A stretch of DNA of 64,000 bases from Thermanaeromonas sp. C210 (GTDB taxonomy: Bacteria; Bacillota; DSM-521; Neomoorellales; Neomoorellaceae): NCBI RefSeq assembly GCF_013167955.1, contig NZ_BLWF01000002.1:475185-539184 (forward strand). The letters run 5' to 3'. The notes below the pieces were generated by a model that saw only the letters and a program-made list of their open reading frames with translations, was not told where the DNA came from and made no database searches. This document shows, piece after piece, positions 1 through 64,000 of the stretch. The position numbers and the translations under genes were made by a program. Positions within the stretch are counted from its first letter, which is position 1, and every line of letters starts with the position of its first letter.

Positions 1-517
1 AGCCGGCCTTTTCCAAAATCTCCGCTCCGTAAAGGCCCACACAGACCGTGTCCGGCCGGGCCATACCTACCTTTACGCCGGGTTTGGCCAGATCTTCTAG
101 GCCCTGAATGCCTTGGGGATTGCCTTTAGGAACGTTGATAGCGGGGACCAGGTAGACCACGATCCTCTCGGTTTCCGGCAGCACTACCCCTTCCTTTTTG
201 GCCAGCTCCATGAAATCCGAGGAACCCGGCAGGTAAATATCCCCCTGCTTGCTCAATTTCATCTGGCTCAGGACCGCGCCCGACCCGCCGAAGGTGAGAG
301 TCACCCTGGTGCCCGTCCTGGCTTCGAACCTGGCCGCGATCTCTTCCAGGGGAGGCTTGCTGGCCGACCCGGCAAACACCCTGATCTCCCGGGCGGTAGC
401 CACCCCTTCCCCTCCCCTTTCCGGGCGGCCGGCGCAGCCGCCCAGCAGGGCGCTCGCCATTGCCATGGCCATTACCACCGCCGCCAGCATCCATAAGAAG
501 TGCCGCCTGCCGCTCAA
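1..517 (-). CDS. modA: Molybdate/tungstate-type ABC transporter substrate-binding lipoprotein (3' end outside window)
   Basis: Periplasmic-binding-type protein of an oxyanion ABC importer, anchored outside the membrane. The reading frame opens at TTG 517, with a GGGGGAGG SD about 6-8 nt upstream. It encodes a hydrophobic signal ending in a lipobox LLGGC near residue 27. The mature part has the ModA/TupA pattern: IRVFAGSASKPPLEEIA, then a GGSGA stretch and QGDIYLPGSSDFM. Downstream ABC genes would lie beyond base 1. The 172 visible codons are intact. Molybdate versus tungstate cannot be told from this part. The gene is preceded by a long structured leader with a terminator, so attenuation is likely. 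Confidence 0.85.
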   Translation of the reverse strand, partial: MSGRRHFLWMLAAVVMAMAMASALLGGCAGRPERGGEGVATAREIRVFAGSASKPPLEEIAARFEARTGTRVTLTFGGSGAVLSQMKLSKQGDIYLPGSSDFMELAKKEGVVLPETERIVVYLVPAINVPKGNPQGIQGLEDLAKPGVKVGMARPDTVCVGLYGAEILEKAG

Positions 518-540
518 GGTTATCCTCCCCCTCAATCTTC

Positions 541-577
541 CTAAAAGATAACCCCGGCTCGCAAAGGATGCCGGGGT
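541..577 (-). terminator. Intrinsic terminator in the leader of the modA-like gene
   Basis: On the minus strand an 8-bp stem (ACCCCGGC at 570-577 with GCCGGGGT at 551-558) and an 11-nt loop are followed by TATCTTTT. It lies between the promoter and the start codon, so it would act as an attenuator. Confidence 0.6.
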
Positions 578-762
578 CTGTTCCGCGTGGTCCAAACCTT
601 TCTCCTTTCCGAGCAAGGGGAGGCATGCCCGTTTCCCGGCATACCCCGTGGGCTATATTTTAGCCCAGGCCGGCTGGCCATAGATCTGACCCTTGCTTAA
701 GGGCTCGTCCTTAGGCTCAACCGGCTCGGAGAAAGATATCAAATTTTGTCGGCTACTTCCAC
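578..762 (-). ncRNA. Structured 5' leader of modA-like gene, possible Moco/Tuco-type riboswitch
   Basis: About 245 nt separate the predicted transcription start (near 762) from the TTG start. The leader holds several GC-rich hairpins, among them one around 614-645 with a GGGAAACG loop flanked by GGGG/CCCC, and it ends in an intrinsic terminator. A molybdenum or tungsten cofactor riboswitch would fit the gene downstream. I could not match the published consensus base by base, so the class assignment is inference. Confidence 0.35.
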
Positions 763-768
763 GTTCTT

Positions 769-797
769 ATCATACCCTATCGTATCCAGCCCGTCAA
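769..797 (-). promoter_or_regulatory. Sigma-A type promoter for the modA-like gene
   Basis: On the minus strand TTGACG (792-797) and TATGAT (769-774) are separated by 17 bp, close to the vegetative consensus. Confidence 0.65.
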
Positions 798-889
798 GGA
801 TGCCCGGTGGTGCGCCCCTAAACTCGTATTTGCAGGTCGCATACCCGGGTACCCGCGTTTTTGCCGGCTCTTGACACGGGACACGGGCT

Positions 890-1174
890 TCATGTCCGGG
901 TGCCTATTTTCGAACCGAACATCTGTCGGCTTCCGGTGGCGGAAACGGCGACTAACAGGCCGTTTAACAAATATAGCGGGATATCTCTGAACGAGAAATT
1001 ACCTGTAGCCAGGTTCGTTATTATAATAAGTGTTAAGGCGACGGTTAGAATTAGGCCGCGCATCGACCATCCCTTTAACCTTCCAATATTCTTGAGAAAC
1101 TCCACCACCAATAAAGTAGCCATAGCGGCTCCGGATAAGGTAGCGAGATCGGCGTAGGTAAATAAGCCCTCCAT
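890..1174 (-). CDS. Small integral membrane protein, unknown function
   Basis: A 94-residue protein with about three hydrophobic segments: LSGAAMATLLVVEFL, then RGLILTVALTLIIITNLA, then the PLYLLNGLLVAVSA stretch. The size and pattern resemble small holin-like or phage-derived membrane proteins, but I recognise no family. I chose ATG 1174 because GGAAGGGGGG lies 6 nt upstream; an in-frame ATG at 1190-1192 has no SD. It stands alone, upstream of the modA-like gene on the same strand. The roughly 215 bp between it and the divergent sigma-factor promoter show nothing recognisable. Confidence 0.6.
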   Translation of the reverse strand: MEGLFTYADLATLSGAAMATLLVVEFLKNIGRLKGWSMRGLILTVALTLIIITNLATGNFSFRDIPLYLLNGLLVAVSATGSRQMFGSKIGTRT

Positions 1175-1389
1175 GGCTTTCCCCCCTTCCATGTAAACTG
1201 AGCCGGCCTCGGGCTCTCGAGTGAAATTCCTAAGGCTCGGTACCTTCTACTCCCTAAAGAGGGAAGAACTGCCCCTTTTAATAACCCAGTCGTCCGGAGG
1301 CCCTTCCTTCCAAACCCGAAACCGGGACGCCAGCCTGTCCCCAATTGATCGACGCACCAGTATGCTTATTATTCCAGATCAGTAACCAA

Positions 1390-1418
1390 TTGCCATATCC
1401 TGACTTCTAGTATATAAT
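1390..1418 (+). promoter_or_regulatory. Sigma-A promoter of the c-di-GMP riboswitch transcript
   Basis: TTGCCA (1390-1395) and a perfect TATAAT (1413-1418) are separated by 17 bp. The expected start is near 1425, about 45 nt before the aptamer. Confidence 0.75.
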
Positions 1419-1469
1419 GGATGCGTAACTACAGAAGAAGGATATATTTGCTCCCCACAACCTAATAGT

Positions 1470-1557
1470 TCGAGTGCCAAAGGCAAACTTACCGAAAGGT
1501 GAGGACGCAAAGCCATAGGGTCTAAAGTACCAACTGGTACTATGACAGCCTGGCTGC
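1470..1557 (+). ncRNA. Cyclic di-GMP-I (GEMM-I) riboswitch aptamer
   Basis: The hallmarks of GEMM-I are present in order: AGGCAAAC (1481-1488), a stem capped by a GAAA tetraloop (about 1488-1502), GGACGCAAAGCC (1502-1513), AGGGTCTAAAG (1517-1527), a second hairpin GTACCAACTGGTAC, and a closing strand GGCTGCC. The ligand-contacting base equivalent to G20 of the Vc2 aptamer is G (1482), predicting c-di-GMP rather than cyclic AMP-GMP specificity. It sits between a strong promoter and an intrinsic terminator, ahead of a sigma-factor-like gene. Confidence 0.93.
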
Positions 1558-1576
1558 CACTTGAAGCCCATTAAAC

Positions 1577-1605
1577 CTGCCCTCATCTTTGGGGCAGACT
1601 TTTTT
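1577..1605 (+). terminator. Expression-platform terminator of the c-di-GMP riboswitch
   Basis: CTGCCC (1577-1582) pairs with GGGCAG (1592-1597) and is followed by AC and six T residues. It ends 24 bp before the start codon, so the switch probably acts on transcription elongation. Confidence 0.8.
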
Positions 1606-1629
1606 GTCTTCTGGGGAGGGCAAAACTTC

Positions 1630-1893
1630 ATGTCGAGAAAGGTTAAACTACGGGAGTTAATTATGAAGGCCCAAGCTGGTGACCAAGAAGCCCTCGCCGA
1701 GCTGATTCAGCGCTTTAGCCCGGTAATTAAGAAATACAGCCGCCGCCTAGGTTATGATTATGAGGAAGCACGCTCTGACTTGGTAGCCTGGATAGTAGAC
1801 GCCGTTCGCCGATACAAGCCCAAAACCCCGTGGGGAAGGAGCGAACTAGAGCAATACTTTTCAGAAAAGAATAATCGCGGAAAATCATCTTGA
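1630..1893 (+). CDS. TcdR-like sigma factor, N-terminal (region 2-type) part
   Basis: An 87-residue protein with the helix-turn-helix-16/sigma-region-2 pattern seen at the N-terminus of clostridial TcdR/BotR/UviA-type alternative sigma factors: LRELIMKAQAGDQEALAELI, then FSPVIKKYSRRLGYDYEEA, then SDLVAWIVDAVRRY. ATG 1630 has GGGGAGGG 9-10 nt upstream. A TGA at 1891 ends it shortly after the region, before any region 4. The rest of such a sigma factor is found downstream in the same frame, beyond a second stop. It is controlled by the c-di-GMP riboswitch. It may be half of a two-polypeptide sigma factor or the front of a broken gene. Confidence 0.75.
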   Translation: MSRKVKLRELIMKAQAGDQEALAELIQRFSPVIKKYSRRLGYDYEEARSDLVAWIVDAVRRYKPKTPWGRSELEQYFSEKNNRGKSS

Positions 1894-2031
1894 CAGTTGG
1901 GTATGGGGGGTATTAACAGCCTCTTCTCCTTCTCTTTAATTATTGTAACGAGATATGTAGGTTAAAAGGAGGCGCAGAACTATGTCCCCCTAAGCCTGAA
2001 TCCGGCCAAACTCGACTTTGAAGATGCTCAA

Positions 2032-2427
2032 GTGGCAGCCTGGCTCTTAACCGGTCTATGCCACGAGGCCACCAGGCTGGCAAGAAAGCAGAAATACTTA
2101 AGAAAGCACGAGCTGCTAATCCTTAATAAACCTGTGAATCAAGAATCCGAAGAAGAGGAAAGGGAAATGGTTGACGCCCTTGCTTCTCCTGCCGACACCC
2201 TGGCCGAAGTAGAGGACACTCTGTTCCTCGAAGAAGCCCTTTCGGTGCTTACACCCCAACAGCAGAGAGTTATTATCGCTACCGTCTTAAACGGAGCCAC
2301 GGAATATGAAGTGGCCAAAAAACTAGGGATTTCCCAACCGGCAGTGCACCGGATTAAAGTACGCGCCTTGAACAGGCTTAGGAAGCATTTGGTCCCCGAC
2401 GGACCCGACCAGCCAGTAGGCACTTGA
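2032..2427 (+). CDS. TcdR-like sigma factor, C-terminal (region 4) part
   Basis: The segment contains a sigma region 4: FLEEALSVLTPQQQRVI, then ATEYEVAKKLGISQPAVHRIKVRALNRLRKHL with a clear helix-turn-helix. The N-terminal part (ATRLARKQKYLRK) corresponds to the linker after region 2 in TcdR-type proteins. The frame is open back to 1966. The GTG at 2032 has no good SD, while AAAAGGAGGCG at 1964-1974 is ideally placed for ATG 1982, which hits TAA after three codons. A -1 slip or one extra C in the C5 run at 1986-1990 would join ATG 1982 to this frame. It shares its frame with the upstream part, with TGA 1891 and TAA 1963 between. Confidence 0.7.
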   Translation: MAAWLLTGLCHEATRLARKQKYLRKHELLILNKPVNQESEEEEREMVDALASPADTLAEVEDTLFLEEALSVLTPQQQRVIIATVLNGATEYEVAKKLGISQPAVHRIKVRALNRLRKHLVPDGPDQPVGT

Positions 2428-2719
2428 GACACGCAGCTCTTCGAGAGCCAAAGGTTACAGGGTCGTAGCCCCCCAGATAAATGCAGGCACACCATAATGG
2501 CTCTGTATATTTCTCCATATCCTATGCAACTATTCTCATATTTTTGTCTCCTGGCTAATTCTTCACGCATTTTTATACATTTTGTTCTCCTGTAGCCCTC
2601 CAATCATGCGGCGCGCTACGGCGTTGGCCAAAGGCATTCCGGATAGGCTAAGCTAGCCGGAAGTTGTCGCTCAAGGCGCCATACGGCCACGGCCGTTGTA
2701 AACCAGCTCTCTGCTCGGC

Positions 2720-3151
2720 CTAATTCAACATCAGGCGCGCTCCGGCCGCCAATAGAACCAGGCCCAGGGCCTTCCACCAGGTAAAGGGGATTTTGTTGAG
2801 GCCGAAGAGCCCCAGGTGGTCGATGATCAGGGCCATGGTTACCTGTCCCACAATGATGGCGGTGGTGGCCAGGGCCGCTCCGGCCCGGGATATGCTGGCC
2901 ATTACGCCGTAGGTGATGAGCACCCCGATAAGACCCCCGAGGAGCAAATACCAGGGGGTCTGGGTAATTTTACCTAAACTGCCGGGGCTAAGGGGCCAAA
3001 GAAGTAAAAGGGCAGTCGCTATGGTAGCCGTAAGGTGGACCACGAGGGTGGCCTGGAGGAGGCCGGTAATTTTGGCCAGGGCTGCATTTAGGGAACCTTG
3101 AACGGCCATGGCCACCCCGGCCACGAGGGCAATGATCAGGGCGAGGAACAT
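2720..3151 (-). CDS. DMT-superfamily transporter, YdcZ/DUF606 type
   Basis: A 143-residue membrane protein with about five transmembrane helices. The start MFLALIIALVAGVAMAVQG, followed by NAAL, is typical of the YdcZ (DUF606) branch of drug/metabolite transporters. Some members work as pairs; no second copy is adjacent. The substrate is unknown. ATG 3151 has AGGAG 8 nt upstream, better than an in-frame ATG 21 bp earlier. It is divergent from the L,D-transpeptidase gene. The 292 bp between it and the sigma-factor gene hold nothing I recognise. Confidence 0.8.
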   Translation of the reverse strand: MFLALIIALVAGVAMAVQGSLNAALAKITGLLQATLVVHLTATIATALLLLWPLSPGSLGKITQTPWYLLLGGLIGVLITYGVMASISRAGAALATTAIIVGQVTMALIIDHLGLFGLNKIPFTWWKALGLVLLAAGARLMLN

Positions 3152-3385
3152 GTTATTGCTCCTTTGCCACAAAGAATCGGCTTTGAGGCTATATAACCCT
3201 TTCTTAGTATACCCCGCCCGGCGTCAACCTTGCGCCATGGGCCACCAGGGCAGGCGGCCTTTTACGGGAAGGGCAAGTTGCGGACCATATACATGGAAAA
3301 GGGCTATCTGCGGGAAAAATATGAGTCAGGACCTTGGGGCCAAAGCCCCCAGCAGGCAGGAGTAAGTTACGAGTGGCATAATCCC

Positions 3386-4351
3386 ATGGGAAGGAGAAGC
3401 AAGGTGCAGGTCTTACCCCTTTTCACCGCTCTTCTCTTAGCCCTTACCCTTTCTTACCCCGGGGCTGTACAGGCCCATTCCCCGTGCGGCTGTGAAGGCG
3501 AAAACCGCACCCTCATGTTGACCGACCCGCCCCTTAAGGGGCAGGATGTAGCCGAACTCCAGTATGTACTGTCCCGGATGGGCTTTTACTTTGGACCGCC
3601 CACCGGCGTCTACGACCGTATCACCCAGCGGGCGGTGATCAATCTCCAGCGGGCCCACGGCCTCCTCCCTTCCGGAGAGGTGGACACTGCAACTTACCAG
3701 GCCTTAAGTAACAGGGTCCAACCTGTAGCCCGGGAAGCCGGGGAAGGCCCCCCGCCGGGCAGCAAGATCCAGATCCTGGTGGACACCGACCAATTGTACC
3801 TTTATCTCCTGGTAGACGGCCGGGTATTCCGCCAGTATCCCGTGGCCATAGGCAAGTATACTTCGCCCTCGCCGGTGGGGGAGTGGAAGATTGTGGATAA
3901 GTCTTACGAGAGCGGGGGTCCCTTCGGCACCCGCTGGATGGGCCTTAACGTGCCGTGGGGGAACTACGGCATCCACGGTACTAATCGCCCCTGGTCCGTA
4001 GGCTGGCCCGCTTCCGCCGGCTGCTTCCGCATGCTAAACGAACATGTAGAAGAAATCTTCCCCTGGATATCCGTAGGAACCCCGGTCATAGTAAAGGGCC
4101 CCCTGGTACCGCCCACGGGGCCCTTAAAACCGGGAACCATATCGCCAGAAGTGGTGACTTTACAGGCCAGGCTGCGGGAAAAGGGGTTTTACCTCTTCGG
4201 TCCGACGGACGGCGACTACGGCCCCATGACCGTCCTGGCCGTAAAGGCCTTTCAAATAATGGAGGGTATAAAACCCACCGGCATAGCCGACCGCCAGACC
4301 CTGCAGGCTCTGGGGTTTGAGGTAGCCCCGGAAGCCGTTGCCTCGCCCTGA
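3386..4351 (+). CDS. Secreted L,D-transpeptidase with two peptidoglycan-binding domains
   Basis: Cell-wall cross-linking enzyme of the YkuD family. Order: signal peptide ending near VQA (residue 30), PG_binding_1 repeat (about 45-110), YkuD catalytic domain (about 125-255), and a second PG_binding_1 repeat (about 265-315). The catalytic motif is visible as YGIHGTNRP, then SAGCFRM with the nucleophilic Cys. The flanking repeats suggest anchoring to glycan while acting on stem peptides, possibly in the spore wall. ATG 3386 gives a positively charged n-region. GTG 3404 has the better SD (AAGGAG 7 nt upstream) and is a real alternative. An upstream extension to 3230 lacks support. Confidence 0.9.
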   Translation: MGRRSKVQVLPLFTALLLALTLSYPGAVQAHSPCGCEGENRTLMLTDPPLKGQDVAELQYVLSRMGFYFGPPTGVYDRITQRAVINLQRAHGLLPSGEVDTATYQALSNRVQPVAREAGEGPPPGSKIQILVDTDQLYLYLLVDGRVFRQYPVAIGKYTSPSPVGEWKIVDKSYESGGPFGTRWMGLNVPWGNYGIHGTNRPWSVGWPASAGCFRMLNEHVEEIFPWISVGTPVIVKGPLVPPTGPLKPGTISPEVVTLQARLREKGFYLFGPTDGDYGPMTVLAVKAFQIMEGIKPTGIADRQTLQALGFEVAPEAVASP

Positions 4352-4397
4352 CCCCGATCCTGGGGGCCTCGGTCCGGAGCAACCAGGCCCAGTTCTC

Positions 4398-4427
4398 GGC
4401 GCGCCCGCCCCTGCGGCCGGGCGCGCC
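4398..4427. repeat. Perfect 10-bp inverted repeat between convergent genes
   Basis: GGCGCGCCCG (4398-4407) and CGGGCGCGCC (4418-4427) flank a 10-nt loop. There is no T-run on either strand. It lies between the convergent L,D-transpeptidase and adenine deaminase genes and may protect 3' ends or terminate weakly. Confidence 0.5.
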
Positions 4428-4465
4428 CAAGCTCCAGGACCCCAATAGAAGAAGCTAACAGCGCC

Positions 4466-6247
4466 CTATTCCGCTATTACCGGCACCAACTCAAAGCGCA
4501 GAACGTCGACGAGTCCGCGGTTGGTGAGGCGCAGCTCCGGGATGACCGGCAGGGCCACAAAGGCCATGGTCATAAAGGGAGAGGTCATCTGACACCCCAG
4601 TTCCCGCGAGGCTTTAAGCACTTCCTCCACCTGTCCGGCGACCGTCTCTACCGGCTGGTCGGACATGAGCCCCGCAATGGGTAAGGGAAGCAGCGCCAGA
4701 ATCCGGCCGTCCCTTACTACGGCCATACCGCCACCGCACCGGGCCAGGGTGTTGCCTGCCAGGGCCATATCGGCCTCGTCGGTGCCCACGATAATCAGGT
4801 TGTGGCTGTCATGGGCTACCGTCGAGGCCAGGGCCCCTGCCTTAAAGCCAAAACCCTTTACCAGGGCGAGGCCCCTGGTTCCCGTGCCGCGGTGGCGTTC
4901 CACCACCGCCACTTTGGCAATGTCGCGCTCCGGAGAGGCCTTCACCTGCCCGTCCTCTACCTCTAACTCTTCGATAACGTGCCTGGTGAGGATGCTTCCC
5001 TCCAGTACCTGGATTATGCGGACCCGTACCGAACTCCTGCCGGGAGGAGCGGGGATGGTAAAGTGGTCCGCCGTCAGGGCTTCCTTCAGGTGTACCGAAT
5101 TCCTGACCTCGTCCGGGTAAGTAGGCTCCGGGAGTTCGACTAAAAGCCGGCCCCCCTCCGCCACTTCCCGGCCCGCAACCATGACCTTTTCTACCTTAAC
5201 GGCCGCCAGGTCGGAAAGGAAGACGATGTCCGCCCATCTCCCCGGAGCGATACTGCCCAGGTCTTGGGCCAGCCCGAAACACTCGGCGGTATTGAGGGTT
5301 ACGGCCTGGATGGCCACCAGGGGATTGAGACCCTCGCTGATGGCTCGGCGGAGAACATGGTCCATGTGGCCCTGGGAAAGGAGGGTTTCAGGATGGGTAT
5401 CGTCGGTTACCAGGACCGCTCGCCGGGGGTCTACGCAGTTCTCCGTCAGGCTCTTAACGGTCTCCCGCACATCCCTGGCGGCCGAACCCTCCCGCATCAT
5501 GGCGTACATGCCCAGCCGGAGGCGGGCCAGGGCATCGATAGCCCTGGTAGACTCATGGCAGCAGCATATACCGGCCGCCGCATAGGCGGGCAATCCCTTT
5601 TCGGTCTCCAGGAGGGCATAGTGGCCGGTAACCGGCTTGCCCGCCTCCAGGGTGGCCCTGATTTCCCCGTGTACCTTCTCGTCTCCGTTAAGCACGCCGG
5701 GGAAATTCATCATCTCTCCCAGCCCCACTATGTTTTCCCACTGCATGGCCTGGGCCACCTCTTCGGGGCCAAAGGCGGCCCCCGCATCCTCCAGGCCGGG
5801 CGCGGCCGGCACGCAGGAGGGCATGGTGGCATAAACCCTCAAGGGGAGATTCCGGCCTTCTTCCACCATCAGTCTTACACCCTCCAGGCCCAGGACATTG
5901 GCGATTTCGTGGGGATCCATAAAAATAGCGGTAGTGCCCCGGGGAAGGACCGCCCGGGCAAACTGGGTTACGCTTACCATGCTGCTCTCCACGTGCAGGT
6001 GGCCGTCCAGAAAGCCCGGTGCCAGATAAAAACCCGTGGCGTCCACTACCCGGGTCTGGGGCCCGATGCAGTGGTCCACATCCCCTACCGTAGCGATGCG
6101 CCCGTTCTTGACGGCGATATCCCACGACAGTATCTCCCGCGTGAATACGTTGATGACTTTCCCGCCGCGGATGACTACATCGGCAGGTATCCGGCCGGTG
6201 GCCGTAGCCACCAGTTCCTGGGTCATGGCCGAAAGGGGGCTAGACAC
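4466..6247 (-). CDS. adeC: Adenine deaminase
   Basis: Deaminates adenine to hypoxanthine in purine salvage. It is a metal-dependent amidohydrolase, and the length (593 aa) fits AdeC. Visible features: start of the metal site DGHLHVESSMVSV, MDPHEIANVLG, the GHYALLE region, a DDTHPE motif, and the C-terminal AdeC domain ending NRGLVDVLRFELVPV. GTG 6247 is spaced 9 nt from GGAAGGAG, while a TTG at 6271 is upstream of that SD. It is divergent from a guanine-riboswitch-controlled purine permease, which makes a compact purine-salvage locus. Confidence 0.93.
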   Translation of the reverse strand: MSSPLSAMTQELVATATGRIPADVVIRGGKVINVFTREILSWDIAVKNGRIATVGDVDHCIGPQTRVVDATGFYLAPGFLDGHLHVESSMVSVTQFARAVLPRGTTAIFMDPHEIANVLGLEGVRLMVEEGRNLPLRVYATMPSCVPAAPGLEDAGAAFGPEEVAQAMQWENIVGLGEMMNFPGVLNGDEKVHGEIRATLEAGKPVTGHYALLETEKGLPAYAAAGICCCHESTRAIDALARLRLGMYAMMREGSAARDVRETVKSLTENCVDPRRAVLVTDDTHPETLLSQGHMDHVLRRAISEGLNPLVAIQAVTLNTAECFGLAQDLGSIAPGRWADIVFLSDLAAVKVEKVMVAGREVAEGGRLLVELPEPTYPDEVRNSVHLKEALTADHFTIPAPPGRSSVRVRIIQVLEGSILTRHVIEELEVEDGQVKASPERDIAKVAVVERHRGTGTRGLALVKGFGFKAGALASTVAHDSHNLIIVGTDEADMALAGNTLARCGGGMAVVRDGRILALLPLPIAGLMSDQPVETVAGQVEEVLKASRELGCQMTSPFMTMAFVALPVIPELRLTNRGLVDVLRFELVPVIAE

Positions 6248-6453
6248 CGTATCCATCTCCTTCCGGGGCAATTTTGGTACTATTGTGTCCTATTAATTTA
6301 AGCTTAATGTACAGGCCCAAGCAGTGTCAATGTGATTGTAGGCCGCTGCGCAAATTTAATTTTGTTTTAATTCCCCGGCAGGAATTTCTCTAAAAACAGC
6401 AAATAAATATAAATAATATAAGGTGTAATCTCATATTTGCCGAGTGCGCCTGT

Positions 6454-6522
6454 CTTCGTATATCCCCAGTAATAGGGTCTGGGGGTTTCTACCAGGCAAC
6501 CGTAAATTGCCCGGCTACGAAG
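6454..6522 (+). ncRNA. Guanine-type purine riboswitch
   Basis: P1 is CTTCGTA (6454-6460) with TACGAAG (6516-6522). Between them are the conserved core elements TATCC, GGGTTTCTACC and CCGTAAA. The specificity base immediately before the 3' P1 strand is C (CCGGCTACG), which pairs with guanine or hypoxanthine rather than adenine. It precedes the NCS2 permease. Confidence 0.95.
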
Positions 6523-6561
6523 GCGGCCCTGAGGGTCCGCCGGTGAGCCGGGTTAATTTTT
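6522..6561 (+). terminator. Candidate expression-platform terminator of the guanine riboswitch
   Basis: GGCGGCCC pairs with GGGTCCGCC (one bulge), followed by a CCGG-TGAG-CCGG hairpin and TTAATTTTT. It overlaps the 3' strand of P1 at its first base, consistent with a ligand-stabilised OFF switch. Confidence 0.5.
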
Positions 6562-6658
6562 GAGGCCGTACCGAAGGGGGTGATAGGTTAGACGGGAGCT
6601 GGTCGATAAAGTTTGCAGCCCGAAATCGCACATACTAACGTAAAAGGAGGGGTCAAAC

Positions 6659-7975
6659 ATGTCCGTACAGGAAGGCTTCCTGGAGAGGGTGTTCAAGTTA
6701 AAGGAAAATAACACCACCGTCCGTACCGAGGTGCTGGCCGGCTTTACTACTTTCATGACCATGGCCTACATCATTTTTGTTAACCCCACTATCCTCAGCA
6801 CCACGGGTATGGACTTTAACGCCGTCCTAGTGGCCACCATCCTGGCCAGCGTCATCGGCACCCTGCTCATGGCCTTCTTGGCCAATTACCCCATTGCCGT
6901 GGCTCCGGGCATGGGACTCAATGCTTTCTTTGCTTTTACCATCGTCAAGCAGATGGGGTACCCGTGGGAGGCAGCGTTGGCCGCAGTTTTCATGAGCGGT
7001 ATCATTTTCATAATCCTGACCCTGACTAAAGCGCGGGAGGCCATCGTCAACTCCATTCCCCTTTCCCTGAAGCTGGCCATCAGCGCAGGCATCGGCCTGT
7101 TCATCGCCCTCATAGGGTTGCAAAGCGCAGGCATTGTGGTATCCAATCCCGACACCCTAGTGCAGCTGGGGAACCTCCGCGATCCATCGGTGCTCCTGGC
7201 CGTTATCGGCCTCATCATTACCGCCGCCCTGGTGGGGCTCCGCGTCAAGGGTGCCCTCTTGTTGGGCATTATCATCACCACCCTGCTGGGTATACCCCTG
7301 GGCGTCACCAAACTGGAGGGCTTAAAAATCGTCAGCTTGCCGCCCAGCTTGGCTCCCACCTTCGGCGCCTTCCGGCTCGGGTTAGGCGATCTCTTGGCCG
7401 CGGGAATTATTCCCGTGATCTTTACTCTGACCTTTGTGGACCTCTTTGATACCCTGGGCACGCTGATCGGGGTAAGCAGCAAGGCGGGTTTCCTGGACGA
7501 AAAGGGCCACCTGCCGCGTGCCGGCCAGGCCTTGATGTCCGACGCCATTGCCACCACTTGCGGGGCTATTCTGGGCACCAGCACGTGCGTGGCCTACATT
7601 GAAAGCGCCTCGGGCGTGGCCGAAGGCGGCCGCACGGGGCTGACGGCCCTGGTTGTGGGCCTGCTCTTCCTGGCCTCCCTGTTCTTCTCTCCCCTGGTAG
7701 GCATCGTCCCCGCGGTGGCCACGGCGCCCGTCCTCGTCATCGTGGGCATTTTCATGATGGAACCCATCATGAAAATCGATTTCAGCAACTTCCTCGAAGC
7801 CGCCCCGGCCTTCCTGACCATCACCATCATGCCCTTCACCTACGATATAGCCGAGGGTATCGTTTGGGGCGTGCTGGCCTACGTGTTCCTTAACCTGATC
7901 ACCGGCAATGCTAAGAAGATCAGCCTTACCATGTGGATACTGGCCGTGCTGTTTGTAATCCGCTTCTTCATGTAG
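6659..7975 (+). CDS. pbuG: NCS2 family guanine/hypoxanthine permease
   Basis: Inner-membrane purine importer, 438 aa, about 12-14 helices. The N-terminus (VRTEVLAGFTTFMTMAYIIFVNP) and APGMGLNAFFAF are characteristic of the AzgA/PbuG branch, and TLTFVDLFDTLGTLIG is the conserved substrate-binding helix region. ATG 6659 has AAAAGGAGGGG 8 nt upstream. Control by a guanine riboswitch agrees with a guanine/hypoxanthine substrate. Its last 8 bp overlap tail-to-tail with the convergent lpdD gene. Confidence 0.93.
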   Translation: MSVQEGFLERVFKLKENNTTVRTEVLAGFTTFMTMAYIIFVNPTILSTTGMDFNAVLVATILASVIGTLLMAFLANYPIAVAPGMGLNAFFAFTIVKQMGYPWEAALAAVFMSGIIFIILTLTKAREAIVNSIPLSLKLAISAGIGLFIALIGLQSAGIVVSNPDTLVQLGNLRDPSVLLAVIGLIITAALVGLRVKGALLLGIIITTLLGIPLGVTKLEGLKIVSLPPSLAPTFGAFRLGLGDLLAAGIIPVIFTLTFVDLFDTLGTLIGVSSKAGFLDEKGHLPRAGQALMSDAIATTCGAILGTSTCVAYIESASGVAEGGRTGLTALVVGLLFLASLFFSPLVGIVPAVATAPVLVIVGIFMMEPIMKIDFSNFLEAAPAFLTITIMPFTYDIAEGIVWGVLAYVFLNLITGNAKKISLTMWILAVLFVIRFFM

Positions 7976-8354
7976 GACTTGACAGGCGCTGCCAGGCCTT
8001 GAGAGCCCCCTCCACCGCCCGCCGGGCGTGCTCCATGAGGAGGCCAATTTCGTGGTGGCCGGCTCCCTCAATGTGGACGCCGGCCACCACCACGGCCGGC
8101 ACTCCGCACCTGGAAGCCAGCAGCAGCGCAGCCGGCCGCGCGAGCTCGTCGTCTTTGTGGCCCACAACAGTAAGAACCGAGGCGGTGGCACTGGTCTTCC
8201 GGGGGTCCCGCAGGCTGGGACGGGGCATGGCCAGGGCCACGGCCCCCACGTGGGGCCTCTCCCCTCCGAAAAGGTGGGCCACCACCCCCTCTCCCGCTCG
8301 AAACAGGCGGCAACAGACCGTGAGTCGGCCGCACCCTGCCCGGTAAGTAATCAC
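7968..8354 (-). CDS. lpdD: LpdD-type prenylated-flavin chaperone
   Basis: A 128-residue protein with the small conserved family motifs RPHVGAVALAMPRPSLRDP, then SVLTVVGHKDDELARPAA, and VVVAGVHIEG. These match the LpdD/VdcD-associated family found with UbiX and UbiD decarboxylases. The presumed role is handling or transfer of prenylated FMN to a UbiD-type decarboxylase. The GTG start overlaps the ubiX stop (GTGA at 8351-8354), so the two are translationally coupled. No ubiD lies in the window, so the client must be elsewhere. Confidence 0.75.
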   Translation of the reverse strand: MITYRAGCGRLTVCCRLFRAGEGVVAHLFGGERPHVGAVALAMPRPSLRDPRKTSATASVLTVVGHKDDELARPAALLLASRCGVPAVVVAGVHIEGAGHHEIGLLMEHARRAVEGALKAWQRLSSPT

Positions 8355-8914
8355 TCCCCCTCACCGCCCCAGCGCCGGTATAAATTATGCTCCAGACCTA
8401 GCTGGTCTAAGATGCGGCCCACCAGGTGGTCCACCAGGTCCTCCAGGGTGCGCGGCCGATGATAAAAGGCCGGCATGGGGGGCAGGATGACGGCGCCCAG
8501 GCGGGCAAGTCGCAGCATATTCTCCAGGTGGATGGCGTTTAAAGGGGTCTCCCGGGGTACGAGGATGAGCTTGCGGCCTTCCTTGAGGGTCACGTCGGCC
8601 GCGCGGCCGACGAGGTTGGAGGCGAGGCCGTGGGCGATATTGGCCAGAGTCTTCATGCTGCAGGGCGCCACTACCATACCTTCATGCCTAAAGGAACCGC
8701 TGGCCACGGCCGCCTCCAGCTGGTCCTCCCGGTAGTTTACGGCGGCCAGGGCCCTAACCTCCTCCACCTTCCAGGAGGTTTCGATTTCTATAGTCTTTTG
8801 CCCCCACCGGCTCAAAATCAGGTGGGTTTCCACCTCCAGATCCCGGAGCACCTCTAGAAGCCGTATACCGTAAATAGCCCCAGTGGCCCCGGTTATAGCT
8901 ACAACAATTCGCAC
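8351..8914 (-). CDS. ubiX: UbiX flavin prenyltransferase
   Basis: Makes prenylated FMN from FMN and dimethylallyl phosphate for UbiD-family decarboxylases. It is 187 aa. Motifs: VVAITGATGAIYG at the N-terminal flavin site, VVAPCSMKTLANIAHG, then LVPRETPLNAIHLENM and PPMPAFYHRP. GTG 8914 sits 8 nt after GGAG and starts directly on the Rossmann strand; the longer frame has no family support. It overlaps the end of the ppx gene by 16 bp and couples to lpdD. Confidence 0.93.
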   Translation of the reverse strand: MRIVVAITGATGAIYGIRLLEVLRDLEVETHLILSRWGQKTIEIETSWKVEEVRALAAVNYREDQLEAAVASGSFRHEGMVVAPCSMKTLANIAHGLASNLVGRAADVTLKEGRKLILVPRETPLNAIHLENMLRLARLGAVILPPMPAFYHRPRTLEDLVDHLVGRILDQLGLEHNLYRRWGGEGE

Positions 8915-9804
8915 CAGTCCATCTCCTCTCCCGCCGCATAGAGAAGCAGGCCCCACAGGAGGTCCGCCTCGCTTACGGTGACCTCCTCCGCTCCCAGGCC
9001 CTGCAGAACCTCGAGTAAAATGCTTATTCCCGCCACGATAATGTCGGCGCGTTCCGGCTGGAGGCCGGGGATCTTCCTTCTCTCTTCCACCGGCAGGGCT
9101 TTTAGGGTATCCCGCCAGTAATGAATCCTTTCCCGCCGCAGGGTGAACCCGTGCACCCGGTCGGGCCGGTAATCCCTTAGGCCTTGCTCCATGGCGGCCA
9201 GGGTGGTGGCCGTGCCGCCCGTGGCAACCACCCGGGAAAAGCCCTCATTCCCGACTTCCCGCAGCACCGGCACCAGCGCCCGTGCCATGGCGGCCTCCGG
9301 TGTACGGGCCTCGGTGCAGCGGACGGCCCCCAGGGGAATACTCCGCAAATTTAGGCGGCCGTGATCTTCCCAGCTTAATTCCGTGCTGCCGCCCCCCACA
9401 TCTACTACCAGGATGCGCTCCGCGTTCCCGTGCTTAAGGCCTGCCCTGACCCCGCGATAATTCAAAAGGGCTTCCGCTTCCCCGGTGATAATCTTCGCCG
9501 TCAGGCCGGTAGCTTGTCGGAGGCCGTCCAGGAGCTGGTGGGCGTTCTCCGCCTCCCTGGCGGCCGAGGTGGCCACGGCGGCCATTCCCGCCAGGGGAAA
9601 GGTCCGCGCCTCGGCCACCAGCTCCCTGGCGCCCTCTATGGTCCTCTCGATGGCCGTGGGAACCAGCCTGCCTCCCTGAAACCCCGCCATGAGGCGGGTG
9701 CTCCGGAGGCTCTGCCGCAGGGGGTGTACCTGCCCTCCTTCTACTTGTCCCACCAGCAGGCGAACAGAGTTAGAGCCTATATCCAGAGCGGCGCAAATAG
9801 GCAT
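8899..9804 (-). CDS. ppx: Ppx/GppA family exopolyphosphatase or pppGpp phosphohydrolase
   Basis: A 301-residue member of the ASKHA-fold Ppx/GppA family acting on polyphosphate or pppGpp. Visible nucleotide-binding motifs are AALDIGSNSVRLLVG at the N-terminus and VVDVGGGSTELSW near the middle, plus VATGGTATTLAAM and RADIIVAGISILLEVL. It corresponds to the N-terminal catalytic region only, as in short clostridial members; Ppx versus GppA cannot be decided. ATG 9804 has GAAGGAG 10 nt upstream. It lies between an S1-domain gene and ubiX. Confidence 0.9.
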   Translation of the reverse strand: MPICAALDIGSNSVRLLVGQVEGGQVHPLRQSLRSTRLMAGFQGGRLVPTAIERTIEGARELVAEARTFPLAGMAAVATSAAREAENAHQLLDGLRQATGLTAKIITGEAEALLNYRGVRAGLKHGNAERILVVDVGGGSTELSWEDHGRLNLRSIPLGAVRCTEARTPEAAMARALVPVLREVGNEGFSRVVATGGTATTLAAMEQGLRDYRPDRVHGFTLRRERIHYWRDTLKALPVEERRKIPGLQPERADIIVAGISILLEVLQGLGAEEVTVSEADLLWGLLLYAAGEEMDWCELL

Positions 9805-9837
9805 GGCGCAACTGCTCCTTCTATGCAGCACAAGAAT

Positions 9838-9857
9838 GGGCACCCCTTCGGGTGCCC
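9838..9857. terminator. Perfect hairpin between the S1-domain gene and ppx
   Basis: GGGCACCC and GGGTGCCC form an 8-bp stem with a 4-nt loop. On the minus strand ATTCTTGT follows, so termination would be weak. It lies 45 bp after the S1-domain gene. Confidence 0.45.
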
Positions 9858-9901
9858 GGCTTGCAGCCGCTTAGATGCTTGATGGTCGTATAATCCCCCA
9901 C

Positions 9902-10297
9902 CTAGTAGCTCCGCGCCCCGCGGCCTCTACGCCTGGCTTCGGTCTGGCGCCGCAGGTCCTGGAGCCGCTCGTCACTCTCCCTGAGGAAGCGGGCCAGCTT
10001 TTCCTCGAAGGAGGCGTGGGCCCTGGGTTTGGACGAGGCCCTCTTGCCCGTTCTCTCCGGTTCCGGTAGCGCTCGCTTGATGGAGAGCCCTATTTTCCCC
10101 CCCTCATCGAGCCGGATCACTTTGACGCGCACCCGGTCCTGAACTTTAACATAATCGCTGACGTCCTTCACAAAGGTGTGGGCCACTTCGGAGATGTGCA
10201 CCAGACCGGTAACCCCACCCGGCAGTTCCACAAAGGCCCCGAATTTGGTGACCCCCGTGACCACGCCTTCCAGGATACTGCCCACTTCAATGGTCAT
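9902..10297 (-). CDS. S1 RNA-binding domain protein (YabR-like)
   Basis: A 131-residue protein with one N-terminal S1 domain (about residues 4-75: VGSILEGVVTGVTKFGAFVEL, then GLVHISEVAHTFVKDV and VKVIRLDEGGKIGLSIK) and a basic Arg-rich C-terminal tail. This is the general-stress-protein-13/YabR architecture, an RNA- or ribosome-associated protein. ATG 10297 begins on the conserved domain; the longer frame starts within a non-homologous stretch. It follows murA downstream with about 90 bp between. Confidence 0.85.
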   Translation of the reverse strand: MTIEVGSILEGVVTGVTKFGAFVELPGGVTGLVHISEVAHTFVKDVSDYVKVQDRVRVKVIRLDEGGKIGLSIKRALPEPERTGKRASSKPRAHASFEEKLARFLRESDERLQDLRRQTEARRRGRGARSY

Positions 10298-10384
10298 AGA
10301 AATAATATGCCCCCTGGGTTTTAAGAATAGAACGCAGATGATATCATTATATGCAAGGGGTGCGAAAATTGTCAATAGCCTTTC

Positions 10385-11632
10385 TCAATTCTCGGTGATG
10401 TCAGCCCCCAGGCCCTGGAGCTTGCCCACCAGATCCTCATATCCCCGCCGGATATGGTGCACGCAGCCTATTTCGGTCTCCCCTTCGGCCATGAGCCCGG
10501 CAATGACCAGAGCAGCCCCCGCCCGTAGGTCGGTAGCCTTAACACAGGCCCCGGTAAGTTTTTCTACGCCCTTAACCACCGCACAATGTCCTTCGATGAC
10601 AATCTGGGCCCCCATGCGCTTGAGTTCATTGACGTGCATGAAGCGGTTTTCAAACACGGTTTCCGTAATGACGCTGCTGCCCTGCGCCACGGTCAGGAGG
10701 GCCATGAACTGGGCTTGCATGTCCGTCGGAAACCCGGGATAGGGCATAGTCTTGAGATCCACCGCCTTCGGGGGCAGCTCGGCCCGGACCCGCACCCCGC
10801 CGTTTTCCTCTTCCAACACGGCTCCCGCTTCCCTCAATTTGGCCATAACGGCCTTGAGGTGGGTGGGGATGACGTTCTCCACCAGTACGTCGCCCCCCGT
10901 GGCCGCCGCCGCTACCATAAAGGTGCCGGCCTCGATGCGGTCGGGTATGACGGCATGGGAAGTCCCGCGGAGTTGTTTTACGCCCTCGACCCTTATAACC
11001 CGGGTACCGGCCCCGGTTATCCGCCCGCCCATGGCGTTTATAAAATTGGCCAGGTCAACAATCTCCGGTTCGCCGGCGGCATTTTCGATGGTGGTCGTCC
11101 CTTCCGCCAGGGCCGCGGCCATCATGATGTTTTCGGTAGCCCCTACGCTGGGAAAATCAAGGTAAATGGAAGCCCCACGCAAGCGACGGGCACGGGCCTT
11201 GACCCAGCCGTTTTTCACCTCGATTTCCGCCCCCAGGGCGGCCAGGCCCTTGAGGTGCAGGTCAATGGGACGGGCGCCGATGGCACAGCCGCCGGGCAGG
11301 GCTACCTTGACCTTTCCGGCCCGGGCCAGGAGGGGGCCTAAAACCAAAAAGGACGCCCGCATGCGCCGCACAAAATCATAGGGCGGGGCCACGCCGGTTA
11401 TGCCTTCGTTGATGATCGTCAGGGTTTGCCGGCCGGGAAGGACGCGCAGGCCCAGCTCCCTGACCACCCCACACATGGTGTCCACATCCGCCAGATGGGG
11501 TACTTCTTCCAGGCGGCACTCCCCTTCCGCCAAGAGGCAGGCGGCAATGATGGGCAAGGCCGCATTTTTAGCCCCGCTGATCGCAACCCGGCCTTCCAGC
11601 CGGGCTCCTCCTCTCACCCTTATGGTGTCCAA
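10385..11632 (-). CDS. murA: UDP-N-acetylglucosamine 1-carboxyvinyltransferase
   Basis: First committed step of peptidoglycan synthesis: transfers enolpyruvate from PEP to UDP-GlcNAc. It is 415 aa, full length. The N-terminus [14 protein letters not shown] and SGAKNAALP are typical. The catalytic, fosfomycin-target cysteine is Cys116 in [16 protein letters not shown] 11632 follows AAAGGAG and matches family N-termini; a TTG at 11668 would add 12 unsupported residues. It lies downstream of atpC-ywmB, the classical Firmicutes arrangement. Confidence 0.95.
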
Positions 11633-11693
11633 GTTTATCTTTACTCCTTTTTCCGGCCTTATTTGCAACCAGATTGATTATAACATAGGCTGC

Positions 11694-12524
11694 CTAATAC
11701 TCGCCACCCAAACGTGGAGAACCTATGTGCAGGTAAGTTGTCCCAGTACCGTGGTGGTAGCGCAGGGCCACCTGGAGGTTGACGCGCCCCTCCCTTACCT
11801 CCCTCTGCTCGAGCAACAGGGGGCTGTAGGCGCTAAGGCTCAGCACTTCTTCATCCTCCACACCCTCCACCGGGCTGGCCTGCAGGGCCTGCAGCACGGC
11901 CGCCGCCCGCCGGCGGCGTTCCTCTGGGGACAGGCGTCCCGGGATCTGGCCGGTGGCCGTATAGGCCAGGTGGGGGCCGACCCCGAATTCGGCGAAGGCC
12001 CTCACGGCCTGCCGTTCCCACTCCTTAAGGGTGGCAGCCATCCCGTCCTCGCCGGGACCTCCCTTCCATTGGAGTAAAAGGTATGTCTCGCCACCATCTC
12101 CCGTTTCTCCCAGGCTCTGGACCGCCAGGTAGAGGACGGCGTCCGCTCCCACCGCTCCCTCCCACGCGCAGGACCGGAAAACAGGTCCCTCTTCCCTCCT
12201 CCAGGAAAGGTCTTCCGTTAATCCCAGGGCCCTGGCCGCCTGCGCGGCCGCCCGGGATACCTGCTCCCAGTCCTCCCAAGCCCCAGCAATTCTGCCCCAG
12301 CTCTCCAGGCCGCCGCCGAGACTCTGGGCCTCGGCGGCCTCCAGGGCCCCCTCTAGGAGGTCGGGAACTTCCGACCGTCCTTCTGCCTGGGATGGCACAG
12401 AGGTCGGCTGGGTATTTTCATAGGCCCAGGGCCTCCAGCCGGTAAGCCACCCACAGGTTACGCTCAGGATTACCAGTCCGCCTACCAGGGCCTTAAGCTT
12501 AAGCGGCCCTCCAGGTGCGCGCAT
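11694..12524 (-). CDS. ywmB: YwmB family protein (TATA-box-binding-like fold), exported
   Basis: A 276-residue protein with one N-terminal membrane segment (LKALVGGLVILSVTCGWL) followed by an extracytoplasmic region that matches the YwmB/DUF1779 family in length and position. Supporting features are VARHYHH-like beta segments near the C-terminus and the conserved atpC-ywmB-murA order of endospore formers. Biochemical function is unknown. ATG 12524 is preceded by AGGGGG at suitable distance. The assignment rests more on context than on motifs. Confidence 0.7.
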   Translation of the reverse strand: MRAPGGPLKLKALVGGLVILSVTCGWLTGWRPWAYENTQPTSVPSQAEGRSEVPDLLEGALEAAEAQSLGGGLESWGRIAGAWEDWEQVSRAAAQAARALGLTEDLSWRREEGPVFRSCAWEGAVGADAVLYLAVQSLGETGDGGETYLLLQWKGGPGEDGMAATLKEWERQAVRAFAEFGVGPHLAYTATGQIPGRLSPEERRRRAAAVLQALQASPVEGVEDEEVLSLSAYSPLLLEQREVREGRVNLQVALRYHHGTGTTYLHIGSPRLGGEY

Positions 12525-12630
12525 AACGGTACCCCCTAAAGGATTCTCACCCCCTATTCTTGCCATCTATCCTAATAGGTAATCCTTCGAGGGCCACGCA
12601 CGTTATGATTTCATCCCCGCGGCCAAGGAT

Positions 12631-13062
12631 TCACTCCGCAGTGCCTGCCGCCTTCAGCCTGGCCACGGCCCGCTTGCGGGCCGCCTCCGCCCGCACCAGG
12701 TCCACCCCCGGCGGCCTCTCCTTTAGGCGCCTTTCGGCCCTTTCCTTAGCCCTGCGCGCCCGCTCTACATCGATTTCTTCGGCTTTTTCGGCGGTGTCCG
12801 CCAGGATTACCACCCGGTCGTCCGCCACTTCGAGAAGACCTCCGCCAACTGCCAGCCTTCTCTCCTGCCCGCCTTCCCGGTAGGTGACCACTCCAGGCAC
12901 CAGCAGGGTTACCATGGGGGCGTGGCCGGGCAGGATGCCCAGATAACCCAGGACACCCGGGGCGACAAGGCTGGTAGCCTCGGTACGCAAAAGCACCCTC
13001 TCCGGCGTTACGACTTCCATGGTAAAGGGGCCGCGGGCGACTGCTTTTTCCTTTTCGGCCAT
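12631..13062 (-). CDS. atpC: F1 ATP synthase subunit epsilon
   Basis: Regulatory central-stalk subunit, 143 aa. N-terminal beta-sandwich: MEVVTPERVLL, GYLGILPGHAPMVTLL and VGGGLLEVADDRVVILAD. C-terminal helical hairpin: IDVERARRAKERAERRL, and onward. ATG 13062 is 6 nt after GGGAGGTAGGG. It is last in the atp operon, 16 bp after atpD. Confidence 0.96.
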   Translation of the reverse strand: MAEKEKAVARGPFTMEVVTPERVLLRTEATSLVAPGVLGYLGILPGHAPMVTLLVPGVVTYREGGQERRLAVGGGLLEVADDRVVILADTAEKAEEIDVERARRAKERAERRLKERPPGVDLVRAEAARKRAVARLKAAGTAE

Positions 13063-13078
13063 CACCCTACCTCCCGGC

Positions 13079-14476
<1,398 letters not shown>

Positions 14477-14527
14477 TCACCTCACTTGTTACCCCACACC
14501 CTCTAGGTGGCAGAAGGTAATAAACCG

Positions 14528-15379
14528 CTACTGCAAGGCCTCGGCCCCGGCCACTACCTCTACGATCTCGCGGGTAATGGCCGCCTGGCGGGCCCGGTTA
14601 AAGGAAAGGGTTAACTTCTCGATCATCTCCGCCGCGTTCTCCGTAGCATGATCCATGGCCGTCATGCGCGCCCCGTGCTCGCTGGCTTTGGCTTCCAGGA
14701 GGGCCCGGTACACCTGAATCTCGCAATAGCGGGGTAAAAGGGCCCCGAGGACCTCCTTCTGCCCGGGCTCATAAATATACTCGTGGGCCTCGGGCCTTTC
14801 CCCCGGCGGCGGGGTAATGGGCAGGAGCTTATCCACCCGGGGCACCTGCCGGATGGCCGAGTAGAACCGGCTGTAAATGAGATAAACCTCGTCCAAGACG
14901 CCATCCAGGAAGAGCTGCATCAGCCGGCGAGCAATCTGCCGGGCCAGGACGGGGTCCGGGGCATCGCCCAGGTTGAGGTACTCCTCGAGGATTTCTACTT
15001 GGCGCCGCCGGAAGTAGTCCCGGCCCTTCCGTCCTATGGTGATGAGGGCTGCCGGCCGCTCTTCCTGGGCCAGCCTCTCTTGGGCTAAGCGGATGAGGTT
15101 GGCATTATAACCGCCGGCCAGGCCCCGGTCGGCTGTAATGAGAACGTACCCTACCTTGCGCACTTCCCGCACGGCCGCCAGGGGCTGCTCCCCGGGGTCG
15201 GTGGAGGCCACCAGATGCCCGATGACTTCGGCCAGTTTATCCCCGTAGGGGCGTCCGGAGGCCACCCGGTACTGGATCTTGCGCAGTTTGGCCGCCGCCA
15301 CCATTTTCATAGCCCGGGTGATCTGCTGGGTGTTGCGGATGCTCTTTATGCGGCGTTTGAGGTCCCGCATGGTGGGCAT
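14528..15379 (-). CDS. atpG: F1 ATP synthase subunit gamma
   Basis: Rotor shaft of F1, 283 aa. The N-terminal helix MRDLKRRIKSIRNTQQITRAMKMVAAAKLRK and the C-terminal helix ATENAAEMIEKLTLSFNRARQAAITREI form the coiled-coil shaft; VLITADRGLAGGYN is the Rossmann-like region. ATG 15379 follows AGGGGGTGA. It is followed by atpD. Confidence 0.97.
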   Translation of the reverse strand: MPTMRDLKRRIKSIRNTQQITRAMKMVAAAKLRKIQYRVASGRPYGDKLAEVIGHLVASTDPGEQPLAAVREVRKVGYVLITADRGLAGGYNANLIRLAQERLAQEERPAALITIGRKGRDYFRRRQVEILEEYLNLGDAPDPVLARQIARRLMQLFLDGVLDEVYLIYSRFYSAIRQVPRVDKLLPITPPPGERPEAHEYIYEPGQKEVLGALLPRYCEIQVYRALLEAKASEHGARMTAMDHATENAAEMIEKLTLSFNRARQAAITREIVEVVAGAEALQ

Positions 15380-15423
15380 GATATCTCACCCCCTTAGGCG
15401 GCGCCCGGTAAAGCTATTCGTCC

Positions 15424-16941
15424 TTACGCCGCCGGGCTGAAGGTCCCTTTAAATTCCTGGATGGCTTTCTCTAAGCTTTCCTCTACTTCCGCGGTAAGCT
15501 CCTTCTTATCCCGGATGGCGGCCAGGATCTCCGGGTGCTGGGAGCGCAGATAGTGGAGGAATTCGGCCTCAAAGGGACGCACCCTCTCCACGGGCAGGTC
15601 GTCCAGGTAGCCGTTGACGGCCGCGTAGATGACCACCACCTGCTCCTCCACCGGCATGGGCTGGTACTGGTCCTGCTTGAGGATTTCCACCATGCGCTCA
15701 CCGCGGGCCAGCCGGGCCTGGGTGGCTTTGTCCAGGTCCGACCCGAACTGGGCAAAGGCCGCCAGTTCGCGGTACTGGGCCAGGTCGAGGCGCAGCCTAC
15801 CGGCGACCTGCTTCATAGCCTTGATCTGCGCCGCGCCGCCCACCCGGGAGACGGAAAGGCCCACGTTAATGGCCGGCCTCACCCCGGCATAGAAAAGGTC
15901 GGACTCCAGGTAGATCTGGCCGTCGGTTATGGAGATCACGTTGGTGGGAATGTAGGCGGACACATCCCCCGCCTGGGTCTCGATGATGGGCAGGGCGGTG
16001 AGGGAACCCCCACCCATTTCTTCCGACAGGCGAGCCGCCCTCTCCAGCAGCCGGGAATGGAGATAAAAGACGTCCCCGGGATAGGCCTCGCGGCCGGGAG
16101 GCCGGCGAAGGAGGAGCGAGAGCTCGCGGTACGCGGCGGCGTGTTTGGAGAGGTCGTCGTAAATGCAGAGGACGTCCTTGTGCTGCTCGTACATGAAATA
16201 CTCGCCCATGGCACAGCCGGCATAAGGAGCAATATACAGCAGGGGAGCCGGCTCGCTGGCCGTAGCCGATACTACGATGGTGTAGTCCATGGCTCCGGCC
16301 TCCTCCAGGCGGCGCACCACACCCGCCACCGTGGAGGCCTTCTGGCCGATGGCCACGTAAATGCAGATGACGTCCTGCCCCTTTTGATTGATAATGGTGT
16401 CCACGGCGATGGCCGTCTTCCCCGTCTGCCGGTCGCCGATGATGAGCTCCCGCTGGCCGCGGCCGATGGGGATCATGGAATCGATGGCCTTGATCCCCGT
16501 CTGCAGGGGCGTATTTACCGGACGGCGGTAGATGACACCGGGCGCCGGGGACTCCACCGGCCGGAAGCGCTCGGTTTTAATGGGTCCTTTGCCGTCGAGG
16601 GGCTGCCCCAGGGGATTGACCACCCGGCCTATAAGGGCCTCCCCCACCGGCACCTCGGTTATGCGCCCCGTGCGCTTTACCCGGTCTCCTTCTTTGATAT
16701 GGTTGTAAGGCCCCAAGATGACGCAACCCACATTATCCTCTTCCAGGTTGAGGGCCATACCGTAAACGCCGCCGGGGAACTCCAGCAGCTCACCGGCCAT
16801 GGCCTGCTCCAGGCCGTAAACGCGGGCAATGCCGTCCCCTACCTGGGTCACTATACCTACCTCGGCGACCTCCACCTCGGCCTCATATCGCTCAATCTGG
16901 CTTTTCAAGATGCTGGTGATCTCGTCGGGACGTATGCTCAA
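15424..16941 (-). CDS. atpA: F1 ATP synthase subunit alpha
   Basis: Non-catalytic nucleotide-binding subunit, 505 aa. Walker A is [10 protein letters not shown], with [14 protein letters not shown], the alpha-specific signature near the catalytic interface. TTG 16941 gives the family-typical start [17 protein letters not shown] and has AGAGGTG at 9 nt; a GTG at 16953 overlaps the SD and is unlikely. It is flanked by atpH and atpG. Confidence 0.97.
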
Positions 16942-16960
16942 GGACTTTTTCACCTCTCTG

Positions 16961-17503
16961 TCACTGAACCTCTAGGCGCTGCAGGCGGTCCTTCAAAAGT
17001 TCCAGGCGCTTCTTTACGCTGGCGTCCAGAACGCGGTCCCCCACCTTCAGCACCATGCCCCCCATTACTTCCTCGCTTAACCGATTCCGGAGGCGGACCC
17101 GCCGCCCCGTAAGGCGGCCCAGGCGTTCTTCCAGGCGAGAGAACACGTCATCCGGCACCGGCACCCTGGTGATGACTTCAGCCTCCAGAATCCCTTCCGC
17201 CAGGTCCACCAGCTGCTGCAACTGCCTCACCATTTGGGGCAGCAGGCGCTCGCGCCTCTTGTCCAGCACCGTGTACAGGAAATTACGCGTCTCTTCCCGG
17301 AGGTCGGGAAAGAGGGCGGCCAGCAGTTTCTTTTTCTCTCGGGCCGGTATTAACTGGTGGTACAAAATACGGCCCACCTGGGGTTCCGACTCCACGGTGG
17401 AGACCACCCGCTCCAGCTCCTCCCTGACCTCCGCCAGCACACCCCTTTCCCTGGCCAGGGTAAAGAGGGCCTGGGCGTAGCGCCTGGCAACTTTCCAACT
17501 CAT
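16961..17503 (-). CDS. atpH: F1 ATP synthase subunit delta
   Basis: Peripheral-stalk subunit joining alpha to b, 180 aa. Starts [21 protein letters not shown] and ends in the conserved [23 protein letters not shown] block. ATG 17503 overlaps the atpF stop by 4 nt (ATGA), indicating translational coupling. Confidence 0.96.
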
Positions 17504-18006
17504 TGCAATCTCTCCACTTCGGCCAGGGATTCCTCCAGGAGCCGCTTCTGGTCCTCGGAGGTCAGGGATTTGTTAATGATTTTCTCGGCCACCAGTATCG
17601 CTAAACCGGCAGCCTCATCCCGGATGGCGGCCAGGGCTTTGGCCTTCTCTCCGGCGATTTCGGCCCGCGCCTGTTCCAGGGTCCGGCTGGCCTCCTCCCG
17701 AGCCCGTTTTACAATATCTTCCCGCATTTCCTCTCCCAGCCGGGTGGCGCGGTCGATGATGGCCTGGGCTTCCTGGCGGGCCCCCGCCAGCTGGTTTTCG
17801 TACTCCTGCAACATCCTTTCGGCCTTTTCTTTGGCCAGGGCGGCGTCCTGCAGGGAACCCTCTATTTTGGCCTCTCGTTCGGCCAGGATCTTGCCCAGGG
17901 GTTTATATAGTAGAACATAAAGGACCCCCATGACGATCAGGAGATCCAGGACTTGCCACAGGAAAGTCCAAAAATTGAAATTAAGGGCTTGGAAAATAGC
18001 TTCCAA
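17500..18006 (-). CDS. atpF: Fo ATP synthase subunit b
   Basis: Peripheral-stalk subunit, 168 aa: one N-terminal membrane helix (WTFLWQVLDLLIVMGVLYVLLYKPLG) followed by a long charged helix with alternating Glu, Arg, Ala and Gln (about residues 35-165) that forms the right-handed coiled coil. A single b gene, no b'. It is followed with 4-nt overlap by atpH. Confidence 0.96.
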   Translation of the reverse strand: MEAIFQALNFNFWTFLWQVLDLLIVMGVLYVLLYKPLGKILAEREAKIEGSLQDAALAKEKAERMLQEYENQLAGARQEAQAIIDRATRLGEEMREDIVKRAREEASRTLEQARAEIAGEKAKALAAIRDEAAGLAILVAEKIINKSLTSEDQKRLLEESLAEVERLQ

Positions 18007-18090
18007 AGGTTCGACCCCCTTCAGCGAACACCTGATGGGAGGGGCGAACAGGTGGTTCCTTCCCTTAACCCGTTCGCCCTCTTTTCTTCC

Positions 18091-18315
18091 TTAAAGTTTG
18101 GTCCACATCAGGATGGCAATAACAAAGGAGAAGAGCGTCAGGGCTTCCATGAAGGCCAGGGCCAGGAGCAGGGTAGTCCGGATGTTCCCTGCGGCCTCTG
18201 GCTGCCGGGCGATGCCCTCCATGGCCCGGGCCGAAGCGTTGCCTTGTCCCAAGGCAGAACCCAGGGCCGGCAGGCCGATGGCCAGGGCAACACCGATGAA
18301 GCCGAGAGCCGTCAT
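18091..18315 (-). CDS. atpE: Fo ATP synthase subunit c
   Basis: Proteolipid of the rotor ring, 74 aa, two membrane helices joined by the polar ARQPEA loop. The ion-binding carboxylate is Glu57 in [12 protein letters not shown]. The residue after it is Ala; Na+-coupled rings normally carry Ser or Thr there plus a later Tyr. This suggests H+ coupling (inference). Confidence 0.97.
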
Positions 18316-18352
18316 GATTTTCCCTCCCTTTCAGCGTTATTCCGGCCTTAAA

Positions 18353-19042
18353 TTAGTGGCCGTGAAGGAAATTGGCTATATAGGTAACGGTTAAAAGGGT
18401 GAAAATAAACGCCTGAATGAGGCCCATGATGACCCCCAGGAGCATAATGGGGGTGGGAATGAAAAAGGGTACTAAAATGATGAGGATCGTTACCACCATC
18501 TCTTCCCCGAACATGTTGCCGAAAAGACGGAGGGAAAGAGACAGGGGCTTCACCAGTTCTTCGATAACGTTAAGGGGAAACATGAAGGGAGCAGGGGAGA
18601 AGAAATGTTTGATATATCCCTTCAATCCTTTCTTGCGGATAGCAATCAGTTGAACCAGGATAATGGTGGTAACCCCGAAGGCCGCAGTAGTACTCAAATC
18701 CATGGTGGGCGGCTTCATACCGGGGATAAACCACGAGAGGTTGAGGGAAAGGATGAAAATGAAGAGGGTAGCCACCAGAGGAAGGTATTTCCTCCCTTCC
18801 TTACCCGCAACCTCCTCCAGGAGCCCCATAATAAATTCCAGTAACATCTCCAGGATGTGCTGGACGCCCCGGGGTATAAACTGGAGCCTCCGGGTGGCCA
18901 CGAAAACCCCCAGGAAAAGGAGGGCCATGATTATCCACGTGTTGACTACCGTGGAATACACGGGAATGGGCCCCAGATGAAATACCACGTGGGGCTGGAC
19001 GTGCTCCATAACGGTTGCCAGCTGGTGGAGCTTGCCTTCCAT
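18353..19042 (-). CDS. atpB: Fo ATP synthase subunit a
   Basis: Membrane stator with the ion half-channels, 229 aa, about five or six helices. The essential arginine is in LSLSLRLFGNMFGEE, and the last helices contain LIQAFIFTLLTVTYI. ATG 19042 is 9 nt after GGAGGGA. Longer in-frame starts up to 19123 would add a non-conserved stretch. A 410-bp gap separates it from atpI and contains a dispersed repeat. Confidence 0.95.
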   Translation of the reverse strand: MEGKLHQLATVMEHVQPHVVFHLGPIPVYSTVVNTWIIMALLFLGVFVATRRLQFIPRGVQHILEMLLEFIMGLLEEVAGKEGRKYLPLVATLFIFILSLNLSWFIPGMKPPTMDLSTTAAFGVTTIILVQLIAIRKKGLKGYIKHFFSPAPFMFPLNVIEELVKPLSLSLRLFGNMFGEEMVVTILIILVPFFIPTPIMLLGVIMGLIQAFIFTLLTVTYIANFLHGH

Positions 19043-19235
19043 AAAGACGAATCCCTCCATACGGGGTAGACCTTCTGCAGCATCGCACGCCGGGGAGCCC
19101 GGCGCCATCTGCCAGTTGGCCAACCGCCAGTCCTTATGTCCTTACCTCACCTTTCCGGTAAGGCGACCGGCCTTCGCCGCCTCTTCCGGCCGGCCGTGAA
19201 CCTTCCGCCCTATCGCCAACCTCCGGGACCCCTGA

Positions 19236-19339
19236 CGTATCCCCACTTTCGAGACTAAGCCACTTGCCTCTCCCTCGCTCCGGTTTAGTCGCTCGCTTTC
19301 GAGCCAAGGCAGGCCTCTCCCGCAAAAAAGCGGGGATAA
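19236..19339. repeat. Mosaic dispersed repeat, short copy, inside the ATP synthase operon
   Basis: About 104 bp bounded by CGTATCCCCACTTTCGAG and the inverted GCGGGGATAA end. The block TTAGTCGCTCGCTTTCGAGCC and the following AAGGCAGGCCTCT are nearly identical to the copy at 53735-53989, of which this seems an internally deleted form. It occupies the atpI-atpB gap (19043-19453); the rest of that gap shows no gene. Confidence 0.7.
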
Positions 19340-19453
19340 CCCAGAGGGGCCCCTTCTTGACTAACACCCGGCAACCTCCCCCGGCGCCTCCTCCGGCCGG
19401 CATCCCCGGCCCTCCCCCTTGGGGCATCGGCAAGGCGCTAAAGGGACTTGGCC

Positions 19454-19894
19454 TCAAGCTTTGCGCCAGACCAGGAAAAAAGCTTCAACTAAATAGCTCA
19501 GCATCTGCAGGACCAGGCCGCTTAGGACGCCCAGCAAGAAAGCCGGTCCCCCACCCGCGGAAAGCAAGAGAACAGCCCAGCACAGGCCCATGCGGATAAA
19601 GGCCCGGCGCATAAACACCTTTTGGGCCTCACCGGGTGTCAAGCCCTCCGCGCCCTTGACCGACCGCAGCAACCATAGATAGAGGCCTAGACTTACGGGC
19701 AGGGCTACCAGCACTCCCGCACTGTAGAGGGGCTGGCGGGCCAGGAACCCCCCGGTGGCCAAGGCTGCCCCTAACACCAGCATCCTGCGGGCAGTAGTAC
19801 GCCCTTCGACCAGGGCAGAATCCCGTGGAGGGATGGGAGGGTGTCCCTCGCCCCGCCCCGGCCGGTCATTTCTTTTTCTTTCTTTCCGCCTCAT
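19454..19894 (-). CDS. atpI: ATP synthase subunit I (AtpI-like)
   Basis: A 146-residue membrane protein with four hydrophobic segments: MLVLGAALATGGFLA, then LYSAGVLVALPVSLGLYLWLL, then MGLCWAVLLLSAG, then FLLGVLSGLVLQMLSYLVEAFF. Position between atpZ and atpB and the four-helix layout identify it as the assembly-associated AtpI (c-ring assembly helper). The N-terminal 35 residues are charged and overlap the end of atpZ by 29 bp; a shorter start is possible. Confidence 0.8.
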   Translation of the reverse strand: MRRKERKRNDRPGRGEGHPPIPPRDSALVEGRTTARRMLVLGAALATGGFLARQPLYSAGVLVALPVSLGLYLWLLRSVKGAEGLTPGEAQKVFMRRAFIRMGLCWAVLLLSAGGGPAFLLGVLSGLVLQMLSYLVEAFFLVWRKA

Positions 19895-20105
19895 TTTCCA
19901 GGGCGCCGATCTCCTTGACCAAGCTGTAAAAGCCCAGCCCTACGCCCAGCAAGGCCCCTAGAACCATTAGCCAGGGTGAAGTACCCAGGCGGCGGTCCAG
20001 CCACCGGCCCAACCCCAAGCCCGAAAAGATGCTGGCTCCCATGGTGATTCCCAAGGAGAGGGCGAGGTTCGCGTACTTGGCGTAATTCCACAAGTCTCTA
20101 GGCAT
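19866..20105 (-). CDS. atpZ: AtpZ/AtpI-family protein, first gene of the atp operon
   Basis: A 79-residue protein with two transmembrane helices separated by a short charged loop: LALSLGITMGASIFSGLGLG, then RWLDRRLGT, then PWLMVLGALLGVGLGFYSLV. It ends in a Lys-rich tail. This is the AtpZ (putative Mg2+/Ca2+-handling or F1Fo gene-1) pattern. It begins the atp operon; upstream to 20495 is non-coding with a dispersed repeat. I saw no convincing promoter. Confidence 0.8.
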   Translation of the reverse strand: MPRDLWNYAKYANLALSLGITMGASIFSGLGLGRWLDRRLGTSPWLMVLGALLGVGLGFYSLVKEIGALENEAERKKKK

Positions 20106-20262
20106 AGGTACGGGCCCAGGGCAAAAAATGGTTCCCCCTAACAGTCTCTTTCCCCGGCCTGCCTTTTATACTTCCACAAATAGAAGGTATTCGCCTTTTC
20201 TAGCCGGAATCCTCTTTCTCAAGCTCTAAATTTGATGAGTCATTCCTACTTTTTAGCTAGGC

Positions 20263-20470
20263 GTGATTTGGCTCGCTCGCACCAATAGCCTCGCGGGCCA
20301 ATACTGGTGCTCAATTTTCGGACTCCGGCAGGGTTTCTGGCTCCTTCGGCCCCCGTGTCTCAGGAGCGGGCCGCAGGCCTCAGGCTGCCTCGGCCCCGCC
20401 CTCCGTCCTCAATTTCGCAAAGGATTTGTCTTTCGCTCGGCTCAAGTCGGTCCCTTACGAGCCAAATCAC
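20263..20470. repeat. Mosaic dispersed repeat with 13-bp inverted ends
   Basis: Perfect inverted repeats GTGATTTGGCTCG (20263-20275) and CGAGCCAAATCAC (20458-20470) bound about 208 bp. The inner segments CTCAGGAGCGGGCCGCAGG and GCCTCGGCCCCGCC recur in the repeats at 51950-52080 and 22579-22747, and GGGATACG just outside (about 20484-20491) resembles the ends of the other copies. It fills most of the 390-bp atpZ-wecB gap; nothing coding is seen. Confidence 0.65.
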
Positions 20471-20495
20471 CCATTCAAAACCAGGGATACGTCGG

Positions 20496-21674
20496 CTAAA
20501 TTGGTACTTTTTCCCCCTCTCCTGGCGGAACAAACTCCGCCGGGCGGACAATGCTCAAGCCGAAATAGTACCGCAGGAAACCGCGTATCCGCCTGGAGGC
20601 CAGGCCGTCTCCATAGGGGTTAACGGCCTGGGCCATCTTCAAATACTCGCGCCGGTCGTCCAGGAGTTCTCGCACCTTGGCCACAATCTGCTCCCGGTCG
20701 GTCCCCACCAGGCAGACCGTTCCCGCCCGGACGGCTTCCGGCCTCTCGGTAACCTCCCGGAGCACCAGCACCGGCTTACCCAGGGCCGGGGCTTCTTCCT
20801 GTAACCCTCCGGAGTCCGTCAGTACCAGATAAGAGCGCGCCATAAGGTTGACAAAAGGCTCGTAGTCCAGGGGCTCTATAAGATGGATGCCCCGGCACCC
20901 CTCCAGGATCTCCCGGGCCCGGCTGCGCACCCGGGGATTCTTGTGCACCGGGAATACAATCTCTACATCGGCATAAAGCCCCTTTATCTCCCGCAGGGCC
21001 CAAAAGATATCCTCCAGCGGCCGGCCCCAGTTCTCCCGGCGGTGGGCCGTGACCAGAATCAGCCGCTTCTTGGGGTCCAGCCCCGCCAAGAGGGGATCTT
21101 CAAACCGGTAATCCTCCCGCACCGTTGCCTTAAGGGCGTCTATGACCGTATTGCCGGTTACATAGATGCGATCCGCCGGTACCGCTTCCTCCAGGAGATT
21201 CTGCCTGGCCTGGGCTGTGGGGGCAAAATGGAGGTCGGCCAGGGCACCGGTAAGTCGCCGGTTCATCTCCTCCGGGTAGGGGGCATATTTATCCCGGGTC
21301 CGCAGCCCCGCCTCCACATGGCCCACCGCCACCTGCCGATAAAAGGCGGCCAGGGCGGCCACAAAGGTAGTCGTGGTATCGCCGTGAACCAAGACCATGT
21401 CCGGCCGCTCCTGATCCAGGACGCGGGTCAACCCCTCCAGAGCCCTGGTGGTTACCTCCTCCAAGGTCTGTCGGGGCCGCATAATGTTTAAATCGTATTG
21501 GGGCTCGATGGCAAAGAGCTTCAACACCTGGTCCAGCATTTCCCGGTGCTGGGCGGTCACCGCTACCGAACAGGTGAATTCTTCCGGATATCTCTTTAGC
21601 TCCTGCACTACAGGAGCCATTTTGATGGCTTCGGGGCGGGTCCCGAAAACCACCAGTATTTTAATGGGCGGCAA
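20496..21674 (-). CDS. wecB: UDP-N-acetylglucosamine 2-epimerase (non-hydrolysing)
   Basis: Interconverts UDP-GlcNAc and UDP-ManNAc for cell-surface polymers. It is 392 aa. Motifs: ILVVFGTRPEAIKMAPVV, TAQHREMLDQ, VHGDTTTTF, HVEAGLRT, and ALVLTDSGG-like YLVLTDSGGLQEEAPALGKPVLVLR. TTG 21674 follows GGGGAGG at 8 nt and starts MPPIKILVVFG, as in the family. It is equivalent in position to mnaA of Bacillus, next to the atp operon. Confidence 0.94.
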   Translation of the reverse strand: MPPIKILVVFGTRPEAIKMAPVVQELKRYPEEFTCSVAVTAQHREMLDQVLKLFAIEPQYDLNIMRPRQTLEEVTTRALEGLTRVLDQERPDMVLVHGDTTTTFVAALAAFYRQVAVGHVEAGLRTRDKYAPYPEEMNRRLTGALADLHFAPTAQARQNLLEEAVPADRIYVTGNTVIDALKATVREDYRFEDPLLAGLDPKKRLILVTAHRRENWGRPLEDIFWALREIKGLYADVEIVFPVHKNPRVRSRAREILEGCRGIHLIEPLDYEPFVNLMARSYLVLTDSGGLQEEAPALGKPVLVLREVTERPEAVRAGTVCLVGTDREQIVAKVRELLDDRREYLKMAQAVNPYGDGLASRRIRGFLRYYFGLSIVRPAEFVPPGEGEKVPI

Positions 21675-21693
21675 AGGACACAGCCTCCCCGTA

Positions 21694-22002
21694 TTAGGCC
21701 AGATAACCCTTGCGCCGGAGCTTGTCCACATGCTCCTTAAGGGCTTGCTGAATATCCACGCCGTAGTGTTCTTCCAGAACGAACATGAGGGAAACGGCGG
21801 TCTGGGCCACGTCCAGGAGTTCCCTGGTGATGGCCCGCATAACCTCCTCCTCTTCTACCTGTATCTGCTCACCGCTCATGCCCCTAAATTTCCCTATGGC
21901 CTGGGCCAGCTCCCCGGCCTCCTCCATGAGCTTCAGGGCCGTAGACTCCACGGTGGGAGTAAGCTTATTGAGGCGCGGGAGGGCGATAATCTTCTGCTCC
22001 AC
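21694..22002 (-). CDS. MazG-like nucleotide pyrophosphohydrolase family protein
   Basis: A 102-residue single-domain all-alpha NTP-PPase-type protein. The EExxE and ExxD metal motifs appear as MEEAGELAQAIGKF and ITRELLDVAQTAVSLMF. Probably sanitises or turns over nucleotides; the substrate is unknown. GTG 22002 follows GGGGGAGG. It starts 4 bp after the dCMP deaminase stop, so the two nucleotide-metabolism genes are one unit. Confidence 0.85.
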   Translation of the reverse strand: MEQKIIALPRLNKLTPTVESTALKLMEEAGELAQAIGKFRGMSGEQIQVEEEEVMRAITRELLDVAQTAVSLMFVLEEHYGVDIQQALKEHVDKLRRKGYLA

Positions 22003-22006
22003 GAGT

Positions 22007-22495
22007 TTATTCCTCCCCCGATCCGGACCGAGCCCCCGGCTCCTCCAGCCCGGCCAGCCAGTCTCGCAGTGACACTGTTACCCGGGTAACCCCTACTGCG
22101 CTGCCTTCCAGCAGCTCCAGAGCATAAGGGTGGGGGCGGTAGTCGGTTTCGTAGTAGATATGCCGGATGCCGGCCTGAAGGATGAGCTTAACACAGTGGA
22201 GACAGGGAAAATGGGTTACATAAAGTTCGGCCCCCTCGGTGGCTATACCGAAGCGGGCACACTGGATCAGGGCGTTGGCCTCGGCATGGACCGTCCGGAT
22301 ACAGTGCCCGTCCTCCAGCTTGCACCCCGCGTCAACACAATGCACTTCCCCGGAGACGGAGCCGTTATACCCGGTCGCCACCACCCGCTTATCCCGGGTA
22401 ATTACACACCCCACTTGCAGGCGGGGACAGGTGGAGCGGGAGGCCAAGAGTTTAGCTTGGGCCATAAAATACTGGTGCCAGGGCAAACGCCGCAC
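22007..22495 (-). CDS. dCMP deaminase (ComEB-like)
   Basis: Zinc-dependent deaminase, 162 aa. Zinc site HAEANALIQCA with the downstream PCLHCVKLI; the additional GCKLEDGHCIRTVHAE block is typical of deoxycytidylate deaminases. GTG 22495 lies directly behind GGAGGGGGGAG and gives MRRLPWHQYFMAQAKLLASRSTC, matching family N-termini. The frame is open further upstream but only into a dispersed repeat, so a longer start is rejected. Confidence 0.92.
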   Translation of the reverse strand: MRRLPWHQYFMAQAKLLASRSTCPRLQVGCVITRDKRVVATGYNGSVSGEVHCVDAGCKLEDGHCIRTVHAEANALIQCARFGIATEGAELYVTHFPCLHCVKLILQAGIRHIYYETDYRPHPYALELLEGSAVGVTRVTVSLRDWLAGLEEPGARSGSGEE

Positions 22496-22578
22496 GGGTC
22501 TCCCCCCTCCCCTGGTGGCTTCCGTACAGAAAGAGTGTACCATTGTTGTGTCCGTAAGGCAACGGGCAAAAAATCCTG

Positions 22579-22747
22579 GCGTATCCCCACTTTCACTTCT
22601 AGTCCTGCTTGGCTTTCGCTCCCTCCGGACACCCTTGCGGGCCAAACCAGCCCTCGGCCTAAAAGCTTAAGGCGGACTTCCCGCCAAATTCGGCAACCTG
22701 TCTCCATTGCCGGCCGCAAGGCTCTTTAGGCCTCGGCCCCGCCTCCG
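22579..22747. repeat. Mosaic dispersed repeat, one-ended copy
   Basis: Starts with GCGTATCCCCACTTTC. The segments TGCTTGGCTTTCGCTCCCTCC, GCGGGCCAAAC, GGCGGACTTCCCG and CAAATTCG align in order with the reverse complement of 53735-53989. Similarity stops at CCGCCTCCG, next to the glyA terminator, so the other end is missing. Confidence 0.7.
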
Positions 22748-22750
22748 GAG

Positions 22751-22786
22751 CACAAGAAACCCCCGGAAGGCGCCGCCTTCCGGGGG
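22751..22786 (-). terminator. Strong intrinsic terminator downstream of glyA
   Basis: A perfect 12-bp stem (22760-22771 with 22775-22786, loop of 3) is followed on the minus strand by TTTCTTG. The 190 bp between it and glyA hold nothing I recognise. Confidence 0.7.
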
Positions 22787-22979
22787 TCGGGTCCGGTCCT
22801 TCAAGCTGCCGGGATATCCTGGGGCCGGGCTCCACCAGCCGCCTGTTGCACTATCCGTCGTACCATCCGCCCGGTCACGGCCCCCGGCCCCCAGCTCTCC
22901 CAGGGGCCAGGGGCCCACCTTCCCCGCGCCAAATCCCAAGGGTACTTGAAGGCGAAGCCGGCCGGAGGGATAAAAGCCC

Positions 22980-24239
22980 CTAACTCCGGTAGCTAAGGCC
23001 GGGGTAGAGGGGGTACTGTCGGCAGAGCTCGGTCACGATGCCGCGGGCCCGGGCCAGCTTCCCTTCATCGCCGCGGTGGGACAGGGCCAGATCGATGGCC
23101 TCGGCCACCAGTTTCATGGCTGCCTCGTCCATACCGCGGGTGGTGAGGGCGGCCGTACCCAGGCGGATACCGCTGGTGATATTGGGCTTCTGGGGATCAA
23201 AGGGCACGGCATTCTTATTCACGGTAATGTTGACCGAACCGAGAATATCCTCCGCCTCCCGTCCGGTCAAACCCTTGTTGCGCAGGTCCACCAGGATGAT
23301 ATGGTTGTCGGTGCCGCCCGAAACCAGGTTGAAGCCGTAGCCCTGCAGGGCCTCGGCCAGGGCGCGGGCGTTCCTGACGATTTGCTGCTGGTATTCTTTG
23401 AAGGAGGGTTCCATGGCCTCCTTAAAGGCGACGGCCTTGGCCGCTATAATGTGCATAAGGGGGCCGCCCTGGATGCCGGGAAAGACCGCCTTGTCGATGG
23501 CGGCCGCATATTCTGACTGGCACAGGATGAGGCCGCCCCGGGGACCCCGCAGGGTTTTATGGGTGGTGGAGGTAACAAACTGGGCATAGGGCACGGGGCT
23601 GGGATGTACACCGGCTGCCACCAGGCCGGCAATATGGGCCATATCCACCATAAGGAGGGCCCCCACTTCATCGGCGATCTCCCGGAAGGCCGCAAAATCA
23701 ATAATCCTTGGATAAGCGCTGGCTCCGGCTATGATGAGCTTGGGACGGTGTTCGCGGGCCAGAGAGGCCACCTGGTCGTAGTCGATGTAGCCCGTATCCT
23801 GGCGGACTCCGTAAAAGACAAAATTAAAGTATTTCCCCGAAATGCTTACCGGGCTGCCGTGGGTTAGATGCCCTCCGTGGGCCAGGTTCATCCCCATGAC
23901 CGTATCGCCCGGCTTCAGAACCGCCAGATACACAGCCGTATTAGCCTGGCTGCCCGAATGGGGCTGGACGTTGGCGTGGTCTGCGCCGAAAAGGCTGCAG
24001 GCACGGCTCCGGGCCAGGTTTTCGGCCACATCTACCCATTCACAGCCTCCGTAATAGCGCCGCCCCGGATATCCCTCGGCATACTTGTTGGTCAAGACGC
24101 TTCCCTGGGCCGCCAGGACGGCAGGGCTGACGAAGTTCTCCGAGGCAATGAGCTCCAGGTGAGAGCGCTGCCGGTTCAGTTCCTTTTCCAGGGCCTCTGC
24201 TATTTCCGGGTCATATTGTTCTAGAGGTAACAAGTTCAT
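22980..24239 (-). CDS. glyA: Serine hydroxymethyltransferase
   Basis: PLP enzyme interconverting serine and glycine with one-carbon transfer to tetrahydrofolate, central in acetogenic/C1 metabolism. It is 419 aa. Motifs: [33 protein letters not shown], and the PLP-lysine site [19 protein letters not shown] 24239 is the family start; a TTG at 24251 is too close to the AAAGGAGG SD. Part of the glyA-ywlG-rpiB-ywlE-mntP-sua5 cluster conserved in Firmicutes. Confidence 0.97.
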
Positions 24240-24266
24240 AGCGCCGATCAAGCCTCCTTTTCGACC

Positions 24267-24857
24267 TCAACTCCCGAGGTGGTCCAACACCCCCCGGGTT
24301 CTGGGGGGGTAAACGGCCCGTTCCCCGCCGATCAGGGGAGGCCGGGTGCGGGCCATGGTCAGGGTGGCCGCCCCTATCGTTTTCACTTCCAGGCGGACGG
24401 GAACCGCTACCGGACGCAGGTGCATGCCGATGAGGGTGCCCCCGATGTCCAATCCCGCATGGGCCTGGACCCGGGCCACGACCACCGGCCGGTGGAGGGC
24501 TTCGTAGGCGGCGGTGGCCAAGGCTCCGCCGGCCTTCAGGGCCGGTACCACCGTCACTTCCTCCAGGCCGTAAATCTCGGCAGCCTGGGCTTCAATGACC
24601 AGGGCCCGGTTTAGATGCTCACAGCACTGGGCAGCGAGATAAACTTGGGCCTCGGCCGTAGCCTCAAGGAGCCCTTCCACCACCGCCCGGCCGATGTCCA
24701 GGGAAGAAGAGGTGCCGATTTTCTGCCCCGCGATCTCGCTGGTACTGCACCCCACGACCAGTATGCGGCCCGGCCGGATCCCGGCTACCGCCAGGAGCTC
24801 CCGGGTGACCCCGGCCACCTGTCGCGTAATATCTTTAAAATCCACCTTCACCGGCAT
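24267..24857 (-). CDS. ywlG: YwlG/UPF0340 (TIGR01440) family protein
   Basis: A 196-residue conserved protein of unknown function. Family blocks: VVGCSTSEIAGQKIGTSSS, then LAAQCCEHLNRALVIE, and QAHAGLDIGGTLIGMHLRPVAVPVR. The Cys-Cys-Glu-His cluster looks like a metal or catalytic site (inference). ATG 24857 overlaps the 3' end of rpiB by 23 bp. Its place between rpiB and glyA is conserved in Bacillus. Confidence 0.88.
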   Translation of the reverse strand: MPVKVDFKDITRQVAGVTRELLAVAGIRPGRILVVGCSTSEIAGQKIGTSSSLDIGRAVVEGLLEATAEAQVYLAAQCCEHLNRALVIEAQAAEIYGLEEVTVVPALKAGGALATAAYEALHRPVVVARVQAHAGLDIGGTLIGMHLRPVAVPVRLEVKTIGAATLTMARTRPPLIGGERAVYPPRTRGVLDHLGS

Positions 24858-25347
24858 CACGCCCCCCGCAGCCGCAACCCTTTTCCCCGACCTCCAGGCG
24901 GGTCGCATACTCCTTCTCCAGCGCGGCTATTTTGGCCAGCCGCCGGGCATGACGTCCCCCCGTAAACCCGGCTTCGAGCCACGTTTTTACAATATCTCGC
25001 GCCAGGCCCGGCCCGATAACCCGACCGCCTAAGGTCAGGATATTGGCATCGTTGTGCTCCCGCGAGGCCCTGGCCGAAAAGGTATCGTGACACAGGGCGG
25101 CCCGGATCCCGGGTACTTTATTGGCGACAATGGACACCCCTATCCCTGTGCCGCAGCACAAAATACCCCGTTCGAATTCACCCCGGGCCACGGCTTCAGC
25201 CACCTGCCGGGCGTAGTCGGGATAGTCCACCGCCTCAGGGTTAAAACACCCGAAATCGCGGTAGGGCACACCTTCTTCCTCCAGAAACTTTTTGATTTCC
25301 TCTTTCAGGTGATAACCTCCATGGTCGCTACCCAGGGCTATACGCAA
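24835..25347 (-). CDS. rpiB: Ribose-5-phosphate isomerase B
   Basis: Interconverts ribulose-5-phosphate and ribose-5-phosphate. It is 170 aa, slightly longer than usual (about 145-150) because of a Gly/Cys-rich tail (GEKGCGCGGRDAGEGGF) that may be a coding extension into ywlG. Motifs: IALGSDHGGYHLKEEI, CCGTGIGVSIVANKVPGIRAALC with the catalytic Cys, and HNDANILTLGGRVIG. TTG 25347 has GAGGTG 9 nt upstream. Confidence 0.95.
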   Translation of the reverse strand: MRIALGSDHGGYHLKEEIKKFLEEEGVPYRDFGCFNPEAVDYPDYARQVAEAVARGEFERGILCCGTGIGVSIVANKVPGIRAALCHDTFSARASREHNDANILTLGGRVIGPGLARDIVKTWLEAGFTGGRHARRLAKIAALEKEYATRLEVGEKGCGCGGRDAGEGGF

Positions 25348-25459
25348 CCTTTACTGCACCTCGCCGGGCTAAAATTAAATTGTACTTAAATCATTATTCG
25401 GCATAAGTACATAAATTCCTGCTTTACAAGGGAACCAAAAAATAATTATTAGTTATCTC

Positions 25460-25915
25460 CTAAGGGTTATCCCCTAGGCGGTCCAGGGCCTTTTCTATCA
25501 GTTCTTTAAGACGGGCAGCACAGGCGCGGTAGGCCTCCAGGGGGTACCCGATGGGGTCCGGAATATCTCCTTCTTCGGAGGCGGCATACTCCGCTAAAGT
25601 AAAAACTTTGCCCGCCGCCCGCGGAAACCGGTCCAAAATTTGCCGTTTATGGTGCTCCGCCATGGTGAGGATGAGGTCGGCCTTATCTACCAGCTCCGCG
25701 TCCAGAGGCCGGGCCCTGTGCTGGCTTATGTCTACCTCCCATTCCGCCGCCGCCCTGATGGCCTCGTCGGTGGCCGGAGTCCCGGGCCAGGCCGCCACCC
25801 CGGCCGACCATATTTCGCCCGTCCATCCTTTTTCCCGGGCGATCTTCTTGGCCAGGCCCTCGGCCATGCTGCTGCGGCAGGTATTGCCCGTACATACGAA
25901 AAGGATTGCCGGCAT
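25460..25915 (-). CDS. ywlE: Low-molecular-weight protein-tyrosine/arginine phosphatase, YwlE-like
   Basis: A 151-residue LMW phosphatase. The P-loop ILFVCTGNTCRSSMAEG has the Thr in CTGNTCR linked to phosphoarginine specificity in YwlE; the general-acid loop is GDIPDPIGYPLEAY. It probably counteracts McsB-type arginine kinases (inference; McsB is not in the window). ATG 25915 follows AAGGGGGAAGG. It lies between mntP and rpiB, as in Bacillus. Confidence 0.9.
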   Translation of the reverse strand: MPAILFVCTGNTCRSSMAEGLAKKIAREKGWTGEIWSAGVAAWPGTPATDEAIRAAAEWEVDISQHRARPLDAELVDKADLILTMAEHHKRQILDRFPRAAGKVFTLAEYAASEEGDIPDPIGYPLEAYRACAARLKELIEKALDRLGDNP

Positions 25916-25929
25916 AGCCTTCCCCCTTT

Positions 25930-26511
25930 TCATCTCCCCACCAGCATTTTCAGGCCGATAATCACCAGGATCAGCCCGCCGGCTATTTCGGCCTTATCCC
26001 CCAGCCAGTGCCCGGCCCGCCGTCCCAGGATAAAACCCGCGGCGGTCATAACCGCCGCTACCAGGCCCATGGCCAGGACCGTCAAGGGCAGGTTGGCCCG
26101 CAGGGCACCCAGGCCGAAGCCGACGCTCAAAGCGTCCAGGCTTACGCTTCCGGCCAGGAGGAGCACCGCAGATACTCCCTGGATGACCCCTTCCCCCAGG
26201 AGACTTTTCCCCAGGCGCCGGCCCAAGGACCCCGGCTGCCGGCGTTCGGCCAGGGCCTCCCACAGCATTAAGATACCTATGGTGGCCAAGACGATGGCCC
26301 CGACTATAGCCGCCAGCCGCCCCAGAAGGCGGCCCATAAAGAATCCCAGGTAAAGGCCGGCCAGGGGCATGAGGACGTGGAGAAGTCCAACAGCACCGGA
26401 AAAAAATACAGCCAGACGCCTCCTTATTCCTCCCATGCCTAGCCCCGTGGCCAGAGAAAAGGCATCGGTTCCCAGGGCTATGGCCACCAATAAAACAGCG
26501 GGAAAATCCAC
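25930..26511 (-). CDS. mntP: Manganese efflux pump MntP
   Basis: A 193-residue, six-helix exporter with two homologous halves. The repeated Asp motifs are GTDAFSLATGLGMGG in helix 1 and SLDALSVGFGLG in the second half. Exports Mn2+. No yybP-ykoY (Mn) riboswitch is seen because the gene is internal to an operon behind sua5. Confidence 0.93.
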   Translation of the reverse strand: MDFPAVLLVAIALGTDAFSLATGLGMGGIRRRLAVFFSGAVGLLHVLMPLAGLYLGFFMGRLLGRLAAIVGAIVLATIGILMLWEALAERRQPGSLGRRLGKSLLGEGVIQGVSAVLLLAGSVSLDALSVGFGLGALRANLPLTVLAMGLVAAVMTAAGFILGRRAGHWLGDKAEIAGGLILVIIGLKMLVGR

Positions 26512-26525
26512 TGGAAGCTTTCCTC

Positions 26526-27608
26526 CTAAGGGCGGATTATGCGGTTACCGGAAGCTTTGCGCAGCCGGTTCATGATGGCCAGGCCGATCCCTTCCTCGGG
26601 AAAGGTCTCAGCCAGGATTACCTCCATGCCGTGGCGGTCGCAGTTGCGCAGGGCGGCAAAGAGATGGGCGGCCACCTGGGAGAGGTCCTGCCGGCTGCCC
26701 AGAACCTCCAGGTAATCGGGTCGGGGATCCCTGGTATACTGGGGAGCCGTCTCCGCCGTGGCCAGTACGGCTACCCGCCGGCCCTGCCTTTTAAATAAGG
26801 CCACCAGTTCCCGTATACGGGAGGTCATGGCGAATAGGTCGCCTTCTACCAGATATACTTCCCCTTCCGGGGCATAATGAATGTATTTCATGCCCGGAGA
26901 TTTGGGCGGCGCACCGCCTCGGTTTTCCCCGGTGCCGGGGTCCAGGGATACCTCCCCCAAAACCTCCTGGAGCTGTTCCCGGGTAATGCCTCCCGGCCTC
27001 AGAATAACCGGCACCGGAGAAGTCAAATCCAGGACCGTAGACTCCAGCCCTACCCAGGCCGGTCCCCCGTCCACCACGGCTTCGATCTTGCCCCTAAGAT
27101 CCCGCAGCACATGGTGCCCGGTAGTGGGACTGGGTTTGCCCGACAGGTTGGCGCTGGGCGCGGCAATGGGCCGGCGCGCCGCCTTAATCAAGGCTAAAGC
27201 CACGGGGTGGGCCGGCATGCGGAGGGCCACGGTATCCAGGCCCGCCGTTACTTCCGGCGGTACCAGGCCGCTTTTGGGCAGTACCAGGGTGAGGGGGCCC
27301 GGCCAAAACCGGCGGATGAGCTCCAGAGCCCGGGAGGGCAGGCAAGCCGTTAGGGCCTGCACCATCTTCAGGTTGGCCACGTGAACGATGAGGGGATTAT
27401 CCTGGGGCCGTCCCTTGGCCCAGAAAATACGGCGGACCGCATGAGGGTCCAGGGCATTAGCGCCCAGGCCGTAAACGGTCTCCGTGGGGAAGGCCACCAC
27501 TCCGCCCCGCTGCAGTATCCGGGCGGCAAGGCGTATTTTATGTAATTCCGGCACCTGGGGATCGATCTTGATGTATTTGGTCCGTTTCCTGGCAGGCAAT
27601 GTCTTCAC
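26526..27608 (-). CDS. L-threonylcarbamoyladenylate synthase (Sua5 type)
   Basis: Makes threonylcarbamoyl-AMP for tRNA t6A37. It has the long Sua5 form, 360 aa: an N-terminal YrdC domain (GGVVAFPTETVYGLGANA, KGRPQDNPLIVHV, APSANLSGKPSPT) and a C-terminal Sua5 domain after about residue 215, joined by a GGAPPKSPGMKYIHYAP linker. The GTG at 27608 abuts the SD; TTG 27599 is the better-spaced alternative. Equivalent to ywlC. Confidence 0.95.
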   Translation of the reverse strand: MKTLPARKRTKYIKIDPQVPELHKIRLAARILQRGGVVAFPTETVYGLGANALDPHAVRRIFWAKGRPQDNPLIVHVANLKMVQALTACLPSRALELIRRFWPGPLTLVLPKSGLVPPEVTAGLDTVALRMPAHPVALALIKAARRPIAAPSANLSGKPSPTTGHHVLRDLRGKIEAVVDGGPAWVGLESTVLDLTSPVPVILRPGGITREQLQEVLGEVSLDPGTGENRGGAPPKSPGMKYIHYAPEGEVYLVEGDLFAMTSRIRELVALFKRQGRRVAVLATAETAPQYTRDPRPDYLEVLGSRQDLSQVAAHLFAALRNCDRHGMEVILAETFPEEGIGLAIMNRLRKASGNRIIRP

Positions 27609-27631
27609 CTCTATCCCGCAGTTTACTGCCC

Positions 27632-28567
27632 TTAATCCCCGCCCTTAAAAAGGGCTTGTCCCCCGTGTCCTGCCCGCCGGGCCAGGAAGCAGCGGGGCCG
27701 GCCGGCATAATCCTTTATGATTTCTCCGGCGGTGTATGCCCCGAGGGCGGCGGCCAGTTGGGCCATTGCCGGACCCTGGCCAGGGCCTATTTCCACGGCC
27801 AGCAGCCCCCCCGGTTTCAAGAGGGCGGCCGCCTGGGGCAGGAGGCGGCGGTAGAGGTCCAAGCCGTCCGGTCCCCCGTCCAGGGCCAGCCGGGGCTCGT
27901 GGCGCACCTCCCGGGGCAGCTTTTCCCACTCGCCTGCGGGAATATAGGGAAGATTGGCCACCACCGCGTCCACGCCGGCCCCGGCCACCTCCCGCTGCTT
28001 CAAGAGGGGCTCCAGCAAATCCCCTTCCTCCCAACGGATCCTCTCTGCCACTCCTAAGCGCCGGGCATTTTCCGCCGCCACCCTTAAGGCCCCTTTGCTG
28101 ATATCCAGGGCATAAATAAAAGCCCGGGGGAGATAATAGGCCAGGCTCACGGCGATGGCGCCGCTACCGGTGCCCACATCGGCCACCACCCAGGGTCTGT
28201 CCCTGTCCGCCCGGTTCAGGACCGCTTCAACCAGGACCTCCGTGTCGCCCCGCGGGATCAGTACGTCCGGCGTCACCTTGAAGGGCAGCCCCATAAACTC
28301 CCGGCAGCCGGTGAGATACTGGAGGGGGTAGCCTTCACTCCTCCGGGCTACCAGGCGAAGGTATTCCTCCACGGTCTCCCCGGCCAGAAGATACTCCCGG
28401 CGGGCCAGCAGCTGGGGCCTTGTTAGGCCGCTGACGGCGGCCAGCAGGACCTCGGCCTCCAGCCGCGGCTCTTCCACGCCGGCCCTTCTCAAACGGGAAG
28501 TGGCTTTCTCGAGGGCTTCTCCCAGGGTCATCTCCGGGAGCCCCCTACCCCTCTCGTCCACGGCCAA
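27632..28567 (-). CDS. prmC: Release-factor glutamine methyltransferase
   Basis: Methylates the GGQ glutamine of RF1/RF2. It is 311 aa: an N-terminal helical domain and a SAM-binding domain with VADVGTGSGAIAVSLA. The catalytic motif reads VANLPYIP, whereas most PrmC have NPPY, so the second residue is Leu. The TTG start at 28567 lies 3 nt past the prfA stop with GGAGGG 10 nt upstream, coupling it to prfA. Confidence 0.93.
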   Translation of the reverse strand: MAVDERGRGLPEMTLGEALEKATSRLRRAGVEEPRLEAEVLLAAVSGLTRPQLLARREYLLAGETVEEYLRLVARRSEGYPLQYLTGCREFMGLPFKVTPDVLIPRGDTEVLVEAVLNRADRDRPWVVADVGTGSGAIAVSLAYYLPRAFIYALDISKGALRVAAENARRLGVAERIRWEEGDLLEPLLKQREVAGAGVDAVVANLPYIPAGEWEKLPREVRHEPRLALDGGPDGLDLYRRLLPQAAALLKPGGLLAVEIGPGQGPAMAQLAAALGAYTAGEIIKDYAGRPRCFLARRAGHGGQALFKGGD

Positions 28568-28571
28568 CTTC

Positions 28572-29645
28572 TCACTTACCCTCCATTTGTTTTAGCCGCT
28601 CCGCCTGGTCATTGGTGATCAGGGCCTCGATGATCTCGTCCAGGTCGCCATCCAGCACCGTATCCAGCCGGTGCAGGGTCATGCCGATGCGGTGATCGGT
28701 AACCCGGTTCTGGGGGAAATTATAAGTGCGAATGCGCTCGCTGCGGTCTCCCGTCCCCACCTGGGAACGCCGCGTGGCCGCCAGTTCGTCCTGCTGCTGG
28801 GAGCGGGCCATATCCAGAAGCCGGGCCCGCAGGACTTTGAGGGCCTTTTCCTTATTCTTGAGCTGGGACCTCTCGTCCTGGCAACTCACTACCAGGCCGG
28901 TGGGTAAATGGGTGATGCGGACGGCCGAATAGGTGGTATTCACCGACTGGCCCCCGTGCCCGCTGGAACAGAAAATATCGATGCGCAGATCTTCGGGCTT
29001 AATCTCGACCTCCACTTCTTCCGCCTCCGGCAGTACAGCGACGGTGGCGGTAGAAGTATGAATGCGGCCGCCGGACTCGGTCACCGGAATGCGCTGGACC
29101 CGGTGGACGCCGCTCTCAAACTTAAGGCGGCTATAGGCCCCGCGTCCTTCTATGAAGAGAATAATTTCTTTAAAACCGCCCAGCTCCGTAGGATGGGAAT
29201 CCATTATCTCCGTCCGCCAGCCTTTATTTTCAGCGTAACGCTGATACATGCGGAAAAGGTCGGCAGCAAAGAGGGCCGCCTCTTCCCCTCCAGCGCCAGC
29301 GCGGATTTCCATTATAATGTTTTTTTCATCGTTGGGGTCCTTGGGCAACAAGAGAATCTTGAGCCTCTGCTTTAGGTTTTCCCTTTCTTCCTCCAGACTT
29401 TCTATTTCTTCCTTGAGGAGTTCCATAAATTCCCTGTCCTGTTCCCTTTCCAGCATTTCCCGGGCCGCGGTCAAATCCTCTTCCACCTGGCGGTAACGCC
29501 GGAAGGTAGTCACAATCCCTTCCAGCTCTGCGTGGGCCTTGGCAGTTTTCTGCAGGCGGGCCGGGTCGGTTACCACGGCCGGATCGGTCATGAGCCTGCT
29601 CAGTTCTTCATACTTATCTTCCAGCTCCTGCAGCTTCTCCAGCAC
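28572..29645 (-). CDS. prfA: Peptide chain release factor 1
   Basis: Recognises UAA/UAG and triggers peptide release. It is 357 aa. GGQ motif in [24 protein letters not shown]. The anticodon-mimicking loop region is around [21 protein letters not shown]. The GTG start at 29645 is 8 nt after AAAGGAGG and overlaps the end of the DUF1385 gene by 32 bp. Followed immediately by its modifying enzyme PrmC. Confidence 0.97.
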
Positions 29646-30531
29646 TTACCTCACCTCCTTTGGCAGTGTCCTCCTCCCGGGCGGCCGCGAGGGCCTTGAG
29701 GGCCACTTCCAGCATGCCGTCATCAGGCTCCCGGGTGGTAAGCCTTTGCAACCACAAGCCGGGGGCCACCACGGCCCGGACCGGTAGCGAATTCATGTGA
29801 CGGCTGGAAAATTTCATAATTTCATAGGCTACCCCTGCTACCACCGGTAACAGTACCAGCCTGGAGGCCAGCCGCCACAGAAGCCCTCCCTTCCCCAGGA
29901 GAGAGAAAAAAACGATGGTCAGTACCAGTACTAGGAGGAGAAAGCTCGTGCCGCACCGGGGATGGAGGGTAGAATAGGGGCGCACCTTCTCTACCGTCAA
30001 CTCTTCGCCAGCTTCCAGGGCGTTAATAACTTTATGCTCGGCCCCGTGGTATTGAAACACCCTCTGGATTTCCTTTACCCGGGAAATGGCCCAGACGTAG
30101 GCCAAAAAGAGGGCCAACCGCAAGACACCTTCTAAAAGGTTCTGCCCGTAAAAGGGCAGGACGCGCTGGGAAAGCGCGGCCAAGGCCGCCGGCAAAAGGA
30201 CAAAGAGGGCCACGGCCACCGCGAGGGCCAGGCCTACGGTTAGGATGAGATCCCGGGTGGTGAGCTCCTCATCCTCCTCTTCCAGGGCCAGGTTAGCCGA
30301 AAGACTGAGGTAACGGATCCCCAGGACCAGGGATTCGATGAGGGCCACGACCCCGCGGAAAAAGGGCCACTTTAGTACGGGGTGGCGCGCCGCCCAAGAA
30401 GTAAAGGGCTGGGACTCCACCAGGATATCACCGGCCGGCCGTCGGACAGCCACCGCCAGCCGCCGGGGACCGCGCATCATAACTCCTTCAATGACGGCCT
30501 GACCGCCGTACTGAACTTCCGGCCTGCTCCA
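29614..30531 (-). CDS. DUF1385 multi-pass membrane protein; start unclear, possible frameshift
   Basis: Conserved membrane protein of the YqhQ/DUF1385 family. Signature [19 protein letters not shown] near the N-terminus, [23 protein letters not shown] in the middle, [10 protein letters not shown], and about four helices. Function unknown. The frame is open far upstream, but that stretch lies inside rpmE. Between the rpmE stop (30569) and the conserved YGGQ motif there is no ATG, GTG or TTG in frame. ATG 30530-30532 is out of frame by one; removing one base in the CCGG that follows would give MEQAEVQYGGQ. Coordinates are therefore approximate at the 5' end. Confidence 0.8.
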
Positions 30532-30568
30532 TAGGAAAAAGCAGAGCCTGCGGCTCCGCCTTTCTCCC

Positions 30569-30769
30569 CTACTGGCCGTATTTCTTCCTGAAGCGTTCAA
30601 TCCGGCCACCGCGTTCCACCACCCGCTGCCGCGTCCCCGTATAGAAGGGATGGCAGTTTGAACAAACCTCCACCCGGATTTCCTTCTTGGTGGACCGGGT
30701 TTCAATTACGTTGCCACAAGCGCAAATAATGCGCGCCTTATCGTAGGGAGGATGAATATCGGGTTTCAC
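30569..30769 (-). CDS. rpmE: Ribosomal protein L31 (zinc-type)
   Basis: A 66-residue L31 with the zinc-binding cysteines CACGN and [10 protein letters not shown], the C+ form. The GTG start at 30769 is spaced 6 nt from GGAGGTGA. It heads the operon rpmE-DUF1385-prfA-prmC-sua5-mntP-ywlE. Confidence 0.97.
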
Positions 30770-30807
30770 TTTATTTCACCTCCGGGGTACGAGATTAAAG
30801 CTATTTT

Positions 30808-30836
30808 AGTATAGCACAGATGCCATACCCCTGCAA
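30808..30836 (-). promoter_or_regulatory. Sigma-A promoter of the rpmE-prfA operon
   Basis: Minus strand TTGCAG (30831-30836), 17-bp spacer, TATACT (30808-30813), about 40 bp upstream of the rpmE start. Confidence 0.6.
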
Positions 30837-31078
30837 AGGGCTCTGACCCCAGGTGAAGGGTCCGGGAAGCCCCGCGCCCGCAAATCGAGCACCGTGCTGG
30901 CCTCCAAAGTTTGAAGCAGGGGCGAAAGCTAAAGGGCACGCGGGGCGATTACTGGGTAAGGCCCCCGGGCAGAGGTGGATTGGCCCGCGGTTATAGAGGA
31001 TTTACTATGGGAATGTAGGGGACCGCCGGCCAAGGGAACGGCTCACCGATAGGGCAATCCATGGCCGGGAGGGATTTT

Positions 31079-31240
31079 ATGGGCCTTTGCATTTACGGCG
31101 GGAAGCCGGCCGGACTTTTCCGCCGGAAGCAGCGGGAGTGGGCAGAAAAGCGGAACCGCGGTTGGGCCGAAATGGTCAGCCGGGCCAAGGCTGCAGCTCT
31201 AGGCGAGGGCCCGGCGGGATTTCTGGGAAAGCTCAATTAA
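31079..31240 (+). CDS. Candidate 53-residue basic protein, unknown
   Basis: ATG 31079 lies 5 nt behind GGGAGGGA. It reads MGLCIYGGKPAGLF, then RRKQREWAEKRNRGWAEM, and ends GFLGKLN. It is strongly basic and probably helical in the middle. Third positions are G/C-rich, as in real genes here. It is the only plus-strand gene in a long minus-strand stretch and lies in the 738-bp gap between rpmE and the LysM/M23 gene. I recognise no family; the rest of that gap shows no other gene. Confidence 0.4.
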   Translation: MGLCIYGGKPAGLFRRKQREWAEKRNRGWAEMVSRAKAAALGEGPAGFLGKLN

Positions 31241-31463
31241 CAGCTTGTTGCAATAGCCGCCGGCGGTTTTATCTTGCCCGGTGAAGGATGGGGCGCCCTG
31301 GTCGCTGGTTGGGAACAGGCGCGAGATATTTCTAAATTCTTCCTTACCGGAGACGGCTGGTTTACCTACAACTTGCTGGTCCACGCTGCAAGGCTCTATT
31401 AGCCCGCCATGGACACCGGGTAGTGAGCCGCCACCCGGCGCCAGTTTAAGCCCGCCCGTGGGG

Positions 31464-31494
31464 CAAAGAAAAGCCCCCGCTCTGTGGCGAGGGC
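31464..31494 (-). terminator. Terminator of the LysM/M23 gene
   Basis: Minus strand GCCCTCGC pairs with GCGGGGGC (loop CACAGA) and is followed by TTTTCTTT. Confidence 0.7.
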
Positions 31495-31507
31495 CCCTAC
31501 CAGGCCA

Positions 31508-32413
31508 TTACTTGTCCGGCATGCCGCCCAGCAACCGCAGGGGATTTACCGTCTGGTCCTGTTTCCAGATTTCAAAATGCAGGTGAGGTCCCGTAGCCCT
31601 GCCGCTACTTCCCACCAAGGCGATGGCCTCGCCCGCATCCACGAACTCGCCCGCGGTCACCAGGTTGTCCCGGTTATGGGCGTACACCGTCCGGTATCCG
31701 TCGCCGTGATCGAGGATCACCGTCCGCCCGTAAATGCCGTTGCGCCAGCCGGAAAAGGCCACCGTACCTTCACGGGCTGCCCGGATGGTCGCCCCTTCCT
31801 CGGCCGCAATATCTAGGCCGTGGTGGAACTCCTGATTTCGCCAGCCGAAGCCGGAGGTAATGGCCCCTATCAAGGGCCACAGGAAGGAAGTCAAACGGCT
31901 CCGGGAGACGGGCCGCATAACGGCTTTGTCCTCCCGCCTTACGGGGTCTTCCGGAAGGGTCAGGACGGTTCCCACCTGCAGGGTACGGGGATTGGTAATC
32001 CCGTTGGCCGCCATGATCTCGGCTACCGACAGGCCGAAGGCCCGGGCGACTTCCCAGAGGGTGTCGCCCTGAACAACCTCATAGGTGCGCTCCGGTTCAT
32101 AGGGCAGCACAAGAAACTGTCCCGGCGAGAGGACCGCTTCTACCTCCAGGTCGTTCATGGCCGCCAGGAGTTCCCGGTTAATCCTGAAGTTGCGCGCTAT
32201 GCCCGTGATGGTATCTCCTTCTTCAACCTGGTAAAGTCGGGTGAAACTGTTCACCCGCGCCGCCAGCTCGGCGTACTCGGCCGGCGCCACGGCGGCGGCC
32301 ACCTGCTGCAGGTCCTCAACCACGGCTGCCTGGGCTGCGGGTCCCCCAAGACTGGCGGCGAAAAGGGCCAGGAGAACCACGCTCACCCCCACAACCGTCC
32401 GGCGGAGGAACAT
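31508..32413 (-). CDS. Secreted LysM-domain M23 metallopeptidase
   Basis: A cell-wall endopeptidase, 301 aa. Signal peptide (VSVVLLALFAASLGGPAAQA), two LysM repeats (about residues 60-105 and 110-155), and a C-terminal M23/lysostaphin-type domain with HHGLDIA and HLHFEIW zinc-binding motifs plus YGRTVILDHGDGYRTVYAH. It probably remodels peptidoglycan in growth or sporulation. The ATG follows AAGGGGTGAT. It has its own promoter and terminator, so is likely monocistronic. Confidence 0.93.
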   Translation of the reverse strand: MFLRRTVVGVSVVLLALFAASLGGPAAQAAVVEDLQQVAAAVAPAEYAELAARVNSFTRLYQVEEGDTITGIARNFRINRELLAAMNDLEVEAVLSPGQFLVLPYEPERTYEVVQGDTLWEVARAFGLSVAEIMAANGITNPRTLQVGTVLTLPEDPVRREDKAVMRPVSRSRLTSFLWPLIGAITSGFGWRNQEFHHGLDIAAEEGATIRAAREGTVAFSGWRNGIYGRTVILDHGDGYRTVYAHNRDNLVTAGEFVDAGEAIALVGSSGRATGPHLHFEIWKQDQTVNPLRLLGGMPDK

Positions 32414-32470
32414 GACACATGATCACCCCTTAAACTTTGGGATAATTGGTATTGCTTTCCTCCCAAGTCT

Positions 32471-32499
32471 GTTATATTGTAACCTGCAGCAGGTGAAAA
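32471..32499 (-). promoter_or_regulatory. Candidate promoter of the LysM/M23 gene
   Basis: Minus strand TTTTCA (32494-32499), 17-bp spacer, TATAAC (32471-32476). Confidence 0.45.
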
Positions 32500-32518
32500 T
32501 ATACGCCAATCGGCGCTA

Positions 32519-33835
32519 TTAAACCCTCAGGCGCTCACTTTCACGGGGAAATAGGGCAGGCAGGGCTCGCAGGAGATCTTTGTTGCTCCTGGTCTTCTTC
32601 ATGGCGTCGATGAGCATTTCGGCTACTTCCACGGTGCCGAGATTGGCCGTAACCCGGCGGAAGTGCCACACCAGTTCCAGCTCCTCGGGGGATAACAGGA
32701 GCTCCTCGCGGCGCGTACCGGAACGCTTTACATCAATGGCCGGGAAGATCCGCCGCTCGGCCAGTTTGCGGTCCAGGATAAGCTCCATGTTGCCGGTACC
32801 TTTAAACTCCTCGAAGATTACTTCGTCCATGCGGCTGCCGGTTTCGATGAGGGCGGTGGCCACAATGGTGAGGCTTCCTCCCTCTTCCACCTTGCGGGCC
32901 GCACCGAAGAAGCGCTTGGGCTTGTACAGGGCCGCAGGGTCCACGCCGCCCGAAAGGGTACGGCCGCTGGGCGGCACCACTAGGTTATGGGCCCGGGCCA
33001 GGCGGGTGATGCTGTCCAGAAGGACCACTACATCCTTCTTATGCTCCACCAAGCGCTTTGCCCTTTCCAGGACCATGTCCGCCACTTTTACATGATTTTC
33101 CGGCAGTTCATCGAAGGTAGAACTGACCACTTCCCCCTTTACCGAGCGCTCGATATCCGTGACCTCCTCCGGCCTCTCATCGATTAACAGGATTATTAAT
33201 TGGATTTCGGGATAGTTGGTGGTGATGCTGTTGGCGATTTTCTTGAGGAGCACCGTCTTGCCGGCCTTGGGGGGGGAAACTATCAGGGCGCGCTGTCCTT
33301 TGCCGAGGGGAGCAATGAGGTCGATGATGCGGGTGGAGGGGTCTCCTTCGGGCGTCTCCAGGGTTAACCGCTCCTGGGGGTAAATGGGGGTGAGGGCGTC
33401 GAAGTGCAGCCGTTCGAGACAGGTTTCCGGATTTTCCTGGTTTACCTTTTCTACCCGCAGAAGGGCAAAGAACCGCTCGTTATCTTTGGGCGGCCGTACC
33501 AGTCCCTTCACCTTGTCCCCGGTACGCAGGTCAAAACGCCGTATCTGCGAAGGAGATACGTAGATATCGTCTTCGCTGGGCAGGTAGGCAAAGGGCCTCA
33601 AGAACCCGTACCCGTCGGGCAGGATTTCCAGGATGCCCTGGGCCTGCAGGTGGTCCTCATTCTCCTCGGCCGTTTCCGGCTGCTCCGCCTGCTGGCGCTG
33701 GGCCAGGGCCTTGGCCAGCTCAAAGACCAGCTCCTTCTTGCGCAGGCGGTAATAGCCGGTGAGCCCTATTTCCCGCGCTATGCGGTAAAGCTCCACCATG
33801 GTCTTGCTTTCTAATTCGGCAGTATCCAAGAACAA
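32519..33835 (-). CDS. rho: Transcription termination factor Rho
   Basis: Hexameric RNA helicase, 438 aa. An N-terminal helical Rho_N domain ([21 protein letters not shown]), a cold-shock-like RNA-binding domain (about 65-130: [12 protein letters not shown]), and a RecA-type ATPase with Walker [14 protein letters not shown] and Q/R loops. No insertion in the RNA-binding domain. The TTG at 33835 has GGAGG 4 nt upstream; TTG 33829 with better spacing would give [14 protein letters not shown] and may be the true start. It follows fsa by 15 bp. Confidence 0.97.
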
Positions 33836-33850
33836 ACAACCTCCGTGTAT

Positions 33851-34498
33851 TTATTTGTTTTTCAGTTTTTCCCAGTCCGCCAAAAACCGGGCCAACCCGG
33901 CGTCGGTGAGGGGATGCTTGATCATTTGGTTTAGCACCCCATAGGGTACCGTAGCGATGTCAGCCCCCAGCCGGGCTGCTTCAAGCACGTGCAGGGGATG
34001 GCGTATGCTGGCGGCAATGATTTCGGTGGAGAAACCGTACTGGGCAAAGATGGGAACGAGGTCGGATAGAATTTCCATGCCCCTGTGGCTTATGTCGTCC
34101 AGGCGGCCCACAAAAGGGCTGACGTACGTGGCGCCGGCCAGCGCGGCCAACAGGGCCTGGTTGGCGGAAAAAATCAGGGTGACGTTGGTTTTAATACCTT
34201 CGGCCGAAAGTTGTTTGACCGCCTTCAATCCCTCGGCGGTCATGGGTATTTTTACCACCACGTTAGGGTGGATGGAGGCCAGATCCCTTGCTTCCCGCAC
34301 CATGCCCGGGGCGTCCTGGCTGATAACTTCGGCACTTACCGGACCGTCCACAATGTGGCAGATCTCCTCCACTACCTGGCGCAGCGGCCGGCCCTCCCGG
34401 GCTACAAGGGAAGGATTGGTCGTTACACCAGAAATTATACCCAGATCGTTGGCGGCTTTAATCTCGTCAATGTTGGCTGTATCAAGAAATATGCGCAA
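33851..34498 (-). CDS. fsa: Transaldolase / fructose-6-phosphate aldolase
   Basis: Small TalC/FSA-type enzyme, 215 aa, class I aldolase. Schiff-base lysine in [14 protein letters not shown]; other motifs are [24 protein letters not shown] and [12 protein letters not shown]. Family members of this length are usually true transaldolases in Firmicutes (ywjH). TTG 34498 is preceded by GAGGAGGTG. Between fba and rho, as in Bacillus. Confidence 0.94.
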
Positions 34499-34564
34499 AA
34501 AACACACCTCCTCAGGAAGTTCAACTTTCAGGCGGGATCCACAAGGCCCCCTTTACCCCGGTTG

Positions 34565-35419
34565 CTACGCACGTCCGGTGGAACCGAAGACACGCATCTT
34601 GTGGCGGATGACTTCGCGGGCAGCTTCCCTGGCAGGACCCAGTACTTTGCGGGGATCTATTTCTTCTGGCCTGGTGGCCAGTACCTCCCGCATTTTTTTT
34701 ACAAAGGCCATGCGGATATCGGTATCGATATTGACCTTGCGAACTCCCAGGGCGACGGCCCGGCGGATGTCCTCGTCGGGTACCCCGGAAGAGCCATGGA
34801 GCACCAGGGGTATGCCGGTAAGCTCCCGAATGGTTTTAAGGCGTTCAAAGTCCAGGCGCGGCACTCCGCGGTAGGGTCCGTGGGCGGTCCCAATGGCTAC
34901 CGCTAAGGCATCCACCCCGGTTTCTGTCACAAAGCGCCGGGCCTCGCCCGGATCGGTCAGGGTTGCCTCCCACCCGGCCACCTGGACGTGATCCTCAGTA
35001 CCGCCGATGCGGCCCAGCTCTCCCTCCACCGATACCCCCATGGCCCGGGCTACTTCCACCACCTGCCGGGTCAGAGAAATGTTTTCCTCCAGGGGCAATC
35101 TGGAACCGTCCACCATTACCGAAGTAAAGCCGGCCCGCAGAGCCTGCCAGACCTGCTGCTGGTCGGTACCGTGGTCCAGGTGCAACACCACCGGTACCCG
35201 CGTGCTGCTTGCTGCCGCGCGGACCAGGGCGACTATGTAATCCAGACCCGCGTATTTCAGGGCCCCCTGGCTGGCCTGGATAACCACCGGGGAGGCTTCT
35301 GCTTCGGCCGCCTCCACAATGGCCTGGACAATTTCCATGTTATTGCAGTTAAAGGCTCCCACGGCAAAGGATTCGACCTCTGCCTTCTTTAGAACTTCTG
35401 CCAATGTTACCAACGGCAT
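34565..35419 (-). CDS. fba: Class II fructose-1,6-bisphosphate aldolase
   Basis: Zinc-dependent aldolase of glycolysis/gluconeogenesis, 284 aa. Motifs: FAVGAFNCNNMEIVQAI, VVLHLDHGTD with zinc ligand His, GFTSVMVDGSRLPLEENI, VEGELGRIGGTED, HGSSGVPDEDIRRAV, and VNIDTDIRMAF. Downstream of spo0F and the Cys-rich gene. Confidence 0.95.
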   Translation of the reverse strand: MPLVTLAEVLKKAEVESFAVGAFNCNNMEIVQAIVEAAEAEASPVVIQASQGALKYAGLDYIVALVRAAASSTRVPVVLHLDHGTDQQQVWQALRAGFTSVMVDGSRLPLEENISLTRQVVEVARAMGVSVEGELGRIGGTEDHVQVAGWEATLTDPGEARRFVTETGVDALAVAIGTAHGPYRGVPRLDFERLKTIRELTGIPLVLHGSSGVPDEDIRRAVALGVRKVNIDTDIRMAFVKKMREVLATRPEEIDPRKVLGPAREAAREVIRHKMRVFGSTGRA

Positions 35420-35458
35420 GTTTTTCCCCCGCTTTAGTTTATCGACCTGCGAGTTCCT

Positions 35459-35887
35459 TCATGCTTCAGTATTATTATTACCCCCACATGCGTTGCCGAG
35501 CCATCCCTCCCCGACTAGGCCCAGATCCTGGGCCAATTCGGCCAGGGACCGCTCGTGGAGGGTTACTGCCCGGCGCACCAGGTGCCCGGGCCCCAGGAAA
35601 CCCACTTCCAGGCCCGTGTCCTCACAGATCAACGTACGGAGGCTTCCTCCCCAAAGGTCCCGGCGGGCGACCGGCCAGAAATGGGAATTACCGCACATGG
35701 TGCAGTTGAGCTGCAGCCAACAACAGTTTCCCTTCTGCCTTCCGATCCCCAGTAAAGGGGTACCGCAGGAACACTCCAGCCAGCAGGAGCGCCCCCCGCC
35801 CAGGGCGAAAAGGGAGAGGCTGTAAACTTCCAGGCAGCCGCATTCCGGGCAGCGTAAAGCACAGAATACGGTAGTGGGAATGAGCAT
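35459..35887 (-). CDS. Cys-rich zinc-ribbon-like protein, unknown function
   Basis: A 142-residue protein with three cysteine knuckles: RCPECGCLE (residues 12-20), LECSCG (37-42) and NCTMCGNSHF (61-70), plus other Cys at 9, 35, 55, 56 and 88. The C-terminal part (LHERSLAELAQDLGLVGEGW) is likely helical. It looks like a metal-binding protein of about three zinc sites; I do not recognise the family. It lies between spo0F and fba, where Bacillus has nothing, so a link to sporulation signalling is possible but unproven. Confidence 0.75.
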   Translation of the reverse strand: MLIPTTVFCALRCPECGCLEVYSLSLFALGGGRSCWLECSCGTPLLGIGRQKGNCCWLQLNCTMCGNSHFWPVARRDLWGGSLRTLICEDTGLEVGFLGPGHLVRRAVTLHERSLAELAQDLGLVGEGWLGNACGGNNNTEA

Positions 35888-36005
35888 AGATTTTCCCCCT
35901 CATGCTCCCTGACTCCATAAAATTCGCTACTCCGGCGCCGAATCCTCCAGTTCCCCGGCCCTAGATGCCAGAGGCCCGGTTTTCTATCCCGGACCCCTGT
36001 AAGGT

Positions 36006-36404
36006 TCAAATCAGTATGGCTTCCAGTTCCCAACAGTAATCGCAGGTTAGAGCAGAATTGACCATTGTGTACAGGGTTGAAAGATCGAAGGGTTTGTGAA
36101 GCAAATATCGAGCTCCTAACTTTTGGGCCTGCTCCGCTAGCTCTTTGTCCTCGTAGGCGGTGATGGCGATCACCGGCAGGTGGTAGGAGCGCTTATGTAG
36201 CTCCCGCAGAAAATCCACCCCGTTCATGCCCGGCATTTTCATATCCACGATGGCGAGGCTCGGCTTCTCGGTAAGTATTTTTCGCAGACCTTCCTCTCCG
36301 CTGGCGGCCATGCTCACCTTAAAGCCTGCCTGACGTAAAGCCTCTACCAAAAGACGGCGTACGCCCGGCTGGTCATCTACGATTAGAATTAACTCCTCCT
36401 TCAG
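36006..36404 (-). CDS. spo0F: Spo0F-type single-domain response regulator; CTG start
   Basis: Phosphorelay intermediate for sporulation entry: a stand-alone receiver domain, 132 aa. Starting at CTG 36404 (GGGGAGGTGA ends 6 nt upstream; in-frame TGA just before) gives MKEELILIVDDQPG. It places the functional residues at D10, D11, D54 (IVDMKMPG), T82 (AITAY) and K104 (HKPF), the same numbers as in Bacillus Spo0F. ATG, GTG and TTG are absent until TTG 36350, which would delete the acidic pocket. Neighbours fba-fsa-rho-rpmE confirm the identity. Confidence 0.88.
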   Translation of the reverse strand: MKEELILIVDDQPGVRRLLVEALRQAGFKVSMAASGEEGLRKILTEKPSLAIVDMKMPGMNGVDFLRELHKRSYHLPVIAITAYEDKELAEQAQKLGARYLLHKPFDLSTLYTMVNSALTCDYCWELEAILI

Positions 36405-36410
36405 ACCAGC

Positions 36411-36545
36411 TCACCTCCCCATCCCCTGAGGGAGACTCCTAGAGGCGTCGATCCGCTTGGCTAAAGGCTTCGCTTTCTTTTTTTCGCTTCCCTCCTTGAG
36501 AACTATATTCGCCACCAAGGCCAAAAGTCCTTTCCCGTTACCCAT
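36411..36545 (-). CDS. Candidate 44-residue basic protein upstream of spo0F
   Basis: Reads MGNGKGLLALVANIVLKEGS, then a Lys-rich EKKKAKPLAKRID segment, ending GMGR. Its stop codon (TGA 36411-36413) lies within the spo0F SD, GGGGAGGTGA, so translation could be coupled to the CTG start. There is no clear SD for its ATG at 36545, which follows the alr stop closely. A leader peptide for spo0F or a chance ORF; no family recognised. Confidence 0.35.
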   Translation of the reverse strand: MGNGKGLLALVANIVLKEGSEKKKAKPLAKRIDASRSLPQGMGR

Positions 36546-36559
36546 CCGAGAGGTTAAAA

Positions 36560-37798
36560 TTACAAGGAAGGGGCCGCCTCCGTCCGCCCCGGGGACACGG
36601 TTATCCACTCCCCGGTGGCCGTCCGTAGAAGGTAGGGCTCCCCCTCCCGCAGGTATAGCCGCGGCAGGCGGGCACCGGTAATAGGCCGTCCCATGGTGAT
36701 GGTAACCACTTGCCCTGCTTCCGCCGGTATATCTTCCAGGTCCACTAAGGAGAGCTGCATGCCGATGCGGCCGACCACCGGCACCCGACGTCCTTCCAGG
36801 TCCACCGCCAGGTCCCGACGGTGCCAGCCCAGATAAGACAGTATCGCCTTAGCCACAAAGCGCACCAGATCGCCCGCCGATTTGGGCCGGGCGATGGCCG
36901 TCAAGCCCAGGCCGTCGGCATACCCCAGGGGCAGCACTCCCAGATACGTGGGTCTGGAGGTAACATAATCCCCGCCGTAGCCTACCGGGGTACCAGCCGG
37001 CACCCGGCGCACCGCCAGCAGGCGCGCCTTCAACTGCCACGGATCCCGCAAATCCAGCCCCCGGTTCCGGGCTCCGGGAGGGAACTGGCCGTAGAGAAGG
37101 GTGCCCACCCGCACCATGTCCAGGTGCATCTCGGGATAATTGAGGCAGGCCGTGCTGTTGCAGATGTGACGTAGGGGTGGGGACACCCCGGCTGCTTCCA
37201 GAGCCTGGAGGGTTTCCTGAAAAAGCCGGAACTGCTCCCGGGTTTTCCCGGGGTGGGCCGCCCGGGCCAGGTGGGTATAGACCCCCTCCAACTGTACCTC
37301 GGGCCACGAGGCCATTTCCCGGGCCAGGGCCACGGCTTCCTCCGGCTGAAGGCCGGTACGGTTAAGCCCCGTCTCTATTTTGAGGTGTACCCGGGCGGGT
37401 CTGCCCGCCTCCCTAGCCACCTCCCCCGCCCTTTCCGCTTCCCCGCGGCTGGCGATACTGAGGGTGAGATCCTGCCGGATGGCTGTGGCCATTTCTTCCG
37501 GCAGCAGGGGGCTCATGAGGAGCACGGGCTCCATGATTCCATGCCGGCGCAGCTCCCACCCCTCGGCCAGGGTGGTAACGCCGACGTAACTGGCCCCGGC
37601 CTTCAAGAACAACCGCGCCGCCTCAACGGCCCCTGCGCCGTAGGCGTCGGCCTTTACCACCGCCAGCAGGCGGGTGCCGGGCTCCAGTATTTTCTTCACC
37701 TGTTGCACATTGTGTTCCAGGGCCGCAGCCTCAATCTCTACCCAGCGGGGCCCGAGGAGGGCGGCCAGTTCCGTCCCCGCGGTTAAACTAGTCTCCAT
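36560..37798 (-). CDS. alr: Alanine racemase
   Basis: PLP enzyme making D-alanine for peptidoglycan, 412 aa. PLP Lys49 in LLAVVKADAYGAGAVE, the GYADGLGL tyrosine motif, and substrate region HICNSTACLNYPEMHLDMVRVGTLLYG. The usual R-x-C/S-M-D segment reads GRIGMQLSLVDL, so the aspartate is Gln. ATG 37798 is 9 nt after GGTGAGGG. A broad-specificity amino-acid racemase is a less likely alternative. Confidence 0.9.
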   Translation of the reverse strand: METSLTAGTELAALLGPRWVEIEAAALEHNVQQVKKILEPGTRLLAVVKADAYGAGAVEAARLFLKAGASYVGVTTLAEGWELRRHGIMEPVLLMSPLLPEEMATAIRQDLTLSIASRGEAERAGEVAREAGRPARVHLKIETGLNRTGLQPEEAVALAREMASWPEVQLEGVYTHLARAAHPGKTREQFRLFQETLQALEAAGVSPPLRHICNSTACLNYPEMHLDMVRVGTLLYGQFPPGARNRGLDLRDPWQLKARLLAVRRVPAGTPVGYGGDYVTSRPTYLGVLPLGYADGLGLTAIARPKSAGDLVRFVAKAILSYLGWHRRDLAVDLEGRRVPVVGRIGMQLSLVDLEDIPAEAGQVVTITMGRPITGARLPRLYLREGEPYLLRTATGEWITVSPGRTEAAPSL

Positions 37799-37841
37799 AT
37801 AGGGCATCCCTCACCAAAGGCCCCCGACCGCCCGGCCAAGC

Positions 37842-40594
<2,753 letters not shown>

Positions 40595-42277
40595 TTACAT
40601 CCTCTCGGGAGCGCTAACACCTAAAAGTCGTAAAACGTTGCGCAGGGTTATCCGGGTAGCAGTGACCAGGATGAGGCGCGCACCGCGCAAATTCTCTTCG
40701 TCGGCCAGCACCCGGCAATTGGTGTAAAAGTTGTGGAAAAGGGAAGCCAGCTCCTGGGCGTAACGGGTGAGGCGGTGGGGCTCCAGGGCCCGGGCTGCGC
40801 CGATAACGGTTTCCGGCAGTTCGGCGATCTTCTTGACCAGTTCCAGCTCCGCCGGGTGGCTCAGGCACCTTAGGTCCACTTCCTGCGGCGAAGGCACCTC
40901 TATGCCCCGTTCCCGGGCCAAGCGCAAGATACTGCAGATACGGGCATGGGCGTACTGGACGTAATAGACGGGATTTTCGGCCGTCTGGGAGCGCGCCAGG
41001 TCCAGGTCGAAGTCCAGGTGGCTATCGGGTTTAATCATCACGAAGAAGTACCGGGCAGCATCCCGACCCACCTCTTCCAAAAGCTCCTCCAGGGTAACGT
41101 ATTGACCCGTCCGCTTGGACATGCGCAGGAGCTCCCCGCCCTTGAAAAGGCGGACGAGCTGCATGAGGACGATTTCCAGCCTGTCGGGATCGTACCCCAG
41201 GGCGGCCATGGCTCCTTTAAGCCGGGCCACATGGCCGTGGTGGTCGGCGCCCCAGACATTAATAATACGGCTGAAACCCCGCTCAAATTTGTTCCGGTGG
41301 TAGGCTATGTCCGCGGCAAAATAAGTGGGCAGGCCGTTCTGGCGCACTACCACCTCGTCCTTTTCTTCTCCCAGGAGGGTGGCTTTAAACCATAGGGCCC
41401 CGTCCTTTTCGTAGAGGTAGCCCCTCTCCTTCAGGTCATTGAGGACCCGGGCTACGGCCCCCGCGTCGTGGAGGCTCTGCTCGCTAAACCAAACGTCGAA
41501 GTAGACCCCGAAATCCTCCAGGGTTTTTCGGATGGCCGTCAGTTTCTCCTCCAGGGCAAAGCGCACCAGCATCTCCCGCCGAAGGGCCGGATCGGCATCC
41601 AGGTACTTGTCCCCCACCTGGTCAATGAAGCGGCGGACCGTGTCGATGAGGTCGTGACCGTGGTACCCTTCCTCCGGTACTTCGGCATCTACGCCCAGGG
41701 CCTGGAGATAACGGGCCTCCAGGGACAGGGCAAAGTTCTCGATTTGGTTGCCGGCATCGTTTATATAGAACTCGCGGGTGACGTCGAACCCCGTGGCGGC
41801 CAGCAAGTTGGCAATGGTATCGCCCAGCGCCGCTCCCCGGGCATGCCCCATGTGCAGGAGGCCGGTGGGATTGGCGCTTACGAACTCCACCTGGACCTTT
41901 TCTCCCCGGCCTATATTAGACCAGCCGTAATACTCGTCCTCGGCCAGGACGGCGGGTAAGACGGGAAGGGCCCAGTTCCCCTCCAGGGTAAAATTAATAA
42001 ACCCCGGGCCGGCTACATCCACCTTGGCCACCCCGGGTATGGGCCTTTCCAGGTAACGGAGGAGGATTTCCGCCAGCTGCCGGGGGGACATGCGGGCCTG
42101 TTTGGCCAGGAGAAAGGCCAGATTGGCCGCGAAATCTCCATGATGCTTTTCCCTGGGCACTTCAAGCACAAAAGTGGGCAGCTCGTCGTAAGCTACCTCG
42201 CCGGCTGCCCTGGCACTGGCCGCAGCCTCCGTTAAGGCCCTGGCCAGCCTAGCCTTCATTTCTTGAACTAAATTCAC
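40595..42277 (-). CDS. argS: Arginyl-tRNA synthetase
   Basis: Class I synthetase, 560 aa. The HIGH-like motif is HMGHARGA within SANPTGLLHMGHARGAALGD; KMSKS appears as RMSKRTG. An N-terminal Arg-tRNA-synthetase additional domain and a C-terminal DALR anticodon domain ending RNVLRLLGVSAPERM are complete. Follows the DUF1934 gene by 9 bp. Confidence 0.97.
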   Translation of the reverse strand: MNLVQEMKARLARALTEAAASARAAGEVAYDELPTFVLEVPREKHHGDFAANLAFLLAKQARMSPRQLAEILLRYLERPIPGVAKVDVAGPGFINFTLEGNWALPVLPAVLAEDEYYGWSNIGRGEKVQVEFVSANPTGLLHMGHARGAALGDTIANLLAATGFDVTREFYINDAGNQIENFALSLEARYLQALGVDAEVPEEGYHGHDLIDTVRRFIDQVGDKYLDADPALRREMLVRFALEEKLTAIRKTLEDFGVYFDVWFSEQSLHDAGAVARVLNDLKERGYLYEKDGALWFKATLLGEEKDEVVVRQNGLPTYFAADIAYHRNKFERGFSRIINVWGADHHGHVARLKGAMAALGYDPDRLEIVLMQLVRLFKGGELLRMSKRTGQYVTLEELLEEVGRDAARYFFVMIKPDSHLDFDLDLARSQTAENPVYYVQYAHARICSILRLARERGIEVPSPQEVDLRCLSHPAELELVKKIAELPETVIGAARALEPHRLTRYAQELASLFHNFYTNCRVLADEENLRGARLILVTATRITLRNVLRLLGVSAPERM

Positions 42278-42286
42278 GGTGACCTC

Positions 42287-42715
42287 CTAAATGGAACTTA
42301 CTGTGATTTCCAGCTGGTTATAACTTACCCTCTCACAGCCTACTTGCAATTCATATTCTAGATTAATACTTCCACCTGCATCTGTCAAGTGAACTTCTAC
42401 TTTCGAGGGAAGGATGCTAAGCTTCATGGTGCCGTAAGGGGTGACGTAAAAACCGTCGCTCAGCACGCCTTCTTCAAAGGTGGCCTTGTGCTCGGCGGTT
42501 CCCATGCGGTTCAGGATAACCCGACTGGGCTCCACTTTTAGGGAGGTGGTAATACCCTCCATGCCTGCCAAAGCGGATTCGCTATAGAGGATGTAGTAGG
42601 AGTTGTCCCGGCTGAAGAGACGGCCTTCGGTGATGAATTCGATGGAGTCCTGCTCCCCCCAAGCATGGGTCTGCGTCCCCTTTACCTTGAGCAGCACCTC
42701 TTTTTTCACCGGCAC
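42287..42715 (-). CDS. DUF1934 (YwiB-like) beta-barrel protein
   Basis: A 142-residue protein predicted as a small calycin-like barrel. Family features: KKEVLLKVKGTQ, FITEGRLFSRDNSYYILYSES, and NLEYELQVGCERVSYNQLEITV at the end. Function unknown; in many Firmicutes it sits directly before argS, as here. GTG start with AAAGGAT. A 12-bp palindrome AGGAAATTTCCT lies in its upstream region (42768-42779). Confidence 0.88.
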   Translation of the reverse strand: MPVKKEVLLKVKGTQTHAWGEQDSIEFITEGRLFSRDNSYYILYSESALAGMEGITTSLKVEPSRVILNRMGTAEHKATFEEGVLSDGFYVTPYGTMKLSILPSKVEVHLTDAGGSINLEYELQVGCERVSYNQLEITVSSI

Positions 42716-42832
42716 ACATCCTTTCCTAAATAGTTAAGGTGCCCTATGTGTTATATTCTTTCTTTTGAGGAAATTTCCTTTTGTTAACCTGTAATTAAAA
42801 TGATTTTTATCCCTGGTAGTTTATCCCTGCCG

Positions 42833-43870
42833 TCAACCGGCCATGGAGCCCGAGGTGACCCAGTCCCGGCCCACGGCCACCGCCAACGGGGTAAGTTCCC
42901 CCATGAGGCGGTCAAAGGTTTCCGGGTGTAGGGACTGGGGACCGTCGCATAAGGCGCGGGCCGGATCGGGATGTACCTCGATCAGCAGGCCGTCGGCCCC
43001 GACGGCCACTGCGGCCCGGGCCAGGGGCAGCACGTATTTCCAGCTCCCGGTGCCGTGGCTGGGGTCTACAATGACCGGCAGGTGGGAGTTCTCTTTCACT
43101 ACGGCCACAGCGCTCAGATCCAGGGTAAAACGGGTGGCGGGCTCAAAGGTTCGTATGCCCCTTTCACACAAGATGACATTGGGGTTGCCCGCATCCAAAA
43201 TGTACTCGGCAGCCATGAGCCACTCTTCCACCGTCGCGGCAAAGCCGCGCTTCAAAAGGATGGGCTTGCCCGTGGCCCCGGCCTCTTGCAGCAGCCGGAA
43301 ATTCTGCATATTCCGTGCCCCGATCTGCAAGGCATCGGCATATTCGGCCACCAGGGCCACATCCCGGGTGTCCACCACTTCGGTGACAAAGGGCAATCCC
43401 GTTTCCTGCCTCGCCCGGGCCAGCATCTTGAGGCCCTCTTCTTCCAGCCCCTGGAAGGCATAGGGAGAAGTGCGCGGCTTAAAGGCCCCGCCGCGCAGGA
43501 TGTGGGCCCCGGCTGCCTTGACGAAACGGGCGACACTTAAGAGCTGCTCCTCGCTTTCCACCGCACAAGGCCCGGCCATCACTACTATTCCCCGGCCCCC
43601 TACGGGAATCTCACCGACGCGCACTATAGTAGAGGTGTCTTTCAGTTCCCGGCTCACCAGCTTGTAAGGTTTGAGGATGGGGACTACCTTTTCTACCCCG
43701 GGTAGATTGACGATGGCCTCCGAGCTCAAGGCCCTTTTGTCGCCGATGGCGCCCACCACTGTCTTTTCCTGCCCGTAAATGGGATGGGTTCTAAAGCCGA
43801 GCTCTTCCAAACGCCGGCACACGGACAGGACTTCTTCCCGCGTAGCTCCCGGTCGCATTACTACGATCAT
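42833..43870 (-). CDS. aroF: 3-deoxy-7-phosphoheptulonate synthase with N-terminal regulatory domain
   Basis: First enzyme of the shikimate pathway (DAHP from PEP and erythrose-4-phosphate), 345 aa. N-terminal ferredoxin-like/ACT-like domain (about 1-70: MIVVMRPGATREEVLSV) and a type I-beta barrel with VMAGPCAVESEEQL, RGGAFKPRTSPYAFQG, and PVIVDPSHGTG. ATG 43870 follows GGGGGAGG at about 10 nt. The T-box leader upstream implies induction by an uncharged aromatic tRNA. Confidence 0.95.
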   Translation of the reverse strand: MIVVMRPGATREEVLSVCRRLEELGFRTHPIYGQEKTVVGAIGDKRALSSEAIVNLPGVEKVVPILKPYKLVSRELKDTSTIVRVGEIPVGGRGIVVMAGPCAVESEEQLLSVARFVKAAGAHILRGGAFKPRTSPYAFQGLEEEGLKMLARARQETGLPFVTEVVDTRDVALVAEYADALQIGARNMQNFRLLQEAGATGKPILLKRGFAATVEEWLMAAEYILDAGNPNVILCERGIRTFEPATRFTLDLSAVAVVKENSHLPVIVDPSHGTGSWKYVLPLARAAVAVGADGLLIEVHPDPARALCDGPQSLHPETFDRLMGELTPLAVAVGRDWVTSGSMAG

Positions 43871-44015
43871 GACCGTAATCCTCCCCCTGGTCAGGTGATG
43901 TTTCTCCCAAGCATTCCTTAAGTCGGGACGCCGGTGCCAGCTCCTCATTGACTGGCCGGCCTCCCCCAATGTTCATACGACCTCCCGAAACCCGTCCGGC
44001 TTCATCCTGCTACCT

Positions 44016-44050
44016 AAAATAAAAGCTCCCCATCCCAAGGGACGGGGAGC
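44016..44050 (-). terminator. T-box terminator
   Basis: Minus strand GCTCCCCGTCCC pairs with GGGATGGGGAGC and is followed by TTTTATTTT. This is the antiterminator-competing terminator. Confidence 0.85.
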
Positions 44051-44329
44051 ATCTACCCGCGGTACCACCCAAGTTGGCCGTTGCCAACGGCCCACCTCGT
44101 TAAAGGTACGGGAAAAGCGGCCATAGCCCTTTTCCGATACCCCCTCCCTTTTAACGGCGGGAGCTCCGGCGCAGCCTACTGACGGATGGAAATACCCGTG
44201 TTCAGCCTGCTCCTCCGAGGAGAACTTCAAGGTGAAGGGCTTAACCGGCCTCCCACCGCCGCCGGCTCGCTGGGTAAGCCCATACACCCCTACTTTTCCT
44301 CTTCTTCGGATTTGGGACGATCGTATTTG
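44016..44329 (-). ncRNA. T-box leader controlling aroF
   Basis: The T-box sequence GGGTGGTACCGCGGG lies at 44056-44070 (minus). Stem I is upstream: AAAGTA of the specifier-loop S-turn, then CCAGCGAGCCGG and GGTGGGAGGCCGG of the distal double-T-loop region, and then TTGAAGTTCTCCTC on the return strand. GAA followed by G-TTC suggests a UUC (Phe) specifier, which would fit aromatic control. This specifier reading is tentative. An intrinsic terminator completes the switch. Confidence 0.9.
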
Positions 44330-44335
44330 TGGGTT

Positions 44336-44365
44336 ACTATAGCACAGGGGACAAGGGATCGTCAA
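44336..44365 (-). promoter_or_regulatory. Sigma-A promoter of the T-box/aroF transcript
   Basis: Minus strand TTGACG (44360-44365), 18-bp spacer, TATAGT (44336-44341). Between here and rlmH (44366-44522) only a degenerate resemblance to the dispersed repeats is seen at about 44467-44500. Confidence 0.75.
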
Positions 44366-44522
44366 GGGGGGGGCGATCACTCACCTAAAATATTTGGAGG
44401 CACTCCCGGCCATCCAGCTCGTTTGGGAGGCCCTGGATTATCCTTGTGCCGAACGCCTCCATCCAACAGGTCTCCTTAGCTTTAGCTCGCTCTCCCGCAA
44501 ATGACCCGGCCCTGCTTGCGCA

Positions 44523-45002
44523 TTAGCGGTGGTAGGGCTCGCCCCGCCGGATTTTACAGGCCCGGTAGAGCTGCTCGAGGAGGATCAGGCGCATAAGCTG
44601 GTGGGGAAAGGTCAAGGGAGAAAAGGATAGTTTAAAGTGAGCCCGGTCGAGGACTTCCTGGCTTAAGCCCAGGGTTCCACCGATTACGAAGGCCACCTGG
44701 CTGCGGCCTTGTAAGGCGAGGTCGGCCAGGTGCTCCGCCAGCTCTTCGGAAGAAAGCATCTCTCCTTCCCGGTCCAGGGCAATAATATAGGCCCCGTCGG
44801 GCAGTAGCCGCAAAAGGGACTGCCCTTCCAGGGCCAGGATGCGCTCTTCCTGGCCAGGCGTGAGGTTGCCCGGCACCTTTTCCTCCGTGCCTTCCCGTAT
44901 TTCCAACCGGACATAGGGCCGGAGGCGTTTGCTATATTCCTTAATACCTTCCTGGAGGTATTTTTCCTTCACCCTGCCCACGGCCACGACGTATATCTCC
45001 AT
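44523..45002 (-). CDS. rlmH: 23S rRNA (pseudouridine1915-N3)-methyltransferase
   Basis: SPOUT-class methyltransferase, 159 aa, acting on helix 69. N-terminal MEIYVVAVGRVKEKYLQEGIKEYSKRL and C-terminal knot VAFVIGGTLGLSQEV, then FKLSFSPLTFPHQLMRLILLEQLYRACKI with GEPYHR at the very end are diagnostic. ATG 45002 is chosen by family alignment; a GTG at 45011 is possible. Confidence 0.96.
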   Translation of the reverse strand: MEIYVVAVGRVKEKYLQEGIKEYSKRLRPYVRLEIREGTEEKVPGNLTPGQEERILALEGQSLLRLLPDGAYIIALDREGEMLSSEELAEHLADLALQGRSQVAFVIGGTLGLSQEVLDRAHFKLSFSPLTFPHQLMRLILLEQLYRACKIRRGEPYHR

Positions 45003-45081
45003 GAACCCCACATCCCTACCCGTCAGCCGCCGCCCGGCTTTACCAGCCCGGGGTACGGCACAGCTGGGGGCTTTAAAGTAT

Positions 45082-46203
45082 TTACTCCCGGGGCAGTTCG
45101 GCCAGGGTGGCGCTTAAGGAGAGTTCCCCCTTGCCCGGGCGTACTACGGTAACTATCAGCTGGTCGCCCGGCCTCTTCCCGGCCAAGGCGCTCTGGAGTT
45201 CTCCGTAGGTGGTCACCCGGTTGTCGTCCAGCCTGATGATGATATCCTCTACCCGTATCCCGGCCTTGGCCGCCGGGCTACCGGGCATTACCCCTCCCAC
45301 GAACAGGCCCGCAGGTATATTATACCATCCCGCCACTTCCGGCGTAATCTCCCGGAGATTATAGATACCTAAGTAAGGCCGGCTGACGTATCCCCTGGTC
45401 ACCAGCTGGTCGATAATGGGCCGCGCGTCGTTGATGGGAATGGCAAAACCCATGCCTTCGACCCCTGTGGTGGCAATTTTTACGCTGTTAATGCCGATGA
45501 CCTCGCCCCGCATGTTTACCAGGGGTCCGCCGCTGTTGCCCGGATTAATGGGGGCATCGGTCTGCAGGACCCGCAGAACGATGGGCTGCCCTCCTTGGGC
45601 GCCGACGGTAATCTCCCGGTTGAGGGCACTGACTACCCCAACGGTTACCGAGCGGGCAAATTCCCTGCCTAGGGGATTACCTATGGCCACCACCGTTTCT
45701 CCTACCTGCACTTTGGAGGAATCCCCCAGGCGAGCCGTGGGCAGGTTGGTGGCCTTAATCCGCAGGACGGCCAAATCGCTGCGGGTATCCCGGCCCACCA
45801 CCTCTGCCGGGAAAACCCGCTCCTGGTCCAGGCTTACATTGATCCGCCCGGCACCGGCAATGACGTGGTTATTGGTTACTATATATCCGTTGGCCCCGTC
45901 GAGAATGATCCCCGATCCCTGTTTTACCCCGCCCTTGTCCAGCCAGTCCGTCCCGGTGAGGGCCGTAATTCCCACCACTGCCGGACCCACCTGGCGGGCT
46001 ACGGCTACTACAGGTGAAGTTTCCCCCGTGAGGTTAGGCGGCTGGGCCAGGGGCAGGGGTGGTGGCGGCGTTGCCGGGGGCAGGGGCTTGGCCATCAGTC
46101 GCGGTGCGAGGGCGAAGGTTAAAAGGCCTCCCCCCAGGGCTCCAACCACCACCAGCATCAGGGCCGCCAGCCACCAGCGCCATTTAGCATACATAGGCTT
46201 CAT
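45082..46203 (-). CDS. htrA: HtrA/DegP-type membrane-anchored serine protease (S1C)
   Basis: Envelope quality-control protease, 373 aa. One N-terminal membrane anchor (WRWWLAALMLVVVGALGGGLL), a Pro-rich linker, trypsin-like domain with His (VTNNHVI), Asp (RSDLAVLRI) and Ser (NPGNSGGPLVN), and one C-terminal PDZ domain (from about 285: LGIYNLREITPEVAG onward). ATG 46203 follows GGATTCAAGGA. The upstream terminator at 46294-46327 means it needs its own promoter, not clearly seen. Confidence 0.94.
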   Translation of the reverse strand: MKPMYAKWRWWLAALMLVVVGALGGGLLTFALAPRLMAKPLPPATPPPPLPLAQPPNLTGETSPVVAVARQVGPAVVGITALTGTDWLDKGGVKQGSGIILDGANGYIVTNNHVIAGAGRINVSLDQERVFPAEVVGRDTRSDLAVLRIKATNLPTARLGDSSKVQVGETVVAIGNPLGREFARSVTVGVVSALNREITVGAQGGQPIVLRVLQTDAPINPGNSGGPLVNMRGEVIGINSVKIATTGVEGMGFAIPINDARPIIDQLVTRGYVSRPYLGIYNLREITPEVAGWYNIPAGLFVGGVMPGSPAAKAGIRVEDIIIRLDDNRVTTYGELQSALAGKRPGDQLIVTVVRPGKGELSLSATLAELPRE

Positions 46204-46293
46204 TCCTTGAATCCCCCCCCAATAGCTTTGCCTAAAGGCCCGGCGTCTATCCGGCCTTTCCCCGGCTCCAGTCGACGAAAAAAGAGCCCCAGT

Positions 46294-46327
46294 TAAAAAA
46301 GCCCCTGCCGCGTCCTCGGGCAAGGGC
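46294..46327 (-). terminator. Terminator of the gluzincin peptidase gene
   Basis: Minus strand GCCCTTGCC pairs with GGCAGGGGC (one G-U), loop of 9, followed by TTTTTT. Confidence 0.8.
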
Positions 46328-46347
46328 ACAGAAGGGTGTTTTACCTT

Positions 46348-47196
46348 TTAACGGGAAGGAGTGAAAAGGGGGGCCGGCAGCTCCTCTACTTCCAAGCCCG
46401 TGGCCCTTTCCAGGGCCTTATTAAAGGGCGTGCCGCGGCCGAGTTCGAGGAGGAGTTGGCGGATTCCTTCCCAGCTCACCTGGGTTCTCAGATAGTCTAC
46501 CATCAGCAGAGACTGGCGGTAGGCCAGGGCCTGGTCGGGAAGGTTGTCGAAATGCCTGTCCAGGTCTTCCAGGGTATACCATGTGCTTGTCTCTGCGGCC
46601 TCCGGCCCGGGCAGCCGGTAACCGGTTACCTGCTCCTCGACATACTGGGCAATTCCCTCGGTTAACCAGCGGGGGTAGTTCCCCCGGGCCAGCTGGTCCA
46701 CCAGCAGGTGGACGAATTCGTGTAGCAGGGGCCCTTCCGTCTTAAAAACCGCGGCCAAATCCCTTCCCGGCCCCGGCCAATCAAGGGGAGATAAAATACG
46801 CACCGCACCGGCCCAGTAGACTCCCATGGCGCTTTCATCGGCTGCCCACCCGAACTGTCGCGCCAGGCTCTGCCGGTCGGGATAAAGTAAAACCAGGGTT
46901 TTATCCGGCGGACGATATCCGAAGATTTGGGTGGCCGCATTATAGGCCTCCTCCGCCGTTTCCAGTACCAGGGGTACCACGGAGGCGTCCTGGCTGCGGT
47001 ATTTAAGGCGAAAATGCCGGCTCTCCGCCGCCAGCCAATCCCGGGTTTGCCACTCTGTATGCTCTTTGGCCAAAGCAACTGCTGCGCTGTAGCTCCAGGT
47101 CCTTACCCAGCTAAGGCTGCGCCAGGCTCCGGCCCCGGCTAGGACCAGGCCCAACAGGCAAACCTTGGCCAGGGCCCGCCGCCAGAATTTATTCAA
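46348..47196 (-). CDS. Peptidase MA-like (gluzincin) metallohydrolase, membrane-anchored
   Basis: A 282-residue protein: N-terminal membrane segment (LAKVCLLGLVLAGAGAW), then an extracytoplasmic zinc metallopeptidase domain. The zinc motif is LLHEFVHLLVD with the third ligand in RWLTEGIAQYVEEQ, the HExxH-plus-E gluzincin arrangement. Substrate unknown. TTG 47196 is 7 nt behind GGGAGG and gives MNKFWRRALAKV. It is followed by htrA with a terminator between. Confidence 0.85.
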   Translation of the reverse strand: MNKFWRRALAKVCLLGLVLAGAGAWRSLSWVRTWSYSAAVALAKEHTEWQTRDWLAAESRHFRLKYRSQDASVVPLVLETAEEAYNAATQIFGYRPPDKTLVLLYPDRQSLARQFGWAADESAMGVYWAGAVRILSPLDWPGPGRDLAAVFKTEGPLLHEFVHLLVDQLARGNYPRWLTEGIAQYVEEQVTGYRLPGPEAAETSTWYTLEDLDRHFDNLPDQALAYRQSLLMVDYLRTQVSWEGIRQLLLELGRGTPFNKALERATGLEVEELPAPLFTPSR

Positions 47197-47287
47197 TCTT
47201 CTCCCTCCCCCGGGGAGCCCTTTTCCGTCTCTCCTCCTTTCAATTATATTACAGCCCCACCGGGCTTTCACTGTAAATGGGTGGAAA

Positions 47288-47321
47288 GGAGAAACCCCGG
47301 CTCCATGGTAGGAACCGGGGC
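47288..47321 (-). terminator. Terminator downstream of the copZ-like gene
   Basis: Minus strand CCCCGGTTCC pairs with GGAGCCGGGG (loop TACCAT), followed by TTTCTCCTTT. Confidence 0.7.
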
Positions 47322-47338
47322 TCTGCTATAGGGGGGCA

Positions 47339-47572
47339 TCAGGGCGCTACTACCTCGTATCCTGCCCTGGTGACGGCCTCCTTCAAATCCTGCAGGCCGA
47401 CCCTGTCGGGCTTGTAGGTAACTACCGCTTCTTTAGCTTCCAGGTTCACCTCTACTCTCTCCACACCGGCCAGGCCCTGCAAAGCCTTTTGCACAGTCAT
47501 CTGGCAGTGGCTGCAGGTCATACCCTGGATCTTTAGCGTCACCTGCCGGCTATTGGACCCGCAACATGCCAC
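47339..47572 (-). CDS. copZ: CopZ-like heavy-metal-associated (HMA) domain protein
   Basis: A 77-residue copper-chaperone-like protein with one ferredoxin-fold HMA domain. Metal site GMTCSHCQMTV (MxCxxC). The short N-terminal extension ACCGSN adds two Cys. GTG 47572 is 6 nt behind AAAGGAGGTG. It follows trxB by 57 bp, suggesting joint metal/thiol homeostasis (inference). Mercury binding cannot be excluded. Confidence 0.88.
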   Translation of the reverse strand: MACCGSNSRQVTLKIQGMTCSHCQMTVQKALQGLAGVERVEVNLEAKEAVVTYKPDRVGLQDLKEAVTRAGYEVVAP

Positions 47573-47629
47573 CTGTCCCACCTCCTTTACCCGGCGAAGA
47601 ACACTCAAGTGTTGACCGGAGGAAATTGA

Positions 47630-48553
47630 TCACCGGCCGACAAGGTCGGCCAGGTATTTCTCCGCCGCCATGGCCGCGGCTGCACCGTCGCCCACGGCGG
47701 TGGCTACCTGTCGGAAGGCCTTAGACCGCACATCCCCGGCGGCGTAGACGCCGGCGACCGAGGTGGACAGGTCCTCCCGGGTAATAATGTAGCCTCCTTC
47801 ATCCAGCTCCAGGATGCCCTGGAGGAAGTCGGTGTTCGGCTTCTGGCCGATGAAGATGAAAATCCCGTCGAATTCCTCTTCTCTGACCATCCCGCTCTGA
47901 ACATCCCGCAAGCGCAGGGCTTCCACTTTAGTTTCTCCCAGGATGGCCTCCACTGTTGTGCTCCAGTAGAAGGTTATCTTGGGGTTTTCCAGGGCCCTCC
48001 GTTGAAGGATCTGGGCGGCCCGTAGCCGGTCGCGGCGGTGAATGATGGTCACGCTGGCGGCAAAGCGGGTGAGAAAGAGAGCTTCTTCCACGGCGGAATC
48101 GCCCCCGCCCACTACGGCCACCCTTTTGCCCCGGAAGAAGGCGGCGTCGCAGGTGGCGCAGTAGGACACCCCTCGCCCCCGCAAGGCTTCCTCTCCCGGC
48201 ACCTCCAGGGGGCGGGGGCTGGCACCGGTGGCCACGATCACGGCGCCGGCCGCGTACTCATTACCGTCGGCCCATACCCGCTTCTGCGTCCCGTTAAAGT
48301 CCACCCTGGCCACCGTGGCGGTTTCCAGTTGGGCTCCAAAACGCTGGGCCTGTTCAGCAAACTTGGCGGCCAGGTCCATGCCGTCGATACCCTCGGGAAA
48401 GCCCGGGTAGTTTTCTATCCTGTCCGTCTGGCCGGCCCAGCCGCCGGGGACCCCTCTTTCCAGTATAACCGTACGCAGGCCTCCCCTGGCGCCGTACAGC
48501 CCGGCCGTAAGCCCGGCCGGGCCCCCTCCCAATACCAGAAGGTCGCAATCCAT
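47630..48553 (-). CDS. trxB: Thioredoxin reductase
   Basis: FAD/NAD(P)-dependent disulfide reductase, 307 aa. FAD motif LLVLGGGPAGLTAGLYGARGG, redox-active CATC in VSYCATCDAAFF, NADPH motif VAVVGGGDSAVEEALFL, and C-terminal GVYAAGDVRSKAFRQVATAVGDGAAAA. The NADPH-site HRRDRLRA includes the arginines that bind the 2'-phosphate. ATG 48553 has GGGAGG upstream; transcription probably starts at the promoter near 48714. Confidence 0.95.
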   Translation of the reverse strand: MDCDLLVLGGGPAGLTAGLYGARGGLRTVILERGVPGGWAGQTDRIENYPGFPEGIDGMDLAAKFAEQAQRFGAQLETATVARVDFNGTQKRVWADGNEYAAGAVIVATGASPRPLEVPGEEALRGRGVSYCATCDAAFFRGKRVAVVGGGDSAVEEALFLTRFAASVTIIHRRDRLRAAQILQRRALENPKITFYWSTTVEAILGETKVEALRLRDVQSGMVREEEFDGIFIFIGQKPNTDFLQGILELDEGGYIITREDLSTSVAGVYAAGDVRSKAFRQVATAVGDGAAAAMAAEKYLADLVGR

Positions 48554-48713
48554 GGCTAACTGCCTCCCGTATTTATAAGGTAATCTTCTCCTTGCAGATT
48601 TCGGTGTTACGCCTCCCCGCACCATCCCGGCAGGTTCCTTAAGGCCCGGTTGGGGTCAAGGTAGCCCTCTGATAATCAGCCTGTTGGTCCCTCGTTTTTC
48701 TGATTTTGAGTTA

Positions 48714-48743
48714 ATTATACGCTATAAGTAAGTCCCGGCGCAA
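48714..48743 (-). promoter_or_regulatory. Candidate promoter of trxB-copZ
   Basis: Minus strand TTGCGC (48738-48743), 18-bp spacer, perfect TATAAT (48714-48719). Confidence 0.5.
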
Positions 48744-48772
48744 CCCTGCCGGCCACGGCCTGTCCACGAAAC

Positions 48773-48813
48773 AAAAAAGACCGCCCTTCGCGATCAAAGG
48801 CGCGGCCTTTTTT
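48773..48813 (-). terminator. Terminator of the LysM-G5-M23 gene
   Basis: A GC-rich imperfect hairpin (GGCCGCGCCTT with AAGGGCGGTC) is flanked by six T on either strand, so it can work in both directions. It lies 24 bp after the gene. Confidence 0.75.
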
Positions 48814-48836
48814 GGATATCCTCAAGGATTGGCCCT

Positions 48837-50333
48837 TCAGCGTAGGTATTGGTAAGGATTGCGGAACTCCCCGTCAACCAGAACCTCCAGGTGCAGGTGG
48901 GGACCCGTGGTCCGGCCCGAGGTGCCCACGTAACCTACTATTTGGCCCCGCGACACCCTCTGACCTGTCTTTACATTGTAGCCGGAAAGGTGGGCATAGC
49001 GGGTAACCAGGCCGCCTCCGTGGTCGATGGTTACCATACGGCCGTATCCGCCCATATATCCCACCTGGGTCACCACGCCGTCCTCGGCGGCACCTACAGC
49101 GGTTCCGTAAGAAGCCGCGATATCCAGGCCGGAATGAAACTCCCCGCCCCGGTAACCGTAGGGCGAACTAATAGGACCCGACACCGGCCAGGCCAGGCGG
49201 CCCGAGCCCCCGCGGGCGGCCAGGGCCACTTGTACCTTGGTGCCGCGTTCTACAATTCTGGTGACCGGCTCCTTCAGGACTTTCGCCTCAAGGACTTCTT
49301 TTCCAACAACCCGGCCGTTCTCGGCCACGACGCGGTAGGTTACCTTCTTCTCTCCCTCAACCCCTGCCTGTTTTACCCGCTCCTGACCCCGCCACAGTTG
49401 GGATGTCGTCTTCACCTCGGTGGGATAAGGTATGCTCTCCGTAACCTCCTGCCGGTAAACCACCACTACGTTGAGCAGGGGCTTCCTGGCGCTCAGGTTA
49501 ATTACCTGTCCTATGTCGAGGCGCTCCCCCTGAATTTGCGGGTTGGCTTCCTGCAGCTTTTCTACCGGGAGGTCGAACTTCTGGGCAATGGTCCAGAGGC
49601 AGTCTCCCTCCTGGACGGTATATTGTCTGACTTCTTCGGTTCCTTCCTTAAGAAGGGCGAGAACCTCATCCGGAGAAGCGATGTCCTCCGGGGCCGCCAG
49701 TTGGCGGACCAGACTTACTTTTTCCTTGAACTTTACTTCTTCCACCATAGCCCCCTCGCCCGGCACGAACTCCTTCTTCAGCCGTTCCAGGAGGGCTACG
49801 GCCGTAGCCTCGTCCCGCAACAAAGCGCGGGAGACTCCGTCAATTTCGAGGGCCGTGGCCGGGACCTTGAAGGAAATTCGCCCCGCCAGGAGCCGTTCCA
49901 GCTCCTCGGGGGTATTGATGGCCCCGCGGTCCACCTTCACGGGCAGGTATTCTATTGTTTCGGCAAGCTGGACACCCTCATAGCCGCCTTTTCCCATGGC
50001 CGCCAGGAGATTTTCAACGGCCTGTTGGGCCTCCTCCCTGCTGGCGGCCACGGCCACCCTTTCACCTTCAACGACTACGGCCCAGGCATTGGGAGCCACG
50101 GCCAGACGCCAGCCTGCCAGGAGAATCACTGCGCCTCCTGCTATCCCTATAACCGCTCTTCTGAAGCGGGGAGGTTTGTCCTCCCACTTCCGCCTAAATT
50201 TGTATACCAGCGCCCAACTCTGCTTCAAGCCCTCGGCAGCTCTTTGAGCAGCTCCCTTAACCTTCTCCAACCAATTTCCAGGACTCTCCTTAGGTTGCGG
50301 CAACCCTTCCGGCTGCTCAAGGTGCGGTGGCAT
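48837..50333 (-). CDS. Membrane-anchored LysM-G5-M23 metallopeptidase
   Basis: A 498-residue envelope peptidase. Cytoplasmic N-terminus (about 60 aa), one membrane helix (VIGIAGGAVILLAGWRLAVAP), a helical region with YkuD-associated-like repeats (about 100-240), LysM (about 245-290: YTVQEGDCLWTIAQKFDLP), G5 domain (about 300-370: EVTESIPYPTEVKTTSQLWRG), and M23 peptidase with FHSGLDIAASYG and HLHLEVLVDG. ATG 50333 is preceded by GGGGGGAGG. Similar proteins act at the clostridial cell wall or forespore; the exact role is unknown. Confidence 0.92.
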   Translation of the reverse strand: MPPHLEQPEGLPQPKESPGNWLEKVKGAAQRAAEGLKQSWALVYKFRRKWEDKPPRFRRAVIGIAGGAVILLAGWRLAVAPNAWAVVVEGERVAVAASREEAQQAVENLLAAMGKGGYEGVQLAETIEYLPVKVDRGAINTPEELERLLAGRISFKVPATALEIDGVSRALLRDEATAVALLERLKKEFVPGEGAMVEEVKFKEKVSLVRQLAAPEDIASPDEVLALLKEGTEEVRQYTVQEGDCLWTIAQKFDLPVEKLQEANPQIQGERLDIGQVINLSARKPLLNVVVVYRQEVTESIPYPTEVKTTSQLWRGQERVKQAGVEGEKKVTYRVVAENGRVVGKEVLEAKVLKEPVTRIVERGTKVQVALAARGGSGRLAWPVSGPISSPYGYRGGEFHSGLDIAASYGTAVGAAEDGVVTQVGYMGGYGRMVTIDHGGGLVTRYAHLSGYNVKTGQRVSRGQIVGYVGTSGRTTGPHLHLEVLVDGEFRNPYQYLR

Positions 50334-50448
50334 GACCTCCCCCCTTTGTATATATATTCCGGCCCGCCGTCCTCGGTTCGGCCGACCGCCAACAAGCAAA
50401 GAACGGTAGCACGTTATATATTTCGCTTTAAAGGGAGAGGAATCCTGC

Positions 50449-51855
50449 CTAACTTGAAAAATTCGCCTTTAGTTTCGCCAGGATATACAGGGAGGCTTCC
50501 AGCCTGCTCTGCTGGAGGGCGCAGGCCACCTCATCGGGTTCCCGCAGGTTTCCGGTGGAAGCGAGAGCAGCGGCATGGCACCCGCCGCTGCAGTAAAAGC
50601 GGGCCCAGCAGCGGGCGCACCGGGGTTTTCGGTACACGTAGGCCTGGCGGAACTCCTCCTGCAGGTCCGGCCTCTCGATGCCCCGTTGGACGTGGCCCAG
50701 GCGGAACTCGGACCTGCCCACCAGCTGGTGGCAGGGGTAAAGCTCGCCGTCCGGGGTAACAGCCATATAGCTCACCCCCGCTCCGCAACCGTACAGCCGC
50801 TTGGTAAGACAGGGGCCCCCGCCCAGGTCCAGGTTAAAGTGAAAGAACTCAAAGGGCCGCCCTTCCCGCCTCGCACTGCAGTAAAGATCGGCCAACCGGG
50901 AATATTCCCTCCTCACGGTGGGTATATCCTCCATCCTGAGGCTGTAAGGTGCCTGGGGCGGGGCCACTACCGGCTCCAGGGAAATAAACCGGAAGCCCAA
51001 ACTTAAAAGGTGCTCGACGTCCCGGCTGAAGTCGAGATTGTCCCGGGTATAGGTGCCGCGTATCCAATAGTCCTCGTGACCGCGGGCGGCTGTAAGGGCT
51101 TTGAGGCGCGGGACTACCTGGGCATAGCTGCCTTCCCCGTCCGGCAGGCGGCGGTACCGGTCATGGGTATTTGGCCGCCCGTCCAGGCTCAAAATCACGC
51201 TGATGCGCTCCCGGTTTAAAAACTCCTCTATTTCCGGCGTCAGGCCCAGGCCATTGGTGGTGAGGGTGAAGCGTATTTCCTTCCCCGCGGCTTCGGCCCG
51301 GGCGCGGCCGTAAGCTACTAATTCCCGCACCGTATCGAAATTGAGCAGGGGTTCGCCGCCGAAAAAATCTACTTCCACCCGCGGCCGCCTTCCGGCGAGG
51401 CGGAACAGAAGGTCCAGGGCCGCGCGGCCAACTGCGCGGCTCATGAGGCCACGGCGGCCGCCGAAGGGACCTCCCCCGGCAAAGCAGTACCGGCAGCGCA
51501 TGTTGCAGTCGTGGGACACGTGGAGGCAAAGGGCCTGCAGTACCGGCTCCGGCGGTCGGTAAAGGCCAGCGGCGAGGTCCCGGGTAAAAAGACTGCCCTC
51601 CTCCTGGCAGCGCGCCAGGTCGGCCAGCACCTCGTCCACCACCTCCCGACCGTAGCAGCCGGTGCTGCGCGCCAGGGCAGAATACTCTATGCGGTTACAA
51701 CCGGCCAGATCAGCGAGAACGTCCTTGGTGGGTTGGTCGATGATATGGAGGGCGCCGCTGTTGACATCTAACAGGAGGTCCAGGTCGTTAAAGGTAAACC
51801 AGTGTATATCGGCCTGCCAGTCTACATCCCGCAGGTCGGGTATCCTTTTCGTCAT
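50449..51855 (-). CDS. scfB: Radical SAM SCIFF peptide maturase
   Basis: Forms the Cys-to-Thr thioether bond in the SCIFF ranthipeptide. It is 468 aa: N-terminal RiPP recognition element-like region (about 1-90: FTFNDLDLLLDVNSGALHIID), radical SAM core with CNMRCRYC (near residue 118), and a C-terminal SPASM/twitch region with GGGPCLTKRLYGCGAG, YPCHQLVG and CARCWARFYCSGGCHA for auxiliary Fe-S clusters. The ATG has GAGGGTG 7 nt upstream. Its peptide lies 774 bp upstream instead of directly adjacent. Confidence 0.93.
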   Translation of the reverse strand: MTKRIPDLRDVDWQADIHWFTFNDLDLLLDVNSGALHIIDQPTKDVLADLAGCNRIEYSALARSTGCYGREVVDEVLADLARCQEEGSLFTRDLAAGLYRPPEPVLQALCLHVSHDCNMRCRYCFAGGGPFGGRRGLMSRAVGRAALDLLFRLAGRRPRVEVDFFGGEPLLNFDTVRELVAYGRARAEAAGKEIRFTLTTNGLGLTPEIEEFLNRERISVILSLDGRPNTHDRYRRLPDGEGSYAQVVPRLKALTAARGHEDYWIRGTYTRDNLDFSRDVEHLLSLGFRFISLEPVVAPPQAPYSLRMEDIPTVRREYSRLADLYCSARREGRPFEFFHFNLDLGGGPCLTKRLYGCGAGVSYMAVTPDGELYPCHQLVGRSEFRLGHVQRGIERPDLQEEFRQAYVYRKPRCARCWARFYCSGGCHAAALASTGNLREPDEVACALQQSRLEASLYILAKLKANFSS

Positions 51856-51884
51856 TCTCCCACACCCTCATACGGTACTAGGTC

Positions 51885-51909
51885 GGAGCCCGGGGGATTT
51901 CCGGGCTCC
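51885..51909. repeat. 9-bp perfect hairpin in the scfB leader
   Basis: GGAGCCCGG and CCGGGCTCC flank a 7-nt loop about 30 bp before the scfB start. There is no T-run, so it may stabilise the 5' end or affect initiation. Confidence 0.45.
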
Positions 51910-51949
51910 CGCGGTGTATCGCCCGCTCACAGGGGAGTGACTTATAACT

Positions 51950-52080
51950 CGCAAGGGGGCTTCAGCCTAAGGGGAAGGCGGGCCCTTGCGCAATTGGAGC
52001 CGCCGGCCGGGCTAAAGCATAAGGCCGCCTGCGGCCCGCTCCTGAGGCAAGGGGTTCGAATGATGCGGGAGACCCGTGGC
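51950..52080. repeat. Mosaic dispersed repeat, fragment
   Basis: GCCTGCGGCCCGCTCCTGAG here is identical to a stretch of the reverse complement of 20263-20470, and the flanking GGGCTAAAGC and CGCAAGGG segments resemble the 53735 and 22579 copies. Boundaries are approximate. It lies in the long scfA-scfB gap. Confidence 0.5.
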
Positions 52081-52161
52081 TGAAAACCGGGTACCGATCT
52101 TCCTCCGCCAATCTCGTTGACCCACCCAAGGCCGTGCCGCAGAGGCCTTAAGGACGCCAAC

Positions 52162-52197
52162 AAAAAAGCCGGCTCCCTGCGAGGGGGAAACCGGCTT
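52162..52197 (-). terminator. Intrinsic terminator between scfA and scfB
   Basis: Minus strand AGCCGGTTTCCC pairs with GGGAGCCGGCT and is followed by TTTTTTG. It would separate scfB from the upstream rplM-rpsI-scfA transcript. Between 52198 and 52540 there is a GC-rich stretch with no recognised gene; a 139-codon ORF there (52200-52619) lacks family resemblance. Confidence 0.75.
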
Positions 52198-52542
52198 CCC
52201 TACCGCCCCATTTTGTCCCCGGGGACGGGAACGGGTACCCACGCCCGGAGGTTGCCACCCTCCCGTGCCCTCCCGAAGCTGACCATGGCCTCCGCCTGAC
52301 TCCCCAGCAAGGCCATAGGCGGCATCTCCTGCCCTGCCCTGTGTATCCCACCCCGAGCTGACCCCTTAGCCATGGCGGAGGCCCGGCGACCCTTCGCCCG
52401 CGGCATCGATCTCGTCCCCGCGGCTCCGGGCGGGACCCGGGACCCTGAGGAACTGGCGATGCTCCAACCTCTTTGCCTCGCGCCACCGGGCAGGGGCTTA
52501 AGTACTGCCGGAGCCCGGGAATGACCACTGGTCAGGGCCGGG

Positions 52543-52563
52543 CAAAAGGCCCCCAGGGGGGCC
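52543..52563 (-). terminator. Weak terminator about 65 bp after scfA
   Basis: Minus strand GGCCCC-CCTG-GGGGCC is followed by TTTTG. Confidence 0.45.
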
Positions 52564-52591
52564 AGGCCGAGGGCCCCTTTCCGGAGTGCCA

Positions 52592-52617
52592 GCCGGCGGG
52601 GTCCGGCTCCCGCCGGC
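52592..52617. repeat. 9-bp hairpin right after the SCIFF stop codon
   Basis: GCCGGCGGG and CCCGCCGGC with an 8-nt loop start 12 bp after the scfA stop. It may protect the 3' end of the peptide mRNA. Confidence 0.5.
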
Positions 52618-52628
52618 ACCCGGCTCTT

Positions 52629-52799
52629 CTACTTCATCACGGATGGACGAGAGCTGGTCCTCTGGCCGTTTTCACAAGCCTGATTGCTGACAGTAATGGA
52701 GGTTTTGCAGGCCGACTGGCAGGAAACCCGGCAGTATCCGCAGCCGCCCCTTTGCAGGGTCTCTTGCAATCGCGGTTGGCTCACGGTAATGATATGCAT
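52629..52799 (-). CDS. scfA: SCIFF ranthipeptide precursor, five-cysteine variant
   Basis: A 56-residue precursor of the SCIFF family. The core is GGCGYCRVSCQSACKTSI and then TVSNQACEN, with Cys at 20, 23, 27, 31 and 42. The canonical sequence has a sixth Cys where this one has Ile35 (KTSC becomes KTSI). Cys31 and Thr36 correspond to the pair thioether-linked in Clostridium thermocellum CteA. The tail after residue 43 is longer than usual. ATG 52799 lies behind GGGGTGA and begins 20 bp after the rpsI stop, so it is probably transcribed with rplM-rpsI. It is the substrate of ScfB. Confidence 0.92.
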   Translation of the reverse strand: MHIITVSQPRLQETLQRGGCGYCRVSCQSACKTSITVSNQACENGQRTSSRPSVMK

Positions 52800-52818
52800 T
52801 ATAGGCTCACCCCGGCTT

Positions 52819-53211
52819 CTAGCGTTTGGAGAATTGAGGTGCCTTGCGCGCTTTTTTCAGCCCGTACTTGCGCCGCTCCTTCATGCGGGGATCCCGGGTA
52901 AGGAACCCGGCCCGCCGCAATACCGGTCGCAGTTCGGCGTCGGCCTGAAGGAGGGCCCGGGCTATCCCCAGGCGCACCGCCCCGGCCTGGCCGCTCAAGC
53001 CGCCCCCTTCTACCTTGGCCACCACATCGAAGCGGTCCGCCATCCGCGCCACCTCGAGGGGGCGGCGTATCATATCGGCCAAAACCTGCTGGCCGAAATA
53101 TTCTATAGGCGTCCTATCGTTTATGATTATACGGCCTTCCCCTGGAATCAGCCTTACCCGGGCCACCGCTTCCTTGCGCCGTCCCGTGCCGTAGAACTGT
53201 ACCTGTGCCAA
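52819..53211 (-). CDS. rpsI: Ribosomal protein S9
   Basis: 30S subunit protein, 130 aa. Starts [21 protein letters not shown] and ends in the typical basic tail [12 protein letters not shown], whose last Arg reaches the P-site tRNA. Follows rplM by 17 bp. Confidence 0.98.
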
Positions 53212-53228
53212 ACCCTTCGCCTCCTTCT

Positions 53229-53663
53229 TTAATCCCTAGCCGTCCATACTTCTGGCTTTTGTGCCTGGTGGGGATGGGTGTCGCCCCGGTAGACTCTCAG
53301 CTTCTTGATGATCTTGCGTCCCAGCCGGTTGTGGGGTAGCATCCCCCAGACGGCCTTGTGCACGGCCTTTTCCGGCTGGGTTTTGAGCAGGGTGCCGTAC
53401 TTGATCCGTTTGAGCCCTCCGGGATAACCCGAATGGCGGATGTACTCCTTCTGCTCCAGTTTCTTGCCGGTCAACCGTACCTTCTCGGCATTTATGATGA
53501 TGACGTGGTCACCGGTGTCCACGTGGGGAGTATAGATGGGTTTATGCTTTCCCCGCAGCAGGGCTGCCGCCGTGGCCGCTACGCGCCCCAGGCTCTTGCC
53601 GGCGGCGTCGATGACGTACCACTTGCGCTGCACCTCATGGGGTTTGGCCATAAAGGTCTTCAT
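53229..53663 (-). CDS. rplM: Ribosomal protein L13
   Basis: 50S assembly-initiator protein, 144 aa. Motifs: [38 protein letters not shown], and [26 protein letters not shown] 53663 is behind CAGGAGGGAG; a longer frame upstream has no family match. A 610-bp non-coding gap with a repeat separates it from truA. Confidence 0.98.
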
Positions 53664-53734
53664 TTTCTCCCTCCTGTTTCCGCTCAGCCTAATTTTACGA
53701 GAATACACGATCCAAGTCAACTAAAGGACATCTA

Positions 53735-53989
53735 GCGTATCCCCATTTTGGGGGTAGAGGCTGCCTTGGCTTGAAAGCGAGCGACTAACCCGAGCGGCTG
53801 CCAAACTTCATGAAGTCGAAAGCGGAGGCGGACCCGAGGCCATGGACGGCCGAGGCCCGCAATTGAGATAGGAGGATGTCGAATTTGCCGGGAAGTCCGC
53901 CGGAGCTTAAGACTGAGTGATAGTTTAGCCCGCGAGGGTTTCTGGAGCGAGCGAAAGCCGAGCAGACCTATGCTCGAAAATGGGATCGC
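53735..53989. repeat. Mosaic dispersed repeat, longest copy, with terminal inverted repeats
   Basis: About 255 bp, from GCGTATCCCCATTTT to CGAAAATGGGATCGC, an imperfect terminal inverted repeat of about 15 bp. It has long blocks in common with 22579-22747 (reverse orientation) and 19236-19339. No transposase is encoded. It resembles a MITE. The rest of the rplM-truA gap (53990-54273) is GC-rich and shows no recognisable gene. Confidence 0.75.
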
Positions 53990-54273
53990 CAGAAGAGCCA
54001 TGGCACATCCCTCTATGGTCACCCTTCCCTGCGGGACCCGCAGGCCGGGCCGACCCCAAATTCCCGGGTCAAGGAGGATTTTCCGTCGCCCGGCCGCCGT
54101 GCTCCGGGAACCGGGCCCGGGAGATAACCCTTCCCTGGCCCTGCCCCATCCTCGTAACGCCCGGGCCTTCCGCCCGCCTCGGGTAGCCCCCTTGCGGGAT
54201 AAACCCCCTTTTAGACGGGGGATAGTCCGCGGCGGCCGTATAGCCTCGCTTTTTCTTCCAGCACCGGCGCGCC

Positions 54274-55014
54274 TCAATACTCCACGCGTTCCAGGCACAG
54301 GCCCTGGGGCGGCGCCGTAGGTCCCGCTTCCTCCCGCCGGCGGCCGGCCAGAATCCTTCCCATATCCCCGGGATCTCGCCGCCCCAGACCGATTTCCACC
54401 AGGGTGCCGACGATAATGCGCACCATGTGGTACAGGAAGCCGTCGGCCGTAATGTCCAGGTAGAGGAAGGGTTCCCGGCGGGTCCACCTGATATCCTTAA
54501 TTTCCCGTTCGAAGTTCTTAACGGGCCGGCCCGCCGCGGCGAAGGCGCGGAAATCATGGCGTCCCTTTAGGCTTGCGGCCGCCTCTTTCATGGCATCCAG
54601 GTCCAGGGGCCGCCGGACGTGCCAGGCATAGCGCCGTCGAAACACATCGGGAAGGGCGCCGTTGTCGATGGTATAGCGGTAGGTCTTGCTCCTGGCCGAA
54701 TAGCGGGCGTGAAAGTCCGGCCCCACCTCCTCGGCCTTGAGGGCCACGATGTCCGGCGGCAGTACGCTGTTTAAGGCCCACGGCCAGCGCTCTGTAGGTA
54801 TCTTGCTCCCAGTGGCCAGGCTTATTACCTGACCCCGGGCGTGAACCCCGGCATCGGTGCGGCCGGCCGCTATCACCCGGATCCTTTCACCCGTCAGCCG
54901 GGCCAGGGCTTCCTCCACCCTCTGCTGGATGGTAGGGCCGTGCTCCCGGGGCTGCACCTGCCAGCCGGCGTAGTCGGTGCCGTCGTAGGCCAGGGTGATC
55001 TTCAGGTACCTCAT
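54274..55014 (-). CDS. truA: tRNA pseudouridine(38-40) synthase
   Basis: Modifies the anticodon arm of many tRNAs, 246 aa. Catalytic Asp in [16 protein letters not shown]; other blocks are [29 protein letters not shown], and [19 protein letters not shown]. The truA-ecfT-ecfA-rplQ linkage is the usual Firmicutes order. Confidence 0.96.
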
Positions 55015-55033
55015 AGGCTTCCCCCAAGGCTAT

Positions 55034-55834
55034 CTATATCCAGCGCAGGGCCAGGGCCAGGCCAGCCAGTATGCCGCATAGAACCAGGAAGGCGTAATCC
55101 TGCCACACCATTTTCAGTTGCTCCAGTGAACCCCGTCTGCGCCCGGCCTGGTAACACCGGGCTTCCATGGCCTGGGCCAGGTCTTCGGCCCTCTTAAGGG
55201 TACCCACGAACAGGGGTATCAGAAAGGGCAGGAAGTTTTTCCCCCAACCTATGATCCCCCGACGTTCGAGGCTGAGGCCGCGGGCCGCCTGGGCTTTGAG
55301 TACCCGGTCCGCCTCTTCCACCAGGGTAGGTACAAAGCGGAGGGCCAGGGTGAACATGAGGCTAATTTCGTCCACCGGCACCCTAAGCGCCGCCGTCGGC
55401 CGCAGGAGGTGTTGGATGCCCCGGGCTAGGGTCAGGGGGGTGGTGGTAGCCGTAAGGAGGGTTGCCGCCACCAACAGGAAGCCAACCCGGCCCGTGGCCA
55501 CCAGACCCAGCTCCAGCCCTTCGCGGGTGACCACCAGGGGGCCTACCTGGCTCCAGGGCGTACCCGGGGTAAGGGTAGCCTGGAGGGCTACCACTATAAG
55601 GAGAAAGAGCAGTACGGGTTTCATCTGCTGCCAGAGATAGCGCCATGATAAGTGCGCCAGGAACACCCCTGCCAGGGAAAGGGACCCCAGGGCAAAAAGA
55701 CTGCCGAGGTTGGGGGCCGCGAGGAGGGCTACCCCATAGAGGAAGAGACCCCCTATTTTGCTCCGCGGATCCAGGCGGTGGAGGAAGCTTCGGCCGGGCA
55801 CATAGCGCCCTAATTCAAAGGTCATGGCCTTCAC
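55034..55834 (-). CDS. ecfT: ECF transporter transmembrane subunit EcfT
   Basis: Shared membrane subunit that couples the two ATPases to different vitamin-binding S components. It is 266 aa, about five helices. N-terminal FELGRYVPGRSFLHRLDPRSKI. Coupling motifs KAQAARGLSLERR and AQAMEARCYQAGRRR. Overlaps ecfA2 by 20 bp. S components are not in the window. Confidence 0.95.
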   Translation of the reverse strand: MKAMTFELGRYVPGRSFLHRLDPRSKIGGLFLYGVALLAAPNLGSLFALGSLSLAGVFLAHLSWRYLWQQMKPVLLFLLIVVALQATLTPGTPWSQVGPLVVTREGLELGLVATGRVGFLLVAATLLTATTTPLTLARGIQHLLRPTAALRVPVDEISLMFTLALRFVPTLVEEADRVLKAQAARGLSLERRGIIGWGKNFLPFLIPLFVGTLKRAEDLAQAMEARCYQAGRRRGSLEQLKMVWQDYAFLVLCGILAGLALALRWI

Positions 55835-56690
55835 TCCTGTACCAGCGGAGTATTTCTTCCTCCGCCGCCTCCAGGCTGAAAACCGCCGACGAGACCGGGG
55901 CCCCCAGGTGCCGCAGCTCCAGGAAAACCTCCGTTATGGGCGGCGGCCTCAACCCCCAGCGGGACAGGTCAATGCGGCCGTCAAAGGCCTCCCCCGGACT
56001 CCCCCAGAAGACCAGCCTGCCCTGGTGGAGGACCGCGATCCTCTGGGCCAGGGCGGCAACTTCCGCCATGTTATGGGATATAAAGATGACGGTATTCCCC
56101 TGGCGGTGGTATCCCTTTAGCACCTGCAGAATCAGGTTCCGGCCGGCCGGATCCAATCCGGCGGTGGGTTCGTCGAGGATGAAAACCTCCGGCTCCAGGG
56201 CCAATATCCCGGCGAGGGCTACCCGCCTCTGCTGGCCGCCGCTCAAACTAAAAGGTGACCGCCCGGCCACCTCCTGGTCCAACCCAACACTCCGCAGGGA
56301 TTTTCTTACGCGCCTCTCCACCTCCTGGGGCGGGAGGCCCAGGCTGCGGGGGCCAAAGGCCACGTCCTGCCCTACGGTTTCAGCAAAGAGCTGGCGCTCC
56401 GGCTGTTGTAGCGCCAGTCCGATCCTACCCCGCCAGGTGGGGGTGCCCTTGCCCCGGGATCGCCAAAGGGGTACGCCGTCGAGGTACACCTGCCCCCGGC
56501 TGGGCCGCAGGAGGCCGGCCATGATCTGAGCCAGGGTCGATTTTCCCGATCCCCCGGCTCCGATAACTGCCAGCCACTCGCCCGGCCGTACGGTGAGGCT
56601 GACGTCTACCAGAGCGGGTATATCCTGGCCTCCGGTCTGGTAGTGAAAGGACACTTCCTTCAAGGCGATCTCCATGACTCTAAACTTCAC
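55815..56690 (-). CDS. ecfA2: ECF transporter ATPase EcfA2
   Basis: ABC ATPase, 291 aa. Walker A GAGGSGKST, Q-loop LALQQPERQLFAET, signature FSLSGGQQRR, Walker B EVFILDEPTAGLDP and switch His in FISHNM. The QxxPERQLFAETV sequence is typical for the EcfA2 subtype. A GTG start at 56690 and an ATG at 56675 are both possible. Second in the ecfA1-ecfA2-ecfT unit. Confidence 0.95.
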   Translation of the reverse strand: MKFRVMEIALKEVSFHYQTGGQDIPALVDVSLTVRPGEWLAVIGAGGSGKSTLAQIMAGLLRPSRGQVYLDGVPLWRSRGKGTPTWRGRIGLALQQPERQLFAETVGQDVAFGPRSLGLPPQEVERRVRKSLRSVGLDQEVAGRSPFSLSGGQQRRVALAGILALEPEVFILDEPTAGLDPAGRNLILQVLKGYHRQGNTVIFISHNMAEVAALAQRIAVLHQGRLVFWGSPGEAFDGRIDLSRWGLRPPPITEVFLELRHLGAPVSSAVFSLEAAEEEILRWYRSEGHDL

Positions 56691-56724
56691 GTCCCCCTTA
56701 ACCTTCGGCCGCCAAAAAAAATAC

Positions 56725-57597
56725 TCATCCCCTTCTCCCTCGCCCGGCCTTCTTCCGTGGAGCTGAAGGCCCTTTTCCCGCCAGGTCTCGCAGTGCCCGG
56801 GCCACTTCCCCGGGGGTCAGGAGTCCCGGCGGCAAGGGCAGGCCCCTTCTGGCCAGCCTGCCGGCCAGCACGGTTGCGGCCGGGGCTTCCAGGCCCAGGG
56901 GTTTCAATTCCTCCGGCCGACTGAAGATTTCGCGGGGCTCACCCTCCTGCAGGATGCGCCCTTCGTGGAGGAGCACCACTTTGTCGGCCAGTACGGCTTC
57001 TTCCGGCTGGTGGCTCACCAACATTATCCCCAGGCCTTTCTCCCGGCAGAGGAAGGAGAGGAGGCCCCAAACTTCCTCCCGGGATCCGGGGTCCAACATG
57101 GCCGTGGCCTCGTCCAGCAGTATATAGCGCGGCTCCATGGCCAGGATACCCGCCAGGGCCGCCCTCTGCTTTTGCCCCCCCGAAAGGCGGTGGGGCGGCC
57201 GCTGCCGCAGTTCCGTGAGGCCCAGGGTACTTAGGGCCCGCTCTACCCGTTCTCGGATGACCTCCCTGGGGAGGCCGAGATTCTCCGGGCCAAAGGCCAC
57301 ATCTTCTTCCACCGTGGCTGCCACCAGCTGGTTGTCGGGATCTTGAAAAACCATTCCCACCAGGGGACGGATGCGCGGGAGCTGGTCCTCGGCTCGGGTA
57401 TCCAGGCCTTCTACTACTACTCTGCCTTTGGTGGGCCGGAGCAGCCCGTTGGCGAGCCTGACCAGGGTGGACTTTCCCGAGCCGTTGGGTCCCATGACCA
57501 CCATGAATTCCCCGGGGGACAGGGTGAGGTTGATGTCCTCCAGGGCGGGCCGCGGGGCTCCCGGATAGGAAAAGCTTACCCCCTCAAAGGCGAGCAT
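56725..57597 (-). CDS. ecfA1: ECF transporter ATPase EcfA1
   Basis: ABC ATPase, 290 aa. Walker A GPNGSGKSTL, Q-loop VFQDPDNQLVAATVEED (EcfA1 type), signature HRLSGGQKQR, Walker B YILLDEATAMLDP and switch region LVSHQPEE, where Gln replaces the more common residue after His. A C-terminal extension follows residue 235. The stop directly abuts, and the gene begins 1 bp after, rplQ. Confidence 0.95.
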   Translation of the reverse strand: MLAFEGVSFSYPGAPRPALEDINLTLSPGEFMVVMGPNGSGKSTLVRLANGLLRPTKGRVVVEGLDTRAEDQLPRIRPLVGMVFQDPDNQLVAATVEEDVAFGPENLGLPREVIRERVERALSTLGLTELRQRPPHRLSGGQKQRAALAGILAMEPRYILLDEATAMLDPGSREEVWGLLSFLCREKGLGIMLVSHQPEEAVLADKVVLLHEGRILQEGEPREIFSRPEELKPLGLEAPAATVLAGRLARRGLPLPPGLLTPGEVARALRDLAGKGPSAPRKKAGRGRRG

Positions 57598-57936
57598 TTA
57601 TACCAGCTCTACCAGCACCAGGGGTGCGCCGTCGCCGCGGCGATAGCCCACCTTTACCAGCCGCGTATAGCCACCTTGGCGGTCGGCATACCGCGGTCCG
57701 ATCTCCTTAAAGAGCTTGGTCACCACGTCCTCGTCCAGCAGATAAGCCAGGGCCTGGCGCCGGGCATGGAGATCGCCCCGCTTGGCCAAGGTAATCATCT
57801 TGTCGGCTATGCGCTTGATTTCCTTGCCCCGGGGCTCGGTGGTCTGCAGCCGGCCTTCCCGCAAAAAAGACGTCACAATGTTGCGCAGTAGCATGTTGCG
57901 GTGGTCGGACCGCCGCCCCAGCTTACGGTATCCCAT
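57598..57936 (-). CDS. rplQ: Ribosomal protein L17
   Basis: 50S protein, 112 aa: [25 protein letters not shown] and the C-terminal [23 protein letters not shown]. Last gene of the S4-alpha-L17 group, followed immediately by ecfA1. Confidence 0.98.
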
Positions 57937-57947
57937 GTTCTTCCCCC

Positions 57948-58889
57948 CTACTCATCGGAACTGCGCAGGCTGAGACCTAGCTCTGCCAGCTTCTGCGTGA
58001 CTTCTTCCAGGGATTTCTTGCCCAGGTTCCGGACCTTCATCATATCCTCTTCGGTGCGCTGGATGAGCTCGCCTACGGTATTGATGCCGGCCCGCTTCAA
58101 GCAGTTATAAGACCGGACGGAGAGGTCCAGCTCTTCGATGGTCATGTCCAGGAGACGGTCCTTTTTCTCTTCTTCCTTGGCCACCATGGTTATCTCCTGG
58201 CCGTCGCGATCCGTCAGGCCGAGGAAGAGGCGGAAGTAATCCATGAGGATCTTGGCCGCCGTGCTAACCGCCTCGTCCGGCGCCAGGCTCCCGTTGGTCC
58301 AGACTTCCAGGGTGAGCTTGTCGTAGTCGGTAACCTGGCCCACCCGGGTGTTCTCTACGATATAGTTTACCTTGTGCACGGGTGAAAAGAGGGAATCCAC
58401 CGGGATAACCCCAATGACCTGTTCCTCTTTTTTGTTCCTCTCCGCCGGTACGTAACCGCGGCCCCGCTGGGCCGTCATTTCCATAAACAGGCGGCCGCCC
58501 TTCTCCAGGGTAGCGATGTGCAGGTCCGGGTTTAGGATTTCCACGTCGGCGCCGGCAATGATGTCGCCCGCCGTAACCTCCCCTTCGCCCTCCGCTTCTA
58601 TGCGCAGGATCTGGGGTTCGTCGCTGTGGATCTTGAGGGCGAGGGTCTTCAGGTTGAGAATGATGTCCGTGGTATCCTCCACCACACCGGGAATGGTGGA
58701 GTACTCGTGGAGTACTCCCTCGATCTTAACGGAGGTAACGGCGGCCCCGGGCAGGGAGGAAAGGAGCACCCTCCTGAGGGAGTTACCCAGGGTTATGCCG
58801 TAGCCCCTCTCCAGGGGCTCGATTACGAAGCGGCCGAATTTGGGCGTCATCTCCAAGCATTCCAGCTTGGGACGCTCGATTTCCAGCAT
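57948..58889 (-). CDS. rpoA: RNA polymerase subunit alpha
   Basis: Assembly platform of RNA polymerase, 313 aa. N-terminal dimerisation domain ([28 protein letters not shown]) and C-terminal DNA-contacting domain ([27 protein letters not shown]). ATG 58889 follows GGAGGGGG and is the family start [10 protein letters not shown]. Confidence 0.98.
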
Positions 58890-58940
58890 AAAAACCCCCT
58901 CCTTCTCGCAGGCTTTATTCCGCCGCACCCACGATAGGGC

Positions 58941-59567
58941 CTATTTGGAATAAAGCTCTACGATCAGGTGTTCCTGCACGGGGACGTCGATCTGGTCGCG
59001 GGTCGGCAGGGCCAGTACCCGCCCTTTAAGGTTAGCCGCATCGGCTTCCAGCCACGCCGGCGGCGTGCGGTGGGCGGCCTGGTCGGCAATTTCCTTAAAC
59101 TTGGCGGATTCCTTGCTCCTTTCCCTGACCTCAATCTCGTCTCCCGGCCTCACCAGGTAGGACGGGATGTTGACCTTACGGCCATTAACCTGGAAATGGC
59201 CGTGGCGAACTAACTGGCGGGCCTCGGCGCGGGATGCGGCAAAGCCCAGGCGATAAACTACATTATCCAGCCTCCGTTCCAGCAGTCGGAGGAGGTTTTC
59301 ACCCGTGACCCCCTTCTGCCGCTCGGCGCGCTCAAAGTAGCTGCGGAACTGGCGCTCCAGGACGCCGTAAATGCGGCGTGCCTTTTGCTTTTCCCGCAGG
59401 CGCAGGGCGTATTCTGAGATCTTACGCCGTTCCTGGCCATGCTGGCCCGGAGGATAGGACCGCCTGGCTATGGCGCACTTGTCGGTGTAACAACGTTCTC
59501 CTTTAAGGTAGAGTTTCATCCCTTCCCGTCGGCAAAGACGGCATACAGGTCCCGTGTATCTGGCCAA
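58941..59567 (-). CDS. rpsD: Ribosomal protein S4
   Basis: 30S assembly protein, 208 aa. It has the zinc-type N-terminus with four Cys (CRLCRREG and [12 protein letters not shown]), unlike the Cys-free C- paralog, and an S4 RNA-binding domain ([23 protein letters not shown]). Confidence 0.98.
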
Positions 59568-59585
59568 AAGCTATGACACCTCCTA

Positions 59586-59975
59586 CTAGACTCTACGGCG
59601 CTTGGGTGGGCGGCAACCGTTGTGGGGAATGGGTGTGACGTCCTTAATGGCGCTTACCTCCAGTCCCGCTGCCTGCAGGGATCTAATGGCCGCCTCCCTC
59701 CCGGCTCCCGGGCCTTTAACATAGCATTCTACTTCTTTCATGCCGAATTCCATGGCCTGCTTGGCGGCCGATTCAGCTGCCAGTTGAGCCGCATAGGGCG
59801 TGCTCTTCCGTGTGCCCTTAAAGCCCACCGTTCCGGCGCTGGCCCAAGCCACCGTATTACCGTTTTTATCCGTAATGGTAATTATGGTATTGTTGAAGGT
59901 TGATTTGATATGGGCAACGCCGCTTTCTATATGCTTGCGCTCCCGCCGCTTGGTGCGGGCACCTCTCCGCGGCAT
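59586..59975 (-). CDS. rpsK: Ribosomal protein S11
   Basis: 30S platform protein, 129 aa: [33 protein letters not shown] and the C-terminal [17 protein letters not shown] 59975 is 6 nt behind GAGGAGGGG. Confidence 0.98.
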
Positions 59976-60013
59976 CCACAACCCCTCCTCTAAAGACTAC
60001 TCAAGCCTGGGCT

Positions 60014-60385
60014 TTACTTCTTGCGACGGACTCCTACGGTCTTCCGCGGACCCTTGCGTGTGCGGGCGTTGGTCCTGGTACGCTGTCCCCGCACGGGCAG
60101 CCCCCGCCGGTGTCTTAATCCCCGGTAACACCCGATCTCCATAAGGCGTTTGATGTTCAGGGCCACTTCCCGGCGGAGATCCCCTTCCACGGTATAATTC
60201 TTATCGATGAAATCGCGCAGCCGGGCCACTTCGTCCTCGGTCAGATCCTTCACCCTAGTATCCGGGTTCACCCCGGTTCCGGCCAGGATCTCTTTAGCCC
60301 TGCTACGGCCGATGCCGTAAATATAGGTTAGGGCCACCTCCACCCGCTTGTCCCGCGGCAAGTCTACCCCCGCAATACGTGCCAT
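60014..60385 (-). CDS. rpsM: Ribosomal protein S13
   Basis: 30S head protein, 123 aa: [26 protein letters not shown] and [28 protein letters not shown]. The order infA-rpmJ-rpsM-rpsK-rpsD is the standard bacterial one. Confidence 0.98.
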
Positions 60386-60411
60386 CTCTCAACTCCACCC
60401 CGTTTCTGTGG

Positions 60412-60525
60412 TTAGCCTTGTCTCTGCTTATGCTTAGGGTTCGAACATAAAACCATGACCCTGCCCTTACGCTTGATGATCTTACACTTTTCACATATGA
60501 CCTTCACCGACGGCTTTACCTTCAA
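60412..60525 (-). CDS. rpmJ: Ribosomal protein L36
   Basis: A 37-residue protein starting at TTG 60525 behind [31 protein letters not shown], then [17 protein letters not shown]. It is the zinc-binding form (C-x2-C, C and H). It is short enough to be easily missed. Confidence 0.97.
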
Positions 60526-60556
60526 CTCCGGACACCTCTCTTATTCTTGCAGGCTT

Positions 60557-60775
60557 TTACCGGTAGCGGTATACGATACGACCCCGGGTCAAATCATAAG
60601 GAGAGAGCTCCACCATGACCCTATCCCCCGGGAGAATGCGGATGAAGTTCATGCGGATTTTGCCCGACACATGAGCCAGGACCTTGTGCCCATTGGCCAA
60701 CTCCACCCGGAACATGGCATTGGGCAGGGATTCCACTACGGTCCCTTCCACTTCAATGACATCGTCCTTGGCCAA
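60557..60775 (-). CDS. infA: Translation initiation factor IF-1
   Basis: A 72-residue OB-fold factor: [29 protein letters not shown], then [25 protein letters not shown] 60775 is the family start, behind AAAGGAGGGATG. Confidence 0.97.
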
Positions 60776-60801
60776 ACAACACATCCCTCCTTTGTCCCAG
60801 G

Positions 60802-61095
60802 TTACTCCTCTCCCAAAAGCCGGGCAATGGCCCGCCGCACTTCCGCATCCGAGACCGGCTCCCCCTTCTGCCGCTTGGCGGCAATGTCCTGCGCCATGCG
60901 GCTGGCGGCCTGCACGTGCAGAGTATTTTTAATCTTGGGTTTGACTACGCGGCGCAGCTTACCGTCTACCAGGGCGATACGCCGGTCCGAAATTATCTCC
61001 CAGACTAGAAACGGCCGTCCCCGATCCCGCCCGGCTTTAGAGTATACCAGCTGTCCCACCTGCAGGTTAGGCCCTATAGGCGGACCTGATGACAC
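60802..61095 (-). CDS. KOW-domain RNA-binding protein (L14e/L6e/L27e-like)
   Basis: A 97-residue protein with a KOW motif at the N-terminus ([19 protein letters not shown], then [14 protein letters not shown]) and a helical C-terminus. It is a small ribosome-associated-like protein common in Clostridia between map and infA; function unknown. GTG 61095 follows GGGAGGGGGAG. A longer open frame reaches into the map 3' end but has no homology. Confidence 0.88.
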
Positions 61096-61165
61096 CGCTC
61101 CCCCTCCCTTGTACCCGCGAATCTCCGGTCCTGCGCCGGGCCGGGTCCCCCCTCGTCCGGGCGAC

Positions 61166-61912
61166 CTAAAGAAGGGTGAGGACCTCCGGCCCGTTATCGG
61201 TAATGGCCACCGTGTGTTCAAAGTGGGCCGATGGACGGCCGTCCGCCGTCACCACCGTCCAGCCGTCCTCCCGGGTCATTACCTGATGGCCGCCGGCGTT
61301 GACCATGGGCTCAATGGCCAGAGTCATGCCCGGGCGCAGGCGGGGCCCGCGGCCAGGGCTGCCGAAGTTGGGCACCTGGGGCTCCTCATGCATCTGGCTG
61401 CCTATCCCGTGCCCCACATAATCCCTCACCACCGAGAACCCCTCCTTCTCCACATGGGACTGGATGGCGTAGGATATGTCCGACAGGCGGTTGCCCACCA
61501 CGGCATGACGAATACCCTGCCACAGGGCTTCGCGGGTTACCTCCAGCAGGCGCCGTTTTTCCTCATCGATGACTCCCACAGGGAAGGTAGCCGCTGCGTC
61601 GCCGTAATATCCATTTATTACCGCACCGATGTCAATACTAATAATATCCCCTTCCACCAGTTTTTTTAAACCGGGTATACCGTGAACCACTTCCTCGTTC
61701 ACAGAGGTGCAGATGCTGGCCGGGAACCCCCGGTACCCTTTGAAGGCGGGAACGGCTCCCCTGCGTTCCAGTATTTCCTCGGCCAGGCGGTTCAGCTCCA
61801 GGGTGGTGACTCCCGGGGCTATACGGCGCTCCAGGGCCGCCAGGGCCTCGGCCACTACCCGCCCCGCCTGGCGCATAAACTCGATTTCCCGGCGCCCCTT
61901 AAGGATGATCAT
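61166..61912 (-). CDS. map: Methionine aminopeptidase type I
   Basis: Removes N-terminal Met, 248 aa. Metal ligands: D in ISIDIGAVINGYYGDAA, H in YVGHGIGSQMHEEPQVPN, E in MTLAIEPMVNAGGH and the final E. No N-terminal SH3-binding zinc finger. The start overlaps the adk stop (ATGA at 61909-61912). Confidence 0.97.
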   Translation of the reverse strand: MIILKGRREIEFMRQAGRVVAEALAALERRIAPGVTTLELNRLAEEILERRGAVPAFKGYRGFPASICTSVNEEVVHGIPGLKKLVEGDIISIDIGAVINGYYGDAAATFPVGVIDEEKRRLLEVTREALWQGIRHAVVGNRLSDISYAIQSHVEKEGFSVVRDYVGHGIGSQMHEEPQVPNFGSPGRGPRLRPGMTLAIEPMVNAGGHQVMTREDGWTVVTADGRPSAHFEHTVAITDNGPEVLTLL

Positions 61913-62562
61913 GACCAGTCTCTTCCCAGGACTTTCCCGATTTCCCGTCCCACCTGTTCTATCGGCTGGGCGCCGTTGATTTCCCGCAGGATGCCGCGGC
62001 GGCGGTAGTACTCCTTCAGGGGCGCCGCCTGTTTATCATAGGCGGCCAGCCGTTCCCTTACGGCAAACTCTTTATCGTCCAGGCGCTGGGTAAGCTCCCG
62101 GCTGCACCCGTCGCAGTGCTCTGGCACCCGGGGAGGATTGTATACCGTGTGGTAAGTGTTGCCGCAGAATAGGCATACCCGGCGGCCTGTAATGCGCTCC
62201 AGGAGCAAATCCCGGGGAACCTCGATGTCCAGGACCGCGTCCAGCCGTAGCCCGTTTCCTTCCAGCCACTCGTCCAGGGCCGTGGCCTGGTTCACCGTGC
62301 GCGGAAAGCCATCCAGGATAAAGCCCTCGTCGCAATCCCTCCGGCTAAGGCGGTCCTTTACCAGCTCAATAACCACCTCGTCAGGGACCAGCCTTCCGGC
62401 TTCCAGGTATTCCTTGGCTTTCCGCCCGACCTCATTGCCGCTCCTGATGGCTACCCGGAGCATATCGCCCGTGGAGATATGGGGTATATCCAGACGGCGG
62501 CTGATCTCCTGGGCTTGCGTTCCTTTCCCTGCCCCTGGAGGCCCCATCATTACCAGACGCAT
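61909..62562 (-). CDS. adk: Adenylate kinase
   Basis: Equilibrates AMP, ADP and ATP, 217 aa. P-loop GPPGAGKGTQA, NMP site ISTGDMLRVAI, and LID domain with four zinc-binding Cys (CLFCGNTYH and HCDGC), the long Gram-positive form. Position secY-adk-map is standard. Confidence 0.98.
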   Translation of the reverse strand: MRLVMMGPPGAGKGTQAQEISRRLDIPHISTGDMLRVAIRSGNEVGRKAKEYLEAGRLVPDEVVIELVKDRLSRRDCDEGFILDGFPRTVNQATALDEWLEGNGLRLDAVLDIEVPRDLLLERITGRRVCLFCGNTYHTVYNPPRVPEHCDGCSRELTQRLDDKEFAVRERLAAYDKQAAPLKEYYRRRGILREINGAQPIEQVGREIGKVLGRDWS

Positions 62563-62579
62563 GCGACTACCTCCTGCCT

Positions 62580-63842
62580 TTATTTTATAAAACCTTGGTA
62601 GTGCCGGAGCAATAGATGGGATTCCAGTTGTTTCATGGTTTCCAGGGCTACGCCGACCACAATGAGGAGGGAGGTACCCCCGAAGTAGATGTTTATGCCC
62701 GTAACTGCCATGACGAAATTCGGCAGAAGGGCTATGAAGGCCAGGAATACAGCGCCGGCCAAGGTAATCCGGGCCAGAATGCGCTCGATATATTCTGCCG
62801 TGGGACGGCCCGGCCTCAAGCCGGGGATAAAGCCACCGTATTTCTTAATATTGTCGGCCACGTCCTGGGGATTAAAGGTCACGGCAGTGTAAAAATAGGT
62901 GAAGAAGATAATGAGCAGGGCGTAAAGGCTCATGTAGAGCACCGACCCGGGGTCGAACATGGCCGTTATGGTCTGGGCAAACCGGTTATGGGGAAACCAG
63001 GATGCCAGGGTATGGGGGAAGAACAGGATTGACATGGCGAAGATCACCGGGATAACCCCTGCCTGGTTCACCCGCAGGGGAATATGGGTGCTCTGTCCCC
63101 CGTAGACCCGGCGGCCCACCACCCTCTTGGTGTACTGCACCGGGATGCGCCGCTGCCCCTCCTGCATGGCCACCACGGCCGCAATGACCACTATGGCAAT
63201 GACCGCGAATAGGAGCACGGAAAGGATACCGGCCGTTCCACTGGTAATATACTGGTAGATGGACACCGCCCCCGCCGGTAGCCGCGACACTATGCCGGCG
63301 AAGATGATCAGGGAGATGCCGTTGCCGATGCCCTTTTCGGTGATCAGTTCTCCCAGCCACATGAGAAATACGGTGCCTGCCGTAAGGCTGATGACCGTCA
63401 CCGCATGGTTGAAGAATCCGGGCGTAACATAGGCTCCCTGGCGGGCGAGCAGGACGGACATCCCCACGGCCTGGAGCACGCTGAGGACTACGGTACCATA
63501 GCGGGTGTACTGGATAATCTTCTTCCGCCCGTCGATTCCCTCCTTGGCCAGCCTCTCCAGGGAGGGTATTACCACCGTCAGGAGCTGCATAATGATAGAG
63601 GCGTTGATATAGGGCATAATACCCATGGCCAGGATCGTGAACCGTTTAAAGGCGCCGCCGGAGATGACGTCAAAAAACCCGAAGATTAACCCCGTGTCCA
63701 GCAGTTCCTTTAGCATTTCGGCGTTGATACCGGGCACCGGGATATGGGCTCCCAGGCGGAAGACCAAAAACATAAGGAGGGTAAAGATTATCCTTTTTCG
63801 CAGGTCCTCCAGTTTCCAGGCCTTTTGCAGGGTACCCAGCAC
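62580..63842 (-). CDS. secY: Preprotein translocase subunit SecY
   Basis: Protein-conducting channel, 420 aa, ten membrane helices. Signature FRLGAHIPVPGINAE near the N-terminus, plug region GGAFKRFTILAMGIMPYINASIIMQLL, and C-terminal loop SHLLLRHYQGFIK. GTG 63842 is behind GAGGTGA and abuts the rplO stop. Confidence 0.98.
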   Translation of the reverse strand: MLGTLQKAWKLEDLRKRIIFTLLMFLVFRLGAHIPVPGINAEMLKELLDTGLIFGFFDVISGGAFKRFTILAMGIMPYINASIIMQLLTVVIPSLERLAKEGIDGRKKIIQYTRYGTVVLSVLQAVGMSVLLARQGAYVTPGFFNHAVTVISLTAGTVFLMWLGELITEKGIGNGISLIIFAGIVSRLPAGAVSIYQYITSGTAGILSVLLFAVIAIVVIAAVVAMQEGQRRIPVQYTKRVVGRRVYGGQSTHIPLRVNQAGVIPVIFAMSILFFPHTLASWFPHNRFAQTITAMFDPGSVLYMSLYALLIIFFTYFYTAVTFNPQDVADNIKKYGGFIPGLRPGRPTAEYIERILARITLAGAVFLAFIALLPNFVMAVTGINIYFGGTSLLIVVGVALETMKQLESHLLLRHYQGFIK

Positions 63843-64000
63843 CTATATCACCTCGACTCTGCCGCCCGCGGCCTCAATCTTGGCAATGGCCTGGCGGCTC
63901 GCCGCCTGGGCCTTGACCACCAGGGGCTTGGTAATCTCCCCGTCCCCTAGGACCTTTACTCCATCACGGCCTTTCTTGACTAGCCCTGCTTCCCGCAGGA
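63843..64000 (-). CDS. rplO: Ribosomal protein L15, C-terminal part (5' end outside window)
   Basis: The 51 visible codons read [20 protein letters not shown], then [18 protein letters not shown], then [13 protein letters not shown], the conserved end of L15. TAG at 63843-63845 abuts the secY start. Position before secY is canonical. Confidence 0.97.

Follow-up and report, generated by a model that had tools for sequence, protein, structure and literature searches.

The gene described here lies on the minus strand of a 64,000-nucleotide stretch of Thermanaeromonas sp. C210 DNA (the window) and encodes a protein with a single receiver domain. Its stop-to-stop reading frame spans 134 codons (36006..36410), opens with TGA-GCT-GGT-CTG, and gives a coding sequence of 132 codons (36006..36404) when read from the CTG. 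A Pfam search matched PF00072 to residues 6-115 of the 132 (E 1.1e-31) and returned no other domain above the cut-off. In a sequence search of the PDB the best chains were those of Spo0F (E 1.6e-22), which accounts for the first seven matches and for eight of the first nine. When the CTG is counted as residue 1, as in the preliminary description of this DNA, the active residues are D10, D11, D54, T82 and K104. These fall in the same conserved columns of the alignment, are present in all 17 family members that carry the gene, and bear the residue numbers of Bacillus subtilis Spo0F (10, 11, 54, 82 and 104).

The gene is located upstream of fba, which codes for a class II fructose-bisphosphate aldolase (34565..35419, minus strand; Pfam match), and beyond fba is a transaldolase-like ORF (33851..34507, minus strand) named by eye from its sequence. 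A neighborhood of fba, transaldolase and CTP synthase genes figures among the Spo0F criteria given in sections of Davidson et al. 2018 (PMC6136694). On sequence and neighborhood together, we assign the gene as spo0F. Judged against those sections, it shares with Spo0F from B. subtilis and from Clostridia that use a phosphorelay the single receiver domain, the active residues and their numbering, a gene position that precedes fba and is close to a transaldolase-like ORF, and the presence of Spo0A and a Spo0B candidate in one genome. It differs in its putative CTG start, in the conserved block of its leader, and in the one extra ORF that intervenes between spo0F and fba. This ORF (35459..35887, minus strand) is cysteine-rich and had no match in the Pfam search, and the same cysteine-rich ORF occurs in other family members (967..1356 of locus L009 and 683..1357 of locus L013, both on the minus strand).

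The source genome encodes Spo0A (395 bits against a cut-off of 200). It also carries, beside ribosomal-protein-like ORFs, a 187-aa SPOB_a protein that is a candidate for Spo0B, a call based on PF14689, which matches kinases other than Spo0B as well. Because Spo0A and a SPOB_a protein are found together, a phosphorelay is likely to operate in this organism. A working phosphorelay was shown in Desulfotomaculum acetoxidans in the relevant sections of PMC6136694 (Davidson et al. 2018), which also correct a statement in part of PMC3533761 that spo0B is absent from clostridia.

Read directly from the window, the minus strand runs 5' to 3' through GGGGAGGTGA (36420-36411), GCTGGT (36410-36405) and CTG (36404-36402), and continues AAG GAG GAG TTA ATT CTA ATC GTA GAT GAC CAG. 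The Shine-Dalgarno sequence GGAGGTGA (36411..36418) is separated from the CTG by a spacer of 6 nt (36405..36410), and GGAGG lies 9 nt from it. Because the TGA within this Shine-Dalgarno sequence is an in-frame stop, a start farther upstream is excluded. No ATG, GTG or TTG (the canonical starts) appears in the frame from this stop through codon 9. The earliest is the TTG at 36350 (codon 19), and its use as a start would remove the first strand of the protein together with D10 and D11. The preliminary description had the frame opening at TGA GCT GGT CTG, the CTG at 36404 placed 6 nt behind the Shine-Dalgarno sequence, and no canonical start upstream of the IVDDQ motif; each of these statements agrees with the sequence.

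Farther upstream, a putative promoter AAAGGACTT-N11-GGCGAATAT (36505..36533, minus strand) resembles the sigma-H consensus in a comparison made without a score. A similar block (GCAGGAATTT followed by CTAAATAT or CGAATA) aligns in most leaders of the family, likewise judged without a score. The spo0F gene of Bacillus has a sigma-H promoter, and the arrangement here agrees with it. The leaders 3' of the promoter-like block repeat words resembling AGCGAAG or AGCGGAG several times, both in the window (36410..36500, minus strand) and in the family. Reading frames through the block other than that of spo0F, including a leader peptide ending CTG GTC TGA and a frame beginning GTG AGC TGG, were rejected, as the stop codons that would end them vary among relatives.

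Comparison of spo0F 5' ends in relatives had been suggested as a check on the CTG start. The family of the source genome (G000), a group of thermophilic spore formers that is probably the Moorellaceae, comprised 18 genomes, and all but G005 carry an orthologue. The CTG occupies the same position in 13 of these 17 orthologues (G000, G004, G006-G012 and G014-G017). In all 13 the TGA within the Shine-Dalgarno sequence closes the frame on the upstream side, and none has a canonical start between that stop and codon 6; G000, G004 and G007 lack ATG, GTG and TTG up to codon 9. Two of the exceptions carry an ATG adjoining the lost CTG: G002 reads CTT AAA ATG, and G013 has an insertion and reads GTC ATG. 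A different leader precedes the gene in G001, which offers a GTG upstream or an ATG at codon 7. The orthologue in the 1.4-Mb genome G003 (locus L021) has an altered leader and an internal TAG, and is probably broken.

Column counts were made on the 14 gap-free leaders, with G001, G003 and G013 omitted. At positions -14 to -7 all 14 carry GGAGGTGA, and each spacer base is shared by 13 or 14 of them; the spacer is GCTGGT in 13, and G004 has ATTGGC. The three bases of the CTG are conserved in 14, 14 and 13 leaders, respectively, and positions 4-9 in only 7 to 11. The sequence is thus almost unchanged across the CTG and the preceding 14 bases, and codons 2 and 3 vary freely. These counts are not independent, because several of the genomes on the Moorella side are closely related to one another.

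Of 110 loci scanned, three were removed as duplicates. Two of the family loci agree, over the stretch compared, with records from Moorella thermoacetica DSM 21394 and a Thermanaeromonas MAG that were dropped in this step, and this agreement makes the Moorellaceae the probable family. Among the 107 distinct loci that were left, 14 lack a canonical start between the stop and codon 6; they are the 13 CTG orthologues and L112, a partial match that begins at residue 29. A search for the motif GGAGGTGANNTGGNCTG covered 21 genomes, 13 of the family's 18 and eight others. Nine genomes of the family (G000, G004 and G006-G012) contain it once each, at spo0F, and G024, outside the family, has one unrelated match; read backwards, it has none in any of the 21. 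In a tree built with FastTree from Spo0F, Alr and Fba, the CTG occurs on both sides of the deep split in the family, and the ATG-bearing G013 is nested beside the CTG-bearing G008. Support is low (0.233 to 0.62) at several nodes of this tree, and Alr or Fba is incomplete in several of the genomes. An ancestral CTG in the family is the simplest reading of this distribution.

Given these observations, we consider it highly likely that translation of spo0F begins at CUG, both in this organism and in most of its family. Initiation at the CTG, as first proposed, draws strong support from its retention in 13 of 17 orthologues and from the adjoining ATG in the two genomes that have lost it. Three other explanations of the same sequences deserve consideration.

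The strongest of these, although still improbable, is a start inside the frame, at the ATT of codon 6 in the window or at codon 7 in genomes on the Moorella side. Codon 7 is ATG in nine and TTG in one of the 13 CTG genomes, so initiation there is possible in principle, and in the window the internal AAGGAGG forms a strong Shine-Dalgarno sequence 5 nt before the ATT. However, G004 and G007 have neither an internal Shine-Dalgarno sequence nor a canonical codon 7. A distance of 27 nt separates the GGAGG from codon 7, which in any case encodes a hydrophobic position. A start at either codon would also cut into the first strand, giving products that begin M-L-I-V-D-D or M-V-I-D-D, and would leave the invariant GGAGGTGAGCTGGTCTG unexplained.

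Less probable again is the proposal that the block is an RNA or DNA element, either a hairpin or an operator of the form GCTGGTC-N29-GACCAGC, in which the CTG is kept only for its C and translation starts elsewhere. In its favor, the first arm is complete in G002, where the codon is CTT, and six of the seven arm bases survive in G013, where it is ATG. Yet G004 keeps the CTG even though its arm is broken, and the T and G of the CTG, which lie outside the arm, are conserved in 14 and 13 of the 14 leaders. Moreover, translation of this frame must begin somewhere, and the family shares no other start. A sequencing or assembly error that turned an A, G or T into the C of CTG, which is the usual suspicion for a CTG start in a single genome and was named in the preliminary description as a possible refutation if relatives had a canonical start here, has almost no chance of being correct, since 13 of 17 orthologues from three genera carry the identical CTG and G004 carries it behind a different spacer.

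In the mechanism that we propose, the 8-nt Shine-Dalgarno sequence GGAGGUGA, 6 nt upstream, would place the 30S subunit on the CUG, which would be decoded by the initiator tRNA as fMet. Timing of the spo0F mRNA would be set by the sigma-H-like promoter, and the CUG, together with the hairpin considered below, would cap the output of Spo0F from each mRNA. The sequence, the degree to which it is conserved and the lack of an alternative start are observed directly, and initiation at the CUG itself, the use of fMet, the hairpin in the cell and the low output are inferences. Since CUG is generally a weak start codon, it may keep the level of Spo0F low, as the preliminary description proposed, although the very strong Shine-Dalgarno sequence could offset this weakness.

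Published data on CUG starts provide a context for this proposal. Initiation complexes formed in E. coli are less stable on CUG than on AUG, GUG or UUG (PMC11497404, in part). Belinky et al. 2017 (PMC5622118), in the sections that treat start codon switches in 36 genome groups, report that CUG arose from 2 of 61,358 AUG, 1 of 5,080 GUG and 1 of 2,468 UUG ancestral starts, that is, four switches to CUG among about 69,000 ancestral starts. The spo0F gene resembles the cases in these sections in that a non-AUG start is accompanied by a strong, conserved Shine-Dalgarno sequence, a trend reported there for GUG and UUG. It differs from the rare switches to CUG in that the codon is held across a family. 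A search of the available literature on Spo0F in Moorella and on CUG or CTG starts found no report of a CUG start for spo0F, and the main text of PMC11445065 mentions neither CTG nor CUG.

An additional feature of the leader concerns its potential to fold. The spacer and the C of the CUG form the sequence GCUGGUC (36404..36410, minus strand), which is the exact complement of GACCAGC (36368..36374, minus strand) in codons 11-13 (D11-Q12-P13). These two segments are proposed as the 5' and 3' arms of a hairpin over the start on the basis of predicted folds, alignment of the leaders and, for the 3' arm, codon comparison. All seven Watson-Crick pairs can form in 13 of the 17 leaders, and six in G013; a random 7-mer of leader composition would pair fully at a frequency of 0.0004-0.0018, a figure obtained after the complementarity had been seen. 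This complementarity, the conserved spacer and the promoter go beyond what the preliminary description had observed.

The D and Q codons of the 3' arm are nearly constant in the family. D11 is GAC and Q12 is CAG in 16 of 17 orthologues (the exception is G003), compared with 12 for GAC at D10, 12 for GAT at D54 and at D107, and 13 for CAG at Q92. Outside the family, GACCAG occurs in 22 of 71 DDQ loci, a set that was obtained from 91 by removing misses, duplicates, partial matches and non-DDQ sequences and that includes proteins other than Spo0F. Codons 14, 15 and 17 are also rather uniform, so frozen synonymous sites are not confined to the arm.

For the 13 seven-pair leaders, the predicted energy of the 51-nt start region is -10.1 to -15.2 kcal/mol at 37 C and weakens to -4.0 to -6.1 kcal/mol at 65 C. 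The RNAalifold consensus draws the stem at the start region, although when the 125-nt leaders were folded singly the minimum-energy structure contained it in seven of 15 sequences and showed other pairings in eight. Compensatory base changes are absent from the family leaders, in which both arms are nearly invariant. G004, the sole spacer variant among the CTG genomes, breaks pairs while keeping the CTG. Since the arm is retained in G002 and mostly in G013 without a CTG start, and the CTG is retained in G004 with a broken arm, the two features are separable. A hairpin between the Shine-Dalgarno sequence and a later start was also considered and rejected, as initiation beyond the 3' arm would leave the protein without D10 and D11.

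A hairpin over the start is therefore plausible, and we rate the chance that it forms in the cell as somewhat below even. If it does form, the invariant spacer and first base of the CUG would pair with codons 11-13, and the ribosome would have to open the structure. More doubtful is a broader proposal, in which an obligatory CUG within a hairpin that uses the D-Q-P codons as its 3' arm served as an ancestral translational brake. If this were true, protein sequence and translational control would be locked together. Hairpins in mRNA that sequester the start are a known class of translational control. The predicted stem likewise lies beside a Shine-Dalgarno sequence and extends one base into the start codon, but its 3' arm resides in the codons of a catalytic motif.

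CUG starts are a great rarity in bacteria, and most have the appearance of errors in annotation. The family-conserved CUG start of spo0F is very probably real, and a hairpin at this start is possible. Retention of a CUG across a family, in the gene for a sporulation relay protein, suggests that a weak or tunable start has been selected. There is also a practical consequence, in that gene finders limited to ATG, GTG and TTG will truncate or miss Spo0F in this family, a matter of relevance to the question of which organisms have a phosphorelay. In addition, the complementarity to codons 11-13 offers a direct test of joint selection on coding sequence and initiation.

The tolerance of this organism for CTG starts was examined in 464 kb of its genome (the window together with 400 kb from contig 1, or roughly 17% of the total). 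Behind GGAGG in newly opened frames of this sample, CTG is not enriched (four cases, compared with 14 for ATG, eight for GTG, five for TTG and up to eight for other codons), and spo0F is the only case of GGAGGTGA with CTG. Genome-wide, GGAGGTGA-N5..7-CTG occurs at 10 places in G000, all of which were examined for open frames, and none besides spo0F is a convincing CTG gene. The other nine are short, lie inside longer frames, have a canonical in-frame start, or open weak frames such as one of 108 codons in L190, adjoining a hypE-like gene (named by eye). Matches to the same pattern across the family were examined at a subset of loci. The recurring GGAGGTGATCTTCCTG was rejected, its frame having a GTG three codons before the CTG. 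Another possible CTG start is that of a Rieske-like protein (named by eye) in G007 (L172, 1515..1925), which follows GGAGGTGATAAGCT and could begin at CTG or at an ATG ten codons later.

An altered initiator tRNA was likewise considered as the cause of CUG use. The initiator tRNA of G000 has the usual GGGCTCATAACCC anticodon arm, so this explanation was rejected, and no change of the M1 type, discussed in relation to CUG in part of PMC11497404, explains the use of this codon. The same tRNA (L158, 1473..1548) begins with T opposite A72, which gives a U1-A72 pair. The initiator tRNAs of E. coli and B. subtilis have a C1-A72 mismatch at this position.

Follow-up and report, generated by a model that had tools for sequence, protein, structure and literature searches.

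The closest described counterparts of the locus reported here are two pairs of a SCIFF precursor peptide and its maturase, namely CteA/CteB of Clostridium thermocellum (thermocellin; PDB 5wgg and 5why) and Tte1186a/Tte1186 of Caldanaerobacter subterraneus, the latter peptide being described with six cysteines and reported to carry a single thioether whose donor is Cys32 (PMC8326336). The acceptor of this bond has been the subject of dispute. According to two reviews (PMC8326336, PMC8172795), two in vitro studies assigned the bond to Cys32-Thr37, in Tte1186a as well as in CteA, whereas a Cys32-Thr34 bond via the gamma carbon was obtained when CteA and CteB were coexpressed in E. coli, and the results of the laboratories are reported there to be in disagreement. 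The six cysteines from which the family takes its name are considered an average rather than a rule in one of these reviews (PMC8172795). With regard to biological function, C. beijerinckii responded to disruption of its SCIFF precursor and radical SAM genes with downregulation of sporulation genes and upregulation of the agr locus (Chen 2020, as summarised in PMC8102284), and by analogy with that account the product of the scfA gene discussed below would likely act as a signal peptide with effects on sporulation and quorum sensing.

The scfA-scfB Locus

The window, which denotes the whole 64,000-nucleotide stretch of Thermanaeromonas sp. C210 DNA that was analysed, harbors a SCIFF precursor gene, scfA, at positions 52629..52799 of the minus strand. 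This open reading frame of 56 amino acids begins with an ATG, is preceded on its 5' side by a ribosome-site-like GGGGTGA, and is translated as MHIITVSQPRLQETLQRGGCGYCRVSCQSACKTSITVSNQACENGQRTSSRPSVMK. Its five cysteines are located at residues 20, 23, 27, 31, and 42, and residue 35 is an isoleucine, so that an earlier note describing a SCIFF precursor with five cysteines and an isoleucine for the usual cysteine is confirmed. The peptide scored 68.1 bits with the TIGR03973 profile (cut-off 50) and 69.2 bits with PF13165 (cut-off 27), while a structure search with the peptide alone matched no solved structure. Each residue number in the window is one lower than in CteA and Tte1186a, and therefore Cys31, Thr33, Ile35, and Thr36 correspond to Cys32, Thr34, Cys36, and Thr37. 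All four codons lie on the minus strand: that of Cys31, the counterpart of the thioether donor in CteA and Tte1186a (donor role per PMC8326336), at 52707..52709, that of Thr33 at 52701..52703, the ATT of Ile35 at 52695..52697, and that of Thr36 at 52692..52694. The donor and both candidate acceptors of a ranthipeptide are thus present, and the statement that the donor cysteine had been kept holds at the sequence level.

The maturase gene scfB, adjacent on the downstream side (50449..51855, minus strand), encodes a radical SAM/SPASM protein of 468 amino acids, which reached 535.6 bits with TIGR03974 (cut-off 425). Its match to CteB (PDB 5wgg/5why) scores 445.6 bits and shows the cluster cysteines preserved; both the CX3CX2C motif and the SPASM cluster cysteines were found intact in an alignment of 100 ScfB proteins as well as against CteB. 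The window shares with CteA/CteB the maturase family, the leader-core layout, the donor cysteine, and both candidate threonine acceptors; the difference, with CteA compared by description, is that CteA-type peptides carry Cys36 where the window has Ile35. With five cysteines the peptide falls short of "six cysteines in about 45 residues", although it is still filed as a SCIFF member because of its model score and its TIGR03974 partner, the six cysteines being the origin of the name and not the criterion of the curators. Five-cysteine relatives likewise exceed the cut-off of the SCIFF model. The identity of the gene and of its partner is established.

The gene order rplM-rpsI-scfA-scfB and the core CQSACKTSITVSNQxC with its isoleucine are shared with the SCIFF loci of Moorella and Thermanaeromonas. 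The start of scfA follows the stop codon of rpsI after 19 bases, and rplM-rpsI followed by scfA (region 52629-53720 in the window) was found in 14 of the 87 loci examined, every one of the Moorellaceae type, while scfA is situated elsewhere in the other lineages. Two features set the window apart from these relatives. The tail past the last cysteine comprises 14 residues, in contrast with about 6 in Moorella; it had been noted as longer than usual, and it is indeed above the median of 5 among 110 distinct cores, yet precedented, since tails of up to 19 residues occur. Moreover, the spacer between scfA and scfB (51856..52628) is about 765-770 bp long, in comparison with 4-250 bp in the Moorella and Thermanaeromonas loci and in most relatives. 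It is devoid of any family or RNA match, part of it has short matches of 72-86% at three other sites in the genome, an Rfam scan of 50000-54300 gave a single chance match far under its cut-off, and no tRNA was found in the window.

The lost cysteine, the long tail, and the unusually long spacer could be taken together as signs of a relaxed or failing system, in which scfA is decaying and the cysteine loss is a step toward a pseudogene. This interpretation is very improbable, however, as both peptide and enzyme score well over their cut-offs, the cluster cysteines of ScfB are intact, and the same five-cysteine core extends across the whole family Moorellaceae.

Downstream of scfB, a gene for a LysM-G5-M23 peptidase is found at 48837-50399 of the minus strand. 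In many further Bacillota loci a homologue of this gene is likewise located in the vicinity of scfB, of which it is possibly a functional neighbour.

Replacement of the Cysteine at Position 36

The distribution of the replacement (position 36 in the CteA numbering, which is used from here on for the family) was surveyed in 84,980 species' genomes by means of the CQSACKTS-x-T core, in which the codon for position 36 was required to begin with a base other than T. Sixty-seven loci were retrieved, the majority of which proved to be real SCIFF genes once translated; L047, L052, L062, L071, L075, L088, and L093 were rejected as chance matches in unrelated frames. The residue at position 36 was isoleucine in Moorella, Thermanaeromonas, Vulcanibacillus, and Tepidibacillus, leucine in Desulfovirgula and in MAGs of Peptococcaceae and Desulfotomaculaceae, alanine in Clostridium, Sarcina, Caloramator, and Fervidicella, and valine in termite-gut MAGs. 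In a second sample of 398 genomes drawn evenly from the phylum of the window, the core with any residue at position 36 was present in 316 genomes, 19 of them with a non-cysteine codon lacking an initial T and at least six further ones (G019, G155, G256, G279, G343, and G364) with a TTR leucine codon, so that at least 25 genomes of this sample lack the cysteine.

All 13 motif-bearing Moorellaceae genomes in the sample have isoleucine at this position, encoded by ATT, ATC, or ATA. The earlier note had treated the loss as particular to this peptide and had named many family members with isoleucine here as evidence to the contrary; such members do exist, and other lineages lack the cysteine too. 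A sequencing or assembly error for a TGC or TGT codon, for which no supporting point was found, is refuted by these independent genomes with three different isoleucine codons, and a single miscall is excluded because ATT is two base changes away from TGT; the chance that such an error accounts for Ile35 is practically negligible. Ile35 is hence an ordinary clade-wide variant, neither an error nor an oddity.

Conservation was counted over the 110 distinct full-length cores, after the rows L136 (insertion) and L209 (mis-anchored) had been corrected by eye. Cysteines 21, 24, 28, 32, and 43 are present in 110 of 110 cores, a constancy that is partly by construction at Cys28 and Cys32, as is that of Lys33 and Thr34, given that most loci were found by patterns fixing Cys28, Cys32, Lys33, and Thr34, while Cys21, Cys24, and Cys43 were unconstrained by the search. 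Position 36, by comparison, is occupied by cysteine in 69 cores, isoleucine, leucine, and alanine in 12 each, valine and serine in two each, and glutamate in one. Judged from these alignments, Cys36 appears to be the sole SCIFF cysteine that is freely lost. The question raised earlier, whether the sixth cysteine is needed, thereby receives a comparative answer, namely that it appears dispensable in many lineages, and the supposition that six cysteines were a family rule is not upheld, in line with the review cited above.

To follow the history of the loss, each SCIFF gene was matched to the radical SAM gene lying closest on its downstream side, and a maximum-likelihood tree of 100 non-redundant ScfB proteins was constructed by a quick search that left many inner branches weak. 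On this tree a minimum of 10 changes is required to explain the label of cysteine or non-cysteine at position 36, and strongly supported branches force 7 of them; the sample is enriched in non-Cys36 peptides and gives no frequency. The 12 Moorellaceae-type rows, each with isoleucine, group in a single clade at a support of 99. Repeated as well as clade-wide loss is thus established, and the topology indicates that the loss is old within the Moorellaceae and recurrent outside, the replacement of Cys36 by isoleucine presumably predating the diversification of that family. Such a clade-wide variant is useful as a natural experiment.

Alternatively, the loss of Cys36 might mark a functional switch, in which an altered maturase accompanies it and the five-cysteine peptides acquire a different bond or product. 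A scan of the 100 ScfB proteins for columns co-varying with Cys36 gave no significant result and one weak lead, residue 221 of the window ScfB (CteB V211), which is valine in 53 of 57 Cys36 systems and in 15 of the 43 others, the rest being mostly isoleucine. About 3.6 independent pairs agree with this lead and none oppose it, but only 7 independent pairs exist, the median p is 0.125, and the column is an uncorrected pick from hundreds. In addition, the many different substitutes for Cys36 fit tolerance better than a new role, and a switch of this kind is regarded as improbable.

The reading considered probable is that of an ordinary Moorellaceae-type SCIFF/ScfB ranthipeptide pair with a thioether from Cys31 to a threonine and with position 35 outside the bond. 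The RRE domain of ScfB would bind the N-terminal leader of the scfA peptide, whereupon the enzyme would link Cys31 through a single radical thioether to a threonine close by, Thr33 being a likelier acceptor than Thr36. Position 35 would not participate in the thioether and would tolerate Ile, Leu, Ala, Val, Ser, or Glu, and the mature product may well work without a cysteine there.

Acceptor of the Thioether Bond

The family comparison prompted by Ile35 also provides natural evidence on the disputed acceptor. Among those of the 398 genomes that have a Cys36 codon, Thr37 has given way to glycine in 7, which belong to 6 genera (L149-L155, reading CKTSCGVANQ or CKTSCGIANQ); this was the sole replacement seen, and Thr34 was always kept. 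Glycine has no side chain suitable for such a thioether, and these peptides therefore cannot bond at position 37. Conversely, a search for loci in which the Thr34 codon is exchanged for one with a first base other than A returned no real SCIFF, its one match (L148) being an 11-residue ORF rejected as a chance match, and a replacement by an A-starting non-threonine codon was seen in 0 of 149 genomes. Thr34 was also present in 26 of 26 cores that had been found by the family model without any pattern. Natural variation consequently favours Thr34, which is Thr33 in the window, as the needed acceptor and speaks against Thr37 being required. Since threonine still occupies position 37 in most SCIFF peptides, it may serve as an acceptor where present.

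The pair Cys31/Thr36 had been put forward in the earlier note as the known cross-link. Both residues are present in the peptide, but the choice of acceptor is contested according to the reviews (PMC8326336, PMC8172795), and the Gly37 peptides of six genera weigh against Thr36 as a required acceptor.

Two-Cysteine Peptides of Coprothermobacterota

The position-36 pattern also matched short ORFs of Coprothermobacter platensis and of MAGs related to it (L040, L049, L097, L050, and L051, also L244-L249), as exemplified by MVKVIIRNELQKDEDFKGACQTACKTSATVSNVTFEPEQ, and this is a more interesting outcome than the Ile35 variant itself. These peptides resemble that of the window in the ACQTACKTSATVSN core, the donor cysteine, both threonines, and a ScfB homologue directly downstream, the start of which each ORF overlaps or abuts. 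Unlike the window peptide, they retain only two cysteines, Cys28 and Cys32, together with Thr34 and Thr37, and position 36 is alanine. With TIGR03973, whose cut-off is 50, three of the peptides reached 22-25 bits, and with TIGR03974, whose cut-off is 425, three of the maturases reached 385-401; because these scores lie under the cut-offs, neither peptides nor enzymes would be named by the two models. The two-cysteine peptide is the top SCIFF match genome-wide in five such genomes, and the two-cysteine core occurs in 6 of 9 Coprothermobacterota genomes. Their maturases constitute a separate clade with full support in the 100-ScfB tree and have serine at the site of Cys349 of the window ScfB, which is cysteine in other ScfB proteins. 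No paper on the two-cysteine peptide was found in the literature searched, outside which most subscription journals lie.

It is therefore slightly favoured that the minimal substrate of ScfB is a Cys32-Thr34 core to which Cys36 and Thr37 are optional, the Coprothermobacterota peptide being a two-cysteine ranthipeptide that would illustrate how little suffices. The Gly37/Thr34 peptides, along with the two-cysteine peptides and their own maturase, represent ready substrates for the question of Thr34 versus Thr37.
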